This document shows, piece by piece, positions 1 to 64,000 of a stretch of 64,000 nt of DNA. The notes beneath the pieces are model-generated. The model was given only the letters and a program-made list of their open reading frames with translations, had not been told where the DNA came from and ran no database searches. Position 1 is the first letter of the stretch. Every line of letters begins with the position of its first letter. Source of the DNA: Croceicoccus pelagius (GTDB lineage: Bacteria > Pseudomonadota > Alphaproteobacteria > Sphingomonadales > Sphingomonadaceae); the NCBI RefSeq assembly GCF_001661915.1, contig NZ_LYWY01000039.1:496001-560000 (forward strand), in the 5' to 3' direction. The translations under genes were made by a program, and so were the position numbers.

Positions 1-1
1 G

Positions 2-595
2 ATCTGGTGCACGAAGACGATGAAGGGCGCCGTCATCGATCCGGGCGGGGATCTGCCGCGGATCAAGGATGCCATCGCCAAGGCGGGGATCACGCTGGAA
101 AAGGTGCTCGTCACCCACGGGCATCTCGATCACTGCGGCAACGCGGGCGTCTTCGCCAAGGAAATGGGCGTTCCGATCGAGGGGCCGGAGGAGGCTGACC
201 GGTTCTGGATCGCGCGGCTGGATGACGATGGACCGCGCTGGGGGATGGAGGCGAGCAGCTTTGAGCCTGACCGCTGGCTTCACCACGGTGACAAGGTCAC
301 GGTGGGCGAGCTGGAGCTCGATGTCGTGCATTGTCCCGGTCACACGCCAGGCCATGTCGTGTTCCATCACGCGCCCAGCCAGTTCGCGGTTGTGGGCGAC
401 GTTCTGTTCAAGGGTTCGATCGGGCGCACCGATTTCCCGATGAGCAATCACCAGGATCTTATCGATTCGATCACGCAGCGTCTGTGGCCGCTGGGCGACG
501 ACGTCACTTTCATTCCGGGCCACGGTCCGATCAGCACTTTTGGGGCAGAGCGGCAGACGAACCCCTTTGTTGCGGATATGGCACTCAAACAGTAG
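2..595 (+). CDS. MBL-fold metallo-hydrolase (glyoxalase II-like), 5' end outside window
   Basis: This is the C-terminal part of a metallo-beta-lactamase-fold hydrolase. The reading frame is open from base 2, and the residues before the first ATG at 20 (IWCTKT) match the start of the fold, so the true start lies left of the window. The zinc motif THGHLDH is at about 113-133, followed by CPGHTPGH near 334-357, the VGDVLF segment and a terminal PGHG. The family hydrolyses thioesters or related substrates with two metal ions in the cytoplasm; the substrate here cannot be told. The fold is clear, the exact activity is not. Confidence 0.88.
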   Translation: MWCTKTMKGAVIDPGGDLPRIKDAIAKAGITLEKVLVTHGHLDHCGNAGVFAKEMGVPIEGPEEADRFWIARLDDDGPRWGMEASSFEPDRWLHHGDKVTVGELELDVVHCPGHTPGHVVFHHAPSQFAVVGDVLFKGSIGRTDFPMSNHQDLIDSITQRLWPLGDDVTFIPGHGPISTFGAERQTNPFVADMALKQ

Positions 596-777
596 ACTGC
601 CCTTGCGCTAATCGCAGAAAACGCTATAGCGCGCGCCTTCGCCGCACCCCCCGTGCCGCAAAGCGCGCGCCCCGGTCCGCAGTGGGAAAGAACTTCCCGA
701 TGTGGGCTTGTGCCGTGCCGGAGGCTGGACTAGGGCGGCACGCAAAGATCGTCGTTATTGATTGAACAGGTGCCGAA

Positions 778-957
778 ATGGCTGTCCCCAAGAGAAAAGT
801 TTCGCCGTCCCGTCGCGGTATGCGTCGTGCCCATGATGCCCTCAAGGTCGAGGCGTTCCACGAATGCCCGAACTGTGGTGAGCTCAAGCGCCCGCACAAC
901 CTTTGCGACGCTTGCGGCCATTACAACGGGCGCGAGATCGTTTCCGTCGGGCTCTGA
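778..957 (+). CDS. rpmF: 50S ribosomal protein L32
   Basis: A 59-residue basic protein of the large ribosomal subunit. It begins [20 protein letters not shown], the standard L32 N-terminus, and carries the zinc-ribbon cysteines CPNCG and CDACG about 13 residues apart near the C-terminus. The gene lies 33 bases upstream of plsX on the same strand; rpmF-plsX-fabH is a widespread arrangement coupling ribosome and membrane-lipid synthesis. The start ATG is fixed by family length. Confidence 0.97.
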
Positions 958-990
958 AGACCCGCACAGACACTTGCTAGGACGTAGACC

Positions 991-2037
991 ATGAGCTTGC
1001 CGCGTATCGCAATCGACGCGATGGGCGGCGATCATGGCGTTCGCGTCATGATCGAGGGTGCCGCGCTTGCGCGTCGGCGCCACGATCGCTTCAAGTTCCT
1101 TCTCGTCGGTGACGAGGAGCGGATCAAGCGTGCTCTGGAAAATCACCCGAACATGCGCGGCGCGTCGGAGATTCTCCACGCGCCCGAAGCCGTCTCGGGC
1201 GATGAAAAGCCGACCCAGGCCCTGCGCCGTGCCCGCAAGACCAGCATGGGCCTTGCGATCGACGCGGTGAAGAAGGGCGAGGCGGGAGCCGCCGTTTCGG
1301 GCGGCAATACCGGCGCGCTGATGGCGATGGCCAAGCTTTCGCTGCGCACGATGCCCGGCATCGACCGCCCGGCTCTTGCCGCACTGATGCCCACGCTGGG
1401 CGATACCGACATGGTCATGCTCGACCTTGGCGCGAACACCGATTGCGATGCCCGCAACCTGGTGCAGTTCGCGATCATGGGCGCGGCCTATTCGCGCATT
1501 GCCACGGGTCTTCCGGAACCGCGTGTGGCGCTGCTCAACATCGGGACCGAGGAGATCAAGGGCACCGATGTCCTGCGCGTCGCATCCGAAAAGTTGCGCG
1601 CTGCCGATCAGCGGCTGGCGATGAGCTTCGAAGGCTTCGTAGAGGCCGACAAGATCAACCGCGGCAGCGTCGACGTTGTCGTGACCGACGGGTTTTCGGG
1701 CAACATCGCCCTGAAGGCCGTCGAAGGCGCGGCGCGTTTCGTGACGGACCTTTTGAAAAGCGCGTTCCAGTCCTCGCTGCGTTCCAAGGTAGGTTTTCTC
1801 GTCAGCCGTCCGGCGACCGAGTTGCTGAAGCACCATCTGGATCCGAACAATCATAATGGCGCGGTTTTCCTCGGCCTCAACGGGGTCGTGGTGAAGAGCC
1901 ACGGTAGCGCCAATGCCAAGGGCGTGGCCAATGCCGTTGCGGTGACGGCGCGCCTGCTGGAGGAAGACCTGATCGAGCGTATTTCTGCCGACCTTGCGCG
2001 CGGCACCGAAGACAAGACAACGGAAGACGCCGCGTGA
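991..2037 (+). CDS. plsX: Phosphate acyltransferase PlsX
   Basis: PlsX converts acyl-ACP to acyl-phosphate, the acyl donor for the first acylation of glycerol-3-phosphate, as a peripheral membrane enzyme. The 348-residue product has the family's start ([11 protein letters not shown]), the [12 protein letters not shown] segment and a C-terminal [13 protein letters not shown] region, and is of normal length. It follows rpmF closely and its stop overlaps the fabH start codon (GTGA), so the two are probably translated together. Confidence 0.97.
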
Positions 2038-3023
2038 GCGACATGATCCGCCGTTCGGTCGTTCTCGGCTCTGGCTCGGCACTTCCCAAACGCTGCGTAA
2101 CGAACGCCGATCTGGCAGAGCAGGTCGAGACCAGCGACGATTGGATCGTCGAGCGGACCGGGATTCGTCAGCGTTACATCGCGGGTGAGGGGGAGACGAC
2201 CTCGACGCTCGCCGGCGATGCCTCGCGCAAGGCGATCGAGGCGGCTGGCCTGACCGCCGACGATATCGACATCATCGTGCTGGCCACCGCCACGCCAGAC
2301 CAGACGTTTCCGTCCACCGCCAGCAAGGTCCAGCATGACCTTGGCTGCAAGAACGCCTTTGCCTTCGACGTGGCGGCGGTCTGCTCGGGCTTTCTCTATG
2401 CGCTGGGTGCGGCAGATTCGCTGCTGCACCGGGGCATGGGCAAGCGCGCACTGGTGATCGGGGCCGAAACATTCAGCCGTATCCTCGACTGGGAAGACCG
2501 TACGACTTGCGTTCTTTTCGGCGACGGTGCGGGTGCGATGGTGCTGGAACTGCAGGAATTTCCCGCCAGCGAGGCAGCAACCGCGCGCGGCGTGATCGAG
2601 ACCAAGTTGCACACTGATGGCGAGCATAATTGCCTGCTCTATGTCGATGGCGGTCCGTCGACGACGCAGACCGTAGGCAAGCTGCGCATGAAGGGCCGCG
2701 AGGTTTTCCGCCATGCCGTGGTCAACCTCGCCAACGTGTTGACCGAAGTACTGGAAGGTACCGGCTACGAGGCTTCGCAGATCGACTGGGTCGTGCCGCA
2801 CCAGGCCAACGCCCGCATTCTCGATGCCACGGCGAAGAAGTTGGGCCTGCCCACCGAACGCATGGTCAAGACGGTCGAAATGCACGCCAATACGTCGGCG
2901 GCATCGGTACCGTTGGCCTATGACGTGGCGGTGCGCGACGGGCGAATCCAGCCCGGCGATCTCGTCATGCTCGAAGCCATGGGCGGCGGCTTCACCTGGG
3001 GCGCGAGCCTGCTGCGCGCCTGA
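2034..3023 (+). CDS. fabH: Beta-ketoacyl-ACP synthase III
   Basis: FabH condenses acetyl-CoA (or another acyl-CoA) with malonyl-ACP to start fatty acid synthesis. The 329-residue protein shows the catalytic triad in context: Cys in [11 protein letters not shown], His in VPHQANARI and Asn in HANTSAAS. It ends with the glycine-rich MGGGFTWGA segment. The GTG start at 2034 overlaps the plsX stop; an ATG at 2043 is an alternative. It completes the rpmF-plsX-fabH lipid-initiation cluster. Confidence 0.97.
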
Positions 3024-3177
3024 TTGGGGCCGCGAATTAGACCCATTCTGACGCGAAATAGCCCGAAGGGGCGGAATGTGCCTGTTTTTGCCCGATTTTC
3101 AATTGTCGCTGCGCCGATGCTGTGAAATAGTGGCTGTCTGGGTCGCAGCTCGGGGGCAATAAAGGGGATAGGACAAA

Positions 3178-3474
3178 ATGCGTTCTGTCGGAACTCTCAC
3201 GCGTGCGGATCTTGCCGACGCCGTCCACCACAAGGTGGGTCTCAGCCGGTCCGATTCACTGACAATGGTGGAATCGATCCTGCGCCTGATGTGCGATGCC
3301 ATGTCTGATGGCGAAAACGTCAAAATCTCCGGTTTCGGAACGTTTCTCTTGCGCGACAAGGGCGAACGCATCGGCCGCAATCCCAAGACCGGCGTCGAAG
3401 TGCCGATCACGCCGCGCCGCGTGATGACCTTCCGCGCCAGCCAGATGCTGAAGGACCGCGTGAGCGGGGTCTAA
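3178..3474 (+). CDS. ihfA: Integration host factor alpha subunit
   Basis: A 98-residue HU/IHF-family DNA-bending protein. It has the expected alpha-helical N-terminus ([17 protein letters not shown]) and the DNA-binding arm with [21 protein letters not shown] and the proline-bearing [10 protein letters not shown] tip. IHF acts as an alpha/beta heterodimer that kinks DNA during transcription, replication and recombination. The gene has its own 154-base upstream gap and is followed 3 bases later by the MerR gene; this order is common in alphaproteobacteria. The beta subunit is not in the window. Confidence 0.93.
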
Positions 3475-3477
3475 GCG

Positions 3478-3972
3478 ATGAGTGACGGAACGCCTACGCA
3501 GGACAGTTTTTTCGAGGACGGGAAAGACCCGCAGGCGTTCCGCACGATCGGCGAGGTTTCGGCCGCTCTCGATATAAAGCCGCACGTGCTGCGCTATTGG
3601 GAAGAACAGTTCCCGATGCTGCGTCCTGTAAAGCGCAGCGGGGGCCGGCGTTACTACCGCCCCGGCGATGTCGAGCTTTTGCAGAAGATCGACCGCCTGC
3701 TCAATCAGGACGGCTATACGATCCGCGGTGCGGTCAAGGCGATCGAGGACGAGGGCAAGGCCCCGCCCAAACTCGCCGCCGCGCCTGCGCCTTCTGCCGA
3801 AATGGTCGAGAAGCTGCGCGGTGCGGTCCGCACGCTGGAGGAAAGCACCAGCGAAACCGCATCTGTCACGTCGGAGCTTGAGCCAGCACAAAGCCGGACG
3901 GAGGACGTCCTGCTCCATGCAAGGCTGCGATCCATCAGGGAAAAGCTGGCCGCGGCCCTGCTTCAGGGCTGA
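3478..3972 (+). CDS. MerR-family transcriptional regulator
   Basis: A 164-residue regulator. An N-terminal winged helix-turn-helix of MerR type spans about residues 22-90 ([22 protein letters not shown], then [17 protein letters not shown]). It is followed by an alanine/proline linker and a predicted helical dimerisation segment. No cysteine cluster or ligand domain is evident, so it is not an obvious metal sensor. It starts 3 bases after ihfA, so the two are probably cotranscribed, and ends tail to tail with the minus-strand phosphatase gene. The target genes are unknown. Confidence 0.88.
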
Positions 3973-4524
3973 TCAATTCGCCATTTCCGGGCCCAGCGTC
4001 GGGTCCAGATCGCGCGGACGCTTCAGGTCGACAAGACGGGCCTTCGCCCCATCGATTTCCGACCAGTCGTCGATATCGAATTCCAGCACAGCGAAAGCGC
4101 CGGTCGGAAACTTCACCGCCACCGTATCGCGCAGCGGTGAAGAGCCGTCGTCGGGCACATGGTCGAGCACTGCATCCTCAAGCCCAGGATTATGCGCGAC
4201 GAGCAGGATGCTGTCCTCGTCGCCTGCAAGATCGGTCAGAACGTCGAGAATCGAATCCGCCGTGGCGAGATAAAGGCGGCGGTCCTCCACCCGGTCCACC
4301 GGCGCGGCCTTGCCCATGGCGTCGAGCGCGATGTTCAGCGTTTCCTGAACACGGACGGCCGGGCTGGCCAGAATACGGTCGAACGGCGCGACCTTGGTCC
4401 CGATATAGCGGCCCATCGCCTCTGCCGCGCGGCGGCCCTTGGCATTGATACCGCGATCGAAGTCATAGCCTGCGGGCTGATGCTCTTCCGACTTCGCATG
4501 GCGCAGGAGACCCAGGCGTTTCAA
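3973..4524 (-). CDS. SixA-type histidine phosphatase
   Basis: A 183-residue member of the histidine phosphatase (phosphoglycerate mutase-like) superfamily. The catalytic motif is LLRHAKSE at residues 6-13, and the second active-site His lies in LLVAHNPGLED. SixA relatives dephosphorylate histidine phosphotransfer domains or small phosphoesters in the cytoplasm. Its start codon region overlaps the end of the upstream helicase gene by 4 bases, so the two form an operon. The substrate is not inferable. Confidence 0.85.
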   Translation of the reverse strand: MKRLGLLRHAKSEEHQPAGYDFDRGINAKGRRAAEAMGRYIGTKVAPFDRILASPAVRVQETLNIALDAMGKAAPVDRVEDRRLYLATADSILDVLTDLAGDEDSILLVAHNPGLEDAVLDHVPDDGSSPLRDTVAVKFPTGAFAVLEFDIDDWSEIDGAKARLVDLKRPRDLDPTLGPEMAN

Positions 4525-7310
4525 CCGTCGCTTTCCCTTACGTTTTCTTGATCTTTAGGCGTGGAACAGGAAACACCCCGCTGCAGCATTTGTAAAGCAT
4601 CGGCAAGTGTCGTGCGCGTGACAGGCGTTCCGTCGGGGAAAGCAGACAGCAGCCGAGTGGGAAACGCGGCGGACAGCACGACAAATGCGCCGCTGTCGTC
4701 GCGTGACCGGATCAGCCGCCCGAACGCCTGCGCCAGTCGTGCCCGGACGATGGCATCGTCGTGCGCCTGCCGGTCCGCCCGCTCGCCCCCGGATGCCGCG
4801 CGGCGGGCGCGGTGCAGGATCGACGGCTTGGGCCAGGGAACCTGCTCCATGACCACCAGGCGAAGAGAATCGCCCGGCACGTCAACCCCGTCGCGCAAGG
4901 CATCGGTGCCCAGCAGCGACGCGCGTGGATCGTCGCGAAAAATGTCGACCAGCGTGCCGGTGTCGATCGGGTCGACGTGCTGCGCGAACAGCGGCAGGCC
5001 CGAACGCGCCAGCCGGTCGGCGATGCGCGCATGGACCGCGCGCAAGCGGCGGATCGCGGTGAACAGGCCCAGAACGCCGCCGTCGCTTGCCTCGATCAGC
5101 TGGCCATAGGCGGCGGCAAGGCCGGCAATGTCGCCCTTCTTCACGTCGGTCACGATGATGACTTGCGCCTGACTGGCGTAGTCGAACGGGCTGGCCGCTT
5201 CGGAAATTCGCGGGTTCAGCCCGATCACCGACGCGCCGGAACGCGCAACGGCGCGCTCCCAGTCGGGACCTTCGGGCGAACGGTCGCACAGTGTCGCGCT
5301 GGTTTGCAGGACGCCGTGGGCCGGTTCCAGCACGGTCGCCGCAAAGGGGCGCATCGGGTCGAGCCAGCGGCGGTGGATGGCGATGTCAAACTCGCGCGCC
5401 TCGGCGCGTTCGACCGAGAGCCAGTCGACGAAATCGGGATCTGCCGGCCCGCCGAGCCGCGCCAGAAGCGCTTCCCATGCGGTCAACGCATCGATCCGCC
5501 ACGACAGCGAATGACGCGCGCCTTCGACGCGCTGACGGCCCTGTGGGTCCAGCCAGTCCGGCGGGTCCTCGAGTATCGCTTCCAATCGCGTGCCCAGCTT
5601 CATCAGCGGCTGGCGCACTGCGGCAAGCGCGTCACGGGCTTGTGATGCGGTCTCGATGAAGGGGCCGTCGAGGTCGACCGCCTCGGTCTCCAGCCCGTAA
5701 CCTGCCTCGCTCCCCGCTTCGTCTCGCGCGTATGTAACGCGGCGGACAGAGGCGAAGAGCTGTTCGAGAGGCCCCCACGGCTCGCCCTCGTTGATGCGGC
5801 CCAGCCAGCCGTCGGATGGCAGGCCGGATGCCGCCTCGCGCGCGGCAGCGATCGCCTGCTCGCCCTCTTCGTCATAGCTCGCGACATCGGCAAGGCGTGC
5901 GGCAAGGCCGCGCCTGCGGCCCTTGGATTTGCCTTCGGGACCGATGACCCAGCGGCGCATTTCGATCGCCTCGCTGCCCGACAGGGCGACGGCGAAGGTC
6001 GAATCTGCAGCGTCGAACAAGTGGTGGCCTTCGTCGAAAACGATGCGGCTGGGGCGCTGCTGTCCCTCTCGCTCGCCACCTCGCGCCGCGTGCACCATGA
6101 CGAGCGCGTGGTTCGCGATGACGAGATCGGCATTTGCGGACTGGCGCGCGGCGCGTTCGATGAAGCACTTCTTGTAATGGGGGCAGGCGGCATAGACGCA
6201 TTCGCCGCGCCGGTCGGTCAGTGCGGCAAGCCCGCGCCTGCGGAACAATGTCGGCAGCCAGCCGGGCAGGTCCCCGCCGACCATGTCGCCATCCTCGCTA
6301 TAGGCAGCCCAGCGCGCCACCAGTTGCGCGAAGATGCCCGCGCGGTTCTGGAAGCCCCCTTGCAGAGCATCTTCGAGATTCAGCAGGCAGAGGTAGTTTT
6401 CGCGCCCCTTGCGAACGACAACGGCGGGCGTCTGGCGTTCCACACCGTTTGCATCCGGCCCCGAATCCGGCCAAGCGCGGCGGCTTTCCCGGCGCAGCTG
6501 GCGTTGCAGCGCCTTGGTATAAGTAGAGACCCAGACTGTGCCTTCCGCCGCCTGCGACCAGAGCGAGGCGGGCGCGAGGTAGCCCAGCGTCTTGCCGACC
6601 CCGGTCCCGGCCTGCGCCAGCACCATGTTCGGGCGGCCCTTTTCGGGGCGCGGGGCAAAGACGTGTGCAGCTTCTTGCGCATAGTCGCGCTGGCCATCGC
6701 GCCTTTCCGATCCTTCGCCGGTCAGCGTGTCGAGCCGAATCGCAATATCATCGGGATCAAGCGCGACATGCTTGGGCTGGGCGCGGGGTGGGAGTTCCTC
6801 CCACTCGGGCAGCCTGGCAAACAGCCAGCGTTCGGCGCGCTCCGGCTTGCGGACATGGGGCGCGAGGATACCGGACCATGGCCACTTCTGTCGGGCCAGC
6901 GATTGCAGAACCGACCATGCGCCTTCGCGTTCGGGCCAGTCCTCGGCCTCGCAATGTTCAGACAGGCGTGCGGCGGCGCGGGCGAGCAGGATGGGCACTT
7001 CGCCTTCGTGTTCCGGCAAGGGCAGGTCGAGCGCCTGTGCCAGCCCCTTCGGCGTCGGCACGACAAAGCGCGCCGGATGGACGAAGGCATAGAATTCGAG
7101 AAGGTCCAGCCCCGACAATTCGGGATAACCGAGGCGGCTGGCCACCAACGGCGCGTTCAGCATCAGCAGCGGGGTTTCCGCGGCTGCCATGATCGCTTCC
7201 CCGCGCGAAAGAGCGCGCACGTTACCGCCTGCATCCGACAGCCAGCAGCCCGAATGACTGGCATGCAGCGCGGGCAGCGGCACGGGTTGCGGAAGGGGGG
7301 CGGACGCCAT
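4521..7310 (-). CDS. Rad3/DinG-family ATP-dependent DNA helicase
   Basis: A 929-residue superfamily 2 helicase. Walker A is AQAGTGVGKTLGYLAP, the Walker B/DEAH-type box is VFDEGHHLF, and four cysteines of an XPD-like Fe-S domain are visible (YLCLLN, GECVYAACPHYKKC). About 230 residues precede the helicase core; they show no exonuclease motif that I recognise. Such enzymes unwind 5'-3' and remove R-loops or damaged structures. It is longer than E. coli DinG. The start used gives MASAPLPQP; internal Met codons further in are possible. It is translationally coupled to the phosphatase gene. Confidence 0.88.
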   Translation of the reverse strand: MASAPLPQPVPLPALHASHSGCWLSDAGGNVRALSRGEAIMAAAETPLLMLNAPLVASRLGYPELSGLDLLEFYAFVHPARFVVPTPKGLAQALDLPLPEHEGEVPILLARAAARLSEHCEAEDWPEREGAWSVLQSLARQKWPWSGILAPHVRKPERAERWLFARLPEWEELPPRAQPKHVALDPDDIAIRLDTLTGEGSERRDGQRDYAQEAAHVFAPRPEKGRPNMVLAQAGTGVGKTLGYLAPASLWSQAAEGTVWVSTYTKALQRQLRRESRRAWPDSGPDANGVERQTPAVVVRKGRENYLCLLNLEDALQGGFQNRAGIFAQLVARWAAYSEDGDMVGGDLPGWLPTLFRRRGLAALTDRRGECVYAACPHYKKCFIERAARQSANADLVIANHALVMVHAARGGEREGQQRPSRIVFDEGHHLFDAADSTFAVALSGSEAIEMRRWVIGPEGKSKGRRRGLAARLADVASYDEEGEQAIAAAREAASGLPSDGWLGRINEGEPWGPLEQLFASVRRVTYARDEAGSEAGYGLETEAVDLDGPFIETASQARDALAAVRQPLMKLGTRLEAILEDPPDWLDPQGRQRVEGARHSLSWRIDALTAWEALLARLGGPADPDFVDWLSVERAEAREFDIAIHRRWLDPMRPFAATVLEPAHGVLQTSATLCDRSPEGPDWERAVARSGASVIGLNPRISEAASPFDYASQAQVIIVTDVKKGDIAGLAAAYGQLIEASDGGVLGLFTAIRRLRAVHARIADRLARSGLPLFAQHVDPIDTGTLVDIFRDDPRASLLGTDALRDGVDVPGDSLRLVVMEQVPWPKPSILHRARRAASGGERADRQAHDDAIVRARLAQAFGRLIRSRDDSGAFVVLSAAFPTRLLSAFPDGTPVTRTTLADALQMLQRGVSCSTPKDQENVRESDG

Positions 7311-7381
7311 GCTTTCCAGATAGGGAAGCGAAGCGACAAGGCCAATGCGCTCGCCGGGCTTAACCCCCGACGATCAGCGGT

Positions 7382-8011
7382 TCACGCAGCGCGCACGGGC
7401 GTCGGTTCGGGGGCATCGGCATTGACGCAGCAATCGCAGTCCGAAACGTCGAGCGTCAGGTGTGCAGTGACCTGTGCGTCAATCTCGTCGCCGAAGTCCG
7501 ATTCGAGCGAGCGGCGAACCAGCTTTGCAATGACAGCAGGAGCGTCGTGACCGGTGTGGTCCTTGCCGTGAACGAAACCCGACACGTGCATCCATTGATG
7601 CATCAGGTGCGCGGCCATGTTTACGCGGTCGCCTGCGTCCATGCACAGCGCCACGAACCATCGCGCGGTGCGGATCGGAAGAGTTCCGAGGCGCGTCCGG
7701 CCGATGACGGGATGCGCGCTTTCGGGACCGTCCATGTCTTCGACCGAAATCGCCAGATCGAGCGTGTGGTCTGCCGTCTTGCCGCATTCACGGCCGTGGA
7801 CGATGCGGTCCCAGATCTGGAGGCCGTCCATGTCCTTCACGCCGCCATGCAGGCTCTGCCAGCCGGCAAAGCCATAGTCGGCCTGGCGGACGGAACCGCC
7901 GAAGCCGGGACTGCTGACAGCCTTGCGCAACAGGATCACGCTGTCCTTGATGAAGCGTTCCTCGGCGTCGGTGGCGCCGGTGATCTCGTGCAGTTGAACA
8001 TCGACAGTCAT
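7382..8011 (-). CDS. Unknown protein with degenerate metzincin-like HQxxHxxGxxH motif
   Basis: A 209-residue protein of unrecognised family. Residues 138-148 read HQWMHVSGFVH, which fits the metzincin zinc signature HExxHxxGxxH except that the catalytic Glu is Gln (codon CAA). Around it lie hydrophobic helix MAAHLMHQW and the segment GKDHTGHDAPAVIAKLV. The C-terminus has a DCDCC cluster. No signal peptide is seen. The start at 8011 (MTVDVQ) was chosen because upstream residues look non-coding; Met at 8035 is possible. It could be an inactive or altered metalloprotease-like protein; this is inference. Confidence 0.6.
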   Translation of the reverse strand: MTVDVQLHEITGATDAEERFIKDSVILLRKAVSSPGFGGSVRQADYGFAGWQSLHGGVKDMDGLQIWDRIVHGRECGKTADHTLDLAISVEDMDGPESAHPVIGRTRLGTLPIRTARWFVALCMDAGDRVNMAAHLMHQWMHVSGFVHGKDHTGHDAPAVIAKLVRRSLESDFGDEIDAQVTAHLTLDVSDCDCCVNADAPEPTPVRAA

Positions 8012-8091
8012 GATAGGCCAACGCCTCTTCCGCATCGGGAGTTCCACCCGACTCACAAGATTTACTTTAGCGAAGAATGGAAAACGCCCGA

Positions 8092-8892
8092 TTAACACCA
8101 GCCGCTGCGATGGCCCTGCCACCTTTCGGCAAGGCCTTCGGCAACCAGAATATCGCCCAGCGACTGGCCGCCGCGCGTGATGCGGCGAAGCTTGCGGCCA
8201 TAGCGGTCGGTCTCTTCAGGACCGGATTCGAGACTGAAGGGACCGTCGTTCAGAAGTTGCAGCAAACGCTGCGTCGCGGCGCGGCCCAGTACGAGTTCGC
8301 GGTCGCATTGCGGATTCGAAATTTCCGGCGTGTTGATGTCCAGCACGCGGATCTTGTCGCCCGCGAACCAGATCGTATCGCCGTCGACGACGCAGTTGTG
8401 ACGGTTGCCGCCGTCGCAGATGCCAAAGCGGGCCGAAAGGGTGTCTTCGGGGCCTGCGACGGGGGCGGTGAGGGCGGTTGTGAACTCCCGCTCCTGAAAC
8501 AGATCAAGGCCCGGGATGCCGAAACGCAGGACGAGGCCGAAGGCGATGAGGCACAGCGATGCGGCGAGTATGGCAAAGCCCAGCCAGCCGCCGTTCTTCT
8601 TTGCATTGCTGGCGAAACGCATTCGTCCTCTCGGTTCGTCGAAGTGCAGGGGGGAGTGGACTTTCGGCCGTTTGGCCGGTCGGGGGCTGGGCTTGTTCTG
8701 GCTGACAGGCTTGCTCTGGCTGACAGGCTTGGCCTTTGCCTGCCGTTTCGCCTTTCCGTCTGGTTGGTCCTTCGTTTTCTCGCCGCCGTAGATCTTTGCC
8801 AGCATGGTCCCTCTCCGTGGCGCTCGAAAGGGGATGATCTTCCCATCCTTGTCCTTCAGCGGCGTCGACCGGAACGGTTTCCTGAAGCTCAC
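8092..8892 (-). CDS. Membrane-anchored thermonuclease (SNase-like) protein
   Basis: A staphylococcal-nuclease-fold protein of about 266 residues. A Lys/Pro/Gln-rich basic N-terminal region is followed by one membrane segment (WLGFAILAASLCLIAFGLVL) and then the SNase domain with VVDGDTIWFAGDKIRVLDINTPE and a later TDRYGRKLRR. The active-site Asp/Arg/Glu positions look preserved, so it may cleave nucleic acid outside the membrane. The GTG start at 8892 overlaps the crtB stop (GTGA), which ties it to the carotenoid operon; an internal ATG at 8805 is the alternative start. Confidence 0.75.
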   Translation of the reverse strand: MSFRKPFRSTPLKDKDGKIIPFRAPRRGTMLAKIYGGEKTKDQPDGKAKRQAKAKPVSQSKPVSQNKPSPRPAKRPKVHSPLHFDEPRGRMRFASNAKKNGGWLGFAILAASLCLIAFGLVLRFGIPGLDLFQEREFTTALTAPVAGPEDTLSARFGICDGGNRHNCVVDGDTIWFAGDKIRVLDINTPEISNPQCDRELVLGRAATQRLLQLLNDGPFSLESGPEETDRYGRKLRRITRGGQSLGDILVAEGLAERWQGHRSGWC

Positions 8893-9857
8893 GCAGCAGC
8901 CTTTCGGGCGCGCTCCTCGAAGTCGCGGCGGGTGAGGGGGCGGGCTTCGGCCTCTTGCGCGCAAGATGCGGGCGGCGCGCGCAGGCTGGCGGCGCCTGCT
9001 CCGAAGACGTGGCCCAATTTTTCGAAGCGGCTGGTGAAGGCGCGGTGGTCCCAGCCGTGGACGCCGGCTTTCTCCACCTTGCGCGCGATGGATCCGTAGA
9101 TGCCCGTCGCCGACAGGATCGCCCAGCGGCAGCGCAGCGGCAGCCGTGCGGCACCGATGCGGGCCGACGCTTCATAGGCGCGGGCCATCAGGCAGGCATC
9201 GTGGACCATGGCGACGAGTTCGGCGCGATACATCGGTTTCATGTGCTGGCCCGGCGCAATGTCGGCCTCCACCAGCCATTCGACCGGCAGATAACAGCGG
9301 CCCGCTGCGTCATCTTCCCATAAGTCGCGCACGATATTGGCAAGCTGGAAAGCAATACCGAGGTCGCATGCGCGGTCGAGCGTGTCTGCGTCTTGGTCCG
9401 GCACACCCATGACCTTGGCCATCATCACGCCGACCGCACCTGCCACGTGGTAGCAGTACTGCAGCATGTCGGCCTCGCTACGCGGCCTCCAGTCGTCGGC
9501 ATCGAGGGCAAAGCCTGCGATCACGTCGTCACACATGGCGGCGGTGAGCCCGCATTCCTGCGCGACAACTGCCAGCCCGTCGAACGAGGCATCGCCCGTT
9601 TCGGCGCCTGCCAGCGCCAGTGCGGTGCGTTCGCGGATCGTGGCGAGGCGTGCCGCGGCATCCGACTGGTCGCCCAGTTCGCCGCCCATGTCCTGCGCGT
9701 CGGCAAGGTCGTCGGCCGCGCGGCACCAGGCATAGAGCAGCCAGACACGTTCCCGCGTCACGCGGTCGAACAGCATCGAGGCGGCGGCAAAGCTCTTCGA
9801 TCCGTGCGCGATCGTATTGCGGGCGTGGGCAACCAGTTCGTCGCGGCTTTTCGGCAA
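8889..9857 (-). CDS. crtB: Phytoene synthase
   Basis: CrtB condenses two geranylgeranyl diphosphates head to head to phytoene, the first carotenoid step. The 322-residue protein has both Asp-rich Mg-diphosphate sites of the squalene/phytoene synthase family: CRAADDLADAQD and LANIVRDLWEDDAAGRCYLP. It begins 8 bases after crtI on the minus strand and its stop overlaps the start of the nuclease gene, so it sits mid-operon. Confidence 0.96.
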   Translation of the reverse strand: MPKSRDELVAHARNTIAHGSKSFAAASMLFDRVTRERVWLLYAWCRAADDLADAQDMGGELGDQSDAAARLATIRERTALALAGAETGDASFDGLAVVAQECGLTAAMCDDVIAGFALDADDWRPRSEADMLQYCYHVAGAVGVMMAKVMGVPDQDADTLDRACDLGIAFQLANIVRDLWEDDAAGRCYLPVEWLVEADIAPGQHMKPMYRAELVAMVHDACLMARAYEASARIGAARLPLRCRWAILSATGIYGSIARKVEKAGVHGWDHRAFTSRFEKLGHVFGAGAASLRAPPASCAQEAEARPLTRRDFEERARKAAA

Positions 9858-9865
9858 AGTTCGTC

Positions 9866-11371
9866 TCAGCCCTTCGAAAGGTCGGAGATCATCATCCGCG
9901 CGGTCGCGCGTGCCGAACCGACGACGCCGGGAATGCCCGCACCCGGATGCGTGCCTGCGCCGACGAAGTAGAGATTGCCGATCTCGTCATCGCGGTTGTG
10001 TGCGCGGAACCATGCTGACTGTGTCAGAATGGGTTCGAGGCTGAAGGCAGAGCCCATGTGCGCCGACAGGTCGGTGCCGAAATCGGCGGGCGTGTAGTGG
10101 AACTTGGTCACGATCCGCGAATGGATGTCGGGGATCAGGCGGCGGCCCACTTCGTCCAGCACGCGCTTTTCAAGCTCGGGGCCGACCTGATCCCAATCGA
10201 CGCGCAGCTTGCCCATGTGCGCCACCGGGACGAGGGCGTAGAACGTGCTCATCCCCTCCGGCCCCATCGACGGATCGGTGACGGTGGGATGGTGCAGATA
10301 GATAGAGAAATCGCGTGGCAGGACGCCGGACTTGTAGATGTCGTTCAGCAGTCCTTCGTAGCGCGGGCCGAACAGGATCATGTGGTGCGGGATGCCCGGC
10401 CATGCGCCTTCCACCCCGAAATGCACGACGAAGAGCGACGGGCTCCACCGCTTGCGCGACAGCGATTTTGCCACCTTTCCACCGCGCCGGTTGGTGGACA
10501 GAAGGTCGCGGTAGGTGTGCATGAGGTCGGAATTGGCGGCGACCGCGTCGAACCGCTCGCTCCACCCGCTTTTCGTCGTCACGCCCGTCGCGCGGTTGCC
10601 GACGGTGTCGATGCTGACCACCGGATCGCCCAGCCGCACCGTGCCGCCCAACCGTTCGAGGTGCCTTACCATCGCCGCGATCAGCTTGTTCGTGCCGCCC
10701 TTCGCCCACCAGACGCCGCCGTCCTTCTCAAGCTTGTGGATGAGGGCATAGATCGCGCTGGTCGACATCGGATTGCCGCCGACGAGCAGTGTGTGGAACG
10801 ACAGCGCCTCGCGCAGTTTCTCGTTCTTCACGTACTTCGACACGATCGAATAGACCGAACGCCATGCCTGGTACTTTGCCAGGGCAGGGGCGGCCTTGAT
10901 CATGTCCGAGAAGTTGAGGAACGGCTTGTGCCCCAGCTTCAGATAGCCCTCGGTGTAGACCCCTTCGGAATAGGCGGAAAATTCCTCGTACCCCGCCACG
11001 TCGTCGGGGTTCAGCTTGCTGATCTCTGCGGCGAGTTGCTGCAGGTCGTTCGAATAGTCGAAAGTCGTTCCGTCGTCCCACTGCAGGCGGTAGAACGGCT
11101 TTACCTCCATCAATTCGATGTCGTCCGACATTTCGTGGTCGGTCAGCCGCCAAAGCTGTTCCAGACAGTCGGGGTCGGTGATGACCGTGGGGCCGGCATC
11201 GAAGGTGAAGCCGTCTGTTTCCCAGACGTAGGCGCGGCCGCCGGGCTTGTCGCGCGCCTCTATCACCGTCGTGTCTATGCCTGCCGACTGCAGGCGGATG
11301 GCAAGCGCGAGGCCGCCGAAGCCTGCGCCGATAACGGCGGCGCGGCGGTTGGGCTGGCTCTTGTCAGTCAT
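9866..11371 (-). CDS. crtI: Phytoene desaturase
   Basis: CrtI is the FAD-dependent desaturase that converts phytoene to lycopene (or neurosporene). The 501-residue protein starts with a dinucleotide-binding fold (AAVIGAGFGGLALAIRLQ, then EARDKPGGRAY and FDAGPTVITDP). It ends with the family's C-terminal signature GAGTHPGAGIPGVVGSA. Length is typical for bacterial CrtI. Its start overlaps the crtY stop by 4 bases, and it precedes crtB. Confidence 0.97.
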   Translation of the reverse strand: MTDKSQPNRRAAVIGAGFGGLALAIRLQSAGIDTTVIEARDKPGGRAYVWETDGFTFDAGPTVITDPDCLEQLWRLTDHEMSDDIELMEVKPFYRLQWDDGTTFDYSNDLQQLAAEISKLNPDDVAGYEEFSAYSEGVYTEGYLKLGHKPFLNFSDMIKAAPALAKYQAWRSVYSIVSKYVKNEKLREALSFHTLLVGGNPMSTSAIYALIHKLEKDGGVWWAKGGTNKLIAAMVRHLERLGGTVRLGDPVVSIDTVGNRATGVTTKSGWSERFDAVAANSDLMHTYRDLLSTNRRGGKVAKSLSRKRWSPSLFVVHFGVEGAWPGIPHHMILFGPRYEGLLNDIYKSGVLPRDFSIYLHHPTVTDPSMGPEGMSTFYALVPVAHMGKLRVDWDQVGPELEKRVLDEVGRRLIPDIHSRIVTKFHYTPADFGTDLSAHMGSAFSLEPILTQSAWFRAHNRDDEIGNLYFVGAGTHPGAGIPGVVGSARATARMMISDLSKG

Positions 11372-12558
11372 TTCTTACCTCTAAGCGGTCCGGGCGCGCC
11401 ATGACCGGCAAGCACCGAAGCGGCTTTCAGAACGGGAACGGGGGGCTTTCCGGCCAATACGCGCAATTTGTCGAACAGCGTGCTTTCACCAGCGTAGAAG
11501 CGTTCCACCAGCCCTTCGTCAAGTGCGTAGAAACGCTGGAGCACCTTGTATCGATCCCGTCCCTGTGCCGCGCCGAACAGCATACGGGCAAGCAGTCGAT
11601 AAAAGCCCCCGCTGCGCCAGTGGGCAGCGGCATGAGCATTGGTGAGCGCGGCAAGGCTGGCGCTGTCATGTGCCTGTGCATCGGCGATCAGGGCGGCAAG
11701 GCGCACCGCGTCGGGCAGGGAATAGCTGGTCAGCGGCTGGAACAATCCCGCCCGCACACCCGCCTGCGCGACACCGGGAACGGCATGAGCGCGGAACCTG
11801 GTAAAATCCCCTCCGGTGACGACTGGCAGGACGCCCGTTTCCTTGCGGGTCTTTTCGACCACGGTCCAGCCGCGCCCCTCGGCATAGTCGTCGATGCGCC
11901 CGAACAGCGTTTCTGCGTCGAGCGAGCGGCTGTCGCTGTAATATGTGTCCTCGACGAAAACCTCATCGGCGGAGAAGGGCAGGACATAGACGAAGCGGTA
12001 GCCGTCCTTCTGCTTGACCGTCGCGTCCATGACGATGGGGCGCGTCATCTTGTGCGGGGTGGCAAGGCGCAACGTAACGCCTGCGAATTTCTGCCAGCCG
12101 CCGTGAAGTTCGGCCAGCATATCGCGGTTCAATCCGCGCGCGTCGATCACGCCGTCCGCCTCGATCCGCGTCCCGTCGGCAAGCGCAATGCCCTTGGGGT
12201 CGAGCGCGGTTACTGCGGTGCCGGTATATACGGCCCCGGCCGGTAGCGCCGTGGCCACGGCAGCGGCGAGGTTTTCCGACAGGATCGACCGGTAAGGCGT
12301 CGCCAGCGTTCGGCGATAGGCGGGAAAGCGTACGTCATAGCCCGCATTCCAGCGCGCCGCGGCCAGCCCTTCGACCAGTTCGCGGTTTTCCTCGGCAATG
12401 TCGGTGGCGAAGAAGGACCAGACATGGTTGCCGCCGATGACGGGCCCTGCCTCTACCAGCGCGACGGACAAGTCGGGCCGCCGATCGGCCAGCATCAGCG
12501 CGATCAGCGATCCGGACAGGCCTCCGCCCGCAATCGCGATGTCGTATCGATTGGCCAT
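11368..12558 (-). CDS. crtY: Lycopene beta-cyclase
   Basis: CrtY cyclises the ends of lycopene to beta-rings, giving beta-carotene. The protein, 396 residues from the Met at 12558, opens with a flavoprotein-type nucleotide-binding motif (DIAIAGGGLSGSLIALML). It contains LPFSADEVFVEDTYYSD and the C-terminal LARMLFGA and RFYALDEGLVERFY segments typical of CrtY. The start was set at MANRYD because upstream in-frame residues are unlike the family. It is the first gene of crtY-crtI-crtB-nuclease and lies divergent from the MipA gene, so the promoter is probably within 12559-12693. Confidence 0.93.
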   Translation of the reverse strand: MANRYDIAIAGGGLSGSLIALMLADRRPDLSVALVEAGPVIGGNHVWSFFATDIAEENRELVEGLAAARWNAGYDVRFPAYRRTLATPYRSILSENLAAAVATALPAGAVYTGTAVTALDPKGIALADGTRIEADGVIDARGLNRDMLAELHGGWQKFAGVTLRLATPHKMTRPIVMDATVKQKDGYRFVYVLPFSADEVFVEDTYYSDSRSLDAETLFGRIDDYAEGRGWTVVEKTRKETGVLPVVTGGDFTRFRAHAVPGVAQAGVRAGLFQPLTSYSLPDAVRLAALIADAQAHDSASLAALTNAHAAAHWRSGGFYRLLARMLFGAAQGRDRYKVLQRFYALDEGLVERFYAGESTLFDKLRVLAGKPPVPVLKAASVLAGHGAPGPLRGKK

Positions 12559-12693
12559 TTCCGTCCCGTTTGCATGGGTCTGCGGCCCCGCGCAAGTGAC
12601 CTTACGGCGCTGTCCATGCCTTGTCGCAAGCGGAACCGCCGGCAGGGCGGTGCGTTCCCGAACGAACTCCCCCATTTACAGGACCATCAGCAC

Positions 12694-13593
12694 TTGAACC
12701 AGATCGCGCCGACCCGCACCCTCATGAGCGCTGCTGTCGTTGCCGCTGCGTGCCTCTTTTCCGGCACGGCACACGCCAATGCCGCAGCCGTGGACCGGCA
12801 ACCGCTTCGCATCGAACAACCCGACCTCAAGGGCACTTACGAGGACGATTACGTCATCGTCGCGCTGGGCGCGGGCTATGTCCCCGATTACGAAGGCGCG
12901 GACGAATACGGCGTCCAGATCGGCGGCGCAGTGCGTGGGCAGGTCGAGGGCATTTCCTTCAAGACCAGTGGCATCGGGCTGGAAGTCGATCTTATCCCTA
13001 ACCTTCCCGGCGATATCGAGCTGAGCTTCGGCCCGGAAATCCAGTACAGCGCCACCCGCACCGGCAAGGTAAAGGACGAGATTGTCGACATGCTGCCCGA
13101 ACTGGACAGCACGGTCGAACTGGGTTTCAGCACCGGTATCTCGAAGAAGAACCTGCTGACGCCCGTGGACTCGCTATCGCTAAGCTACGGGATGCGCTGG
13201 GACATTTCGGGCAAGGGGGCAGGGCGGCAGAGCCGTGTCTCGCTGTCCTACTTCACGGCCCTGTCGAAAGGCATGGGCGCTGGCGTGTCGGTCGGCGCAA
13301 GCTGGCACGACGACAAGTGGGCCGACTATTACTACACGATCACCCCCGAAGGCAGCGCGGCCACTGACGGCGCGCTTCCGGTCTATCAGGCCGAAGGCGG
13401 GATGAAGGACTGGGACGCCAAGGCCTATTGGGGCATGGATCTCGACGGCGACTTCCGCAACGGCGGCTTCGGCATCGCGACGTCGATCGTCTACGAACGC
13501 CTTCAGGGCAGCGCGGCAGAAACGCCCATCGTGTCGATGCGCGGCGACCGTGACCAGTTCATGTTTCTGGCAGGCGTCGGATATGCCTTCTGA
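12694..13593 (+). CDS. MipA/OmpV-family outer membrane protein
   Basis: A beta-barrel protein of about 299 residues. The N-terminus has a signal peptide ending SGTAHA. The mature part alternates hydrophobic and polar residues (VIVALGAGYVPDYEGADEYGVQ, GISFKTSGIGLEVDLI) and closes with the aromatic C-terminal strand FLAGVGYAF expected for barrel insertion. Members of this family are outer membrane scaffolds or porin-like proteins. I chose TTG at 12694 because AGGA lies 10 bases upstream; ATG at 12724 would shorten the signal peptide. Confidence 0.8.
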   Translation: MNQIAPTRTLMSAAVVAAACLFSGTAHANAAAVDRQPLRIEQPDLKGTYEDDYVIVALGAGYVPDYEGADEYGVQIGGAVRGQVEGISFKTSGIGLEVDLIPNLPGDIELSFGPEIQYSATRTGKVKDEIVDMLPELDSTVELGFSTGISKKNLLTPVDSLSLSYGMRWDISGKGAGRQSRVSLSYFTALSKGMGAGVSVGASWHDDKWADYYYTITPEGSAATDGALPVYQAEGGMKDWDAKAYWGMDLDGDFRNGGFGIATSIVYERLQGSAAETPIVSMRGDRDQFMFLAGVGYAF

Positions 13594-13764
13594 GAGAAAT
13601 CGGGCCACCTGAGAAAACCAGCGCCCCTTTTGACGACAACGCATTGATCGCGCTGGACCATGGCGCGGCGACCGCTTAGGTATCGGGACAAGACAGGCCG
13701 CTTACCCCCTCGGGCGTCCTGAACTGTTTTGCCCCGATTGTCGGGATAGAGAGGGACGTTTCTT

Positions 13765-14163
13765 ATGCCTGTTGTCGACCCCACTGGCTGGACGGCCATG
13801 CTGTTGGGCCTGTTTGCCATGTCTGCCGCCATCGGCGCGCTGCGCAAGCCGGGAATCTGGCAAACGCTGGTCAAAGAGGTCGAGGACAGTCCCGCGCTTC
13901 AGATGATTTCGGGCGTCGCCGAACTGGCGGCTGGCGCAGCGATCTATCTCGTCAACCCGTGGGTGCCGGCGGACCTCCTGGCCTGTGTGATGAAGGCCAT
14001 CGGCGGGCTGATGATCCTGGAAGCGCTGATCGTGGTCGGGTTCTCGGACATCTACTTCCATTTCTGGCTGAAGAACCTGTCGTTCATGCACAAGGGCTGG
14101 GCGACGGTAAGCTTGTTGACCGGCCTAGCCCTGACCGTGGCGGGCGCGTTCCACTTTTCCTGA
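13765..14163 (+). CDS. Small integral membrane protein, unknown function
   Basis: A 132-residue, strongly hydrophobic protein with about four predicted membrane spans (near residues 8-26, 45-63, 72-92 and 111-130) separated by short loops such as RKPGIWQTLVKEVEDSP and HFWLKNLSFMHKG. No catalytic or transport motif is recognised. It stands alone between the MipA gene and the convergent autotransporter gene. A plausible GAGAGGGA ribosome site precedes the ATG. Confidence 0.7.
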   Translation: MPVVDPTGWTAMLLGLFAMSAAIGALRKPGIWQTLVKEVEDSPALQMISGVAELAAGAAIYLVNPWVPADLLACVMKAIGGLMILEALIVVGFSDIYFHFWLKNLSFMHKGWATVSLLTGLALTVAGAFHFS

Positions 14164-14220
14164 AGAGTGCTGCGCGGCGGCGGCGGGGACAAAGACCCGC
14201 GCCGCCGCGCAACCCAAAGC

Positions 14221-18210
<3,990 letters not shown>

Positions 18211-18230
18211 GCATCAGCATCGGCCGAAAA

Positions 18231-18281
18231 TCCGGACCGCGCCCCGCGGCGCGGCCGGATCAGGGCAGACCTGCCTTTTTC
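18231..18281 (+). terminator. Probable thiC terminator
   Basis: Twenty bases after the thiC stop, TCCGG-a-CCGCGCC pairs with GGCGCGG-CCGGA (18231-18259, loop CCGC, one bulged A). It is followed by a small GGCA/TGCC hairpin and five T residues ending at 18281. The stem is strong, but the T-run sits 15-20 bases beyond it, so efficiency is uncertain. Confidence 0.5.
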
Positions 18282-18399
18282 GGAACATAATTCGGGACGC
18301 CCCGTTGGTAGGCAAACGGCGAGCGGGATGCGGCGCGACAACGCGTTGCATCCCCCGCCTGCCACGAAATCCAACCCCCCACCCGAAGGATGCCGAAAC

Positions 18400-18969
18400 A
18401 TGAAAAAGTTCGCGATTGCCCTTGCCTCGGCCGCCACTCTGGCCCTTGCCGCTTGCGGCGGCGGCGCTGACGAAACGACTGTCGAAGACGAAACCGCGAT
18501 GGCCGAGCCGATGGCGGAAGAGCCCGGCACGATTGTCGAAGTTGCGCAGGGCAATGGCGATTTCTCGACCCTGGTGACCGCGGTGACCGCCGCCAACCTT
18601 GGCGAGACGCTTTCGGGCCCCGGCCCCTACACCGTCTTCGCGCCGACCAACGCCGCTTTCGAAAAGCTGCCCGACGGCACGGTCGAGGAACTGACCACCA
18701 ATGACACCGAAAAGCTCGGCTCGATCCTGACGTATCACGTCGTGGAAGGCGAAACGATGGCCGCCGCACTGACCTCGGCAATCGAGGGCGCGGGTGAGGA
18801 AGGCTATACGCTGACCACCGTCAACGGCGGCACGCTGACCGCGAAGCTGCAGGACGGCAACGTCGTGCTGACCGACGCCGCCGGCAACACCGCCACCGTG
18901 ACCGCGACCGACGTCGATGCGTCGAACGGCGTGGTCCACGTGATCGACACGGTGCTCATGCCCGAATAA
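18400..18969 (+). CDS. Fasciclin (FAS1) domain lipoprotein
   Basis: A 189-residue exported lipoprotein. The signal peptide ends in the lipobox LALAAC at residues 15-20, followed by an acidic linker (TTVEDETAMAEPMAEEP). A single FAS1 domain follows, with its two conserved regions YTVFAPTNAAFEKLP and NGVVHVIDTVLMP. FAS1 domains mediate cell-surface adhesion or carbohydrate binding; the ligand here is unknown. The ATG at 18400 has GAAGGA about 10 bases upstream. It is monocistronic, between thiC and a strong terminator. Confidence 0.92.
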   Translation: MKKFAIALASAATLALAACGGGADETTVEDETAMAEPMAEEPGTIVEVAQGNGDFSTLVTAVTAANLGETLSGPGPYTVFAPTNAAFEKLPDGTVEELTTNDTEKLGSILTYHVVEGETMAAALTSAIEGAGEEGYTLTTVNGGTLTAKLQDGNVVLTDAAGNTATVTATDVDASNGVVHVIDTVLMPE

Positions 18970-18998
18970 TCACGCGGCATATTGCTGAGATTGAGAAA

Positions 18999-19029
18999 GG
19001 CGCTCCCTGTAGAGGGGGCGCCTTTTTTC
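18999..19029 (+). terminator. Rho-independent terminator after the FAS1 gene
   Basis: GGCGC-T-CCCT pairs with AGGG-G-GCGCC across a GTAG loop, directly followed by six T residues (19023-19028). It lies 30 bases after the FAS1 stop codon and marks the boundary between typical chromosome and the lower-GC segment that follows. Confidence 0.88.
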
Positions 19030-19050
19030 TTTGCGTAAATGTGGGTTTAG

Positions 19051-19164
19051 TTTGCCGTCACATTGGCAGAAGACGCCGAGAAAGGCATGGAAGAGATGAG
19101 CAAGGTTTTTAAGGAAACTGGCTCGGAACTCTACATGGATCAGGGTGACCGCGAGCACGATTGA
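19051..19164 (+). pseudogene. Relic of a second thiC 3' end
   Basis: Between a TAG at 19048 and a TGA at 19162 the frame reads AEDAEKGMEEMSKVFKETG then SELYMDQGDREHD. This matches the ThiC C-terminus encoded at about 18121-18183 ([16 protein letters not shown] then EQLYLPEEE), including the Gly-Met-Glu-x-Met-Ser core and the E-L-Y end. There is no start codon or upstream ThiC body. I infer a displaced or orphaned thiC tail left by recombination. The copies differ at many positions, so it is not a recent tandem duplication. Confidence 0.6.
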
Positions 19165-19671
19165 GTGAAATGGCTTCGTATCGCTCTCCAATAGGGTGAT
19201 ACGAAGCCGCACCCGATACGGTTGATAGCGTGCTGAGAGTACGACCCGAGCCCACATAGCGACGTGTTGGGGATAAACCGAATTTGGTTTGCCCAGGACC
19301 CTTGCTTACAACATATTGGCACTGGCATTCTCAGAGTGCCAGTTCGCGCCTTCGTGCAAGAGCTGGTGGCAATTGGGCCCCAACTGGCCATTCAGCCAGC
19401 TAGGGCCCTAGTAAGCCGAACGACGGTGCGTACGTGCCTACATTGCAAGCTCTCGCTCGCACGCATCGTCGCTTCGGTCAACCTGAGATCCTCGGATTTC
19501 GGGCGTATGGAGCTGCGAATATCGTGTTGATGACCAGTGGAAAAAATCTCTCCTCTCCAAAGGTCTTGGAACGGCTGTCCGTGTTGGGGCAGGCGCTCGA
19601 CAATCAGCAGCAGCTTCATGCTTTTGACGGGGGCCTCTTGAAGCTCGGCAAAGAGGCCGAGAGAAAGAGTA
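19165..19671 (+). other. Gene-poor, lower-GC stretch
   Basis: These 507 bases hold no gene I can support. Base composition is visibly lower in G+C than the flanks. Short open frames are present on both strands (for example 19264-19530 plus and 19140-19391 minus), but none resembles a known family or has a good ribosome site. Structure is present: a perfect 11-bp inverted repeat at 19172-19208 and a 7-bp hairpin, ACTGGCA/TGCCAGT, near 19320-19342. Confidence 0.5.
19172..19208. repeat. Perfect 11-bp inverted repeat
   Basis: GGCTTCGTATC at 19172-19182 is mirrored by GATACGAAGCC at 19198-19208 with a 15-base spacer, which itself can pair further through G-U pairs. It starts 8 bases after the thiC relic stop codon, so it could be the old terminator stem of that gene (no T-run follows) or part of a mobile-element end. 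Function is unassigned. Confidence 0.55.
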
Positions 19672-20447
19672 ATGACGATGAGTTCTCATCAGCCGGGGAC
19701 CGATCCCCAGCCCGATCGCGGTCGCGACAACGAGCACCGTCCGGACAAGGGCGGTCGCCCAGTCAAGCCCACCACTTCGGCTCCGAAGCCCACGAAGAAG
19801 CTTTCGGAACTGAATTCCGAGTTCTGGCACGACATTACGCCGCGCTAGGGTTCGAAGATAAAGACGGCCTGTGGGTCGCCGTGTCCAGCATGCCGCTGGG
19901 GCCGGCCGGCCCGCAGGCCAACTTTTTAGTCGGCGTTTTCTTTGATCGTCGTGTCGCCCCACGAGGTTGGGCCTTCTCGAGGCTTGGTCCCAGAGCTGCT
20001 CCTATGGCTCTGAAACATACTAACCTACCGGATGCTTCGATCTGTGCGATGACCAAAGAGGATAATGCGTGGTCACCGAGCGACGGCTTAGTTGCGCTCA
20101 TTGATCACTACTCGATTTGGGCTGTGAAAAGTTGGCATCGCCAAGAATTGGGGTGGTGGCCCGGTCCGCAGTACGGTTTCGGCTCCTATTATCGGAAGCG
20201 CGAATTCGTTGCTAAAGAGTGGTGTGGATGTGGTTCCGGAAAGCGTTATGCAAGCTGCCATCAGACCTTTGATTTCTTAGAGTCCGAGGAGATCGGTAGA
20301 AGGCAATTCAAGGGGGCTTTTAGTTGCGACTACGAGGACCGGGCAGTTCCACAGGCCATTATGGATGCAGCGCGTAGCAGGTGGAAGAACTTGCCTTCTC
20401 TCGTATCGGCGTTCTCACATCGACGGATCGTTTGGGGCGAGCTGTAG
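19530..20447 (+). CDS. E2/UBC-like domain protein with C-terminal SEC-C-type zinc motif
   Basis: The frame is open from 19434; the true start is uncertain. The part from about 19790 on looks genuinely coding. It has the pattern of prokaryotic E2-like (ubiquitin-conjugating fold) domains: HTNLPDASIC with the candidate catalytic Cys codon at 20043, then AWSPSDGLVALIDHYSIWA and GWWPGPQ. After it comes a SEC-C-type cluster, WCGCGSGKRYASCH (20220-20261), and a roughly 60-residue tail. Such E2 domains accept ubiquitin-like proteins from E1 enzymes in bacterial conjugation and defence systems. No E1 (ThiF) or JAB gene is near. Codon use is less GC-rich than neighbours, suggesting transfer. Residues before about 19790 are Arg/Ser-rich and overlap another frame, so a later start or a frameshift is possible. 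Confidence 0.55.
   Translation: MTSGKNLSSPKVLERLSVLGQALDNQQQLHAFDGGLLKLGKEAERKSNDDEFSSAGDRSPARSRSRQRAPSGQGRSPSQAHHFGSEAHEEAFGTEFRVLARHYAALGFEDKDGLWVAVSSMPLGPAGPQANFLVGVFFDRRVAPRGWAFSRLGPRAAPMALKHTNLPDASICAMTKEDNAWSPSDGLVALIDHYSIWAVKSWHRQELGWWPGPQYGFGSYYRKREFVAKEWCGCGSGKRYASCHQTFDFLESEEIGRRQFKGAFSCDYEDRAVPQAIMDAARSRWKNLPSLVSAFSHRRIVWGEL
19672..19848 (+). CDS. Possible 58-residue hydrophilic protein overlapping the E2-like frame
   Basis: An ATG at 19672 (second ATG at 19678), preceded by a purine-rich GAGAGAAAGAG, opens a 58-codon frame rich in Asp, Arg, Pro and Lys (DPQPDRGRDNEHRPDKGGRP). It ends LSELNSEFWHDITPR before TAG at 19846. Within 19680-19790 it looks more protein-like than the E2 frame it overlaps. 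It may be a small partner protein upstream of the E2-like gene, or the true N-terminus of that protein joined through a frameshift. No homologue is recognised. Confidence 0.3.
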   Translation: MTMSSHQPGTDPQPDRGRDNEHRPDKGGRPVKPTTSAPKPTKKLSELNSEFWHDITPR

Positions 20448-20497
20448 TCAGCTATCTCCTGAGAACTGTGGGTGGCTCCGCAGTTTGTTTGTTTAGT

Positions 20498-20593
20498 CCC
20501 TCAAACGCCGGGCGCGGGCCATCCGGCCCGCTTGGCTTCGCCGCATAAGCGGCGGCGCGCGTTCGCGCTTGCGGGTGTCGCTGGCGCGCCCCG
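20498..20593 (+). repeat. Structured inverted repeat, left copy
   Basis: This 96-base unit begins CCCTCAAACGCCGGGCG and aligns almost without gaps to the reverse complement of 20660-20756. It contains hairpins CGGGCC-atcc-GGCCCG, CGCCGC-ataa-GCGGCG and GCGC-gttc-GCGC. With the right copy it fills most of the 432-base gap 20448-20879, in which I see no gene. The layout resembles REP/BIME-type or MITE-like elements. Confidence 0.8.
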
Positions 20594-20659
20594 AACTTCC
20601 GCCGATGCTCGCGGTTGGCAATTTGCCGCGTGGTGCCAGATAGCTTGGTAGCACTAAAA

Positions 20660-20756
20660 CGGGGCACCGAAGGTGACTCCCGCAAGGCCGAACGGCCGCC
20701 CGAGCTTATGCGAGGAAGCCAAGGCCCCCGGATGGGGGCCGCCCGGCGTTTGAGGG
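20660..20756 (-). repeat. Structured inverted repeat, right copy
   Basis: This 97-base unit is the inverted partner of 20498-20593. The outer 17 bases are identical (20740-20756 versus 20498-20514). Inside, the first and third hairpins keep loop and length but change both stem strands (GCCCCC/GGGGGC in place of CGGGCC/GGCCCG; GGCC/GGCC in place of GCGC/GCGC). The middle hairpin is mostly lost. The 66-base spacer 20594-20659 has no evident gene. Confidence 0.8.
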
Positions 20757-20879
20757 CCTAACAAAAATAAAACGCCACTCACCACCCTCCCACGGGCCAC
20801 AAGGACCGCGCTCAACCCGCGGAGCCACCAACCCCTTTTTATTTTCCTACACCCCGCTCCCCATGGCTCATCCTCACGG

Positions 20880-21146
20880 ATGACAGACACAACCCACACC
20901 CCGCCCGAACCTGAATATCCACCCATCGGCCGCCAGGGCCCGCAATGGGATCGGCAGAAGATGGCCGATTTCTTGCGGATGCTGGCCGCGACGCATTCCG
21001 TTTCCGAAGCCGCAAGGTCGGTGGGGATGAGCCGGCAGAGCGCCGACAAGCTGCGTCCACGGCTCAAAACCCCCACAACACTAGCCAGCGGGGCACTGCG
21101 CGCGCATAAGCGCGGGCATGGTCGATCTCTATCTCAAGAACCTTGA
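20880..21146 (+). pseudogene. Truncated helix-turn-helix protein gene
   Basis: The first 63 codons look like a real N-terminus: a Pro-rich lead (PPEPEYPPIGRQGPQWDRQK) followed by an HTH (MADFLRMLAATHSVSEAARS then VGMSRQSADKLRPRLK). From memory, sphingomonad relatives with this start continue for over 100 further residues. Here the frame runs at about 21070 into a low-complexity tail (TPTTLASGALRAHKRG) that overlaps the next small gene. I read it as a 3'-truncated gene, perhaps cut by the rearrangement that left the nearby repeats. Confidence 0.55.
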
Positions 21147-21264
21147 ATCCGAACGCCGCCAGCTTTGGGCGACTTGCCGTCTGAAAGGGCTGGCCAAGGG
21201 CACGCCCGAACGGTTGCGCATCGAGGAGATCGACAAGGCGATCGCCGCGCACAAGACGCGCTAG
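21118..21264 (+). CDS. Small hypothetical protein, 48 residues
   Basis: ATG at 21118 begins a 48-codon frame with balanced composition: MVDLYLKNLESERRQLWATC then RLKGLAKGTPERLRIEEIDK. It is predicted to be mostly helical and charged, with no signal peptide. A GCGGG sequence lies close upstream. It overlaps the meaningless tail of the truncated HTH frame, which supports that tail being non-coding. A hairpin terminator follows 12 bases after its stop. Function is unknown. Confidence 0.55.
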   Translation: MVDLYLKNLESERRQLWATCRLKGLAKGTPERLRIEEIDKAIAAHKTR

Positions 21265-21276
21265 GCGGCGGCGCGG

Positions 21277-21298
21277 TCCGGCGGCGTGGGCCGCCGGA
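21277..21298. terminator. Hairpin between convergent small genes
   Basis: TCCGGCGGC pairs perfectly with GCCGCCGGA around a GTGG loop. It lies between the ends of the plus-strand 48-residue gene and the minus-strand 44-residue gene, so it may serve both, although neither side has a clear T-run. Confidence 0.5.
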
Positions 21299-21306
21299 GA
21301 CGGCGC

Positions 21307-21441
21307 TCAACCGTTCTTCATATTCTCCAGCCCCTTGATCCCGCCTGGCTTCAGGCTGGGCTGGGACGCGTTCTGCTTGGCCGGCTTTTCGGCCTTGGGT
21401 TTGCGGATTTCCTTGTTCGACTTGCGTTGGCCCTTGGCCAT
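21307..21441 (-). CDS. Small basic protein, 44 residues
   Basis: A Lys/Asn-rich peptide, MAKGQRKSNKEIRKPKAEKP followed by a segment ending GLENMKNG. The start is supported by a purine-rich GGAACGGA upstream. Short proteins with this MAKGQxKSNKExRKPK beginning are common beside housekeeping genes in proteobacteria, but their role is unknown; the charge suggests nucleic-acid or ribosome contact, which is inference. Confidence 0.65.
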   Translation of the reverse strand: MAKGQRKSNKEIRKPKAEKPAKQNASQPSLKPGGIKGLENMKNG

Positions 21442-21536
21442 GTCCGTTCCAATCGGGGCGGAATGCCCCGACGCATCTTACCCCACCCGGCGCGATAGCC
21501 CTGCACGAAATCGACGTTTGCCGCGCACTGGCAGTA

Positions 21537-22004
21537 TCAGCCCGTCTTTCGCGACAGAACAACCATGACCCGGTCGAGCGACTGCAGCAACCGCGAACGG
21601 TCGGCCTTGCTGAACGGCGCAGGTCCGCCGCCGACGCCGTCCATCCCCGCACGTAGATCGGCCATGATGGCGCGCGTGGCGATGGCGCTGCCGATGCTGG
21701 CCGCATCGAAAGGCTTGCCGTTGTGGGCAAGGACCTGTGCGCCCGCCTTGATGCAGCGGTCGGCCAAGAGGATATCGCCGGTCACCACGACGCTGCGCGG
21801 GCCCGAATGTTCTGCAATCCAGTCGTCCGCCGCGTCGAATGCGTCCGAGACCATGACCAATTCGACCATCGCATCGTTCGGAACGCGAAACGGCGAATTG
21901 GTCACGACCTTGACGGGCGCGCCATAGCGCTGCGCCACTTTGTAGATTTCCGCCTTTACCGGACAGGCATCGGCGTCGACCAGGATAGTGACAGGCTCCG
22001 TCAT
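21537..22004 (-). CDS. YaiI/YqxD family (DUF188) protein
   Basis: A 155-residue protein matching the DUF188 family throughout: the start ILVDADACPVKAEIYKVAQR, the central VVTGDILLADRCIKAGAQVL, and GPAPFSKADRSRLLQSLDR near the end. The fold is PIN-like with conserved Asp residues (VDADACP, TGDILLAD), suggesting nuclease-type metal binding, but no biochemical role is established. Its start is 10 bases downstream of the PhnA-like stop, so the two probably share a transcript. Confidence 0.93.
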   Translation of the reverse strand: MTEPVTILVDADACPVKAEIYKVAQRYGAPVKVVTNSPFRVPNDAMVELVMVSDAFDAADDWIAEHSGPRSVVVTGDILLADRCIKAGAQVLAHNGKPFDAASIGSAIATRAIMADLRAGMDGVGGGPAPFSKADRSRLLQSLDRVMVVLSRKTG

Positions 22005-22014
22005 CGAGGGCGGA

Positions 22015-22317
22015 TCAACGCTTCTTCACGAACTCCGCCCGGAGGACGAGGCCCTTGATGCCGGGATACTTGCAGTCGATCTCCTGCGAGTCGCCGGTAA
22101 GGCGGATCGACTTGATGAGCGTGCCCTGCTTCAGCGTCTGCCCCGCGCCCTTGACGGTAAGGTCCTTGATAAGCGTGACCTGGTCCCCGTCGGCCAGCAG
22201 GTTGCCCACCGCGTCGCGAACCTCGACCGAACCGGACGCGGCCTGCTTTGCGGCCAGTTCGGAAGCGGGCATCCATTCGCCGCTTTCCTCGTCGTAGACG
22301 TATTCATCATCGCTCAT
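22015..22317 (-). CDS. PhnA/YjdM-family protein, lacking the N-terminal zinc ribbon
   Basis: A 100-residue protein whose C-terminal 65 residues match the PhnA domain (VRDAVGNLLADGDQVTLIKD, LTVKGAGQTLKQGTLIKSIR, ending GLVLRAEFVKKR). E. coli YjdM has a Cys-rich ribbon at the N-terminus; here that part is the acidic YVYDEESGEWMPASELAAK with no cysteine pair. The family name comes from the phosphonate locus, but a role in phosphonate breakdown is unproven. It is upstream of and coupled to the DUF188 gene. Confidence 0.88.
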   Translation of the reverse strand: MSDDEYVYDEESGEWMPASELAAKQAASGSVEVRDAVGNLLADGDQVTLIKDLTVKGAGQTLKQGTLIKSIRLTGDSQEIDCKYPGIKGLVLRAEFVKKR

Positions 22318-22382
22318 CGCAGGCTCCTTTGCATGGGGCCGCATGGCAGGTGACGGGGCGGAAGGCCAGAAGATAAGGCCGA

Positions 22383-23327
22383 TCAGGCGGTGCAGCCGTC
22401 GTCCTCGCCCATGCTGGCCCAGATCCGGTCTATGTCGGCGGGGGAGCAAAGGTCGGTGCCGGGGGTGAGGACGGCGGCAGTGCCCGCCGCCATGCCCCGG
22501 CGAAAGGCGCTGGCCGTGTCCATGCCGCTGGCAAGGCCGTGGACCATGCCGGCAACGAAGCTGTCGCCCGCGCCGGTCGCGCTTTGCACCGGAACGTCGA
22601 GGCCGGGGCGGCACAGCGAGCCGTCGGCATCGGCCAGCACCGCGCCGCGATGGCCAAGCGTGACGGCAATGATCCCGGCCTTGCCCGCCCGCACCATGGC
22701 ATGGGCGGCAGCGCCGATGTCCTGCGGGGTGGCGTATTTTGCGCCGGTCAGCGCCTCGAACTCGCCGAGGCTGGGTTTGACCAAGGCAAGCCCGCCAGCC
22801 TCGACCGCAGCGGCGAGGGGAGGGCCGGAGCTGTCGAGCACCATGCGGATGCCGCGTTCGCTGCAAGTCGCGGCAAGGCGAGCGTAGAAGTCCGCCGGCA
22901 CCCCGCGGGGCAGCGACCCGCTCGCCACCAGCCAGCCGCATCGGGCCGACGATACGTAGTCGATTACGGCCTGCCACTCGGCATCGGACAGGATCGGTCC
23001 CTGCGGTACGAAGCGGTATTCTTGTCCGGTGCTCCGTTCGAAGACCGACAGGCTCATCCTTGTCTGCCCTTCGACCAAGATACAGTGGCGGGGCAGGGCG
23101 ATGCGGTCGATCAGATCGTCGAGCAGCCCCCCGCTAGCGCCGCCTGCGCAATAGACGGCGGTTACCGGCGCGCCGAGGCGGTCGAGTACGCGTGCCACAT
23201 TGATGCCCCCGCCACCGGGATCGTAACGTTCCCCGCTCGTGCGGATCTTGCGGGTGGGGTGAACTTCGTCGGCTTCGCAGGCGCCGTCGATGGCAGGGTT
23301 TAGGGTGAGAGTGAGGATCGGCTCCAT
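22383..23327 (-). CDS. pfkB: PfkB-family 6-phosphofructokinase (type II)
   Basis: A ribokinase-fold sugar kinase of 314 residues that should phosphorylate fructose-6-phosphate with ATP. It carries the PfkB signatures GGGGINVARVLDRLG near residue 40 and GAGDSFVAGMVHG near residue 250, with catalytic Asp in GAGD, and follows E. coli PfkB closely (TLTLNPAIDGA, ASGSLPRGV, LVKPSLGEFEAL). The ATG at 23327 follows GAGAGG; upstream in-frame residues belong to a decayed gene. A 1-phosphofructokinase or tagatose kinase role cannot be fully excluded. Confidence 0.85.
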   Translation of the reverse strand: MEPILTLTLNPAIDGACEADEVHPTRKIRTSGERYDPGGGGINVARVLDRLGAPVTAVYCAGGASGGLLDDLIDRIALPRHCILVEGQTRMSLSVFERSTGQEYRFVPQGPILSDAEWQAVIDYVSSARCGWLVASGSLPRGVPADFYARLAATCSERGIRMVLDSSGPPLAAAVEAGGLALVKPSLGEFEALTGAKYATPQDIGAAAHAMVRAGKAGIIAVTLGHRGAVLADADGSLCRPGLDVPVQSATGAGDSFVAGMVHGLASGMDTASAFRRGMAAGTAAVLTPGTDLCSPADIDRIWASMGEDDGCTA

Positions 23328-23410
23328 CAGCCTCTCATGGAGCCCAGTAAGGCCATTGATCAAGCGCCGGTTGCATGGGGTTCCACCGAGGGTTGCCGCG
23401 CTGTTGTCCT

Positions 23411-23584
23411 TCACGCCGCTCGCGAACGGGATGGGTCCGAGCCAAGTGCCCCATGGGAACCGGCCAAACCAGCACTGGGTGTGACGAGCGAATAGAGTGT
23501 TTCCGGCCTAAATACCTGGATGAATAAGCGCCTGGCCTGCTCGATGTCGGGGGCGGTAATGCTGCAGTGGTCGATGCCGCGTGG
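23411..23584 (-). pseudogene. Decayed VOC/glyoxalase-fold gene fragment
   Basis: Read on the minus strand from 23584, the frame gives PRGIDHCSITAPDIEQARRL then FIQVFRPETLYSLV. This resembles the beginning of vicinal-oxygen-chelate proteins (G-I-D-H-x-x-I-T-x-P-D-I-E). A stop codon sits two codons before it, there is no start, and the frame ends at a TGA after losing similarity. I read it as a remnant next to pfkB; the match is short, so this is tentative. Confidence 0.4.
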
Positions 23585-23731
23585 CTGTTACAAATCCTTT
23601 TCAATGAGTGCTGGTCTGGCAAAAACGGATCACCCACCCTGTTCCGCCGCCCTGCCGCTTACCGTGTCCGCCCCGTCCCCTTTTTCGCGGCAATTCGGGA
23701 GCCAAGGCCCGTGTACGAGCGTTGTTCGGAC

Positions 23732-24364
23732 ATGAAGAGGATGTTTACACTGGCACTGTGCTGCACTGCGCTTGCTGCCTGCGATGCTGCGACCGATGCT
23801 GCGCAAACGGGCACCGAGGCACCCGACACGCCGCAGGCGCCGATCAGCCCTCCGCCGCATGTCGATCCCGACGCTCTCGACGCCCCAGCGCCGGAACCGC
23901 TGGCCGTCGACCTGACCCGCAACGAATGGAAGACCGCCGCCAACCATGGTGAGTGCTCGCCGCTTGTCCTTACCAGCGATGGTGGCGTTCCGGCGGAGGC
24001 GCGTAGGGCGAATTTCTCGGGCGGATGGGCCGTCGCGTTCGATACCGAAGAGGTGCGCAGTGCCTATGGCGTTGCAGGGCCCGGGATTATCGATGCCGAC
24101 CGTGCCGACGGACAGGCCAGCCGCCTGAAGAACCAGTGGCCGCATTTTGTCGAGCTTTCCGACCTGCCGCAGCCTGCCTTTGCCGGATACGGGCTGGAGG
24201 GCGCAAAGCCCTATCGCGACGAAGTGCCCGATGGCGTCGGCGACAACTCGCTCGCCTATATCCGCGTCGGCGGGCAGGCCTGCACCTACAATGTCTGGAG
24301 CAGGCTGGGCCGAGCGCATCTGGAGGTCTTGCTGCAGTCCCTCCGCCTCGGCGCGACCGAATAG
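23732..24364 (+). CDS. Hypothetical lipoprotein
   Basis: A 210-residue exported protein. The signal peptide ends in a lipobox (ALAAC at residues 14-18) and is followed by an Ala/Pro/Thr-rich linker to about residue 60. The remaining 150 residues form a soluble domain with two cysteines (HGECSPLVL and GQACTYNVW) that could make a disulfide. No family is recognised. The start is the Met at 23732, since in-frame residues before it are not coding. It ends directly in a bidirectional terminator. Confidence 0.75.
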   Translation: MKRMFTLALCCTALAACDAATDAAQTGTEAPDTPQAPISPPPHVDPDALDAPAPEPLAVDLTRNEWKTAANHGECSPLVLTSDGGVPAEARRANFSGGWAVAFDTEEVRSAYGVAGPGIIDADRADGQASRLKNQWPHFVELSDLPQPAFAGYGLEGAKPYRDEVPDGVGDNSLAYIRVGGQACTYNVWSRLGRAHLEVLLQSLRLGATE

Positions 24365-24408
24365 AAAAAGGGCCTGAAAGCGCGAACGCTTACAGGCCCT
24401 TTTTACTT
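24365..24408. terminator. Bidirectional terminator
   Basis: AAAAAGGGCCTG-a-AAGCG pairs with CGCTT-a-CAGGCCCTTTTT around a CGAA loop (24365-24404). T-runs lie on both strands, so it serves both the plus-strand lipoprotein gene and the minus-strand gene that ends at 24429. Confidence 0.92.
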
Positions 24409-24428
24409 ATCAAACGTTTAGCTGCCGA

Positions 24429-24707
24429 TCAGCGCGAAGCCATCGGGATGCCTTCCGATCCGAAGTCCGAACGTTCGAACGAGACTCGCGACCTGTCGTA
24501 GGTGCCACGAACGCGCGAGTCCGTGATGTAGAGGCGGAAAGTCCTGCCGCGGTCATCGGTGCCGGTGACCAGCGTGGCGTTGCCCACGGTGCGGGTCGAG
24601 TATTCGTATTCGACGCCATCGTGGAGGAAAGTCTTCTCTTCCTGAGCAAGCGCCGGAGCGGCGAAAGCGGTCGAAACGAGAGCGAGGGAGATAGCGATTT
24701 TACGCAT
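24429..24707 (-). CDS. Small secreted protein, unknown function
   Basis: A 92-residue protein with a cleavable signal peptide (MRKIAISLALVSTAFAAPALA). The roughly 70-residue mature part, EEKTFLHDGVEYEYSTRTVG through YITDSRVRGTYDRSRVSF, is predicted to be beta-rich. AAGGA lies 8 bases before the ATG at 24707. It is monocistronic with a terminator at its end. No family match is recognised; a periplasmic location is inferred from the signal peptide. Confidence 0.72.
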   Translation of the reverse strand: MRKIAISLALVSTAFAAPALAQEEKTFLHDGVEYEYSTRTVGNATLVTGTDDRGRTFRLYITDSRVRGTYDRSRVSFERSDFGSEGIPMASR

Positions 24708-24806
24708 GGGGCAATTCCTTCCTGGAAGTTGGGATTGCCTCGAGACATCCATATGTTGTGCGTCGCAGCATACGAATCCGTTGCGGCGCAGCAAATGCAA
24801 TAAGAA

Positions 24807-24837
24807 CGGCCCGCTTGCGAAAAGTGCAAGCGGGCCG
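24807..24837 (-). terminator. Terminator of the S41 peptidase gene
   Basis: CGGCCCGCTTGC and GCAAGCGGGCCG form a perfect 12-bp stem (loop of 7). On the minus strand it is followed by TTCTTATT, a fair T-run, about 45 bases after the S41 peptidase stop codon. Confidence 0.75.
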
Positions 24838-24882
24838 CGAACCGACTGTCAAAGTTCGATAGGGCGCGTTCGAATCCTCCGA

Positions 24883-26310
24883 TCAGAAGAGTCCGGGCAC
24901 TTCCCTCTGCGCGGTGCTGGGCCGCGTCGGCATGAGCAGTCGGCGCTGGCCGGAGACCGATTGCGTCGTCTGTCCGCCACTAATCGCAGTGCACGATCGA
25001 CCTGCAAGGAAGTCGAGCGCACCGGCAATCGAAGCCTCGCCCGGATCGCCCAGCTGCGTGAAGATATCGTCATCCGCGCGGCAGGTGACCGGAACCGAAG
25101 AAGCAAGGCCGGTGAAGTAGTCGGCATTGCCGTCCGCGTTCTCTGTGCGGAACGTGACGACGCGCATACGGTCGTCGCAATCCTCGTTGTCGAAACCGAA
25201 CTGGCCCACGGGCTTGCCGTAAGTGTTCGTGCCGACGAGCGCCATGTTGGTGCCGAGGTACGGGATCATCGAGTTGATGACCAGTTCGCTGGCCGATGCC
25301 GTGCCGCCGCGGCCGATGAAGGCGATCTTCATCGGGGCGATCGACTGCGGTTGGTTCGCGAAAAGGTAGCTTTCGTTATAGCTCGATTTGCTGTCGCGCA
25401 GGGTCGTGCGGCTGAACACCTGCCCGACCTTGTCGCGGCCCATGAGGTCGCCCATCAGCTCGGCAATGCTGACAAGCCCGCCGCCGTTGTAGCGCAGGTC
25501 GACGATGACCTTGTCGATGCCCTGTGCACGGAAATCGGCAAAGGCTGCGCGAAGGTCCGGATCGGCCGTATCGATGAAGGTGCGCAGGTTCACGTAACCG
25601 ACGTTGGTGCCGTTGTCGTTGATGACCTTGGCGCCGTAGCGGTCGGAAACGGGGTCCAGCGCATAGTCGGCTTTGGCGATGGTCACGACACGCGTGGTGC
25701 CATCGGGGTCGCGCAGGCGGAATGAACGCGTCACGCCGACATCGGACGAACCGAGCGCTTCGGAGAAGCCGGCCCAGCCTTCTGCCGCGACGATGTCGCT
25801 GACATTGCGGAGCGTCCCTTCGCTATCGCCGACCGCAAGGATTTGCACGCCACGGTCCATTCCGACCGTCAGCGCAGGGGCATTCTCGAACGCCTCGATC
25901 ACGTAGACGCTGTCGGTGCCGTAACCCAGGCGGATGCCGAAACCGGCGGTCGAGCCGCTGGCGTAGTAGGCGTTCTCCTCGGCGATCGAGGTGATGTAGG
26001 TAAAGTAGCGGTCCTTCGACTGCGCACGCGCGGGCGCGACGAGCGCGTCGATATAGTCCTGCACATCGTTATAGTTCGACGCGCTGACGCCCGTGTCGAC
26101 GAGGTCGGGAAACAGGTACCATTCGTTGATAACGTCGCGGGCGAACTGCTGGCGATTGGCAAGCGAACAGGCCGAAGTCGTCGGTGTAGGCGTCGGCGTG
26201 CCGCCGATCGTGCCGCCGGATGTGCCGGAGGAACTGCTGCCGCCACCGCCGCCGCAGGCAGACAAAAGCGCACATGCCGCAAGGGCGAGGGGGAATTTAC
26301 TGGCTTTCAC
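24883..26310 (-). CDS. S41-family (C-terminal processing type) peptidase, lipoprotein
   Basis: A 475-residue exported serine protease. The signal peptide ends in a lipobox (LLSAC at residues 15-19) and is followed by a Gly/Ser/Thr/Pro linker. A PDZ-like part spans about residues 115-200 (GFGIRLGYGTDSVYVIEAF). The tail-specific protease domain shows VIVDLRYNGGG, the catalytic Ser in GRGGTASASELV and the catalytic Lys in NTYGKPVGQ. Such enzymes trim misfolded or C-terminally tagged envelope proteins. The gene is separated from pcp upstream by 68 bases. Confidence 0.92.
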   Translation of the reverse strand: MKASKFPLALAACALLSACGGGGGSSSSGTSGGTIGGTPTPTPTTSACSLANRQQFARDVINEWYLFPDLVDTGVSASNYNDVQDYIDALVAPARAQSKDRYFTYITSIAEENAYYASGSTAGFGIRLGYGTDSVYVIEAFENAPALTVGMDRGVQILAVGDSEGTLRNVSDIVAAEGWAGFSEALGSSDVGVTRSFRLRDPDGTTRVVTIAKADYALDPVSDRYGAKVINDNGTNVGYVNLRTFIDTADPDLRAAFADFRAQGIDKVIVDLRYNGGGLVSIAELMGDLMGRDKVGQVFSRTTLRDSKSSYNESYLFANQPQSIAPMKIAFIGRGGTASASELVINSMIPYLGTNMALVGTNTYGKPVGQFGFDNEDCDDRMRVVTFRTENADGNADYFTGLASSVPVTCRADDDIFTQLGDPGEASIAGALDFLAGRSCTAISGGQTTQSVSGQRRLLMPTRPSTAQREVPGLF

Positions 26311-26378
26311 GGGCGTCCCAATCCGTCAACGCGGGTCATGCGGGCCCGCTTACAAGGTTTCATATGCAATGATCATCC

Positions 26379-26981
26379 TTAATTTGCGATGACCATTCTT
26401 GCGATGATCCCCATCCCTTTCTGCAAGTCTTTGAGTGACATGGTCCCGGCGGCGGTTGCGGCCAGGGGCGTGCCGGGCAGGGCGGGGATGTGGACGAACA
26501 ACCCCGGAATGCCGCCGGCGTGGCACGGCCCGCCAAGCGCAGCGTGATAGATGTGGTTGCACACGTAGCTGCCGGCATCGTCGGAAATCTCGGCGGGAAT
26601 ACCCTCGGCGGTCAGCGCTGCCACAATGGAGGCCAGGTCAAGCCGCGTGTCGTGGATGACAACAGGCGCATCGCTGGGGGCAGGGCAGAAACCGGCGGCA
26701 TCGGGTCGATCGGGAAGTGAGGCGCTGGTGGACCGGCTTTCCAGCGTCAGCGCGGTGGCGCGATTGCTATAGCCGGTCATGATGATCGCGGATGCCTCGA
26801 AGTCCAGCGCCTCAAGCATGCGCGCAGGTGCTAGATCGTATTGCGTGGGCAGGATCACGCAGCGCGCGGACGCCAGGATATCGTCATCCAGTTCCGCGAA
26901 CGAGCGCAGTAGCGTCTCGGTCGGGTTGTCGGGAACGCCGGGGAAGGGTTCGAAGGCGGTGATGAGCAGGGGCTTGGCCAT
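26379..26981 (-). CDS. pcp: Pyroglutamyl-peptidase I (C15)
   Basis: A 200-residue cytoplasmic cysteine peptidase that removes N-terminal pyroglutamate. The catalytic residues are visible in their family settings: Glu near ALTLESRS, Cys in SYVCNHIYHAAL and His in LFVHIPALPG. The N-terminus LLITAFEPFPGVPDNPTETL is typical. The start is Met at 26981, as the residues encoded upstream are unlike the family. Confidence 0.9.
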   Translation of the reverse strand: MAKPLLITAFEPFPGVPDNPTETLLRSFAELDDDILASARCVILPTQYDLAPARMLEALDFEASAIIMTGYSNRATALTLESRSTSASLPDRPDAAGFCPAPSDAPVVIHDTRLDLASIVAALTAEGIPAEISDDAGSYVCNHIYHAALGGPCHAGGIPGLFVHIPALPGTPLAATAAGTMSLKDLQKGMGIIARMVIAN

Positions 26982-27048
26982 GGTGACGGCTATTGATCGG
27001 GGTGAAGCAGAGGTCAAGCCGTTAGCGGCTTTTCAGATGAACCGCGAG

Positions 27049-27107
27049 TTAACCGATGAGTGCTTTAAATGAACCGAAAATTAACCCGAGTATAGATCTG
27101 AGTTAAT
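27049..27107 (+). promoter_or_regulatory. AT-rich promoter region with repeated TTAA(CC) motifs
   Basis: In the 241-base gap between pcp and the next plus-strand gene, an AT-rich stretch contains TTAACC at 27049, TTTAA at 27064, TTAACCC at 27081 and TTAAT at 27103. TTAACC is the half-site of the alphaproteobacterial cell-cycle regulator CtrA, but no pair has the consensus 7-base spacing. A regulatory role is inferred. Confidence 0.35.
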
Positions 27108-27222
27108 ATTCAAATACTGGATTTTATAGCAAACTCTATTTACCGATTAAATCAGTTCGTCTTGCCGCAAAATCGCCATGGTTCCGGATCGCGGAAAGGC
27201 AATCGCTGTTACTCCCGGTGCC

Positions 27223-28287
27223 ATGAAGACGAATCTCGAACTCATCCGCCCCGCCGGCAGCGCCATTGCAGCTGTCCTGGCACTGGCTGCAACCAGCGCG
27301 ATGGCGCAGGACGCCGCGTCTCCGTCGATCGTGGTTCCGACTGTTCCGACAGTCACCGATACCGCGCCGACGACGACAGCGACAGCGACCGCGCCGCAGA
27401 TCATGATCCCCGATCCGACGCCGTCGCAGGCAGCAACTATCGCGCCTACAGTACAGGCCGAGCCCGTGCCTACCGAAGCAGTTGATCCGGTAGTGCCGGT
27501 TAATGCTGCGCCCGTCGCCGCTTCCTCGCCGGCACCGCGCGCTTCGACGCCGAGCGAGCCTTCGACCCGAGTGTCTAACGTCGCGGCGGCCGATCCTTCG
27601 CCGATCCGTGAGTCCGACATCGCAGCGCAAGCCGCAAACGTCGGCGTGCCCATCGTCGACGGCGCGATCGAAAGCGATCCGGCGCTCGCTGCGACCAGCA
27701 GCGCAACTACCGCGCCGGCCAGCAATCCGTCTGCCGGTGACGAAACGAATGCTGTTTTGACGATGGCGGGCGGTGCCGCCGCGCTTGGCCTTGGCTTCGT
27801 CGGACTGTTCATGGCGGGATCGGCGCGTCGCAGGCGCCGGGACCGTCACGGGGCGACGGCGGCAATGACGGACGAAAGCAAGACCTTGCCGCTTCGCAAG
27901 AAACCTGTGGCCGTACCCGCTGCTGCTGCCGTCGCCCCGAATGCCATTTCGGCAAATCCGAAGCCCGCCGTGGCCCAGCGCCGCCAGCCCAACGTCACCT
28001 ATGGTGGCAGCAAGTGGGATGATGCAGGCTTCGTCAATGCTTCGCCCGCCGCCGCGGCCTTGCCGTCGGACGATGTGCCGCGCAGCGCCGAAGGCCGTCG
28101 TGCCCTGCTGGAGCGGCTGGTCCGCGCCAGGCCCGACGAAGCGAACCCGTTCCGTTCGCCCAAGGCCCGCCGCCGCCGTGCGCGCCTGATCGTCCAGACC
28201 ATGTCCCAGCGCCTGCGCGAGCAGCCGAATCTCGACTTCCGCCGCTTCTACCAGAGCTTCGCACAGCGGCGTCACGCTGTTGCCTGA
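27223..28287 (+). CDS. Unknown Ala/Pro/Thr-rich single-pass membrane protein
   Basis: A 354-residue protein with three parts. A signal peptide (ending ATSAMA) leads to about 150 residues of low-complexity Ala/Pro/Thr/Val sequence. One membrane segment follows (MAGGAAALGLGFVGLFMAG, about residues 183-203) and a basic stop-transfer SARRRRRDRHG. The cytoplasmic tail of about 140 residues ends in a compact Arg-rich region (RALLERLVRARPDEANPF, RLREQPNLDFRRFYQSF). The disordered part should be periplasmic. No family is recognised. The start at 27223 was preferred over 27178 because it begins the signal peptide. Confidence 0.65.
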   Translation: MKTNLELIRPAGSAIAAVLALAATSAMAQDAASPSIVVPTVPTVTDTAPTTTATATAPQIMIPDPTPSQAATIAPTVQAEPVPTEAVDPVVPVNAAPVAASSPAPRASTPSEPSTRVSNVAAADPSPIRESDIAAQAANVGVPIVDGAIESDPALAATSSATTAPASNPSAGDETNAVLTMAGGAAALGLGFVGLFMAGSARRRRRDRHGATAAMTDESKTLPLRKKPVAVPAAAAVAPNAISANPKPAVAQRRQPNVTYGGSKWDDAGFVNASPAAAALPSDDVPRSAEGRRALLERLVRARPDEANPFRSPKARRRRARLIVQTMSQRLREQPNLDFRRFYQSFAQRRHAVA

Positions 28288-28355
28288 GCGCTTTGGCGGC
28301 CTCGTCAAGTCCCCCGAGGCCGCCAGATGCCATCTAAACCGGGCAAAACGCCGGG

Positions 28356-28383
28356 AGCGCCCCTCGCAAGGGGGGCGCTTTTC
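28356..28383 (+). terminator. Rho-independent terminator
   Basis: AGCGCCCC pairs with GGGGCGCT around TCGCAAGG and is followed by TTTT. It lies about 70 bases after the stop codon of the gene ending at 28287. Confidence 0.85.
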
Positions 28384-28472
28384 CCATAAGTCCGAGAGTG
28401 AAGTCGTGCTGTCAGTGCCCCGTAAGGCCTGTTCGGCACCTATATCGAAGACACGAATTGCAAGAGTTGACT

Positions 28473-29054
28473 ATGTCCGAGTGCCCCGCCTGGCTCCAAG
28501 CCGCCCTGAACGATGCAGCCGAGGGCGGCGGCGATCTCACCGTTGCCTCGCTGGGCAGCGCATCGCTGCTTGGTGCAGGCGGTCTCAAGCTGACCAGTGC
28601 CGCATTTGAGAATGGTGGGGAACTCGACCCTTCGTTCACCGCGGACGAGGAAGACGCTGTCGCCCCGCCGCTAGAATGGAACCAGCCACCCGCAGGCACG
28701 ATGGAAATGGCCATTGTTGTCGAGGACGCGACCGCCGGGGGCAGGTGCCATTGGCTCGTCTGGGGCATCGCGCCCCAGCGCGGCAAGCTGATGGAAGGCG
28801 AAGTTCCGCCGCGCACCGGCAAGAATGGCGCAGGTAATTCCGACTGGCTTCTCCCCTCTGTCGAGGGTGACGAGGAGCATTGTTTCGTGTTCCAGCTCTA
28901 TGCGCTGGACGCACCGCTGGATCTCGCACCCGGTGCCTCGCGCAAGGCGCTGGTCGAGGCGATGCAGGGGCACGTCGTTGCCGTGTCGCTGCTGACGGGC
29001 ACATACGCCCGTGAACAGGAAATCGAGGATTGGGACGACATCGACGTGGAATAG
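28473..29054 (+). CDS. YbhB/YbcL-family Raf kinase inhibitor-like protein
   Basis: A 193-residue phosphatidylethanolamine-binding-protein fold member. Recognisable parts are LTSAAFENGGELDPSFTADE near residue 40, VAPPLEWNQPP, the CHWLVWGI strand and a late FQLYALDAPLDL. Bacterial members bind small anions or lipids, and their role is largely unknown. The ATG at 28473 has AAGAG upstream. The SWIB gene follows 44 bases later on the same strand. Confidence 0.9.
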   Translation: MSECPAWLQAALNDAAEGGGDLTVASLGSASLLGAGGLKLTSAAFENGGELDPSFTADEEDAVAPPLEWNQPPAGTMEMAIVVEDATAGGRCHWLVWGIAPQRGKLMEGEVPPRTGKNGAGNSDWLLPSVEGDEEHCFVFQLYALDAPLDLAPGASRKALVEAMQGHVVAVSLLTGTYAREQEIEDWDDIDVE

Positions 29055-29098
29055 TCCACTTCGATCAATCGATCCCCATTTTGAAGGGAGCCTAGGAA

Positions 29099-29350
29099 AT
29101 GGCCGCCAAGAACAATGCGATCAACAAGCCCGTCGCCGTTTCGCCGACGCTCGAGACTATCGTCGGCAAAGGCCCGATGTCGCGCGGTGATGTGACCAAG
29201 AAGGTCTGGGAATACATCAAGAAGCACGACCTTCAGGACGCGAACGACAAGCGCACGATCGTCCCCGACGACAAGCTGGGCGCCGTCATCGGCAACGAGA
29301 AGATCTCGATGTTCAAGATGACCGCTGCGGTTTCGAAGCACCTCGGCTAA
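29099..29350 (+). CDS. SWIB/MDM2-domain protein
   Basis: An 83-residue protein that is almost entirely one SWIB domain (LETIVGKGPMSRGDVTKKVW, EYIKKHDLQDANDKRTIVPD, ending FKMTAAVSKHLG). SWIB domains are best known from eukaryotic chromatin remodellers and from chlamydial and alphaproteobacterial small proteins; the bacterial partner is unknown. GGGAGCCTAGGA precedes the ATG closely. Length and composition are normal for the stand-alone type. Confidence 0.92.
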   Translation: MAAKNNAINKPVAVSPTLETIVGKGPMSRGDVTKKVWEYIKKHDLQDANDKRTIVPDDKLGAVIGNEKISMFKMTAAVSKHLG

Positions 29351-29370
29351 GCGAGGTTACGAGCGCAAGC

Positions 29371-29814
29371 TCACCTCTTCCGGCGGGGCCAGTCGATGAC
29401 CCCGCCGGTCCAGAGGGCCAGCCAGATCAGCACCGGTTGCAGCGCTATGCGCGGCAGGTGATAGGCAAGGCCCCATCCATGGTCCGGCGCGGCCATGTCC
29501 ATCATCATGTGATTTATATTGGCCGGCCATACGCACAGCGCGTAGAGTGCAAGGCCGATCCCCGCTGCCTGTCGCAGTTTGAGGTTGAACGGTTGGGCCA
29601 GCGCGACCGCGCCTGCCAGTTCGGCGATACCCGTCCAGAAAATGACCGTTTCCGGCATCGGCACCCAGCCTGGCGTGATCTTCAGGAAAGTCTGCGGATC
29701 GGCGATATGTGCGTATCCGGCAAAGAGATAGAACAGCGCGAGCACCACCCGCAGCGCCGTGCGCGTGTGTCTGGTGCGGGGGGCGGGTTCGGAACTGGGG
29801 TCGGTCTGGGGCAT
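29371..29814 (-). CDS. DoxX-like small membrane protein
   Basis: A 147-residue membrane protein with four predicted spans: VVLALFYLFAGYAHI, FWTGIAELAGAVALA, AAGIGLALYALCVWP and IALQPVLIWLALWTGG. The LFAGYAHI and GIAELAGAVAL segments resemble DoxX-family proteins, which are linked to redox or sulfur metabolism without a settled role. The Met at 29814 was chosen; the 35 bases to the divergent DUF72 gene must hold both promoters or ribosome sites. Confidence 0.75.
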   Translation of the reverse strand: MPQTDPSSEPAPRTRHTRTALRVVLALFYLFAGYAHIADPQTFLKITPGWVPMPETVIFWTGIAELAGAVALAQPFNLKLRQAAGIGLALYALCVWPANINHMMMDMAAPDHGWGLAYHLPRIALQPVLIWLALWTGGVIDWPRRKR

Positions 29815-29849
29815 TGCGATGTCATGCACATGGCCGGACACATCCCGCA

Positions 29850-30590
29850 ATGACGATCTACACCGGTATCGGCGGCTGGACTTACGAGCCGTGGCGCGGA
29901 TTGTTCTTTCCGGACGACCTGCGGCACAAGGACGAACTCGCCTATGCCGCCGCGCGCATGGATGCGATCGAGGTCAACGCGAATTTCTATCGTCTCCAAA
30001 AGCCGCAGACTTTCGCGCGTTGGCGGGAAGAGACGCCGGATGGCTTCGTCTTTGCCCTCAAGGGCTCGCGCTATGTCGTGACGCGCAAGAGGCTGGCCGA
30101 TGCGGGTGAGGCGGTCGAGCGTTTCATCGAGCAAGGGATTGCTGAACTTGGCGACAAGTTAGGGCCGGTGCTCTGGCAGATGCCGAAGACGCGCGCGTTC
30201 GATCCCGACGATCTGGCCGCGTTTCTGGCGCTGCTGCCGCGCGAGGTGGCAGGACTTCGGCTCAGGCATGCGATCGAGGCGCAGCATGAAAGTTTCGATT
30301 GCGAGGCGTTCGTAGAGGTCGCCAGCAAGGCCGATGTCGCCATTGCCTATATCGATGCTGACGACGTGCCGAGTTTCGACGGTCAGACGACCGATTTCTC
30401 TTACGCCCGCCTGAAACGCGCACGGCCAAGCCTGAAACGGGGCTATCCGCCTGCCGATCTCGAGAGGTTCGCGAGCATGGCGCGCAACTGGGGCGGGGAA
30501 GGGCACGACGTCTTCATGTTCTGCATCAACGGCGCGAAAGAGCGTGCACCCGCCGCAGCCATGGCGCTGGCAAAACGAATGCGCGGCTAA
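29850..30590 (+). CDS. DUF72 family protein (YecE-like)
   Basis: A 246-residue TIM-barrel-like protein of the DUF72 family. The N-terminus IYTGIGGWTYEPWRGLFFPD and the motif AIEVNANFYRLQKPQTFARW are diagnostic, and GPVLWQMPKTRAFD lies in the middle. Its function is not established; some relatives bind tRNA or are linked to nucleotide metabolism. The last 4 bases overlap the 3' end of the convergent channel gene. Confidence 0.9.
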   Translation: MTIYTGIGGWTYEPWRGLFFPDDLRHKDELAYAAARMDAIEVNANFYRLQKPQTFARWREETPDGFVFALKGSRYVVTRKRLADAGEAVERFIEQGIAELGDKLGPVLWQMPKTRAFDPDDLAAFLALLPREVAGLRLRHAIEAQHESFDCEAFVEVASKADVAIAYIDADDVPSFDGQTTDFSYARLKRARPSLKRGYPPADLERFASMARNWGGEGHDVFMFCINGAKERAPAAAMALAKRMRG

Positions 30591-31051
30591 CGTTTCTTGA
30601 CGTCGAGCCTTCCGAGGATGCGGACGAAATAAGCGGTGGACCAGCCCAGCATGATGATCCCGCAAATGCCCTCCAATGCCCCGACGATGCGCCAATCGCT
30701 CGCCATCGCGACGTCGTCATAACCAATCGCGCCGTAGGAAATCGTCGAGTAGTAAATAGCCGATTCCAGAGTCGGCAACGCTCCGACTGCCCGGAAGAAC
30801 AGCGCGAACATCCAGATTTCCAGCCCGTGGATAATGAACAGGGAATAGACGATCGCCAGCGTGATCATGATGCCGCGGAACGAAACTGGAGGGAGGTGTG
30901 TGACTCGCTGGTCGGAATCGGACGGGTGAACGAAATGCGTCAGGAGGGCGAGCCCGAGCCCGTGGACCGTGACGCAGGCCATGATCATCGCAGTCGACCA
31001 GGCGAGCTGCGGCATCAGGATATGTATAGATTGAACGGTATGGTCGTCCAT
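30587..31051 (-). CDS. Two-TM ion-channel-like protein with altered selectivity filter
   Basis: A 154-residue protein with membrane segments near residues 16-37, 60-83 and 125-147 and a pore-loop-like stretch between the last two (YYSTISYGAIGYDDVAMASDW). This resembles small bacterial potassium channels, where the filter reads TTxGYGDV. Here the matching positions are GAIGYDDV, so the second filter Gly is Asp (residue 112, near 30717). It may have lost K+ selectivity or be non-conducting. It is the last gene of a minus-strand series running from 32195. Confidence 0.7.
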   Translation of the reverse strand: MDDHTVQSIHILMPQLAWSTAMIMACVTVHGLGLALLTHFVHPSDSDQRVTHLPPVSFRGIMITLAIVYSLFIIHGLEIWMFALFFRAVGALPTLESAIYYSTISYGAIGYDDVAMASDWRIVGALEGICGIIMLGWSTAYFVRILGRLDVKKR

Positions 31052-31091
31052 TCGCGGCCTCCCCGTGTGGGAGATTTGACAGGGAGCGGCC

Positions 31092-31508
31092 TCAGGTCAA
31101 GAGTTGCAGCGTTTGCAGGTCTCGTTCGCCGCCATAGTAACCGTCCAGCACCGCAATGAATGGCGCGGGATCGTCGGCGGTTTCGGCAAATAGCGTCATC
31201 GAACTTTGTAACTTCATCGCATCGACCGGGCCCAGTATCGCGGAAGCGCTGCGATTGCCCACCCATGCAAGAACGGCCTCACAACATTCGCGAAGCCGTG
31301 GCGCGAGAATTTCGTGATCGAGATAGGCCCGCGCCTCGCGGCGGTCCGCTATGGCATAGAACCGCGCTGTCTCGCTTCGGCCAAGTCCCGCGATCTGCGG
31401 GAAGATGAACCACATCCAATGGCTGCGCTTTTGCCCGGCGCGCAGTTCGGCAAGGGCGGCGGGGTAAACACCCTTCTGCGCTTCGACGAACCTTGCGAGG
31501 TTGGACAT
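31092..31508 (-). CDS. DUF1810 family protein
   Basis: A 138-residue protein that fits DUF1810 end to end: FVEAQKGVYPAALAELRAGQ, KRSHWMWFIFPQIAGLGRSE, and DAMKLQSSMTLFAE. The KxSHWMWFxFPQ motif is diagnostic. The function is not defined. It begins 5 bases after the DUF3008 gene and is therefore in the same transcript as the small stress-type proteins upstream. Confidence 0.92.
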   Translation of the reverse strand: MSNLARFVEAQKGVYPAALAELRAGQKRSHWMWFIFPQIAGLGRSETARFYAIADRREARAYLDHEILAPRLRECCEAVLAWVGNRSASAILGPVDAMKLQSSMTLFAETADDPAPFIAVLDGYYGGERDLQTLQLLT

Positions 31509-31513
31509 GGGTG

Positions 31514-31696
31514 TCAGCCCTTGTGGTCGGGCAGGTCCTCGGTCTTGGTCGATGCCATGTCGTCCAGTTCCTCCTCGGTCATGGAATCGTACATCTCTTT
31601 CGACGCACCCTGCAGGTCGCCGACTTTGGTATCGCCGCGCTTGGCGGATAGAGCGGCACCGGCGGCACGCTGCTGCGCTTTCGATTCCGCCTTCAT
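31514..31696 (-). CDS. DUF3008 small protein
   Basis: A 60-residue hydrophilic protein. KAESKAQQRAAGAALSAKRG followed by SKEMYDSMTEEELDDMAST and the ending LPDHKG match the DUF3008 family, whose members are small, abundant and often stress-related. Its start codon overlaps the stop of the DUF2945 gene (ATGA), so they are translationally coupled. Confidence 0.88.
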   Translation of the reverse strand: MKAESKAQQRAAGAALSAKRGDTKVGDLQGASKEMYDSMTEEELDDMASTKTEDLPDHKG

Positions 31697-31920
31697 CAGT
31701 TTGCCGCTTCCAACTCGGAACCCAATTTCAAGACCTCGTCGCCGTCTTCCTGCTTGATGAGGTAGGCGGGATTGTCTTCGGTACCATTCTTGGTGATCTT
31801 GCTACCTTGGAGCGTACGTTCGACTTCGCGTTCGAACCGCTCTTTGACCTGGCCGGTGCCGGTGCCGTTACCCCAGTTCCATTTGACATGCTGGTTTTTC
31901 TGGAACTTGGTGTCGGCCAT
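31696..31920 (-). CDS. DUF2945 (HVA1/TUDOR-like) small protein
   Basis: A 74-residue protein of the DUF2945 type: FQKNQHVKWNWGNGTGTGQV, a middle VERTLQGSKITKNGTEDNPA, and YLIKQEDGDEVLKLGSELE. The fold is TUDOR-like; relatives are called hypervirulence-associated in fungi, but the bacterial function is unknown. It overlaps the previous stop (TAATG) and the next start, forming a tight small-protein operon. Confidence 0.88.
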   Translation of the reverse strand: MADTKFQKNQHVKWNWGNGTGTGQVKERFEREVERTLQGSKITKNGTEDNPAYLIKQEDGDEVLKLGSELEAAN

Positions 31921-32195
31921 TACTCGGCCGCCTCGGTCATCGGCTGGGTGGTCTCGTCGACTTCGCTTGCCGCTCCGTCGACGGGTTCGCCCGCAGCGTT
32001 GTAGGGGTCGGAGGTGCGTTCCGATCCGCTTTCGACCGGATCGTCGGCCGTTGCGGCGCCAGTAATCCAAACGATGGTCATCGCAGCAGCGGCCAGAACG
32101 AGGCTGATGATGAGGACGTAACGCACGATGTGCGGCGTGCTGCCTGCACGCGCTTCGGTGGTGGAGACGTCTACTTCGTCGCCGTGTCGTTCCAT
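31920..32195 (-). CDS. Small single-pass membrane protein
   Basis: A 91-residue protein with a hydrophilic 24-residue N-terminus, one membrane span (VRYVLIISLVLAAAAMTIVW) and a strongly acidic C-terminal tail (ADDPVESGSERTSDP, DETTQPMTEAAE). No family is recognised. It is the first gene of the minus-strand set DUF2945, DUF3008, DUF1810 and channel-like protein, whose promoter should lie in 32196-32351. Confidence 0.7.
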   Translation of the reverse strand: MERHGDEVDVSTTEARAGSTPHIVRYVLIISLVLAAAAMTIVWITGAATADDPVESGSERTSDPYNAAGEPVDGAASEVDETTQPMTEAAE

Positions 32196-32270
32196 TGCAA
32201 ACTCCTGTTGTCTCGCGATCTTCGTGGTCCGGCGTCGCAGAAAAGGAGCCGGACTTCACGACATGAACGC

Positions 32271-32301
32271 GCCTGCGGGCGGAACGGTTCCGCCCGCAGG
32301 C
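32271..32301. terminator. 31-base near-perfect palindrome downstream of dapD
   Basis: GCCTGCGGGCGGAAC is mirrored by GTTCCGCCCGCAGGC with a single central base. It lies about 50 bases after the dapD stop (minus strand) and about 75 bases before the small membrane protein start. It can form a 13-15-bp hairpin but has no T-run, so it is either a Rho-aided terminator/RNA stabiliser or a protein-binding site. Confidence 0.55.
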
Positions 32302-32351
32302 TGCAGGAGCAAGGATGGGAAGGGGCGCGAAAACGGCGGCCCGGTGCCGTC

Positions 32352-33194
32352 TTACGGGCGCAGAAGCTCGTTGATCGAGGTCTTCGACCGCGTCTGTGCG
32401 TCGACCGTCTTCACGATCACCGCACAGTAGAGCGACGGGCCGGGCGTGCCGTCGGGAAGCGGCTTGCCGGGCATCGAGCCCGGGACGACGACCGAGTACG
32501 GCGGAACCTTGCCCATGTGGACTTCGCCGGTGGCGCGGTCGACGATGCGGGTCGAGGCGCCGAGGTACACGCCCATCGACAGTACCGCACCTTCGCCGAC
32601 ATGGACGCCCTCGGCCACTTCGGCACGCGCGCCGATGAAGCAGTTGTCTTCGATGATGACGGGTTCGGCCTGTAGCGGTTCGAGAACGCCGCCGATGCCC
32701 GCGCCGCCCGAAAGGTGCACGTTCTTGCCGATCTGAGCACACGAACCGACCGTGGCCCAGGTGTCTACCATCGTGCCCTCATCGACGAATGCGCCGATAT
32801 TGACGAAGCTCGGCATCAGGACGACGCCCTTGGCGATGTAGGAACCGCGACGCGCCACTGCACCGGGCACGACGCGGAAACCGGCTTCGGCAAAGCGCGT
32901 GTCGCTCCAGCCCGAAAACTTCGACGGCACCTTGTCGTAGGCTGGTGCACCGGCTGAACCTTCGGGTACGATCTCGTTGTCGTTGAGGCGGAAGGAGAGC
33001 AGCACGGCCTTCTTCAGCCACTGGTTCACGACCCACTCGCCGTCCTTTTTCTCGGCCACGCGGGCCTCGCCGCTGTCTAGCATTGCCAGCGCCTTCTCGA
33101 CGTTCGCGCGCACTTCGGTGCTTTCGGGCGTGACGCTGGCGCGGTCTTCGAAAGCGGCGTCGATTGCGGCGATCAGGGCGGCGTTGTCGGACAT
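32352..33194 (-). CDS. dapD: Tetrahydrodipicolinate N-succinyltransferase
   Basis: DapD succinylates tetrahydrodipicolinate in the lysine/diaminopimelate pathway, using succinyl-CoA. The 280-residue enzyme is a left-handed beta-helix trimer; the hexapeptide-repeat region is clear from about residue 110 to 220 ([52 protein letters not shown]). The C-terminus [17 protein letters not shown] is typical. Normal length and start. Confidence 0.97.
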
Positions 33195-33459
33195 GGCAAT
33201 TCCTTGGCAAATGGGTTGCCTGCAAGCACTGCGGGCACGATTGTGACGAACTCACCGCGCCGCCTATCGCCAGAAATGCCCGCGGGCAACCGGGATTAGA
33301 GGACGAGAAGCCGTCGCGCCACAATACGCAGGATGAACAAGTGTTCATTCACGGATCGTCCATACCCTTGCCGATAATGTCCGAATTGGCGCAAGCATCG
33401 GGCAGGTTTTCGGACATCACCTGCTATGGAAGACCGATGGACGGATGGACGGGACTGCA

Positions 33460-35832
33460 ATGGCCGACAAGCAAACGCTAAATGCGAAAGCGGTAATCCT
33501 GCGCGCACTTGCCGGTGCGTCGCTCGCTGCATTGTCGGGATGTGGCGGGGGTAACGGCGGTGGCGGGGGCGTCATCTCGACGCCTGCGCCCGCCCCTGCG
33601 CCAAGCTCGACGCCGTCCCCTTCACCGACGCCGACTTCCACGACCAATTTCGACACTGCCGAATATCGCCAGTCCGACGGCCCGCGACAGCACAACGCCA
33701 TCACCGCCTGGCAACAGGGTGCGACGGGCGAGGGTGTCTCGATCGCGGTCATCGACACGGGCATCGATAGCGATAGCCCCGAATTCGCTGGCCGCATCGC
33801 TCCTGAATCGCAGGACGTTGCCGGAAATCGCGGTATTGAAAGCCCCGACGGCCACGGCACGCAGGTGGCCATGGTCGCCGCGGCGGCGCGCGACAATAAA
33901 GGCGTCATGGGCATCGCTTTCGACGCGACCGTGCTGGCGTTGCGCGCGGACCAACCGGGAACTTGCGCCAGTTTCGATCCGACCGACTCGTCCACCGGAT
34001 GCAGCTTTCTCGACAGCGACATCGCCCGCGGCGTCGATGTGGCCATTGCGGCTGGCGCGAAAGTCGTGAACCTGTCGCTGGGCGGATCGCTCCCGACCGC
34101 AGAACTGGTAAACGCGATCGATCGCGCGGCGCAGGCCGGGATCGTGGTGGTCGTTTCTGCGGGCAATGACGGGGAATCGACCGATCCGGGGATCGATGCG
34201 GCGCAGCCCGATCCTTTCGCTTCGGGCGTGCTGTTCGCAGCACCGCAAAACGTGATCATCGTCGGGTCTGTCGATGCGTCGAACACGATTTCGAGCTTCA
34301 GCAACCGCGCCGGATCGCAGGCGAACGCTTTCATCACCGCCCGCGGAGAGGACTTGTGCTGCGTCTATGAAAACGGCGAGATCTATACCCAGGTCGAAGG
34401 CGGCATCGAGTATATCTACGTCAACAACGGCACCAGCTTTTCCGCCCCGCAAGTCGCGGGCGCGGCGGCGCTTCTGGCGCAGGCCTTTCCGAACCTGACG
34501 GGGGCGGAAATCGTCGAGCTGATCCTGGGCGGTGCGGCCGATATCGGCGCGGCAGGCATCGATGCTGTTTATGGCGTTGGCCTGCTCGACATCGCGGGGT
34601 CCTTTGCACCGCAGGGGCGGACGGCTCTTGCTGGAACGGCGACCGCAGTCGCGCTGGGCGACGGTGCGGGCGTAACGAGTACGGCGATGGGCGACGCGGT
34701 CCGGCGGGCGAGTATCGGGACCGTCGTTCTCGACAAGTACGACCGCGCCTATGGTGTGGACCTTGGCGCGCTGATGGCTTCGGCGCGGGTCGAACCGCGT
34801 CTCTATCGGGCAATTTCGGGTAGGGTAGAAGGGCTTTCGGTAACGAACGGGTCGACTTCGCTGGCCTTCACGGTCGATCCGGGAAGCGTCAATGCCGCCA
34901 CGCCGGTGCCGCTACGTCTTAATGACGAAAACGCGCGGAAGGCGCGCCTGCTCGCGGTACGGATCGGGGCGAAGATCGCGCCTGACACCGAATTTGCCTT
35001 TGCTCTGCGCGAAGGGGCGCAAGGGTTGGAAGCGGGCCTTTCGGGCCATTCGCGTCCGGCGTTTCTGGTCGCCGGTGGAAGCGCTGGGGAACTTGGTTTT
35101 GTCCCGCGCCGTGACGGGGCCGTTGCGGTGCGTCGCGGATTCGGCGACTTCGGCGTAACCGCGAGTGTCGAGACCGGAAAGGCGTGGAGCAACAGTTTCG
35201 AACGCGGCCTGATCTCGCGCGGACAGCAGGACGATTTCACGCGCTATGGTGCGATGCTCGACTGGGCGGGCGGTGATGTGACAACCTCTTTGGGTGCGAG
35301 CCTTCTGGTGGAGCGCCGCACTGTGCTGGGCGCGCGGTTCTCCGATGCCGTCGGCGCGGACGGGGCGGACAGCGTCTTTGTCGACGCCGCAGTCGGTTGG
35401 CAACCGTCGGCTCTGTGGTTCCTGGGTGCGGATTATCGACGTGGTTTCACCGATCCGCGCACGGCTGGCTTGATCGACGGGGCATCAGGTTTCCAGACAA
35501 GCGCGTGGAGCTTCGATGTCCAGCGGCAGGGTTTGTTTGCCAGCGGCGATGCACTCGGCCTGCGTGTTGCGCAGCCCCTACGGGTCGAAGGCGGCGGATT
35601 GTCGTTGAATGTCCCGACCGCCTATGACTATTCCAGTGAGACGGCGACTTTCGGACAGCGCAGCTTCTCGCTCGAACCGACGGGGCGCGAGATTACCGGC
35701 GAGGTGCGCTGGATCGGGCCTTGGCTAGGCGGCAACCTGACGGCCAGCCTGTTCTACCGCCGCGATCCCGGACACATCGCCGACCTGCCTGACGACAAGG
35801 GCGCGGCGCTCAACTGGGCTGCGAGGTTCTAG
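33460..35832 (+). CDS. S8 subtilisin-like serine protease with C-terminal barrel-like region
   Basis: A 790-residue exported protease. The N-terminal signal ends near LAALSGC (possible lipobox), followed by a Gly/Pro/Ser/Thr linker. The S8 catalytic triad is complete: Asp in AVIDTGIDSD, His in SPDGHGTQVA and Ser in NGTSFSAPQVAG. Residues from about 390 on are repetitive beta-like sequence that ends with an aromatic C-terminus (ALNWAARF), suggesting an autotransporter-type outer membrane barrel. ATG at 33445 is an alternative start. It ends 4 bases before the convergent gmk. Confidence 0.88.
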   Translation: MADKQTLNAKAVILRALAGASLAALSGCGGGNGGGGGVISTPAPAPAPSSTPSPSPTPTSTTNFDTAEYRQSDGPRQHNAITAWQQGATGEGVSIAVIDTGIDSDSPEFAGRIAPESQDVAGNRGIESPDGHGTQVAMVAAAARDNKGVMGIAFDATVLALRADQPGTCASFDPTDSSTGCSFLDSDIARGVDVAIAAGAKVVNLSLGGSLPTAELVNAIDRAAQAGIVVVVSAGNDGESTDPGIDAAQPDPFASGVLFAAPQNVIIVGSVDASNTISSFSNRAGSQANAFITARGEDLCCVYENGEIYTQVEGGIEYIYVNNGTSFSAPQVAGAAALLAQAFPNLTGAEIVELILGGAADIGAAGIDAVYGVGLLDIAGSFAPQGRTALAGTATAVALGDGAGVTSTAMGDAVRRASIGTVVLDKYDRAYGVDLGALMASARVEPRLYRAISGRVEGLSVTNGSTSLAFTVDPGSVNAATPVPLRLNDENARKARLLAVRIGAKIAPDTEFAFALREGAQGLEAGLSGHSRPAFLVAGGSAGELGFVPRRDGAVAVRRGFGDFGVTASVETGKAWSNSFERGLISRGQQDDFTRYGAMLDWAGGDVTTSLGASLLVERRTVLGARFSDAVGADGADSVFVDAAVGWQPSALWFLGADYRRGFTDPRTAGLIDGASGFQTSAWSFDVQRQGLFASGDALGLRVAQPLRVEGGGLSLNVPTAYDYSSETATFGQRSFSLEPTGREITGEVRWIGPWLGGNLTASLFYRRDPGHIADLPDDKGAALNWAARF

Positions 35833-35836
35833 CGGC

Positions 35837-36508
35837 TCAGGCGCCCGGCGGCGGGCCTGCCATCAGTTCGCGCACGAAGCTGACGAGACCGGTCTGGCGT
35901 TCGCGTCTCATGCGCTCTGCGTGCAGGATTTCACGGACTTTGGCGAAGCAGCTTTCGACGTCGTCGTTGACGACGACATAGCGATATTCGGACCAGTGGC
36001 TGATCTCAGCCCGCGCGCGTTCCATGCGGGCCTCGATCACCTTCGGAGCGTCGGTGCCGCGCGCGATCAGGCGGCGGCGCAGTTCGTCGATGCTGGGCGG
36101 AAGGATGAAGACAGGGACGACGTCTTCACTCGCCCGCTGGTTTAGCTGCTGTGTGCCTTGCCAGTCGATGTCGAAAAGGAAGTCGCGACCTTCCTTCATG
36201 CCGTTCCAGATTTGCGCCTTGGGCGTGCCGTAGCTATGCCCGAAGACGTGCGCCCACTCGAGAAACGCGTGATCTTCCACCATCGCGTCGAAATGTGGCT
36301 GTTCGACGAAGTGATAGTCCTTCCCGTCCACTTCGCCGGGGCGCATAGGGCGGGTAGTGGCAGAGACCGACAGATTGATCTCGTCATCGGCGGCAAGCAG
36401 CTTGCGCGCGATCGTCGTCTTCCCCGCGCCAGAGGGCGAGGACAGGATGAACATCAATCCGCGACGTTTGAGCGCGGTCTTTTCTTCAGAATTCTGGTCT
36501 ACGGCCAT
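35837..36508 (-). CDS. gmk: Guanylate kinase
   Basis: Gmk phosphorylates GMP to GDP with ATP. The 223-residue protein has the P-loop SSPSGAGKTTIA at residues 24-35, the GMP-binding region TTRPMRPGEVDGKDYHFV, and FDIDWQGTQQLNQ. A hairpin (36521-36539) lies 12 bases upstream of the ATG, close to where the ribosome binds. Confidence 0.97.
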   Translation of the reverse strand: MAVDQNSEEKTALKRRGLMFILSSPSGAGKTTIARKLLAADDEINLSVSATTRPMRPGEVDGKDYHFVEQPHFDAMVEDHAFLEWAHVFGHSYGTPKAQIWNGMKEGRDFLFDIDWQGTQQLNQRASEDVVPVFILPPSIDELRRRLIARGTDAPKVIEARMERARAEISHWSEYRYVVVNDDVESCFAKVREILHAERMRRERQTGLVSFVRELMAGPPPGA

Positions 36509-36586
36509 GCGCGCTGATGGCCGCGACAGGGTGTCGCGGTCAAGCGCCGTAACCGTGTTTGTCCAGATTTGAGGGGGGGGGACGCC

Positions 36587-36940
36587 TTACTTGTCGGCGT
36601 TTTCCATGCGGTCTTGCATCTGCTTGCGCCCTTTGATGCGTGCACTACGCTTACCTTTGGAACGATCCCAGAGCGTTTTGCCCAGAATGCCGGTGCCTAC
36701 GATCAGCGCGCCGGGGACCGAGCGCGTGGCGACGCGTGCGATGGCCACCGATACCAGCGTCTGCGCCATCGAGCGACCATCGACGACGGCTTTTGCGTCA
36801 TCGGCGCTGTAACGGGTGCGCAGCAGTGCCTTTTCGGTCAGTCGCCGTGTCAGGCGGCCCACGCCGCGCAGGGCGATGTCGGTGACAATCAGGTTTGTCA
36901 TCGGGTTAGGGCTAAGACCGGGGAGTTTGCGCTTGGGCAT
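36587..36940 (-). CDS. Conserved small basic protein, unknown function
   Basis: A 117-residue basic protein beginning MPKRKLPGLSPNPMTNLIVT, with a moderately hydrophobic central stretch (SVAIARVATRSVPGALIVGT) and a Lys/Arg-rich end. It could associate with membrane or nucleic acid, but no family is recognised. AGAGG lies 5 bases before the start at 36940. It lies between SspB and gmk on the same strand. Confidence 0.6.
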   Translation of the reverse strand: MPKRKLPGLSPNPMTNLIVTDIALRGVGRLTRRLTEKALLRTRYSADDAKAVVDGRSMAQTLVSVAIARVATRSVPGALIVGTGILGKTLWDRSKGKRSARIKGRKQMQDRMENADK

Positions 36941-36992
36941 CGAGACCTCTTCTTCGACCACGGCCCGCACAGCTCTTCCGGGCGATCGGGCC

Positions 36993-37502
36993 TTACTTCT
37001 TCTTCCCGAAATCGACGGTCACGACATTGGAGCCGTCATCCGGGGGTGTTAAAGAAGGAACGCCTTCGCCATCACCCTGTTCCAAGTCGTTTTCCGCGTC
37101 GTCGTGCGGTTCGGGTTCGTCGTCCAGTTCGACAGCCTGGAACTGGAGGCCAAAATCGACGGCAGGATCGACGAAAGCGGTGATCGCCGCGAAGGGAATG
37201 ACCAGCTTTGCCGGCACCTGGTTGAAGCTGAGCCCGACCGAGAAAAGCGTGTCCTCGACCGAGAGGTCCCAGAACTTGTTCTGCAGGACGATCGTCATTT
37301 CGTCCGGAAAGCGTGCGCGAAGGTCCGCCGGGATCGACACGCCGGGTGCGCCCGTCTTGAAGGTGATGTAGAAGTGGTGCGATCCGGGCAGTTCGCTGCC
37401 CGATGCTTCCACCTCGCGCAGCACGCGGCCAACGACCGCGCGCAAGGCCTCCTGCACGATTTCGTCGTAGGGGATCAGGCTGTCGGGCGGTGCTTCGCTC
37501 AT
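36993..37502 (-). CDS. sspB: SspB-family ClpXP adaptor (alpha type)
   Basis: A 169-residue adaptor that delivers ssrA-tagged or specific substrates to ClpXP. The Sm-like core covers residues 5-130 (IPYDEIVQEALRAVVGRVLR, HHFYITFKTGAPGVSIPADL, FPDEMTIVLQNKFWDL). An acidic flexible linker follows, with a short C-terminal tail, VVTVDFGKKK, that fits the ClpX-binding XB motif. It is divergent from hisB. Confidence 0.92.
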   Translation of the reverse strand: MSEAPPDSLIPYDEIVQEALRAVVGRVLREVEASGSELPGSHHFYITFKTGAPGVSIPADLRARFPDEMTIVLQNKFWDLSVEDTLFSVGLSFNQVPAKLVIPFAAITAFVDPAVDFGLQFQAVELDDEPEPHDDAENDLEQGDGEGVPSLTPPDDGSNVVTVDFGKKK

Positions 37503-37726
37503 GCGGACGGCTTGGCCGCATCAAGCGGCGCGGTCAAGCCGGAAAAGCGGTAATCAACGGCATTTCCCGGCAGAAAAGCGGCGTGGGCAGTGCCTCATGC
37601 AATTTGGCAGGATTTCACCACAAATGCATGTATTGAAAAGACTTCACTGCGTTTCTTGTACGGTATCGGCGCGCATTGGCGCGATCGCGTCTTGCGCGAT
37701 ACGGTTGCAGGCCTATAGCGGCAGCC

Positions 37727-38335
37727 ATGCGTACCGGATCGATCTCGCGTAAGACCAAGGAAACCGCCATCGAAGTGGCGGTCAACCTCGACGGCGCCGG
37801 CGAATATGATGTCGCCACCGGCATCGGTTTCCTCGACCACATGATCGAGCAGTTTTCCCGCCATTCGCTCATCGACGTCACCCTGAAGGTCGACGGCGAC
37901 CTGCATGTCGACCAGCATCACACCGTCGAAGACAGCGCCATCGCGCTGGGCGAGGCACTGCTTCAGGCGCTCGGCGAGAAGCGGGGCATTTCGCGTTACG
38001 GTCAGGCCTATTCGCCGATGGACGAGACGCTGTCGCGCGTTGCGCTGGACATTTCTGGCCGGCCCTGGCTGGTCTGGAAGGCGGGCTTCTCTCAGCCGCG
38101 TCTGGGCGAGATGGATACCGAGCTGTTCGAACACTGGTTCCACTCGGTCGCGCAGGCGGCAGGCATCACGTTACACATCGAGCTGCTCTACGGGCAGAAC
38201 AACCATCACATCATTGAATCGATCTACAAGGGGTTTGCGCGGTCGATGCGGATGGCGGTGGAGCTGGACCCGCGCAAAGGCGACGCCGTTCCCTCGACCA
38301 AGGGCCTGCTCGGCAAGGGCACCATCGAGGCCTGA
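37727..38335 (+). CDS. hisB: Imidazoleglycerol-phosphate dehydratase
   Basis: HisB performs the dehydration step of histidine synthesis. The 202-residue monofunctional enzyme has the metal-binding His clusters [25 protein letters not shown] and [10 protein letters not shown] in the correct order. The ATG at 37727 gives the usual N-terminus [16 protein letters not shown]. It heads hisB-hisH-hisA-hisF and lies divergent from sspB. Confidence 0.97.
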
Positions 38336-38338
38336 GCG

Positions 38339-38968
38339 ATGCCATCGCACGTCGCCCTCATCGATTATGGCGCAGGCAATCTGCAGTCGGTCGCCAATGC
38401 GCTGAAGGCGGCCGGTGCGGGTCAGGTCAAGGTATCGGGCGATCCCGAGGTGGTTTTGGCCGCTGAGCGTGTCGTGCTTCCCGGTGTCGGAGCTTATGCC
38501 AATTGCATCAAGGCTTTGCGCGCCATTCCTGGCATGATCTCTGCGATGGAAAAACGCGTTCTGGAACAGGGTGCGCCTTTCCTTGGCATTTGCGTCGGGA
38601 TGCAGCTTCTGGCGACCCGCGGGGTCGAACACGGCGTTCACAAGGGGCTGGGCTGGATCGCGGGTGAAGTCCTGCCGATCGAGGTAACGGACCCTGCTAT
38701 CAAGATCCCGCACATGGGCTGGAACGATGTCGCGCCGATGCGGCACCATGACGGCGCCGAACTGATCGAGCGGGGTGAGGCATACTTCCTCCACTCCTAC
38801 CACTTCGTCGCCGACGAGGGTCGCGACATTGCCGCGATCACCGATCACGGTGGTGCGATTACGGCAGCGGTGGCGCGCGACAACATCCTCGGCGTCCAGT
38901 TCCACCCGGAAAAGAGCCAGCGCTATGGCATCGACCTGCTGGAGCGTTTTCTCGAGTGGAAACCCTGA
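38339..38968 (+). CDS. hisH: Imidazole glycerol phosphate synthase glutaminase subunit
   Basis: HisH hydrolyses glutamine and channels ammonia to HisF. The 209-residue protein has the class I amidotransferase triad: Cys in LGICVGMQLLA, and His and Glu in VQFHPEKSQ. The start IDYGAGNLQSVANAL is typical. It begins 3 bases after hisB, so the two are cotranscribed. Confidence 0.97.
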   Translation: MPSHVALIDYGAGNLQSVANALKAAGAGQVKVSGDPEVVLAAERVVLPGVGAYANCIKALRAIPGMISAMEKRVLEQGAPFLGICVGMQLLATRGVEHGVHKGLGWIAGEVLPIEVTDPAIKIPHMGWNDVAPMRHHDGAELIERGEAYFLHSYHFVADEGRDIAAITDHGGAITAAVARDNILGVQFHPEKSQRYGIDLLERFLEWKP

Positions 38969-39053
38969 CGCAGCGCTTCGTTATGAAGTCACTTCGGGCC
39001 GGCATATAAAAACAGGCTTTTGCGTGCGCTCTTGCGGTGTATAGGCGCGAGCC

Positions 39054-39782
39054 ATGATCGTATTTCCCGCAATTGACCTCAAGGGCGGCCAGGTCGTCCG
39101 TCTCGCCGAAGGCGACATGGACCGCGCCACCGTTTACGGCGACAATCCCGCAGCTCAGGCGAAGCACTTTGCCGAGGCGGGGGCGATGCATCTGCATGTC
39201 GTCGACCTCGACGGATCGTTCGCAGGCGAAGCGCGCAACCGCGAGGCGGTCGTGGGAATCGTCGGCGCGTTCGAGGGTTACGTCCAGCTTGGCGGCGGCA
39301 TCCGCACGCGTGAGGCGGTCGAGGCCTGGTTCGAGGCTGGCGTTGCCCGCATCGTCATGGGCACAGCTGCGCTGAAAAACCCGCAGTTCGTCAAGGACAT
39401 GGCGAAGGAATACCCGGGCGGGATCGTCGTTGCCGTCGACGCCAAGGATGGGATGGTCGCCACCGCGGGTTGGGCCGATGTGTCCGACGTGCCGGTCGTG
39501 GATATGGCCCGCAGGTTCGAGGACGCGGGCGTTGCCTCGCTGTTGTTCACCGACATTGGACGCGATGGGTTGCTGAAGGGCTGTAACATCGACGCGACTG
39601 TCGATCTGGCGCGCTCGGTCGATCTTCCGGTCATCGCAAGCGGCGGCGTGAAGGGGCTGGACGACATTCATATCCTGTCGCTCCACGCGCATGAAGGGAT
39701 CGAAGGCGTCATCACCGGCCGCGCGATCTATGACGGCCGGCTCGACCTTGCCACCGCGCTCGCCATGGCGAAGCGCGACTGA
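39054..39782 (+). CDS. hisA: ProFAR isomerase
   Basis: HisA isomerises phosphoribosyl-formimino-AICAR phosphate to its ribulosyl form. The 242-residue (beta-alpha)8 barrel starts IVFPAIDLKGGQVVRLAEGD with the catalytic Asp. It has the second half-barrel Asp in LLFTDIGRDG and the phosphate-binding VQLGGGIRT and IASGGVKGL loops. There is an 85-base gap after hisH, in which no promoter is obvious. Confidence 0.97.
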   Translation: MIVFPAIDLKGGQVVRLAEGDMDRATVYGDNPAAQAKHFAEAGAMHLHVVDLDGSFAGEARNREAVVGIVGAFEGYVQLGGGIRTREAVEAWFEAGVARIVMGTAALKNPQFVKDMAKEYPGGIVVAVDAKDGMVATAGWADVSDVPVVDMARRFEDAGVASLLFTDIGRDGLLKGCNIDATVDLARSVDLPVIASGGVKGLDDIHILSLHAHEGIEGVITGRAIYDGRLDLATALAMAKRD

Positions 39783-39852
39783 TTTTCTGGAAGTGCGGGG
39801 CCGCAGGGTGTAATCATCCAGGACTGCCAAAACCCGCCGGAGCGTTTGTTTC

Positions 39853-40650
39853 ATGACTGTCCGTGTCCGCGTCATCCCATGCCTCGACGTTGCCGAAGGT
39901 CGCGTGGTGAAGGGCGTGAATTTTGTCGACCTGATCGACGCGGGCGACCCGGTGGAACAGGCGCAAGCCTATGACGCCGCCGGCGCGGACGAGCTCTGCT
40001 TTCTCGACATTTCGGCAAGCCACGAAGGCCGCGGCACGCTGATCGATGTCGTGCGCCGCACCGCGGAAGTCTGCTTCATGCCGCTGACCGTTGGCGGCGG
40101 CGTTCGTAGTGCCGACGATGCGCGGGCGCTGCTGCTCGCAGGGGCTGACAAGGTCGCGGTCAATTCTGCTGCCGTTTCCCGTCCCGAAGTCGTGGCCGAG
40201 ATTGCCGAACGGTTCGGCAGCCAGTGTGTCGTCGCCAGCGTCGATGCGCGGCGTGTCTGTGGACCGGGTGTGGATAAGTCCGTGGAAAGCTCCGGGGAAA
40301 GCCGGTGGGAAATCTTCACGCACGGTGGACGTAAGGAAACCGGCATCGACGCGCTGGAACACGCAAGGCGGCTGGCCGAACTTGGTGCGGGGGAACTTCT
40401 CGTCACCTCGATGGACGGCGACGGCACGAAGAAGGGCTATGACCTTGAACTGACACGGGCGATTGCCGATGCCGTCGGGATTCCCGTGATCGCCAGCGGC
40501 GGGGTCGGAACGCTCGACCACCTTGTTGAAGGGGTCACCCATGGTCATGCCAGTGCCGTGCTTGCCGCAAGTATTTTTCACTTCGGGCAGCACACCATCG
40601 CAGAGGCCCACGATGCCTTGCGTGCGGCGGGTTTACCGGCCCGAAGCTAA
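39853..40650 (+). CDS. hisF: Imidazole glycerol phosphate synthase cyclase subunit
   Basis: HisF joins ammonia from HisH with PRFAR to make imidazole glycerol phosphate and AICAR. The 265-residue barrel has the catalytic Asp pair in [20 protein letters not shown] and [15 protein letters not shown], with phosphate loops [10 protein letters not shown] and [11 protein letters not shown]. Between [11 protein letters not shown] and [14 protein letters not shown] it carries a short Ser/Gly-rich stretch ([15 protein letters not shown]) that seems longer than in E. coli HisF. Confidence 0.97.
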
Positions 40651-40659
40651 GGTCCGCTC

Positions 40660-40679
40660 TTAACCGCAATTACGGTTAA
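40660..40679. promoter_or_regulatory. TTAACCG-N6-CGGTTAA palindrome
   Basis: A perfect 7-bp inverted repeat lies just after hisF and about 90 bases before the M28 peptidase start. The symmetry fits a dimeric regulator operator. It can also form a weak hairpin at the his operon end, but no T-run follows directly. TTAACC is a CtrA half-site, yet the spacing is wrong for CtrA. Confidence 0.4.
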
Positions 40680-40766
40680 CGGCCATTTTTCGCGACTGAT
40701 AACGTTTTCAAACCCGAATGGCTTCGTTACAGGCGTAACCATCCGAATCAAACCCAAGGTCCCGAA

Positions 40767-42380
40767 ATGCGGATTGCCCTCCTGCTGACCGCGTCGTTCG
40801 CGCTTGCTTCCTGCGCGACGACCGACACGAATGTTGCGACTGCCCCGAGCGAACGCTCCATCGAGGCGGACGTGCGCTATCTCGCGTCGGACGAGCTTGA
40901 AGGTCGTGAGGCCGGACAGCCGGGTTACCAGCGTGCATCGCAATACATGGCCGACCGTTTTGCCTCGATCGGTGTGCAGCCCGGTGCGGCGGATGGAACA
41001 TATTTCCAGCCCGTAGGCCTTCGCATCATGCGTCCGGGTCCGATGGACAGGAACACGATGATCCTGTCTGGCGACAAGGCTGTGAAGCTGGAGCTGGGCA
41101 CCGACTATCTCGTCGATGGCATGATCGGCCGTGAAAGCGGCGTGATCGAGGCTCCGCTCGTCTTCGTCGGGCAGGGTTTTGTCGATCCGCGGAACGGCCG
41201 CGACGATTTCGCCGGTGTCGACCTCAAGGGCAAGATTGCCGTCGCGATCACCGGCGCACCGGAATTCCTCAACACCGAGGAACGCGCCTATTTCAACGGT
41301 CAGCGTTCGCGCGAAATGGCGGATCGCGGTGCGGTCGGCATGATTTCGCTCCTGACAGAAAAGTCGGAAGAGCGTTATGGCTGGGACAAGCGTGTCGAGA
41401 ACCGCGACAAGTCCACCAGCGCGACCTGGATCGGCGAGGACGGCAAGGCCTACGACCCGCGCGAAGGCATGGTCGCTTCCGCGGTGCTGAACCCTGCTGC
41501 CGCCGCGAAACTGCTTGAAGGTCAGCCGATCAGCTATGCCGACGCGATTGCCGCGATTGATATGCCCGGTGCGACCCTGCCCGCATTCGACATGGGCATC
41601 ATCGCGAAGATCGCGTTCGAACAGAAATTCGAGACAGCGACGAGCCGTAACGTCGTGGGCGTGGTCCCCGGGACCGATCCTGAACTTAAGGATGAATATG
41701 TCGTCCTGACCGCCCACCTTGACCACATCGGCGTCGATGAGGGCAAAGAGGGCGACAAGATCAACAACGGCGCGATGGACAATGCGACCGGTAGCGCGAT
41801 CATGATCGATGTGGCGCGCCGCTTTGCAATGGCGCCACCGCGCCGATCGCTTATGTTCGTGGCCCTGACGGCGGAAGAGATGGGCCTGATCGGTTCGTCC
41901 TACCACGCCCGCAATACGATTGTTCCGCGCAATGATGTCGTCGCCAACGTCAATCTCGACATGCCGATGCTGACTTACGAGTTCACCGACGTGGTCGCGT
42001 TCGGTGCGGAGCGTTCGACACTTTACGGCGCAGTTGCCAGGGCGGCGAAGGCGGCAGGTGTCGATTTTGCCGAGGACCCGTTCCCCGAAGAGGGTCTTTT
42101 TACCCGCTCGGACCACTATTCCTACGTTCGCCAGGGCATTCCTGCGATCTACGTCGAACCCGGCCCTGGTAACGGTGGGCTGGAGGCCTTCGGCGCATTC
42201 CTGGGCGAGCATTACCACCAGCCTTCGGATGAAGTTGGCCTTATCCTGTTCGATCAGGCGGCCCGTTTTGCCGATCTGAACTTCGACATTGCACGCAACA
42301 TTGCAGATATGGACGAAAGGCCTGTCTGGAAGAAGGACGATTTCTTTGGGACCGTTTTCGACGGCCCCATGAAGGACTGA
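40767..42380 (+). CDS. M28-family metallopeptidase, lipoprotein
   Basis: A 537-residue exported zinc aminopeptidase-like enzyme. The lipobox ALASC is near residues 12-16. A PA (protease-associated) insert spans about residues 110-240. The M28 metal ligands are in place: His and Asp in VVLTAHLDHIGVD and NGAMDNATGS, Glu-Glu in LTAEEMGLIGSS, and the late His in TRSDHYSYV. It should trim peptides in the periplasm. It splits the his genes, being placed between hisF and hisE. Confidence 0.92.
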   Translation: MRIALLLTASFALASCATTDTNVATAPSERSIEADVRYLASDELEGREAGQPGYQRASQYMADRFASIGVQPGAADGTYFQPVGLRIMRPGPMDRNTMILSGDKAVKLELGTDYLVDGMIGRESGVIEAPLVFVGQGFVDPRNGRDDFAGVDLKGKIAVAITGAPEFLNTEERAYFNGQRSREMADRGAVGMISLLTEKSEERYGWDKRVENRDKSTSATWIGEDGKAYDPREGMVASAVLNPAAAAKLLEGQPISYADAIAAIDMPGATLPAFDMGIIAKIAFEQKFETATSRNVVGVVPGTDPELKDEYVVLTAHLDHIGVDEGKEGDKINNGAMDNATGSAIMIDVARRFAMAPPRRSLMFVALTAEEMGLIGSSYHARNTIVPRNDVVANVNLDMPMLTYEFTDVVAFGAERSTLYGAVARAAKAAGVDFAEDPFPEEGLFTRSDHYSYVRQGIPAIYVEPGPGNGGLEAFGAFLGEHYHQPSDEVGLILFDQAARFADLNFDIARNIADMDERPVWKKDDFFGTVFDGPMKD

Positions 42381-42580
42381 CTCCTCCTCTATTAGATCTT
42401 CCAGCACCTTTCGTTCAGCGCGGCGGGGCGGGTCACACCCCCCCACCACCGTGACACGTTCCCGTCGCGCACTTTCAATTGTCCTTTTGAAGACTTTCTT
42501 CCCCGTAGTTGCCCTGAAGACTGCCCGCTCCTAACTTGGCGCAATCTGCCGGGGCTCTTTCGGTACCAAGGGGAATATCC

Positions 42581-44326
42581 ATGCACGAAGGGGGAGCCGG
42601 CTCCAGGCTGGTAGAGGGGCTCATACTCCTCGGTTTCGCGCTTGCCGCCGTGTTGCTTTTTCGCAAGCTGGGGCTGGGTGCCACGCTCGGTTACCTGGTC
42701 GCGGGCGCGCTTGTCGGCCCGCAGGCTCTGGGCCTCGTCGGCGGGGCGGAAGACAAGCTGAATTTCGCCGAGCTTGGCATTGTCCTGCTTCTCTTCATCG
42801 TCGGTCTCGAACTTGCGCCAAGTCGCCTGTGGAGGATGCGCAAGGAAATCTTCGGGCTGGGCCTTGCACAAGTCGCGCTCTGCGGCCTTGCGGTCAGCGC
42901 CGTCATCTACGCATTCACCGGCTTCAGCCTCGCCGCGTCGATCGCGCTCGGCCTGCCGCTGGGGCTTTCATCGACCGCGCAGGTCCTGCCGATGCTGCAA
43001 AGCGCAGGGCGCCTGCGCACGCCGGTGGGTGAGCGGTCCTTTGCGATCCTTCTGTTTCAAGATCTCTCGCTGATCCCGCTGATCACCATTATCGCCGCGC
43101 TCAGCCGCAATCCCGAGCAGGAGGCCGGACCACCGGGCTGGCAGCTTGCCCTGATTTCGGCAGCGGCCATCGTCGGCCTGATCATTGCAGGTCGCTATCT
43201 GATCCGCCCGCTGTTCCGTTTGATCGGCATCTTGGGTGAGAGGGAGATGTTCATCGTCGCCGCGCTTTTCACCATCGTCGGCGCGGCCGCGCTGATGCAG
43301 GCGCTTGGCCTTTCCACTGCGCTTGGCGCATTCATCGCGGGCGTGATGCTGGCCAGTTCGCCCTATCGGCACGAGCTTGAAGCCGATGTCGAGCCGTTCA
43401 GGTCGATTCTGCTGGGCCTGTTCTTCCTGTCGATCGGCATGATGCTGGACCTGTCGGCCATTGCCGAACGACCGGTCTTCGTCGTCCTCATGGCGATTGC
43501 GCTGATCGTCACTAAGGCCACGGTCATTTCGGGGCTGGGGCTGCTTTTGAAGATGCCCTGGCGCAAAGCGCTGGCGATGGGTTTGTTGCTGAGCCAGGGC
43601 GGCGAATTCGGTTTCGTCCTCTTTGCAGAAGCGCAGGACGGGTTGCTGATCGCGCCCGAGGCGGCGAGCCTGTTCGGCGCTGTCGTCACCTTGTCGATGG
43701 CGACGACCCCGTTCCTGATGATGCTGACCGCCGGGATCCGCAGCGATCCTGTGCGCGAAGGCGAAACGCGGCCCGGGCCGGAGCCGGAAGGCGCGAGCGC
43801 GCTGGTCGTCGGCTATGGCCGGTTTGGCCAGACGGTCACGCAGATGCTGATCGCGGGCGGCATCCGCGTCACCATCATCGACCGCGACGTCGAAATGATC
43901 GACCGGGCCGCCGAATTCGGGGCGCAGGTCTATTTCGGCGACGGTACGCGGGTCGACCTGCTCAGGCAGGCCGGCGGGATGGAGGCCAAGGCCATCGTCT
44001 TCTGCCTCGACGGAGATCAGGTCGAGCCCGAACTGATCCAGTCGGTCCGCGACCAGTTCCCCGACACCGGCATCTATGTGCGCGTCTTCGACCGCAGGGG
44101 TATCATGAAGCTCGCCAAGGCGCCCGCCGACTTCATCGCGCGCGAGGTATTCGATTCCGCGATCCTGCTCGCTCGCAAGACGCTGGAAGGGCTGGGCGAG
44201 AACGAGGAGGCGATCGACCGGGCAGAGCACGCCTACCGCGACAGCGACGAGGAACGGCTGACCGAACAGATCGACAGCGGCGATCTCAAGGCCGCGCGCG
44301 ACCGTATCTTCACGCAGCCGCACTGA
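42581..44326 (+). CDS. CPA2-family cation:proton antiporter (KefB/KefC-like)
   Basis: A 581-residue inner membrane protein with 12 or more membrane spans up to about residue 385 (for example LLGFALAAVLLFRKLGLG, IVLLLFIVGLELAPSRL, MGLLLSQGGEFGFVLF). A C-terminal TrkA-N/RCK domain follows, with the nucleotide-binding VVGYGRFGQTVTQML. It should exchange K+ or Na+ for protons, with gating by NAD(H) or glutathione adducts as in Kef systems. AAGGGG lies 7 bases before ATG 42581, which decides the start. Confidence 0.93.
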   Translation: MHEGGAGSRLVEGLILLGFALAAVLLFRKLGLGATLGYLVAGALVGPQALGLVGGAEDKLNFAELGIVLLLFIVGLELAPSRLWRMRKEIFGLGLAQVALCGLAVSAVIYAFTGFSLAASIALGLPLGLSSTAQVLPMLQSAGRLRTPVGERSFAILLFQDLSLIPLITIIAALSRNPEQEAGPPGWQLALISAAAIVGLIIAGRYLIRPLFRLIGILGEREMFIVAALFTIVGAAALMQALGLSTALGAFIAGVMLASSPYRHELEADVEPFRSILLGLFFLSIGMMLDLSAIAERPVFVVLMAIALIVTKATVISGLGLLLKMPWRKALAMGLLLSQGGEFGFVLFAEAQDGLLIAPEAASLFGAVVTLSMATTPFLMMLTAGIRSDPVREGETRPGPEPEGASALVVGYGRFGQTVTQMLIAGGIRVTIIDRDVEMIDRAAEFGAQVYFGDGTRVDLLRQAGGMEAKAIVFCLDGDQVEPELIQSVRDQFPDTGIYVRVFDRRGIMKLAKAPADFIAREVFDSAILLARKTLEGLGENEEAIDRAEHAYRDSDEERLTEQIDSGDLKAARDRIFTQPH

Positions 44327-44372
44327 TCGTCCCCCGTTGATCTTTGGCCGCGCGCGGGCCAAGGCTGCGCCG

Positions 44373-44699
44373 ATGACCGAACTCACTACGCTGGAGCGGC
44401 TTGCCGCCACGATCGAGAGCCGCAAGGGCGGCAACCCGAACGAGAGCTATGTCGCCAAGCTCTTCGATCGCGGACCCGACTATGCCGCCCGCAAAATGGG
44501 CGAGGAAGCGATCGAGACGGTCGTGGCTGCGCTTGCCGGATCGGACGAGGAACTGGTCGGAGAAGCGGCGGATGTTATCTTCCATCTCGCGGTCCTGCTC
44601 TCCGCACGCGACCTGTCGATCCACGACGTCATGGCCGAACTCGACCGTCGCGAAGGCGTGTCGGGCATTGTCGAAAAAGCATCTAGGACCAGCGAATGA
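44373..44699 (+). CDS. hisE: Phosphoribosyl-ATP diphosphatase
   Basis: HisE hydrolyses phosphoribosyl-ATP to phosphoribosyl-AMP, an early histidine step. The 108-residue all-alpha MazG-like protein has the metal-binding helix pattern GEEAIETVVAAL and ELVGEAADVIFHLAVLL. It is monofunctional (no HisI fusion). Its last bases overlap the HIT gene start (ATGA). Confidence 0.95.
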   Translation: MTELTTLERLAATIESRKGGNPNESYVAKLFDRGPDYAARKMGEEAIETVVAALAGSDEELVGEAADVIFHLAVLLSARDLSIHDVMAELDRREGVSGIVEKASRTSE

Positions 44700-45079
44700 G
44701 CCCCGTCGATCCGACCGCGCCTTACGACGACAACAATATTTTCGCGAAAATCCTGCGCGGCGAACTGCCTTGCACGAAAGTTTATGAGGACGAATGGGCC
44801 TTCGCTTTCGAAGATATCGCGCCGGTTGCGCCGATTCACGTCCTCGTCGTGCCCAAAGGCAAATATGTCAGCTGGGACGATTTCTCGGTGAACGCGCCTG
44901 CCGAAGAGATCGCAGGTTTCGTGCGGGCTGTCGGCAAGATCGCACGGGAAAAAGACCTTGTCGAAGTGGGTTACCGGCTGATCAACAATATCGGCCCGAA
45001 CGGCGGCCAACTTGTGCCGCACCTCCACGTCCATCTGCTGGGCGGGCGCGTCATGGGGTCGATGCTGACCCCTCGGTAA
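44696..45079 (+). CDS. HIT-family (HINT-like) hydrolase
   Basis: A 127-residue histidine triad protein. The active-site motif VPHLHVHLLGG carries the H-x-H-x-H triad, and the N-terminus YDDNNIFAKILRGELPCTKV is typical of HINT proteins, which hydrolyse nucleoside phosphoramidates. It is translationally coupled to hisE, a frequent pairing in alphaproteobacteria. Confidence 0.95.
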   Translation: MSPVDPTAPYDDNNIFAKILRGELPCTKVYEDEWAFAFEDIAPVAPIHVLVVPKGKYVSWDDFSVNAPAEEIAGFVRAVGKIAREKDLVEVGYRLINNIGPNGGQLVPHLHVHLLGGRVMGSMLTPR

Positions 45080-45185
45080 TACGAAGACCTTTCCGCCAAG
45101 GTGAATTGCCGATGAATCGGGCTTCCACAGGCGAAAAATAAGCCGCTTGTGCCCCGAATCGCGGCGCGGCTATGACGCCAGACCA

Positions 45186-45650
45186 ATGGCAGACGTGCTT
45201 CCTTCTCCGGCCACCGGATCAATCATCGACGGCGTGCATTATTATGCCGTGCGCGCGTTCTACGAAGATACTGATCTGTCCGGCATCGTCTATCATGCCA
45301 ACTACCTGCGCTGGTTCGAGCGGGCGCGATCCGACCTGCTTGACCGCATAGGCGTGGACCAGCGCGCGGCCATGGAAGCGGGGGAGGGCGTCTATTCCGT
45401 TGCCGATCTTTCGATCCGCTATCGCGCACCTGCCAGGCTTTCTGACACCGTCATGTTGGAAACTCGTGTAAGGCGGATCGGCAAGGCGTCATGCGAACTG
45501 AACCAGCGCGCCATGCGCGACGACACCTTGCTGGCCGAAATGGATGTGCGCGTCGGGTTCGTTTCGCCCGATGGCCGTCCCCGCCGTCAGCCCGATGCGT
45601 GGCTTGCCGCGTTTAAGACCGTTACTCCCACTCTTCAGACCGAGAGCTAG
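45186..45650 (+). CDS. ybgC: Tol-Pal-associated acyl-CoA thioesterase
   Basis: A 154-residue hotdog-fold thioesterase. The 4-hydroxybenzoyl-CoA thioesterase signature is clear: [27 protein letters not shown] (split here for length), with the catalytic Asp in YEDTDL. YgbC-type enzymes sit at the head of tol-pal operons and act on phospholipid-linked acyl-CoA or ACP. The stop is 4 bases before the tolQ TTG. Confidence 0.92.
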
Positions 45651-45654
45651 AGCC

Positions 45655-46383
45655 TTGTCCCTATCCCAGATCGTTACCCAGCTTGCTTCCGTCGCGGTCC
45701 CCGCATCCACTGCGACCGGCGCGCCGACCCGGCTGAACCCTGTCGAACTGTTCCTGCAGGCCGACATCGTTGTGCAGGCGGTGATGGCGGGGCTCATCCT
45801 CGCCTCGATCTGGGTCTGGGCGATCATCGTCTCTTTCTCGATGAAGATGGGCCGTCTGGACCGTCAGAACCGCGAGTTCGAGAACCGCTTCTGGCAGGCC
45901 GACGATGTCGAACCGCTGGTTCGCACGAACGAGGATCTGCCCTCGCGCCGCGTGGCTGCCGCCGGCATTGCCGAGTGGCAGACCTCCACCCGCCGGGGCC
46001 TTCGCGACAAGGAAGGCCTGCGCCAGCGTCTCGCATCCTCGATGGAAGCGGCCGTGACTTCGGAAAGCGACTCCATCGCCGAGAAATTGAACTTTCTCGC
46101 CACGGTCGGTTCGGTCGCGCCTTTCGTCGGCCTCTTCGGCACCGTCTGGGGCATCATGAACAGCTTCTTCCAGATCGGCGCGCAGTCGAACACGTCGCTG
46201 GCCGTCGTCGCTCCGGGTATTTCCGAGGCGCTTTTCGCCACTGCCATCGGCCTTTTCGCCGCGATTCCTGCGGTCATCGCCTACAACCGCTTCTCGCACC
46301 GTGTGAACGCGTTCGAGACGAAGCTCTATCGCTTCTCCGACCGCTTCCACGCCTCGCTCAGCCGCGAACTGGAGACGATGTAA
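45655..46383 (+). CDS. tolQ: Tol-Pal proton channel subunit TolQ
   Basis: TolQ forms the inner-membrane proton channel with TolR, powering outer membrane constriction at division. The 242-residue protein has three membrane segments: [40 protein letters not shown] and [21 protein letters not shown] use TTG at 45655 since it follows the ybgC stop with AGAG upstream, and upstream in-frame residues overlap ybgC in another frame. Confidence 0.95.
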
Positions 46384-46836
<453 letters not shown>

Positions 46837-46839
46837 GCC

Positions 46840-47673
46840 TTGACCACGATGCGCCTTGCAACACAATCGGGGGACCAGCTCGAAACAGCCCGCTTCGGGC
46901 GTGACGACCGGCTGGGCCTTGCCGTTGCTATCGCTTTTCACGTGGTCCTCGTCCTCGTGCTCGTCGCCTGGAAAAAGGAAGCTCCGTCGATGCCGTTGCC
47001 CGAAAGGGTCGTGGTGACGGTGTCGGACGAAGTGGCGCTGGAATCGATCTCGCCCAATCCGTCTGCCGATCCGGCTCCGTCGGTCGGGCAGGAAATCGGA
47101 GAAACCGAACCGCCTGCGCAGGCCAGCGTTTCCGACGCCGTGAACGACGCAGCCAACGATGCCGTCGCCGCCGCACCGCGCCCTTCGCCGATTCCGCGTC
47201 AGCAGCAGCAACAGACCCCGCGCCCTGAGGCCAAGCCCGCCGACCGTTCCGAACGTCGTCGCCCCGACACGCCGTCGAGAGGCAGCCGCCTCGGCAACGA
47301 TTTCCTGTCGGGTACCGGCGGTTCGGGCAGCGATGCCGACCAGCCAGCGGCCAAGTCTGGACCACTCACAGCTGCCTCACTGGGCTCGGCGATCGCTCGC
47401 CAACTGAAGCCGCATTGGAGCGCTCCTCAAGGCGTTGAGGTGGACAAACTGGTCACCATCCTGAGCTTCAGGCTCGCCCAAGATGGTTCGCTGATTGGTC
47501 GGCCGACAGTAGTCAGTCAGGCCGGAATTACCGATGCCAATCGTTCTCAGGCAGCGCGGCATGCCGAGAACGCAATTCGCGCAGTTCAACTCGCATCACC
47601 GTTCGATTTGCCGCCAGAATTCTACGATCAATGGAAAACGATTGATGCAGCACGCTTTGATAGAAGGCTTTAA
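46840..47673 (+). CDS. tolA: Energy transducer TolA
   Basis: TolA links TolQR to the outer membrane. The 277-residue protein has one N-terminal span (LAVAIAFHVVLVLVLVAW). A Pro/Ala/Gln-rich periplasmic stretch (residues 55-165, with a QQQQQ run) is shorter than the long helical TolA-II of E. coli. The C-terminal TonB/TolA domain reads LKPHWSAPQGVEVDKLVTIL to ENAIRAVQLASPFDLPPEFY. The start is TTG 46840 or ATG 46849. Confidence 0.9.
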   Translation: MTTMRLATQSGDQLETARFGRDDRLGLAVAIAFHVVLVLVLVAWKKEAPSMPLPERVVVTVSDEVALESISPNPSADPAPSVGQEIGETEPPAQASVSDAVNDAANDAVAAAPRPSPIPRQQQQQTPRPEAKPADRSERRRPDTPSRGSRLGNDFLSGTGGSGSDADQPAAKSGPLTAASLGSAIARQLKPHWSAPQGVEVDKLVTILSFRLAQDGSLIGRPTVVSQAGITDANRSQAARHAENAIRAVQLASPFDLPPEFYDQWKTIDAARFDRRL

Positions 47674-47674
47674 A

Positions 47675-49030
47675 ATGAAAAAAGCAGCCATCATCCTCGC
47701 CGCCCTCTTGGTCGCTCCCGTTTCAGCCGTTGCGCAAACCGCGGAAGGTCAGGCTTCGGGTGGCTTGAGCCTTTCCGTCACGGACGAGAGCGAGTGGCAG
47801 GACCTCGGCATCGCGATTCCCGCTTTCCCGGCACAGCAGGACGTGGCCACTGCCGCCGCGCCGAAGACGACCGGCGCGCTGGGCGTGGAACTGGCCCGCA
47901 TCATCACCGCCGATCTCAAGAACAATGGCCTGTTCCAGCCGGTCGGCCCCGATGCCTTGCCGCGAATCGCGTTTGGCGAGGCGACCAACCCGCAGTTCGG
48001 CCGCTGGACGCCGCTGGGTACAGAAATGCTGGTCCACGGTTTCGTCCGCGCCGCCTCCGATGGGCAGCTGACGGTTGGTTGCTATCTCTACGACGTGCAG
48101 CTTCAGTCCGAACTGGTCCGCGAAGGCTATGTCGTCGCGCCGTCCGACTGGCGCCGCGCCGCGCACAAGTGCGCCGACCTGATCTACTCGCGACTGTCGG
48201 GCGAGGATCCATTCTTCGATTCCAAGATCGCCTACATCGCCGAAACGGGCCCCAAGGACAATCGCCGCAAGCGTCTGGCCATCATGGACAGCGACGGCGC
48301 GAACCACACTTTCATCACCAGCGGGTCCAGCACCGCGCTGACCCCGCGCTATTCGCCCGACTATTCGAAGATCGCCTACCTGTCGTACAACGACGGCAAT
48401 CCGCGCATCTACGTCTATGACATTTCGTCGCGCAGCCAGACACTGGTAGCGGAAAGTTCAAACCCGACGTTCGCGCCGCGCTGGTCGCCCGATGGACACT
48501 ATATCCTCTATTCGATGGCGATTGCCGGCAATACCGATATCTATCGCGTGTCGAGCGCGGGCGGTGGCCGTCCGGTCAAGCTGACGAGCAGCCCGGGCAT
48601 CGATGTCGGCGGGTCTTATTCGCCCGATGGTTCAAAGATCGTTTTCGAAAGCGATCGTTCGGGAAGCCAGCAGATCTACGTCATGGACGCCGACGGTTCG
48701 AACCAGAAGCGCATCAGCTTTTTCGGAGGCCGCGCCGCGACCCCGGAATGGAGCCCGCGCGGCGACCAGATCGCCTTCACCCACATCGCCGGCAATTTCC
48801 GCATCGCGGTGATGAGCCCGGGCGGAGGGAGCCTGCGCCATCTCACCAATGCCTGGCAGGACGAGGCTCCGACCTGGAGCCCCAATGGCCGCATCGTGCA
48901 GTTCTTCCGGACAGAGCGGAATTCGGGCAAGACCAGCCTCTGGCAGGTGGACCTAACCGGTCGCCATCTGCGCAAGCTCGACACCCCCGAAGATGCTTCC
49001 GATCCTTCGTGGGGACCGGTTCGGCCTTAA
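47675..49030 (+). CDS. tolB: Tol-Pal periplasmic beta-propeller TolB
   Basis: A 451-residue periplasmic protein. The signal peptide (MKKAAIILAALLVAPVSAVA) is followed by the TolB N-terminal alpha/beta domain and six WD40-like blades marked by repeated W-SPDG or YSPDGSKI motifs (RYSPDYSKIAYLS, RWSPDGHYILYS, EWSPRGDQIAF). TolB contacts Pal and TolA. AAGG lies 8 bases before the ATG at 47675. Confidence 0.97.
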   Translation: MKKAAIILAALLVAPVSAVAQTAEGQASGGLSLSVTDESEWQDLGIAIPAFPAQQDVATAAAPKTTGALGVELARIITADLKNNGLFQPVGPDALPRIAFGEATNPQFGRWTPLGTEMLVHGFVRAASDGQLTVGCYLYDVQLQSELVREGYVVAPSDWRRAAHKCADLIYSRLSGEDPFFDSKIAYIAETGPKDNRRKRLAIMDSDGANHTFITSGSSTALTPRYSPDYSKIAYLSYNDGNPRIYVYDISSRSQTLVAESSNPTFAPRWSPDGHYILYSMAIAGNTDIYRVSSAGGGRPVKLTSSPGIDVGGSYSPDGSKIVFESDRSGSQQIYVMDADGSNQKRISFFGGRAATPEWSPRGDQIAFTHIAGNFRIAVMSPGGGSLRHLTNAWQDEAPTWSPNGRIVQFFRTERNSGKTSLWQVDLTGRHLRKLDTPEDASDPSWGPVRP

Positions 49031-49146
49031 CTGCGTTAGTAGAGTAATCGCCAGCGCGGACGACACGGGTCGCACCGTCTGTCGCGCCCGAAATTCGCAA
49101 GAGACGGGATCAACCCGCCTTGCATGAAGAGAAGGAGTTTGCCCCA

Positions 49147-49665
49147 ATGTCCATCCTGCGCACCCGTATGATCGCACCCGTCGCTCTAATCGCGGCCGGA
49201 TCGCTCGCCCTCGGCGCCTGCAAGACCACTCCGGACGAACTTCCCCCTGAACCGACCCCGACGCCGGTTGCCACCAGCACCGCATCGCCGAGCGGCCCGG
49301 TCCCCGGTAGCCAGGAAGACTTCCTTGCCACCGTTTCGTCGGACCGCGTCTATTTCGACACCGATCGCTACAATATCGACAGCGCCGACATGGCAACGCT
49401 TCAGAGCCAGGCCCAGTGGCTGATGCAGTATCCGAACGTTCGCGTGACCATCGAGGGCCATGCCGACGAACGCGGTACGCGCGACTACAACCTTGCGCTG
49501 GGTGAGCGTCGTGCGAACTCGGCCAAGAACTACCTCGTGAGCCTCGGCATTCCGGCGACCCGGATCACGACAGTAAGCTACGGCAAGGAACGTCCGGTCG
49601 CGATGGGCTCGAACGAGAGCGCATGGGCCCAGAACCGCCGCGCCGTCACCGTCACAGTGCAGTAA
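49147..49665 (+). CDS. pal: Peptidoglycan-associated lipoprotein Pal
   Basis: A 172-residue outer membrane lipoprotein. The lipobox LALGAC is followed by a Pro/Thr linker and an OmpA-like peptidoglycan-binding domain (VYFDTDRYNIDSADMATLQS, VTIEGHADERGTRDYNLALG, RRANSAKNYL). It tethers the outer membrane to the cell wall and closes the tol-pal operon. A strong GAAGGAG precedes the ATG at 49147. Confidence 0.97.
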   Translation: MSILRTRMIAPVALIAAGSLALGACKTTPDELPPEPTPTPVATSTASPSGPVPGSQEDFLATVSSDRVYFDTDRYNIDSADMATLQSQAQWLMQYPNVRVTIEGHADERGTRDYNLALGERRANSAKNYLVSLGIPATRITTVSYGKERPVAMGSNESAWAQNRRAVTVTVQ

Positions 49666-49721
49666 AAGTACGCCAAAGCGAGGTTTCCCCCGACACCGGA
49701 TCGGGCTATTCGACAACAGAC

Positions 49722-50267
49722 ATGGCTCGATCCGGACGTTCGATAGACTGGGGGTTTCCCCGCTGGCGCGGTTACGAAGCCGGTCGCGAGGCGCAGAACG
49801 TGCGTCTTTGCGACCGGGTCGGCTGTGAGGAAGTGGGCGACTGCCCCGCTCCGAAAAGCCCGAACAGCCCGGAACGCTGGTATTTCTGCCAAAAGCACGC
49901 GGCGGAATACAACAAGGGATGGGACTACTTCGCCGGCCTTGATGCCGAGGAAGCCGCGGCCCGCGCAGCCGATGAGCAGCGCGAAAATTCAGGCTACCGC
50001 GAATCCGCCCATTACGGCTGGACCGGATCGGGCGACGGATCGCGCAGCCGTGACGAGATTAACGCGCTCGACGCGCTCGACCTTGAATACGACGTGGATT
50101 TCGCCACCATCAAGAAAGCGTGGCGCACCAAGGCCAAGGAAGTCCACCCCGACGTAAAACCGGGTGACGACGCCGCCGCCAAGGAATTCCACAAGCTGCA
50201 ATTGGCCTACGAAGTCCTGCGCGCCGCGGAAGAGCGTCGCCAGTGGGCGGGGCCTGCTGGGGAATAG
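49722..50267 (+). CDS. J-domain protein with N-terminal Cys/His cluster
   Basis: A 181-residue protein. The N-terminal half has a possible zinc site (LCDRVGCEEVGDC and YFCQKHAAEYNKGWDYF). The C-terminal 70 residues form a J domain with the invariant HPD in AKEVHPDVKPGDD and helix IV region KLQLAYEVLRAAEER. It should stimulate an Hsp70 (DnaK) for a particular client, which is unknown. It follows pal on the same strand. Confidence 0.88.
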   Translation: MARSGRSIDWGFPRWRGYEAGREAQNVRLCDRVGCEEVGDCPAPKSPNSPERWYFCQKHAAEYNKGWDYFAGLDAEEAAARAADEQRENSGYRESAHYGWTGSGDGSRSRDEINALDALDLEYDVDFATIKKAWRTKAKEVHPDVKPGDDAAAKEFHKLQLAYEVLRAAEERRQWAGPAGE

Positions 50268-50270
50268 GCG

Positions 50271-50930
50271 CTAATCGTCCGGCCAGACCGGCGGGGGAGG
50301 GCCGAGTTCCTTCTCGTCCCACAAACCGGCAATCACCAGCAACCTGTCGTAAAGCGGGTTCGGAAAATCCGGTGTCTCGGGCAGGGGTACGCCGGGTGCG
50401 ACTTCGCCGTCCATCGTTGCGCGTTTGAGCGCGTTCTTCGCCGCACGGCGCGCCCTGATGTTTTGCCCGCGATCGTGGTGGATGAAGGCCAGCGCAACTT
50501 GTCCAGCGAACGACAACTCGGAAATCGGAGATCCCATCATCGTGAGCGCTTCGTCATAGCGGTCGCGATGGCGGCCGGTGGCAACAAGGGCCGCATATTC
50601 CCAGCGTGCGGCGGTCTGAAGACCGGATCCGGAACCGGTCTCCAATCGAGCTGCATGCCCCAGATCGTCGAGCGTTCCGCCGACCTGGCCACGCATCGCA
50701 CGCGCCCTCGCACGTGCATTCAGGGCGCGGGCAGTTTCGAATTCGTCGTTGCAAGCAAGCGATCGCTCGAAAAGCGCCTCGGCGTCCTCTGGATGCTCGG
50801 CGGCAATGCCGTCCGCCTTGATCCAGAGATAGGCGGCTTTCTGTCTTCGCGCGCGGGCTATCTTCTTTTCGAAGAGCGCCTGCGTTTCGGCGTCCCAGTC
50901 CGGTCCGCGATACCAGTCTTCACTGCCCAT
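50271..50930 (-). CDS. TPR-like helical protein, unknown function
   Basis: A 219-residue soluble protein, predominantly helical, with TPR-like spacing (AYLWIKADGIAAEHPEDAEA, LFERSLACNDEFETARALNA, FIHHDRGQNIRARRAAKNAL). No catalytic motif is seen. The start at 50930 (MGSEDWYRG) overlaps the end of the upstream hydrolase by 11 bases, so the two form an operon and may act together. Confidence 0.7.
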   Translation of the reverse strand: MGSEDWYRGPDWDAETQALFEKKIARARRQKAAYLWIKADGIAAEHPEDAEALFERSLACNDEFETARALNARARARAMRGQVGGTLDDLGHAARLETGSGSGLQTAARWEYAALVATGRHRDRYDEALTMMGSPISELSFAGQVALAFIHHDRGQNIRARRAAKNALKRATMDGEVAPGVPLPETPDFPNPLYDRLLVIAGLWDEKELGPPPPVWPDD

Positions 50931-51693
50931 TCGCCTCTCCGTCGATCCATTCTTCGACCACCGCTGCGAACAGTTCGGCGTTGGTTTCTGGAAGAAAGTG
51001 ATCGGCGTTGGCAACGATGTCCAGCGTGGCGTTCTGCATGTGTTTGGCGAGCGCGCGGCTCGGCAGTTCGAAACAGGGGCGCGTGTTGCCACCCATGGCG
51101 ACCAGCGTCGGCGTTTCGATCCCGGCAAGTTCGGCGGGCCCGATCTTCGTCGGCGCCTCGCCGCCGCCCATGAGCAGCGGCATCATGCGGGCATTGGACA
51201 GGTACATGTCCTGCCGGTCCTGCGGCAGCGAGCCAAAGCCTGAGCCAACCAGTTGGCGCACGGCGGCCTCGTTCCCTTCCTTCTCCAGCTTTGCGCCGAC
51301 CGAACCGAAATACGATCCGAAGTCCTTGCCGAACACCTCCCGCTCGCCTTCGTCCGAGATGTAGTGCGGCAGCGCGGCTTCGTAGAACAGCGCGGAGCGG
51401 AACAGGCCGGGAGCATCGAGCAGCGCCTGAAGTCCGACATGGACCGAATAGGACCAGCAGACGATATCGACGTCGCCGCCTATTTCGGCCGCCATGTGGC
51501 GCAGTTCCTGTGCATGGAGGCGCGTGCCGAACTGGTCGCCCTCGTCGGGCCACTCGTTGTCGCCGAAATAGGTCAGGGTGATCGCCTGCGCGTCCCATGC
51601 GGGTGGAAGCTTGGAGATGACGGGCGACCAAAGCCGGGCATCGGCGGCGGCACCGTGAACAAAAATGAGGCGCGGGCTGACCATTCCAGGCAT
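50920..51693 (-). CDS. Alpha/beta-fold hydrolase
   Basis: A 257-residue alpha/beta-hydrolase. LIFVHGAAADARLWSPVI gives the oxyanion-hole strand-loop. The nucleophile elbow reads CWSYS rather than the usual GxSxG, and the C-terminal catalytic His lies in NADHFLPET. TPTLVAMGGNTRP matches the conserved strand before the acid residue. The substrate is unknown. MVSPRL three codons further in is an alternative start. Confidence 0.82.
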   Translation of the reverse strand: MPGMVSPRLIFVHGAAADARLWSPVISKLPPAWDAQAITLTYFGDNEWPDEGDQFGTRLHAQELRHMAAEIGGDVDIVCWSYSVHVGLQALLDAPGLFRSALFYEAALPHYISDEGEREVFGKDFGSYFGSVGAKLEKEGNEAAVRQLVGSGFGSLPQDRQDMYLSNARMMPLLMGGGEAPTKIGPAELAGIETPTLVAMGGNTRPCFELPSRALAKHMQNATLDIVANADHFLPETNAELFAAVVEEWIDGEANGQ

Positions 51694-51813
51694 CCAATGA
51701 AACTATCTTGTTGTCTCAAGGCATAGTCCGCGATGCGCGATTGGGGCAAGGTTCGGAACAAGGTCATGCACGCGGCGGTTCGCATGGATGAGACCGGAGA
51801 GCAGATTTCCCAG

Positions 51814-52329
51814 ATGAACACCCGACCGATCATCGTCACGGCCACTTTGCCGCCAGACCTGTCCGCTTATGCCGACAGGCTACGGCAGGCGCATTTTCCG
51901 CCCGAGCGGAACTTCCTATCAGCGCACGTCACGTTGTTCCACGCGATTCCGCCGTCATGTGAAGCCGAACTGCGCGGCCTGCTGGCAGACCTGACCCGCG
52001 AGTTCGCACCCCCGCCTGCGCGGCTCCTCGGCATTCGCTCTCTTGGAAGGGGAACCGCGCTCGATATCGAGAGCCCTGCGCTACTGGCGGTTCGCGATCT
52101 TGTCGCCGACCGCTTCGCCGGTTCACTGACAGCGCAGGACGATCATCGTCCCAGGCTGCACGTCACCGTCCAGAACAAAGTCGACCCCAAGGTAGCCAAA
52201 GCGCTGCAGGCCGAATTGGCATTGCAAGTCCACCCGCGCGATTTCACCTTCGCGGGGCTGGAGATGCACTTCTACGACGGCGGCCCCTGGGAAGAGGCGG
52301 GCCGCTGGAAATTTCGCGGGAAAGGCTGA
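51814..52329 (+). CDS. 2'-5' RNA ligase-family (2H phosphoesterase) protein
   Basis: A 171-residue 2H phosphoesterase-fold protein. The two H-x-T-x signature motifs are HVTLFHAIPP and LHVTVQNKV. Members ligate or cleave 2'-5' or cyclic phosphodiesters in RNA or small nucleotides; the substrate here is unknown. The start at 51814 (MNTRPIIVTATLPPDL) was chosen because it begins the fold. Confidence 0.87.
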   Translation: MNTRPIIVTATLPPDLSAYADRLRQAHFPPERNFLSAHVTLFHAIPPSCEAELRGLLADLTREFAPPPARLLGIRSLGRGTALDIESPALLAVRDLVADRFAGSLTAQDDHRPRLHVTVQNKVDPKVAKALQAELALQVHPRDFTFAGLEMHFYDGGPWEEAGRWKFRGKG

Positions 52330-52333
52330 CCGC

Positions 52334-52600
52334 TCAGCGGTGGATGTGGACGTAGTCCAGCTTGCGCATTTCGGCCATCATCGGCCCTTCATATCGTTCG
52401 GGCGTGGCCTCGGTGCCGAGGGCCCAGGCCATGATGTGGACGTCGTCTTCTTCCAGCAGAGCCTCAAACCAGTCGGCATCGGCATCGCTCCACGAAGCGT
52501 GGTGCTTGTCGAAGAATCCGCCGATCATGAAGTCGGCTTCGCGCGTGCCGCGATGCCATGCGCGGAACTTGAGGCGGCCAAGACGAGCGTTATCAACCAT
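52334..52600 (-). CDS. sdhE: Succinate dehydrogenase assembly factor (SdhE/SDHAF2)
   Basis: An 88-residue factor that promotes covalent FAD attachment to SdhA. The diagnostic RGTREAD (RGxxE) motif lies in KFRAWHRGTREADFMIGGFF and the acidic partner region in WFEALLEEDDVHIMAWALG. It is antiparallel to recG, sharing the 52601-52655 gap. Confidence 0.93.
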   Translation of the reverse strand: MVDNARLGRLKFRAWHRGTREADFMIGGFFDKHHASWSDADADWFEALLEEDDVHIMAWALGTEATPERYEGPMMAEMRKLDYVHIHR

Positions 52601-52655
52601 GCACGCGCGCTTAGCCCTTGCAGACGGCCCCGCGCAAGGCGCTATTAGGGCCGCG

Positions 52656-54719
52656 ATGCGCCCCGAAGTCCTCAATCCGCTTTTTGCTAGCGCCGACAGC
52701 CTGAAAGGCGTCGGGCCGAAGCTGGAAAAACCGCTCGAAAAGCTGGGTCTCACGCGGGTGAAGGACTTTGCCTACCACTTGCCCGACCGTTTCATCGACC
52801 GCCGCGTCGTTGCCAATCTCGACGATGCAGGCATTGGCGAAAACGTGATAGTGCCGCTGACCCCTACGCAATATCGCGCCAGTCGCAGCGGGCGCGGGCC
52901 GTTCAACGTCATGGCGACGGACGATATCGGCAATGTCGTCTCGCTCACCTATTTCGGGCGCGCGTCCTATACCGCGAAGAAACAGCTGCCGCTGAATGAG
53001 CGGCGTTGGGTCGCCGGCAAGCTCGACCAGTACGGCGATGCCTTGCAGATCGTGCACCCCGACCATGTGAGCGAAGAAGGCGGCGCGGCGTTCGGTGCGA
53101 CATGCGAGCCTGTCTATGCGCTTTCGGACGGTCTGACGCAGGGTCGCTTGCAGGCGCTGATCGAACAGGCGCTGGGCGAATTGCCCGAGCTTCCCGAATG
53201 GATCGAGCCGGGGCAACTCGCCAAGCGCGAATGGCCGGCATGGCGCGATGCGCTGTTGCTGTCGCACAAGGGCGCGCACAAGGCGGCACGGGACCGGTTG
53301 GCCTATGACGAACTATTCGCCTCTGCGCTCGCATTGATGCTGGTGCGGGCAGACAACCGGCGGCGCAAGGGCGTGCCGCTCAAAGGCGACCGTCATTTGC
53401 GCGACAAGCTGCGCCTGCCGTTCGACCTGACCGGCGCGCAGAAACGGTCGGTGGGTGAGATCGAGGGCGACATGGCGCAGCAGCACCCGATGCTGAGGCT
53501 GCTGCAGGGCGATGTCGGTTCGGGCAAGACGGCGGTTGCGCTCCACGCCATGCTGATCGCGGTAGAGGGCGGGGCGCAGGCGGCGTTGCTTGCACCGACC
53601 GAGATCCTTGCCCGTCAGCACTATGAAACGTTGGTCGAAATGGCGCGCGGCACGGGGGTCGAGATCGCGATCCTGACCGGGCGCGACAAGGGTCGGGCGC
53701 GGGAATCGATCCTGATGGGCCTGCTCGACGGCGGCATCGACATCATCGTCGGTACTCATGCGATTTTTCAGGAAACGGTGAACTACCGCAATCTCGGGCT
53801 TGTCGTGATCGACGAGCAGCACCGGTTCGGCGTGGGGCAGCGGCTGATGCTTCAGCAGAAAGCCAAGGGCACGGCGCATTGCCTTGCCATGACGGCAACG
53901 CCGATCCCACGTACGTTGACCCTTGCACAATACGGAGAGATGGAAGTCTCGCGCCTCGACGAGATGCCGCCGGGGCGCAAGCCGATCGACACGCGGGTCA
54001 TCGCGACCGAGCGGATGGACGATGTCGTCGCGGGGCTTCAGCGCCACGTCGCCGAGGGCAAGCAAGCCTATTGGGTCTGCCCCATGGTGCGCGAGCACGA
54101 GACAGAGGACATCGCGGCGGCGGAAGAGCGCTTCGACGCGCTGCGGCAGGTTCTGGGCGAGAACGCCGTGACGCTCGTCCACGGTCAGCTTCGGCCCGAG
54201 ATCAAGGACGCGAATATGGCGCGCTTTGCCTCGGGTGAAGTCGCGGTGCTGGTCGCCACCACGGTGATCGAGGTGGGCGTCAACGTCCCCAATGCCTCGC
54301 TGATGGTGATCGAACAAGCCGAACGCTTCGGCCTGGCCCAGCTTCACCAGCTGCGCGGCCGCGTCGGGCGTGGGGCGGAAAAGTCGGTGTGCCTGCTGCT
54401 GCGCGGCAATACGCTGTCGGAAACGGGGCGCGAACGGCTGGCGCTGATGCGCGAGACGCAGGACGGGTTTCGGCTGGCTGAAGAGGATTTGCGGCTACGC
54501 GGCGGGGGCGAAATCCTGGGCACGCGGCAGTCGGGTGAGCAGGCTTTCGTGGTCGCGACGCCCGAACAGATCGCCGAACTGCTCGAAGTCGCGCACGACG
54601 ATGCCCGCGTGCTGATGGAACGGGACGGCGGCCTGACCGGCTCACGTGGAGAAGCTGCGCGGACCGCGCTCTACCTGTTTGAGCGCGATTACGGGGTGCA
54701 ACTGCTGCGTGGCGGTTAG
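52656..54719 (+). CDS. recG: ATP-dependent DNA helicase RecG
   Basis: RecG remodels stalled forks and Holliday junctions. The 687-residue protein has the N-terminal wedge (OB) domain, Walker A GDVGSGKTAVALHAML, the DEQH box VVIDEQHRFGVGQR, TATPIPRTL, and the C-terminal helicase motif QLRGRVGRGAEKS. It begins at MRPEVLNPL (52656) by family alignment. It overlaps the convergent DUF1963 gene by 4 bases. Confidence 0.97.
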   Translation: MRPEVLNPLFASADSLKGVGPKLEKPLEKLGLTRVKDFAYHLPDRFIDRRVVANLDDAGIGENVIVPLTPTQYRASRSGRGPFNVMATDDIGNVVSLTYFGRASYTAKKQLPLNERRWVAGKLDQYGDALQIVHPDHVSEEGGAAFGATCEPVYALSDGLTQGRLQALIEQALGELPELPEWIEPGQLAKREWPAWRDALLLSHKGAHKAARDRLAYDELFASALALMLVRADNRRRKGVPLKGDRHLRDKLRLPFDLTGAQKRSVGEIEGDMAQQHPMLRLLQGDVGSGKTAVALHAMLIAVEGGAQAALLAPTEILARQHYETLVEMARGTGVEIAILTGRDKGRARESILMGLLDGGIDIIVGTHAIFQETVNYRNLGLVVIDEQHRFGVGQRLMLQQKAKGTAHCLAMTATPIPRTLTLAQYGEMEVSRLDEMPPGRKPIDTRVIATERMDDVVAGLQRHVAEGKQAYWVCPMVREHETEDIAAAEERFDALRQVLGENAVTLVHGQLRPEIKDANMARFASGEVAVLVATTVIEVGVNVPNASLMVIEQAERFGLAQLHQLRGRVGRGAEKSVCLLLRGNTLSETGRERLALMRETQDGFRLAEEDLRLRGGGEILGTRQSGEQAFVVATPEQIAELLEVAHDDARVLMERDGGLTGSRGEAARTALYLFERDYGVQLLRGG

Positions 54720-56977
54720 GCCGCGGCGACAGTCATCCGCACGCGATCGAAATTGCGGGCCGCAAGGTCATCGGGCGCGATCGTGAATTGCAGGACGCCG
54801 GTGCCGAAGAAGTGGCCCAGCGTCTCGTTGCCGCCGATTTCGAGCAGCAGGACTTCGTCTTCCACGAACTGGCCGACTTCTCCCTGCACGTAGCTCGGCG
54901 TGCCGAAAATGCGGTTGGGGACAGGTGCCTGCGGGTTGGCCGAGAGTCGATGAACGCCTGCTTCGGCGGCGATGCGTTCTGCGGGGATCGCATCCATCGC
55001 CTTGCCCTTCGCACCGATGGTCGTGTTGACCGCGGCGGAGACGAGGCTCTGGAAAACCGGTTCCAGCGGTTCGCGGACCTGTTCCATCCAGCCCCACATC
55101 TCGTTCGCCGAAAGCTGCGGGATGGAATCGAACGGCTCTTCACGCGATGCGACTGCGTAGAGCATGCGGGTCTCATCCAGCCATCGGGTAAGTTCGGCTG
55201 GCTGCCCGGGCTGACGCAGTTGGCCCAGCAGCCACGCGCAGACGATGCGGACGGCCGACCAATCGTGCGGGAAGGCGGGGTAGGGACGAGCGAACTCGCG
55301 CGGCAGCGGGGCCGGGGCAGGCGAAAGGTCGAGACGCGAAAGCGAGGTGTGGGTCGCGTCGTCGGACTGCCAGAATTTCGTGTCGTTGAGGCCAAGGTTC
55401 ATGCCGACCGGCTCGAACGGCCAATGCGGCAGGCGGCGCGGGATGATGCCGCGTGCGTCGTGATCTTCACCTGCGCAGATCGGCCAGGCCCAGATCGCTT
55501 GCGAGCCGTAAGCGGGCGCAAGGTCTTCGGGCGTTGCCACTGCGCTCCAGCCGTCGCCGTTTCCGGCTACGTGGATGAAGCGGTAGGCCATCGGCCTGCT
55601 CCAGTCGAGGTCCATGAACAGGTACAGGGCACCATCGCGGGGCAGCAAGTCGGTCGGGTCGGTGACGGCAAGCTTCGCGCAGTCCCACTGCATAACGAAA
55701 GTCAGCGGGATGTCGCCAGCTTCGGTCATGGCGCGGGGCCATGCGAAATCAGGCGGCGCGACGGGTGAGCCGCCGTAGAACGAAAGGCCAGACGGGCCTG
55801 CGGGCGGTAATGCTTCGCGGAAGACGATGGCATGGCCGCGCGCCGCCTCGATGGGAGAAGAGGCGGGCGCGGTTTCCGGTGTGGGCTTTGCGGCGGGGGC
55901 GGCATTTGCGGCTTCCTCGGCCACTTCCTCCTCGCGCGGCACGAGGCTCATCGGCTTGGCCGGGCCGGTAGCCGCGAAGCGCTCGAAGTCCTCGAAGTCC
56001 TCGAAGTTGCTGCAGTCGAGGCCGTGAGAGGCGGGCTCTTCAATCGCCGCGGGCTCGGGGCTTTCTAAGGATTCGGGCGCGGGATCTTCGTCGTCGTTCG
56101 AGAAGTCCAACGGCTCGTTCGCCGGATATTCCGGCTTTACCGGCGTTCTGACCGGCGCCTCGAAGCTGGCGAGGTCGAGCACTTCTTCGGCGGGCTCTTC
56201 GGCCACTCGGTCGACAGTTTCTTCTGCCGGCTCTTCGAAGTTCGAAAGGTCGAGGATTCCATCTTCCGGTTCTTCCCCGCTGGTGAAATAGTCCGGTTTT
56301 TGATTGGGAGAGACATGCTCGACCACCTCAGCTTCCGGCTCGGAGAAGTCGGTGAGATCGAGAACTTCGTCCTCGCCTTCGTCTGCTTCTACTCCGCTTA
56401 CGAAGGCGACCGGCTTTTCCTGCTGGGTATCTTCAACGAATGCGACCGGCTCTGCCTCGCCATAATCGTTGAGGTCGAGAACTTCTCCATCATCATCCTC
56501 GGTTACTTCATCAAACGGTGAAAGTTCGAGAACCGGAGGCTCGGCCTCGGCGACCGGCTCTTCCTCGACCGCGAATTCGCCTACCAGTTCAAGGACCGGC
56601 GGTTCGGGCGGACGTGTCGAATAGGCGGGCTGGGGGACGGGCGGGGCGTAAGCGGGCGGCTCCATCGCGCCCTGCATGTCGCGCGCCATCGGCGGAGGGC
56701 TGACTTGCGGCAGGGGGCGGTTTTCCAGACGCGCGCGGATCGAGGCGGGATTTAGATCGCGCACGGTTGCGTTCGCAGTCTGCAAGGTGCTATCCGCTCC
56801 TTCGCGGCGGCGCTGCTGTTCCGAACGGTAGAGCAGGAAGATCAGCGCAAAGCCGATGAAGGACGCAAGGATCGTCGTCGAGAGCGGTATCTGCGGTAAA
56901 ATCGTCTTCAACGCCACGATCGAACCCGCAACGATCGTCGCGATCAGAATGATCCGTACAGAACCTGCCTGCTTCAT
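54716..56977 (-). CDS. Membrane-anchored DUF1963 (YwqG-like) protein with acidic LDL-type repeats
   Basis: A 753-residue protein. It has two N-terminal membrane spans (about residues 8-28 and 32-50) and then a low-complexity Pro/Glu-rich stretch. This is followed by a repeated acidic motif of type xLDLxxFxE at about residues 166, 205, 241, 266, 289 and 320 (VLDLNDYGE, VLDLTDFSE, ILDLSNFEE, VLDLASFEA, PLDFSNDDE, GLDCSNFED), with two earlier PVLEL variants. The C-terminal 370 residues match DUF1963 (GLSFYGGSPVAPPDFAWP, PLTFVMQWDCAKL, LFMDLDWSRPM). GGAGG precedes ATG 56977. The function is unknown. Confidence 0.75.
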   Translation of the reverse strand: MKQAGSVRIILIATIVAGSIVALKTILPQIPLSTTILASFIGFALIFLLYRSEQQRRREGADSTLQTANATVRDLNPASIRARLENRPLPQVSPPPMARDMQGAMEPPAYAPPVPQPAYSTRPPEPPVLELVGEFAVEEEPVAEAEPPVLELSPFDEVTEDDDGEVLDLNDYGEAEPVAFVEDTQQEKPVAFVSGVEADEGEDEVLDLTDFSEPEAEVVEHVSPNQKPDYFTSGEEPEDGILDLSNFEEPAEETVDRVAEEPAEEVLDLASFEAPVRTPVKPEYPANEPLDFSNDDEDPAPESLESPEPAAIEEPASHGLDCSNFEDFEDFERFAATGPAKPMSLVPREEEVAEEAANAAPAAKPTPETAPASSPIEAARGHAIVFREALPPAGPSGLSFYGGSPVAPPDFAWPRAMTEAGDIPLTFVMQWDCAKLAVTDPTDLLPRDGALYLFMDLDWSRPMAYRFIHVAGNGDGWSAVATPEDLAPAYGSQAIWAWPICAGEDHDARGIIPRRLPHWPFEPVGMNLGLNDTKFWQSDDATHTSLSRLDLSPAPAPLPREFARPYPAFPHDWSAVRIVCAWLLGQLRQPGQPAELTRWLDETRMLYAVASREEPFDSIPQLSANEMWGWMEQVREPLEPVFQSLVSAAVNTTIGAKGKAMDAIPAERIAAEAGVHRLSANPQAPVPNRIFGTPSYVQGEVGQFVEDEVLLLEIGGNETLGHFFGTGVLQFTIAPDDLAARNFDRVRMTVAAA

Positions 56978-57113
56978 CGTATCCTCCGCGCAGCCCGCAT
57001 GAATGCGCGGGCTGACGGGGGATCGTAGCGTCAATGGTTTACGAAAGACTTTAGGCGCGCTCTTGCGCCATTCCGGCGGGTTCGGAGAGTTAATCGCGGC
57101 CTTGGGGCGCGGA

Positions 57114-58499
57114 TCATTCTGCCGGTTCGGTGTGCGGCGTTTCCTCGATCAGGTTTACAAACTTCTCGCGCCACCAGTGGACGTCCTGCGTCCTCACGCC
57201 TTCAAGCAGCGCCTGGTGCCGCCGCTTGCGTTCTGCCAGGGGCATCGTCATCGCCCTGTGGATTGCGTCTGCCACTTCCTCGGGCGCGTAGGGGTTCACG
57301 ATCAGCGCTTCCTTCATCTGCGCAGCGGCACCGGCAAAGCGCGAAAGCACCAGAACGCCGGGATCTTCCGGGTCCTGCGCCGCGACGAATTCCTTGGCGA
57401 CGAGGTTCATCCCGTCGCGCAAGGGCGTGACGAGACCGACCTTGGCCGCACTGTACAGTGCGGTCAGCTCGTCCCGCGAATAGCCGCGGTTGACGTAACG
57501 GATCGGGGTCCAGTCCACTTCGGCAAAGGCGCCATTGATCCGGCCCGCCATCTCGTTCAGCTTTTCGCGGACGTGCTGGTACTGCTCGACCTGACCGCGC
57601 GATGGCGGTGCGACCTGAATTAGCACGACCGAGCGGTGTGCTTCCTCGTGCTTGTTAAGATAGTGTTCGAAACTGTTGAGGCGTTCTTCCAGCCCCTTGG
57701 AATAGTCGAGCCGGTCGACCCCAACGATCATGCTGAGCTGGCGCAACGAAACGCGCATGCGCTCTGACAGGTCCTGCGCGGCCTTCGTCGTGCTGGCCTG
57801 CAGGAAATTCTTGAAGTCGATGCCGATAGGGCAGACGACCGCGCGCAGGGTCATGTCGTCGACCGTCACGTATTCGCCGTCGACGGATCCACCCAGTTCG
57901 TTGACGCAATAGTGGAGGAAACTTTCCAGCCACTCCTCGGTCTGAAAGCCGATGACGTCATAGGCGAAGATCGTGCGGACCAGCCGCTCGTGATAGGGCA
58001 AAGAGACCAGCAGGCGCGTAGGTGGCCAGGGCGTGTGCAGGAAGAACCCGATGCGGTTCTTCACACCGTGTTCGCGCAGCTGCGAGGCGATCGGGATCAG
58101 GTGATAGTCGTTGATCCAGACCGTATCGCCCGGTTCGATCATGACGTGGAGCGGTTCGGCAAAGCGCTTGTTCACACGCTCGTACCCGCTGCCGAAGCTG
58201 CGGTTATATTTCGCAAGATCGATGCGGTAGTGGAACAGCGGCCAGAGAGTGCGATTTGCAAAGCCGTTGTAGTATTCCTCGACGTCCTGCGGTTCGAGGT
58301 CGACCGTTGCCGAACGCACACCATCGATCTCCTCGAACGAGACCGAGCCGTTGAATTCCTCGACCGTGCGGCCCGACCACCCGAACCAGAGACCGCCGGC
58401 TTCGCGCAATGCGGCCTGAAGCGCGACGGCAAGCCCGCCTTGCGCCGCATCGGGAGTCGGCATGGACACGCGGTTCGATACGACGATGAGGCGGCTCAT
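57114..58499 (-). CDS. otsA: Trehalose-6-phosphate synthase
   Basis: OtsA transfers glucose from UDP-glucose to glucose-6-phosphate (GT20). The 461-residue protein starts [11 protein letters not shown] and has [11 protein letters not shown] for sugar-nucleotide binding, [16 protein letters not shown] and GIDFKNF, and ends with the [16 protein letters not shown] loop. AGGGGAA is upstream of 58499. It follows otsB by 34 bases in an otsBA operon for the osmoprotectant trehalose. Confidence 0.97.
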
Positions 58500-58533
58500 G
58501 CGGTCATTCCCCTGTTTGGGCATGTATTGGCGG

Positions 58534-59271
58534 TCATCCCGCAGGCTCCAACGCACGGGCGAGCCATGCGTTCACGGCGTTCGGATCGGAAAGATGATAG
58601 CTTGCACGGGTGTCACGAATGCGGCCGACGAGAATGCCGTGGCCGCCGTGGTCGCCGACGCGGGCGAAACCGTCCTCGTCGGTTACGTCATCACCCAAAA
58701 ATATGGGTCGAAAACCCGCGAACGGCGCGTGGCTCATCAGTTCGGCAATGGCCGTACCCTTGTTCACTCCGCCGACCCGGACTTCGATCATGTCGTGGCC
58801 GTGCTGAAGGTGGAGGTCGCCCGCCACTCCCTTGGCAAGGTCGATCGAGGCATCGGCAAAGGAGGGTGCCAAACGGAAGTGTAGCGCGGCGCCAAGCGGC
58901 TTGTCCTCGAACAGGACGCCGTCCTTGCCATTTGCAAACTTTATGAAAGCGGCCTTTGCCTCGTCGAGCTCATCTGGCCGGTCCAGCCCGTCGCGGCTAC
59001 CGTCGGGAAGCCGCCATTCCGCGCCGTGGCTGCCCGCGATGGAGAGGCCTTCGAAGCCGAAATCGTCCAGCACCTCGATCGCGCGCCCGCTGACGAGCGC
59101 GAGGCGGCCCTCGAACAAGACGGAAAGTCGGTTCATCCGATCGATCAATTCGCGCGTCACGACCACGCCTTCGGGCCGTTCGGCCAGCGGAACCAGAGTC
59201 CCGTCGAAGTCGAGCAGCAGCACGTCCCTGGTGGGATCGGGCGGTGGCGGCGATTGAAGCGGTAAGGTCAC
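58534..59271 (-). CDS. otsB: Trehalose-6-phosphate phosphatase
   Basis: OtsB removes phosphate from trehalose-6-phosphate. The 245-residue HAD-superfamily enzyme has the motif I nucleophile in LLLDFDGTLVPLAERP, motif II LALVSGR, GSHGAEWR, and the metal-binding GDDVTDEDGF. It is first in the otsBA operon; the promoter should lie within the following 313-base gap. Confidence 0.96.
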   Translation of the reverse strand: MTLPLQSPPPPDPTRDVLLLDFDGTLVPLAERPEGVVVTRELIDRMNRLSVLFEGRLALVSGRAIEVLDDFGFEGLSIAGSHGAEWRLPDGSRDGLDRPDELDEAKAAFIKFANGKDGVLFEDKPLGAALHFRLAPSFADASIDLAKGVAGDLHLQHGHDMIEVRVGGVNKGTAIAELMSHAPFAGFRPIFLGDDVTDEDGFARVGDHGGHGILVGRIRDTRASYHLSDPNAVNAWLARALEPAG

Positions 59272-59584
59272 GTCCCGACCTATGTGGCCCGGGGAACGTG
59301 CCGGTCAAGGTTCATCTCGCACCTGCAGCACGTAAAACGGCAGATTTGTGCGACTTTCCTTGTGCACCAACCATCCCACAGCGATTGCCCCGATTGCGCC
59401 AATATGCGACGGGGCAGGCATTGAGAAACCCGCCTGCGGGGCGGCGCGAACCGATACGGCCGGGAGGAAGGTCGCCGGTTCGTCACGAACAGAAGTCACA
59501 ATTCGGAACAAGGCCCGCAAAGGGCGGTTCCATCAGGTACGACCGACCCCGTTTTACGGCACAAGAATGAATTGCGAGGGGAAC
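59272..59584. other. Intergenic region between otsB and glutamate dehydrogenase
   Basis: This 313-base gap separates divergent genes and must hold both promoters. No gene is supported on either strand. It contains an imperfect hairpin with 7-bp outer arms TGCCCCG/CGGGGCA (59386-59416). I could not assign promoter elements with confidence. Confidence 0.4.
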
Positions 59585-62500
59585 TTGACCGAAATCGCAG
59601 ACAAGCCGGGCATCGAAATGAAGACGCTCGCTCCCGAACTCGTCCGACACATCGTCGACTCCGAACTTCCCGGCGACGAGCCGCTGGCAAAGGACAGGCG
59701 AGAGGAAATCGCCCAGTTCCTGCTCGAATCCTCAGCCATTCGCGAAAATGGCGATGTCATCATCGCCATCGCCTCGGTGCCCGAAGGGCGTCGCGGCACG
59801 CGCATCGCGATCGTGAACGACGACATGCCGTTCCTGGTCGATTCCATCGCATCCACGCTCGCCGATTTCGGGCTCGTCGCCGACACGCTGATCCATCCGG
59901 TCGTCCCGGTAGAGCGTGACGAGGCTGGCAAGCTGCTTGCCATCAAGGGCGAGAACAGCGACGCGCCTGAGGAATCGATGATCTATGTCGAGGCTGCGCG
60001 CGTTGACGGCGCGCATCGCCGTCAGATCGAGCAGGCTCTGAAGACGACGCTCGCCGACGTGCGCGCTGCGGTTGAGGACTGGCAGAAACTGGTCGCCGCG
60101 ATGGAAAAAGACGCGCGTAGCGTTACCGATCCCGAAGGGCGCGCCCTGTTGGACTGGTTTGCTGGCGGCATGCTGACGCAGCTAGGCCACGTGACGCGCA
60201 AGCGCGACGGGTCGAACAGCCAGCGCCTTGGCGTCTGCCGCAAGAGCGCGAAGGACATCCTTGCCGATGCATCGTGGGACCGCGCCTTCGCATGGTTCGA
60301 CGACTTGGGTGACAAGGCGCTGTCGAAGGCGCCGCTGGTGGTGAAGGCGAACCAGATATCCAAGGTTCACCGCTCGGTCCCGCTCGACCTGTTCCTCATA
60401 CCGGTTATGGAAAAGGGCAAGGTCGTCGCGATTTCCGCGCACGCGGGCGTCTGGACGAGTGCCGCGCTCAACACGCCGCCCGATGAAGTGCCGCGCATGC
60501 GCCGCGAATTCGGCGAGCTTACCGTGCGCCTCGGCTTCGATCCGCGCGGGCACACCGGCAAGGCGGTGCTTCATGCATTGACCGTCCTGCCGCACGATCT
60601 GCTCATCGGTTTGCAGGATCATGCCATCGCACGGCTTGCCACGATGATGTCGGGCCTCGTCGATCGTCCGAAACCGCGCCTTGCGCTGGTCGAGGCTGCG
60701 CTTTCGCGTCACCTGTTCGCTTTCGTGTGGCTACCGCGCGACCTGATGAGCACGCAGACCCGCATCCGCATCATGGACATGCTGGAAAGCGAGTCGAAGG
60801 CAGACATCCTCGACTGGACGCTGCAGATCGAGGGCGGAAACCTCGCCCGCCTGCACTTTGTGCTCGATATTCGCGGCGGGCAGCACGTTCCGGATGAAGG
60901 TGCGCTCGATGCGCGGCTTCAGACGATGCTGCGCGGCTGGGAAGAGGCGGTCGAGCACGAGCTTGCCGCATTCGAGGAACCGGGCCGCGCCGCAGCCCTT
61001 GCCCTGCGCTTTGCCGCCGCGTTCCCTGTTTCCTACCGGGCCGACTACGGCGCGCAGGAAGCCGCGCTCGACATCCTGCGCATGAAGGGGCTGGCGAACC
61101 TTCCCGAGGATACGACTTCGCTTCGCCGCGATGCGCGTCTCTACCGGCTCGACAGCGATCCGGAAAACCAGCTTCGCCTGAAAGTCTATCAGTACGAAGG
61201 CACCTTGCCCCTGTCGGACGCGGTTCCGGCGCTTGAAAACTTCGGTTTCCGCGTTCTGGCCGAAATGCCGACGCGCCTCGATGAAAGCCGGATCGGCACG
61301 ATCCATGACTTCTTACTCGGACTTGGCGACGATGCACCGGTCGATGCGGCGCTCGCACGGGCCAGCGACATCGAGGCGGCGATCGCAGCCGTGCTGAACA
61401 ACCGGGCCGAGAACGACGTGTTTAACCGACTGGTCGTTGCGACCGGTCTCGGGCACCAAGAGGCCGAGTGGCTTCGCGCGCTCTATCGCTATTTGCGGCA
61501 GGGCGGTCTTGGTTTCACGATCTACACCGTGGTCGACGCTTTCGTTGGTGCGCCGGACGTGACCCGCGGCCTGGTCGACTTGTTCCGTTCGCGCCACGAT
61601 CCCGCGATGGCCAAGGCCGACGCAGCGGCCGAAAAGGCGCGAAAGACGATCGTCGATGGTCTGGCCAAGGTCAACGCCATCAACGACGACCGTCTGCTTC
61701 GCCAGTACAACGCCACGATCGAAGCGATCTTGCGCACCAACGCCTTCGCGCCTGCCTCGGAAGAGGCGCTGGCGATGAAGTTCGATAGCGCAGGCGTTCC
61801 GGGCCTGCCCAAGCCGCTGCCCTGGCGCGAGATTTTTGTCTATTCGCGCCGGGTTGAAGGTATCCATCTTCGTGCAGGGCCGGTCGCGCGTGGCGGTCTG
61901 CGTTGGTCAGACCGGCGCGACGACTATCGCACCGAAATACTCGGCCTGATGAAAGCGCAGCGCGTGAAGAATGCGGTCATCGTGCCGACGGGCGCGAAGG
62001 GCGGTTTTTATCCCAAGCAGCTTCCCGACCCCTCGAAGGACCGCGATAGCTGGGCCGCAGAGGGGAAGGCCAGCTACGAAATTTTCATCCGCGCGCTGCT
62101 TTCCGTCACCGACAACATCGTCGACGACAAGGTCGTGCATCCCGATGGGGTCAAGATCCTCGACGGGGACGATCCCTATTTCGTCGTCGCCGCCGACAAG
62201 GGCACGGCCAGCTTCTCCGACATTGCCAACGCCATCGCACAGGCCGAAGGCTTCTGGCTGGGCGATGCTTTCGCCAGCGGCGGGTCCAACGGCTATGACC
62301 ACAAGGCGATGGGCATCACCGCCCGTGGCGCTTGGATTTCGGTGCAGCGCCACTTCCTTGAAATGGGCGTCGACGTTCAGTCCGATACGATCAGCGTCGT
62401 TGGTTGCGGCGATATGTCGGGCGACGTGTTCGGCAACGGCATGCTGCTGTCCAAGGCGATCAAGCTGGTCGCCGCATTCGACCACCGGCACATCTTTATC

Positions 62501-64000
62501 GATCCCGATCCCGATCCGGCCGCAAGCTGGAAGGAACGCAAGCGAATGTTCGAACTGCCGCGTTCCAGCTGGGAGGATTACGACGAAAAGCTGATCAGCA
62601 AGGGCGGCGGCGTCTTCCCGCGCACGATGAAGCGCATCCCGTTGTCGAAACAGGCGCGCGAAGTGCTGGGCATCGAGGAAAAGGAGATCGAGCCCGATGC
62701 GCTGATTTCCGCTGTGCTGAGGGCCCCGGCGGACCTTTTGTGGTTCGGCGGTATCGGAACTTACGTAAAGTCGACCGCGCAGAACCACGTCGCCGTGGGC
62801 GATCCTGCAAACGACCGCCTGCGCGTCGATGCGAGCGAGCTTCGCGTGAAGGCCGTCGGCGAGGGCGCGAACCTTGGTATAACGCAGGCCGGTCGTATCG
62901 AGTTCGCCCTGTCCGGCGGGCGCATCAATACCGACTTCATCGACAACTCGGCAGGCGTCGACTGTTCGGACAACGAGGTGAACATCAAGATCGCGCTCGA
63001 AGCGGCGCGCAAGGCCGGTCGCCTGTCGGAAGAACGGCGCAATGCGCTGCTTGAAGACATGACCGAGGAAGTCGCGGCCATCGTGCTGGAGGACAATCGT
63101 CTCCAGACGCTGGCGCTGTCGGTGGCAGAGCAGGGCGGTTCGCCCGCCACGGCTTCGCAGATCCGCCTGATCGAACAGCTCGAGGATGGCGGCAATCTCG
63201 ATCGCCGGACCGAAGGCCTTGCCGCAAGCGACGTCTTCACCCGCCGCGCTGCGGAAGGTCACGGGTTGACCCGGCCCGAACTGGCAGTGCTGCTGTCGAG
63301 CTCGAAGCTGGTTCTGCAAGATGCGATCGAAAATTCGAAGCTGCCCGACGATGCCGCGATGGAGAAGACGCTCGTCACCTCCTTCCCGGAACAGTTGCAG
63401 GACAAATTCCGCAAGTATCTTGAGGGGCACCGCCTGCGGCGTGAGATCATCGCGACCGAGCTTGCCAACCGGATCGTGAACCGGCTGGGCATGGTTCTGC
63501 CGTTCGAACTGGCGGAGGAGGAGAATGCGCTTCTCTCCGAGATTTCGGCGGCCTTCGTCGCGGTCGATCGCCTGTTCGACTTGCGCGATTTGTGGGAGAA
63601 GATCGAGAGCGCGAAAATGCCAGAGGAGGCGCGTCTCATGCTTCTCGACCGGACGGCAGGTGCGGTGCGCAGCCACATGGCCGACGTGCTGCGCCTTGGC
63701 GCCGGCGAAATCTCGCCTTCTAAAATCCATGACCGGCTGCGTCCGCAAGTGGACCTGCTGGCCACCGAAACGTCCAAGCTGCTCGAAACGGCGGCAAAGG
63801 CACATTCGGATCGTCTTCGCACCGAACTGACGGGCAAGGGCGCTCCGGCGGCGCTGGCCGATGCGGTTGTCCACCTCTACCAGCTGGACGGCGCGATCGG
63901 CTTGGCGCAGCTTTCGGCAGACAGCGGCATCAAGGCCCGCACGGTCGCGGCGACTTTCACCGAACTTGGCGCAAAGCTTGGCATCGACTGGGCCCAGCAG
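59585..64000 (+). CDS. gdhB: Large NAD-dependent glutamate dehydrogenase, 3' end outside window
   Basis: This is a very large (GDH-180 type) enzyme that oxidises glutamate to 2-oxoglutarate with NAD. About 1470 residues are visible with no stop, so the C-terminus lies beyond the edge. The N-terminal regulatory region (IVNDDMPFLVDSIASTLADF) leads to the catalytic core (ARGGLRWSDRRDDYRTEILG, VIVPTGAKGGFYPKQ, FGGIGTYVK). The start is uncertain: TTG 59585 with GAGGGG just upstream, ATG 59567 or ATG 59618. Confidence 0.95.
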   Translation, partial: MTEIADKPGIEMKTLAPELVRHIVDSELPGDEPLAKDRREEIAQFLLESSAIRENGDVIIAIASVPEGRRGTRIAIVNDDMPFLVDSIASTLADFGLVADTLIHPVVPVERDEAGKLLAIKGENSDAPEESMIYVEAARVDGAHRRQIEQALKTTLADVRAAVEDWQKLVAAMEKDARSVTDPEGRALLDWFAGGMLTQLGHVTRKRDGSNSQRLGVCRKSAKDILADASWDRAFAWFDDLGDKALSKAPLVVKANQISKVHRSVPLDLFLIPVMEKGKVVAISAHAGVWTSAALNTPPDEVPRMRREFGELTVRLGFDPRGHTGKAVLHALTVLPHDLLIGLQDHAIARLATMMSGLVDRPKPRLALVEAALSRHLFAFVWLPRDLMSTQTRIRIMDMLESESKADILDWTLQIEGGNLARLHFVLDIRGGQHVPDEGALDARLQTMLRGWEEAVEHELAAFEEPGRAAALALRFAAAFPVSYRADYGAQEAALDILRMKGLANLPEDTTSLRRDARLYRLDSDPENQLRLKVYQYEGTLPLSDAVPALENFGFRVLAEMPTRLDESRIGTIHDFLLGLGDDAPVDAALARASDIEAAIAAVLNNRAENDVFNRLVVATGLGHQEAEWLRALYRYLRQGGLGFTIYTVVDAFVGAPDVTRGLVDLFRSRHDPAMAKADAAAEKARKTIVDGLAKVNAINDDRLLRQYNATIEAILRTNAFAPASEEALAMKFDSAGVPGLPKPLPWREIFVYSRRVEGIHLRAGPVARGGLRWSDRRDDYRTEILGLMKAQRVKNAVIVPTGAKGGFYPKQLPDPSKDRDSWAAEGKASYEIFIRALLSVTDNIVDDKVVHPDGVKILDGDDPYFVVAADKGTASFSDIANAIAQAEGFWLGDAFASGGSNGYDHKAMGITARGAWISVQRHFLEMGVDVQSDTISVVGCGDMSGDVFGNGMLLSKAIKLVAAFDHRHIFIDPDPDPAASWKERKRMFELPRSSWEDYDEKLISKGGGVFPRTMKRIPLSKQAREVLGIEEKEIEPDALISAVLRAPADLLWFGGIGTYVKSTAQNHVAVGDPANDRLRVDASELRVKAVGEGANLGITQAGRIEFALSGGRINTDFIDNSAGVDCSDNEVNIKIALEAARKAGRLSEERRNALLEDMTEEVAAIVLEDNRLQTLALSVAEQGGSPATASQIRLIEQLEDGGNLDRRTEGLAASDVFTRRAAEGHGLTRPELAVLLSSSKLVLQDAIENSKLPDDAAMEKTLVTSFPEQLQDKFRKYLEGHRLRREIIATELANRIVNRLGMVLPFELAEEENALLSEISAAFVAVDRLFDLRDLWEKIESAKMPEEARLMLLDRTAGAVRSHMADVLRLGAGEISPSKIHDRLRPQVDLLATETSKLLETAAKAHSDRLRTELTGKGAPAALADAVVHLYQLDGAIGLAQLSADSGIKARTVAATFTELGAKLGIDWAQQ

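Follow-up and report, generated by a model that had tools for sequence, protein, structure and literature searches.

What could a stand-alone E2-like protein do in a bacterium, and with which partner would it work? This question is raised by a locus of Croceicoccus pelagius (Alphaproteobacteria, Sphingomonadaceae) in a window of 64,000 nucleotides, the whole stretch of DNA that was analysed, with positions counted from its first letter. A sequence-only reading of this window had proposed an orphan E2/UBC-like protein fused to a SEC-C-type zinc motif. The fold and the invariant cysteine of that proposal were borne out, the label "orphan" was not, and two features had been missed: a gene overprinted on the E2 gene and the regulators found at most related loci, the two by which the module is defined. 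The E2-like gene is a real bacterial E2 relative that was previously unlisted, and the conserved partner gene overprinted on it is a more surprising fact than the E2 assignment.

The E2-like protein and its fold

The E2-SEC-C protein (305 amino acids) is encoded on the forward strand, as are all features described below for this gene, at positions 19,530 to 20,447. The start of this ORF matches that of the relatives L033 and L034; the frame is open from 19,404, and an alternative GTG start is located at 19,524. The ORF and strand, the HTNLPDASIC...W...WWPGPQ stretch and the Cys codon at 20,043 were confirmed as they had been described from the sequence, and so was the lower GC content of the island (58% at the E2 gene and approximately 63% in the surroundings). 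A profile of the family recovers the window copy from its own genome with an E-value of 5.5e-93.

The protein starts with a small domain (residues 8-50, 19,551 to 19,679) that was delimited by conservation and by the structural model and has the pattern LxxIGxxLD...VxNGG. In an alignment of 53 sequences, its residues L16, G20, D24, V31 and G35 are invariant or nearly so, and residues 11-40 are predicted by AlphaFold to form a helix, two strands and a helix with a pLDDT above 90. This domain is followed by a linker (residues 51-83, 19,680 to 19,778) that is predicted to be disordered (pLDDT below 60), overlaps the small ORF discussed below and retains an open frame against expectation. The UBC (E2-like) core covers residues 84-215 (19,779 to 20,174) and is defined by an alpha-beta4-alpha arrangement in the model and by structural matches. 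Within this core, the HTN-LPDASI-C motif (20,016 to 20,045) contains His163, Thr164, Asn165 and the candidate catalytic Cys172, which is counted from 19,530 and encoded by the codon at 20,043-20,045. These four residues and Trp181 are invariant across the 53 aligned relatives, including the cysteine for which the sequence-only reading had proposed a conservation check. The eukaryotic E2 motif is HPN-x7-C, of which the HTN-x6-C of the window family is reminiscent.

The core is followed by a SEC-C-type zinc motif (EWCGCGSGKRYASCH; 20,217 to 20,261), in which C232, C234, Y240 and C243 are invariant in the 53 relatives, so that the cysteine cluster noted earlier behind the E2 region is a conserved one. 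The Pfam model PF02810 (SEC-C) scores 12.8 bits against the window protein, with a Pfam cut-off of 20.4, and matches 9 of the 53 relatives, the best with an E-value of 2.6e-4; the SecA SEC-C peptide 1ozb is a weak profile match to the motif. The remainder of the protein (20,262 to 20,444) is a helical region with helices at residues 245-250, 253-264 and 275-282 in the model, in which R271 and P274 are nearly invariant in the same alignment.

The AlphaFold model was made from the family alignment with plasmid-derived rows excluded and reached a mean pLDDT of 87 and a pTM of 0.84. It consists of the small N-domain, a disordered linker (approximately residues 45-80), a helix, four strands, the active-site loop, a long helix, the zinc motif and the C-terminal helices. 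Foldseek alone returned nothing significant for this model. Its top 249 chains were re-aligned for structural ranking, and the best of these was CdnG-E2 of Serratia marcescens (8yjy_B, Z 8.5 over 128 residues), followed by TSG101 UEV domains (Z 8.0) and then by many eukaryotic E2s. The top-ranked matches were mostly UBC-fold proteins with Z values of 5.4-8.5, of which a value of about 8 is moderate. A search of the PDB with the sequence profile of the E2 family gave no E2 match. With this pLDDT and a Z of 8.5 to CdnG-E2, the UBC fold that had been suggested earlier is predicted by the model and well supported, and the conserved motif suggests that catalysis would proceed through Cys172.

Distribution of the family

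The protein is no orphan, as 67 relatives were found in a scan of genome contigs. These are mostly alpha-, beta-, gamma- and deltaproteobacterial, and one is from a contig binned as Flavobacteriales. Relatives of the E2 protein are also present in a plasmid collection, and zero were found in the viral contigs and phage records that were searched. The family is patchy: 298 genomes of the order hold seven strong copies including the window's own, and an eighth, weak match covers the SEC-C part only. A phylum-wide search gave the own copy and one SEC-C match, with nothing further. No model in Pfam, NCBIfam or PHROGs matches the E2 part, and the small protein likewise has no match in PHROGs and NCBIfam. 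Two Bradyrhizobium loci (L098 and L099) carry decayed E2 copies in which the small ORF and the N-domain have been lost.

A conserved gene in the other frame

A small protein of 56 amino acids is encoded in the +1 frame at positions 19,678 to 19,848 of the forward strand, with an alternative ATG at 19,672. Its assignment as a gene is based on conservation, codon pattern, a Shine-Dalgarno sequence and co-occurrence with the E2 gene. The small ORF is present in every intact relative, with an ATG start and 41-60 codons; four intact loci that had been missed by a first text pattern carry it as well, for a total of 71 loci, and every locus without it is a truncated or decayed one. A Shine-Dalgarno-like element at the correct spacing precedes it in 62 of 67 cases. 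The protein, of about 48 amino acids in the family, is disordered, charged and rich in Gly and Pro, with the consensus M..(D/E)R.DPQPDxGKGPPDGKGRPxDxGRPVxPHRSSA and a variable tail. Modelled alone, it has no predicted structure (pTM 0.16). Profiles of the small protein and of the E2 pick out one and the same set among the 298 genomes of the order, apart from one false match of the small-protein profile; this match, in genome G180, is a chance result of low complexity with no adjoining E2 gene.

The substitution pattern is that of a coding sequence in the small frame. In the overlap, 0.296 substitutions per site were found at the third codon position of the small frame, against 0.078 and 0.121 at the other two positions, while the downstream part of the E2 gene follows the usual pattern, with the highest rate at the third position of its own codons (0.204, 0.175 and 0.448 per site). 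The E2 frame is maintained through the same stretch. There are 755 codon junctions at which a T in the third position of the small frame would create a stop in the E2 frame, and a T is present at none of them, with 175 expected from residue-specific usage. When the small protein was randomly recoded with the codon usage of the family, the E2 frame stayed open in 3.5% of the draws, compared with 57 of the 57 distinct natural sequences. The loci were recruited via the E2 core, which makes their selection independent of an open E2 frame in the overlap. Both frames are under selection. The stretch is, as judged from the sequences, a genuine dual-coding overlap in many lineages, and translation of the small ORF is predicted.

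It could be argued that the +1 ORF is a leader for translational coupling or has been conserved as a by-product of the E2 linker, since it lies in a linker region with weak constraint on the E2 frame. Such an explanation is strongly disfavoured and very improbable: it predicts neither the conservation of small-frame amino acids with varying third codon positions nor the survival of the core GRPVxPHRSSA, which is retained despite changes, rich in repeats, in the middle of the protein. A frameshifted or decayed gene was also considered and ruled out, as both frames have been preserved unbroken in every intact relative. A further candidate, that the small protein is related to the Gly/His-rich leader of multi-ubiquitin proteins, was rejected, as no such link was seen at the Multi_ubiq loci of the order.

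In existing annotation, one frame of the pair can be lost. The annotated record of a Rhizobium etli plasmid contains a hypothetical protein of 47 amino acids and a truncated E2, and that of a Sulfitobacter plasmid has no annotated gene under the E2 match.

The overprinted gene remains, in our reading, that of a partner of the E2 protein, and the nature of this partnership can be narrowed down. The C-terminus of the small protein varies and therefore it is not a classical C-terminal-glycine modifier. TSG101 UEV domains bind P[ST]AP peptides, and UEV domains are without a catalytic Cys. The UBC domain could similarly be a peptide binder with the small proline-rich protein as its ligand and no covalent transfer, and this would agree with the TSG101 UEV domains as the next structural matches and with PSAP or TSAP stretches in the small proteins of the window clade. 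However, the Cys at the catalytic position is invariant in the family together with the His and Asn, and the PSAP stretch is confined to one clade, which makes a UEV-like binder clearly improbable.

Regulators and genomic neighbourhood

An upstream regulator is present in 67 of 75 loci, consisting of XRE and ImmA/IrrE (Peptidase_M78) genes in 57 (54 assigned by neighbour cluster and three identified individually) and of a WYL gene in 10. All clustered regulators are on the opposite strand to the E2 gene, in divergent orientation. The eight loci without a regulator are the window clade (the window, L033-L036 and L038) and two decayed copies; the six loci of this clade adjoin housekeeping genes, with the window copy behind thiC. 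CapW and the pair CapH and CapP turn on CBASS, BREX, Pycsar, DISARM and Bub operons after DNA damage (PMC13373217; for CapW, PMC9122588), and CapH+CapP or CapW-type regulators are found with 219 of 544 Bub operons (PMC13373217). From their domains, the regulators of the E2 loci would be functional homologues of CapH/CapP or CapW.

Across the neighbour clusters of the 75 loci, no recurrent E1, JAB, ubiquitin-like, Multi_ubiq or CD-NTase gene was found. The earlier statement that no E1/ThiF, ubiquitin-like or JAB partner is nearby holds at the window and extends to the neighbourhoods of the relatives. In the genome of the window, a single ThiF and a single clear JAB are encoded, both distant from the window, and no Multi_ubiq gene was found.

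The neighbourhoods bear on whether the module belongs to defence. Gabija, a SIR2 Aga-type protein and a PDC-S06 protein are examples of what was observed near some of the loci. That the module carries out ordinary protein modification outside defence, such as in a DNA-damage response, is unlikely, though this alternative deserves more weight than any other considered here. In its favour, CapW and CapH/CapP sense DNA damage, the Bub operons that use them are unproven as anti-phage systems (PMC13373217), and the window copy lies behind thiC without a regulator; it is opposed by the patchy spread (7 strong matches among the 298 genomes), the plasmid copies and the defence neighbours at several loci.

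The regulators have also to be considered in relation to the small protein, which could be a regulator or antitoxin-like partner that silences the E2, with stress freeing the E2 to modify host or phage proteins. The protein is small, disordered, charged, rich in Gly and Pro and strictly linked to the E2 gene, and the repressor-protease switches are similar to those at toxin-antitoxin and immune loci. However, there is no sign of which partner is toxic, and the small ORF has what looks like a stronger Shine-Dalgarno sequence than the E2 gene, which fits an excess of small protein but is also consistent with a substrate. This role of the small protein is considered doubtful.

Several further observations were made at individual loci. 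A ThsB-like TIR gene is located 17-18 nt behind the E2 stop in four sphingomonad loci (L049, L050, L052 and L075), and its product is possibly an effector in that sub-clade. Downstream of the E2 stop, at a distance of 48-103 nt, two deltaproteobacterial loci (L071 and L074) encode a protein of 98 amino acids (MSYLVFCTFDLKNAT...). In L077, the XRE and ImmA/IrrE genes next to the E2 gene closely resemble, by eye, those at the Multi_ubiq locus L024, a possible link between the E2 module and Multi_ubiq systems.

In the window, the C-terminal tail of ThiC is encoded a second time (19,051 to 19,164) downstream of an intact thiC (15,919 to 18,210), between a fasciclin-like gene (18,328 to 18,969) and the E2 gene. 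L036 contains an intact thiC, a HigA-like HTH gene, a second thiC fragment and then the E2 gene, and in L010 and L037 the module is directly behind thiC; the 3' end of thiC looks like an insertion hot spot. Just past the E2 gene, at 20,488 to 20,766, an imperfect inverted repeat was observed whose two 92-nt arms are 77% complementary and separated by 95 nt; it may be a mobile palindromic element. On the reverse strand, a gene for a YadA-like trimeric autotransporter with head repeats extends from 14,221 to about 16,000; the ORF of 1267 amino acids called there continues antisense through thiC.

A proposed mechanism

The reading that we prefer, with a probability of roughly one half, is that a stand-alone E2-like enzyme forms the core of a small, mobile module for stress or defence, with the small protein as its dedicated partner. 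For its induction, independence of an E1, conjugation and role in defence, we infer the following course. The regulator would keep the locus repressed until it is released upon DNA damage or phage infection. A single transcript would then be made, from which the E2 and the small protein would be produced in step. The E2 would then act without a dedicated E1, with Cys172 as the thioester nucleophile, by analogy with the short type II CBASS E2. The small protein would be the dedicated partner of the E2 and most probably a peptide that is bound and conjugated. In its full version, this mechanism would have the stand-alone E2 attach a disordered, non-ubiquitin-like protein from the other frame of its own gene, upon induction by DNA damage or phage and with no dedicated E1; this version is a tentative proposal and rather unlikely to hold in every part. 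An E1 acting in trans, such as a housekeeping ThiF/MoeB, may take the place of E1 independence.

Significance

A family of solo E2s that is mostly controlled by regulators is new to bacterial ubiquitin-like biology, and the overprinted gene to which this one is tied is deeply conserved. It is rare for genes that overlap on the same strand to be kept across several proteobacterial classes with measurable selection on both frames, and gene callers drop one frame of the pair, as in the Rhizobium etli and Sulfitobacter records. With the pair of E2 and small protein, it can be tested directly whether an E2 is able to function with a partner outside the ubiquitin fold.

Comparison with known systems

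Pup of actinobacteria is a short, disordered modifier protein, to which the small protein is comparable as a short, disordered and possible modifier. In contrast to the Pup system, no ligase or deamidase homologue was seen, and the small protein is without a conserved C-terminal Gly-Glu. The Bub, Bil and Multi_ubiq operons (E1, E2, ubiquitin-like protein and peptidase) have a bacterial E2-like component in common with the window family, and regulators of the CapW or CapH+CapP type occur with Bub operons as they do with relatives of the window copy. However, E1, JAB and Multi_ubiq genes are not recurrent in the window family, and the E2s of these operons look unrelated to it. The regulators of the CapH/CapP and CapW/BrxR types are divergent to a solo E2 module here rather than to an operon, and are absent from the window clade.

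The closest comparison is with the E2s of CBASS operons. The short type II CBASS E2 (CdnG-E2 of Serratia marcescens; PDB 8yjy, 8hsb) has the UBC core and the absence of an E1 in common with the window family and is, as cited in PMC12804361, a precedent for E2 activity without an E1 (Yan et al. 2024, doi 10.1038/s41564-024-01684-z). E2s from CBASS operons of the same order (L103, next to a cyclase, and L100, behind a nucleotidyltransferase-like ORF) share the layout of an E2 followed by SEC-C. The PADLOC models of CBASS E2s give weak matches in many members (best E-values of 3e-4 to 0.06, depending on the model), which in the window protein cover the SEC-C part only, and a search of the order with the PADLOC E2 family was flooded by SEC-C matches, with four real E2s. 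When the family was compared with CBASS E2s directly by profile, the alignment was limited to SEC-C and a short segment preceding it; for this reason, and because the cyclase is missing, the window family is not filed as a CBASS E2. Compared with the short type II CBASS E2, the conserved neighbourhood of the window family is without a CD-NTase or effector, and the family adds the N-domain, the linker, the HTN before the Cys and the overprinted small protein.
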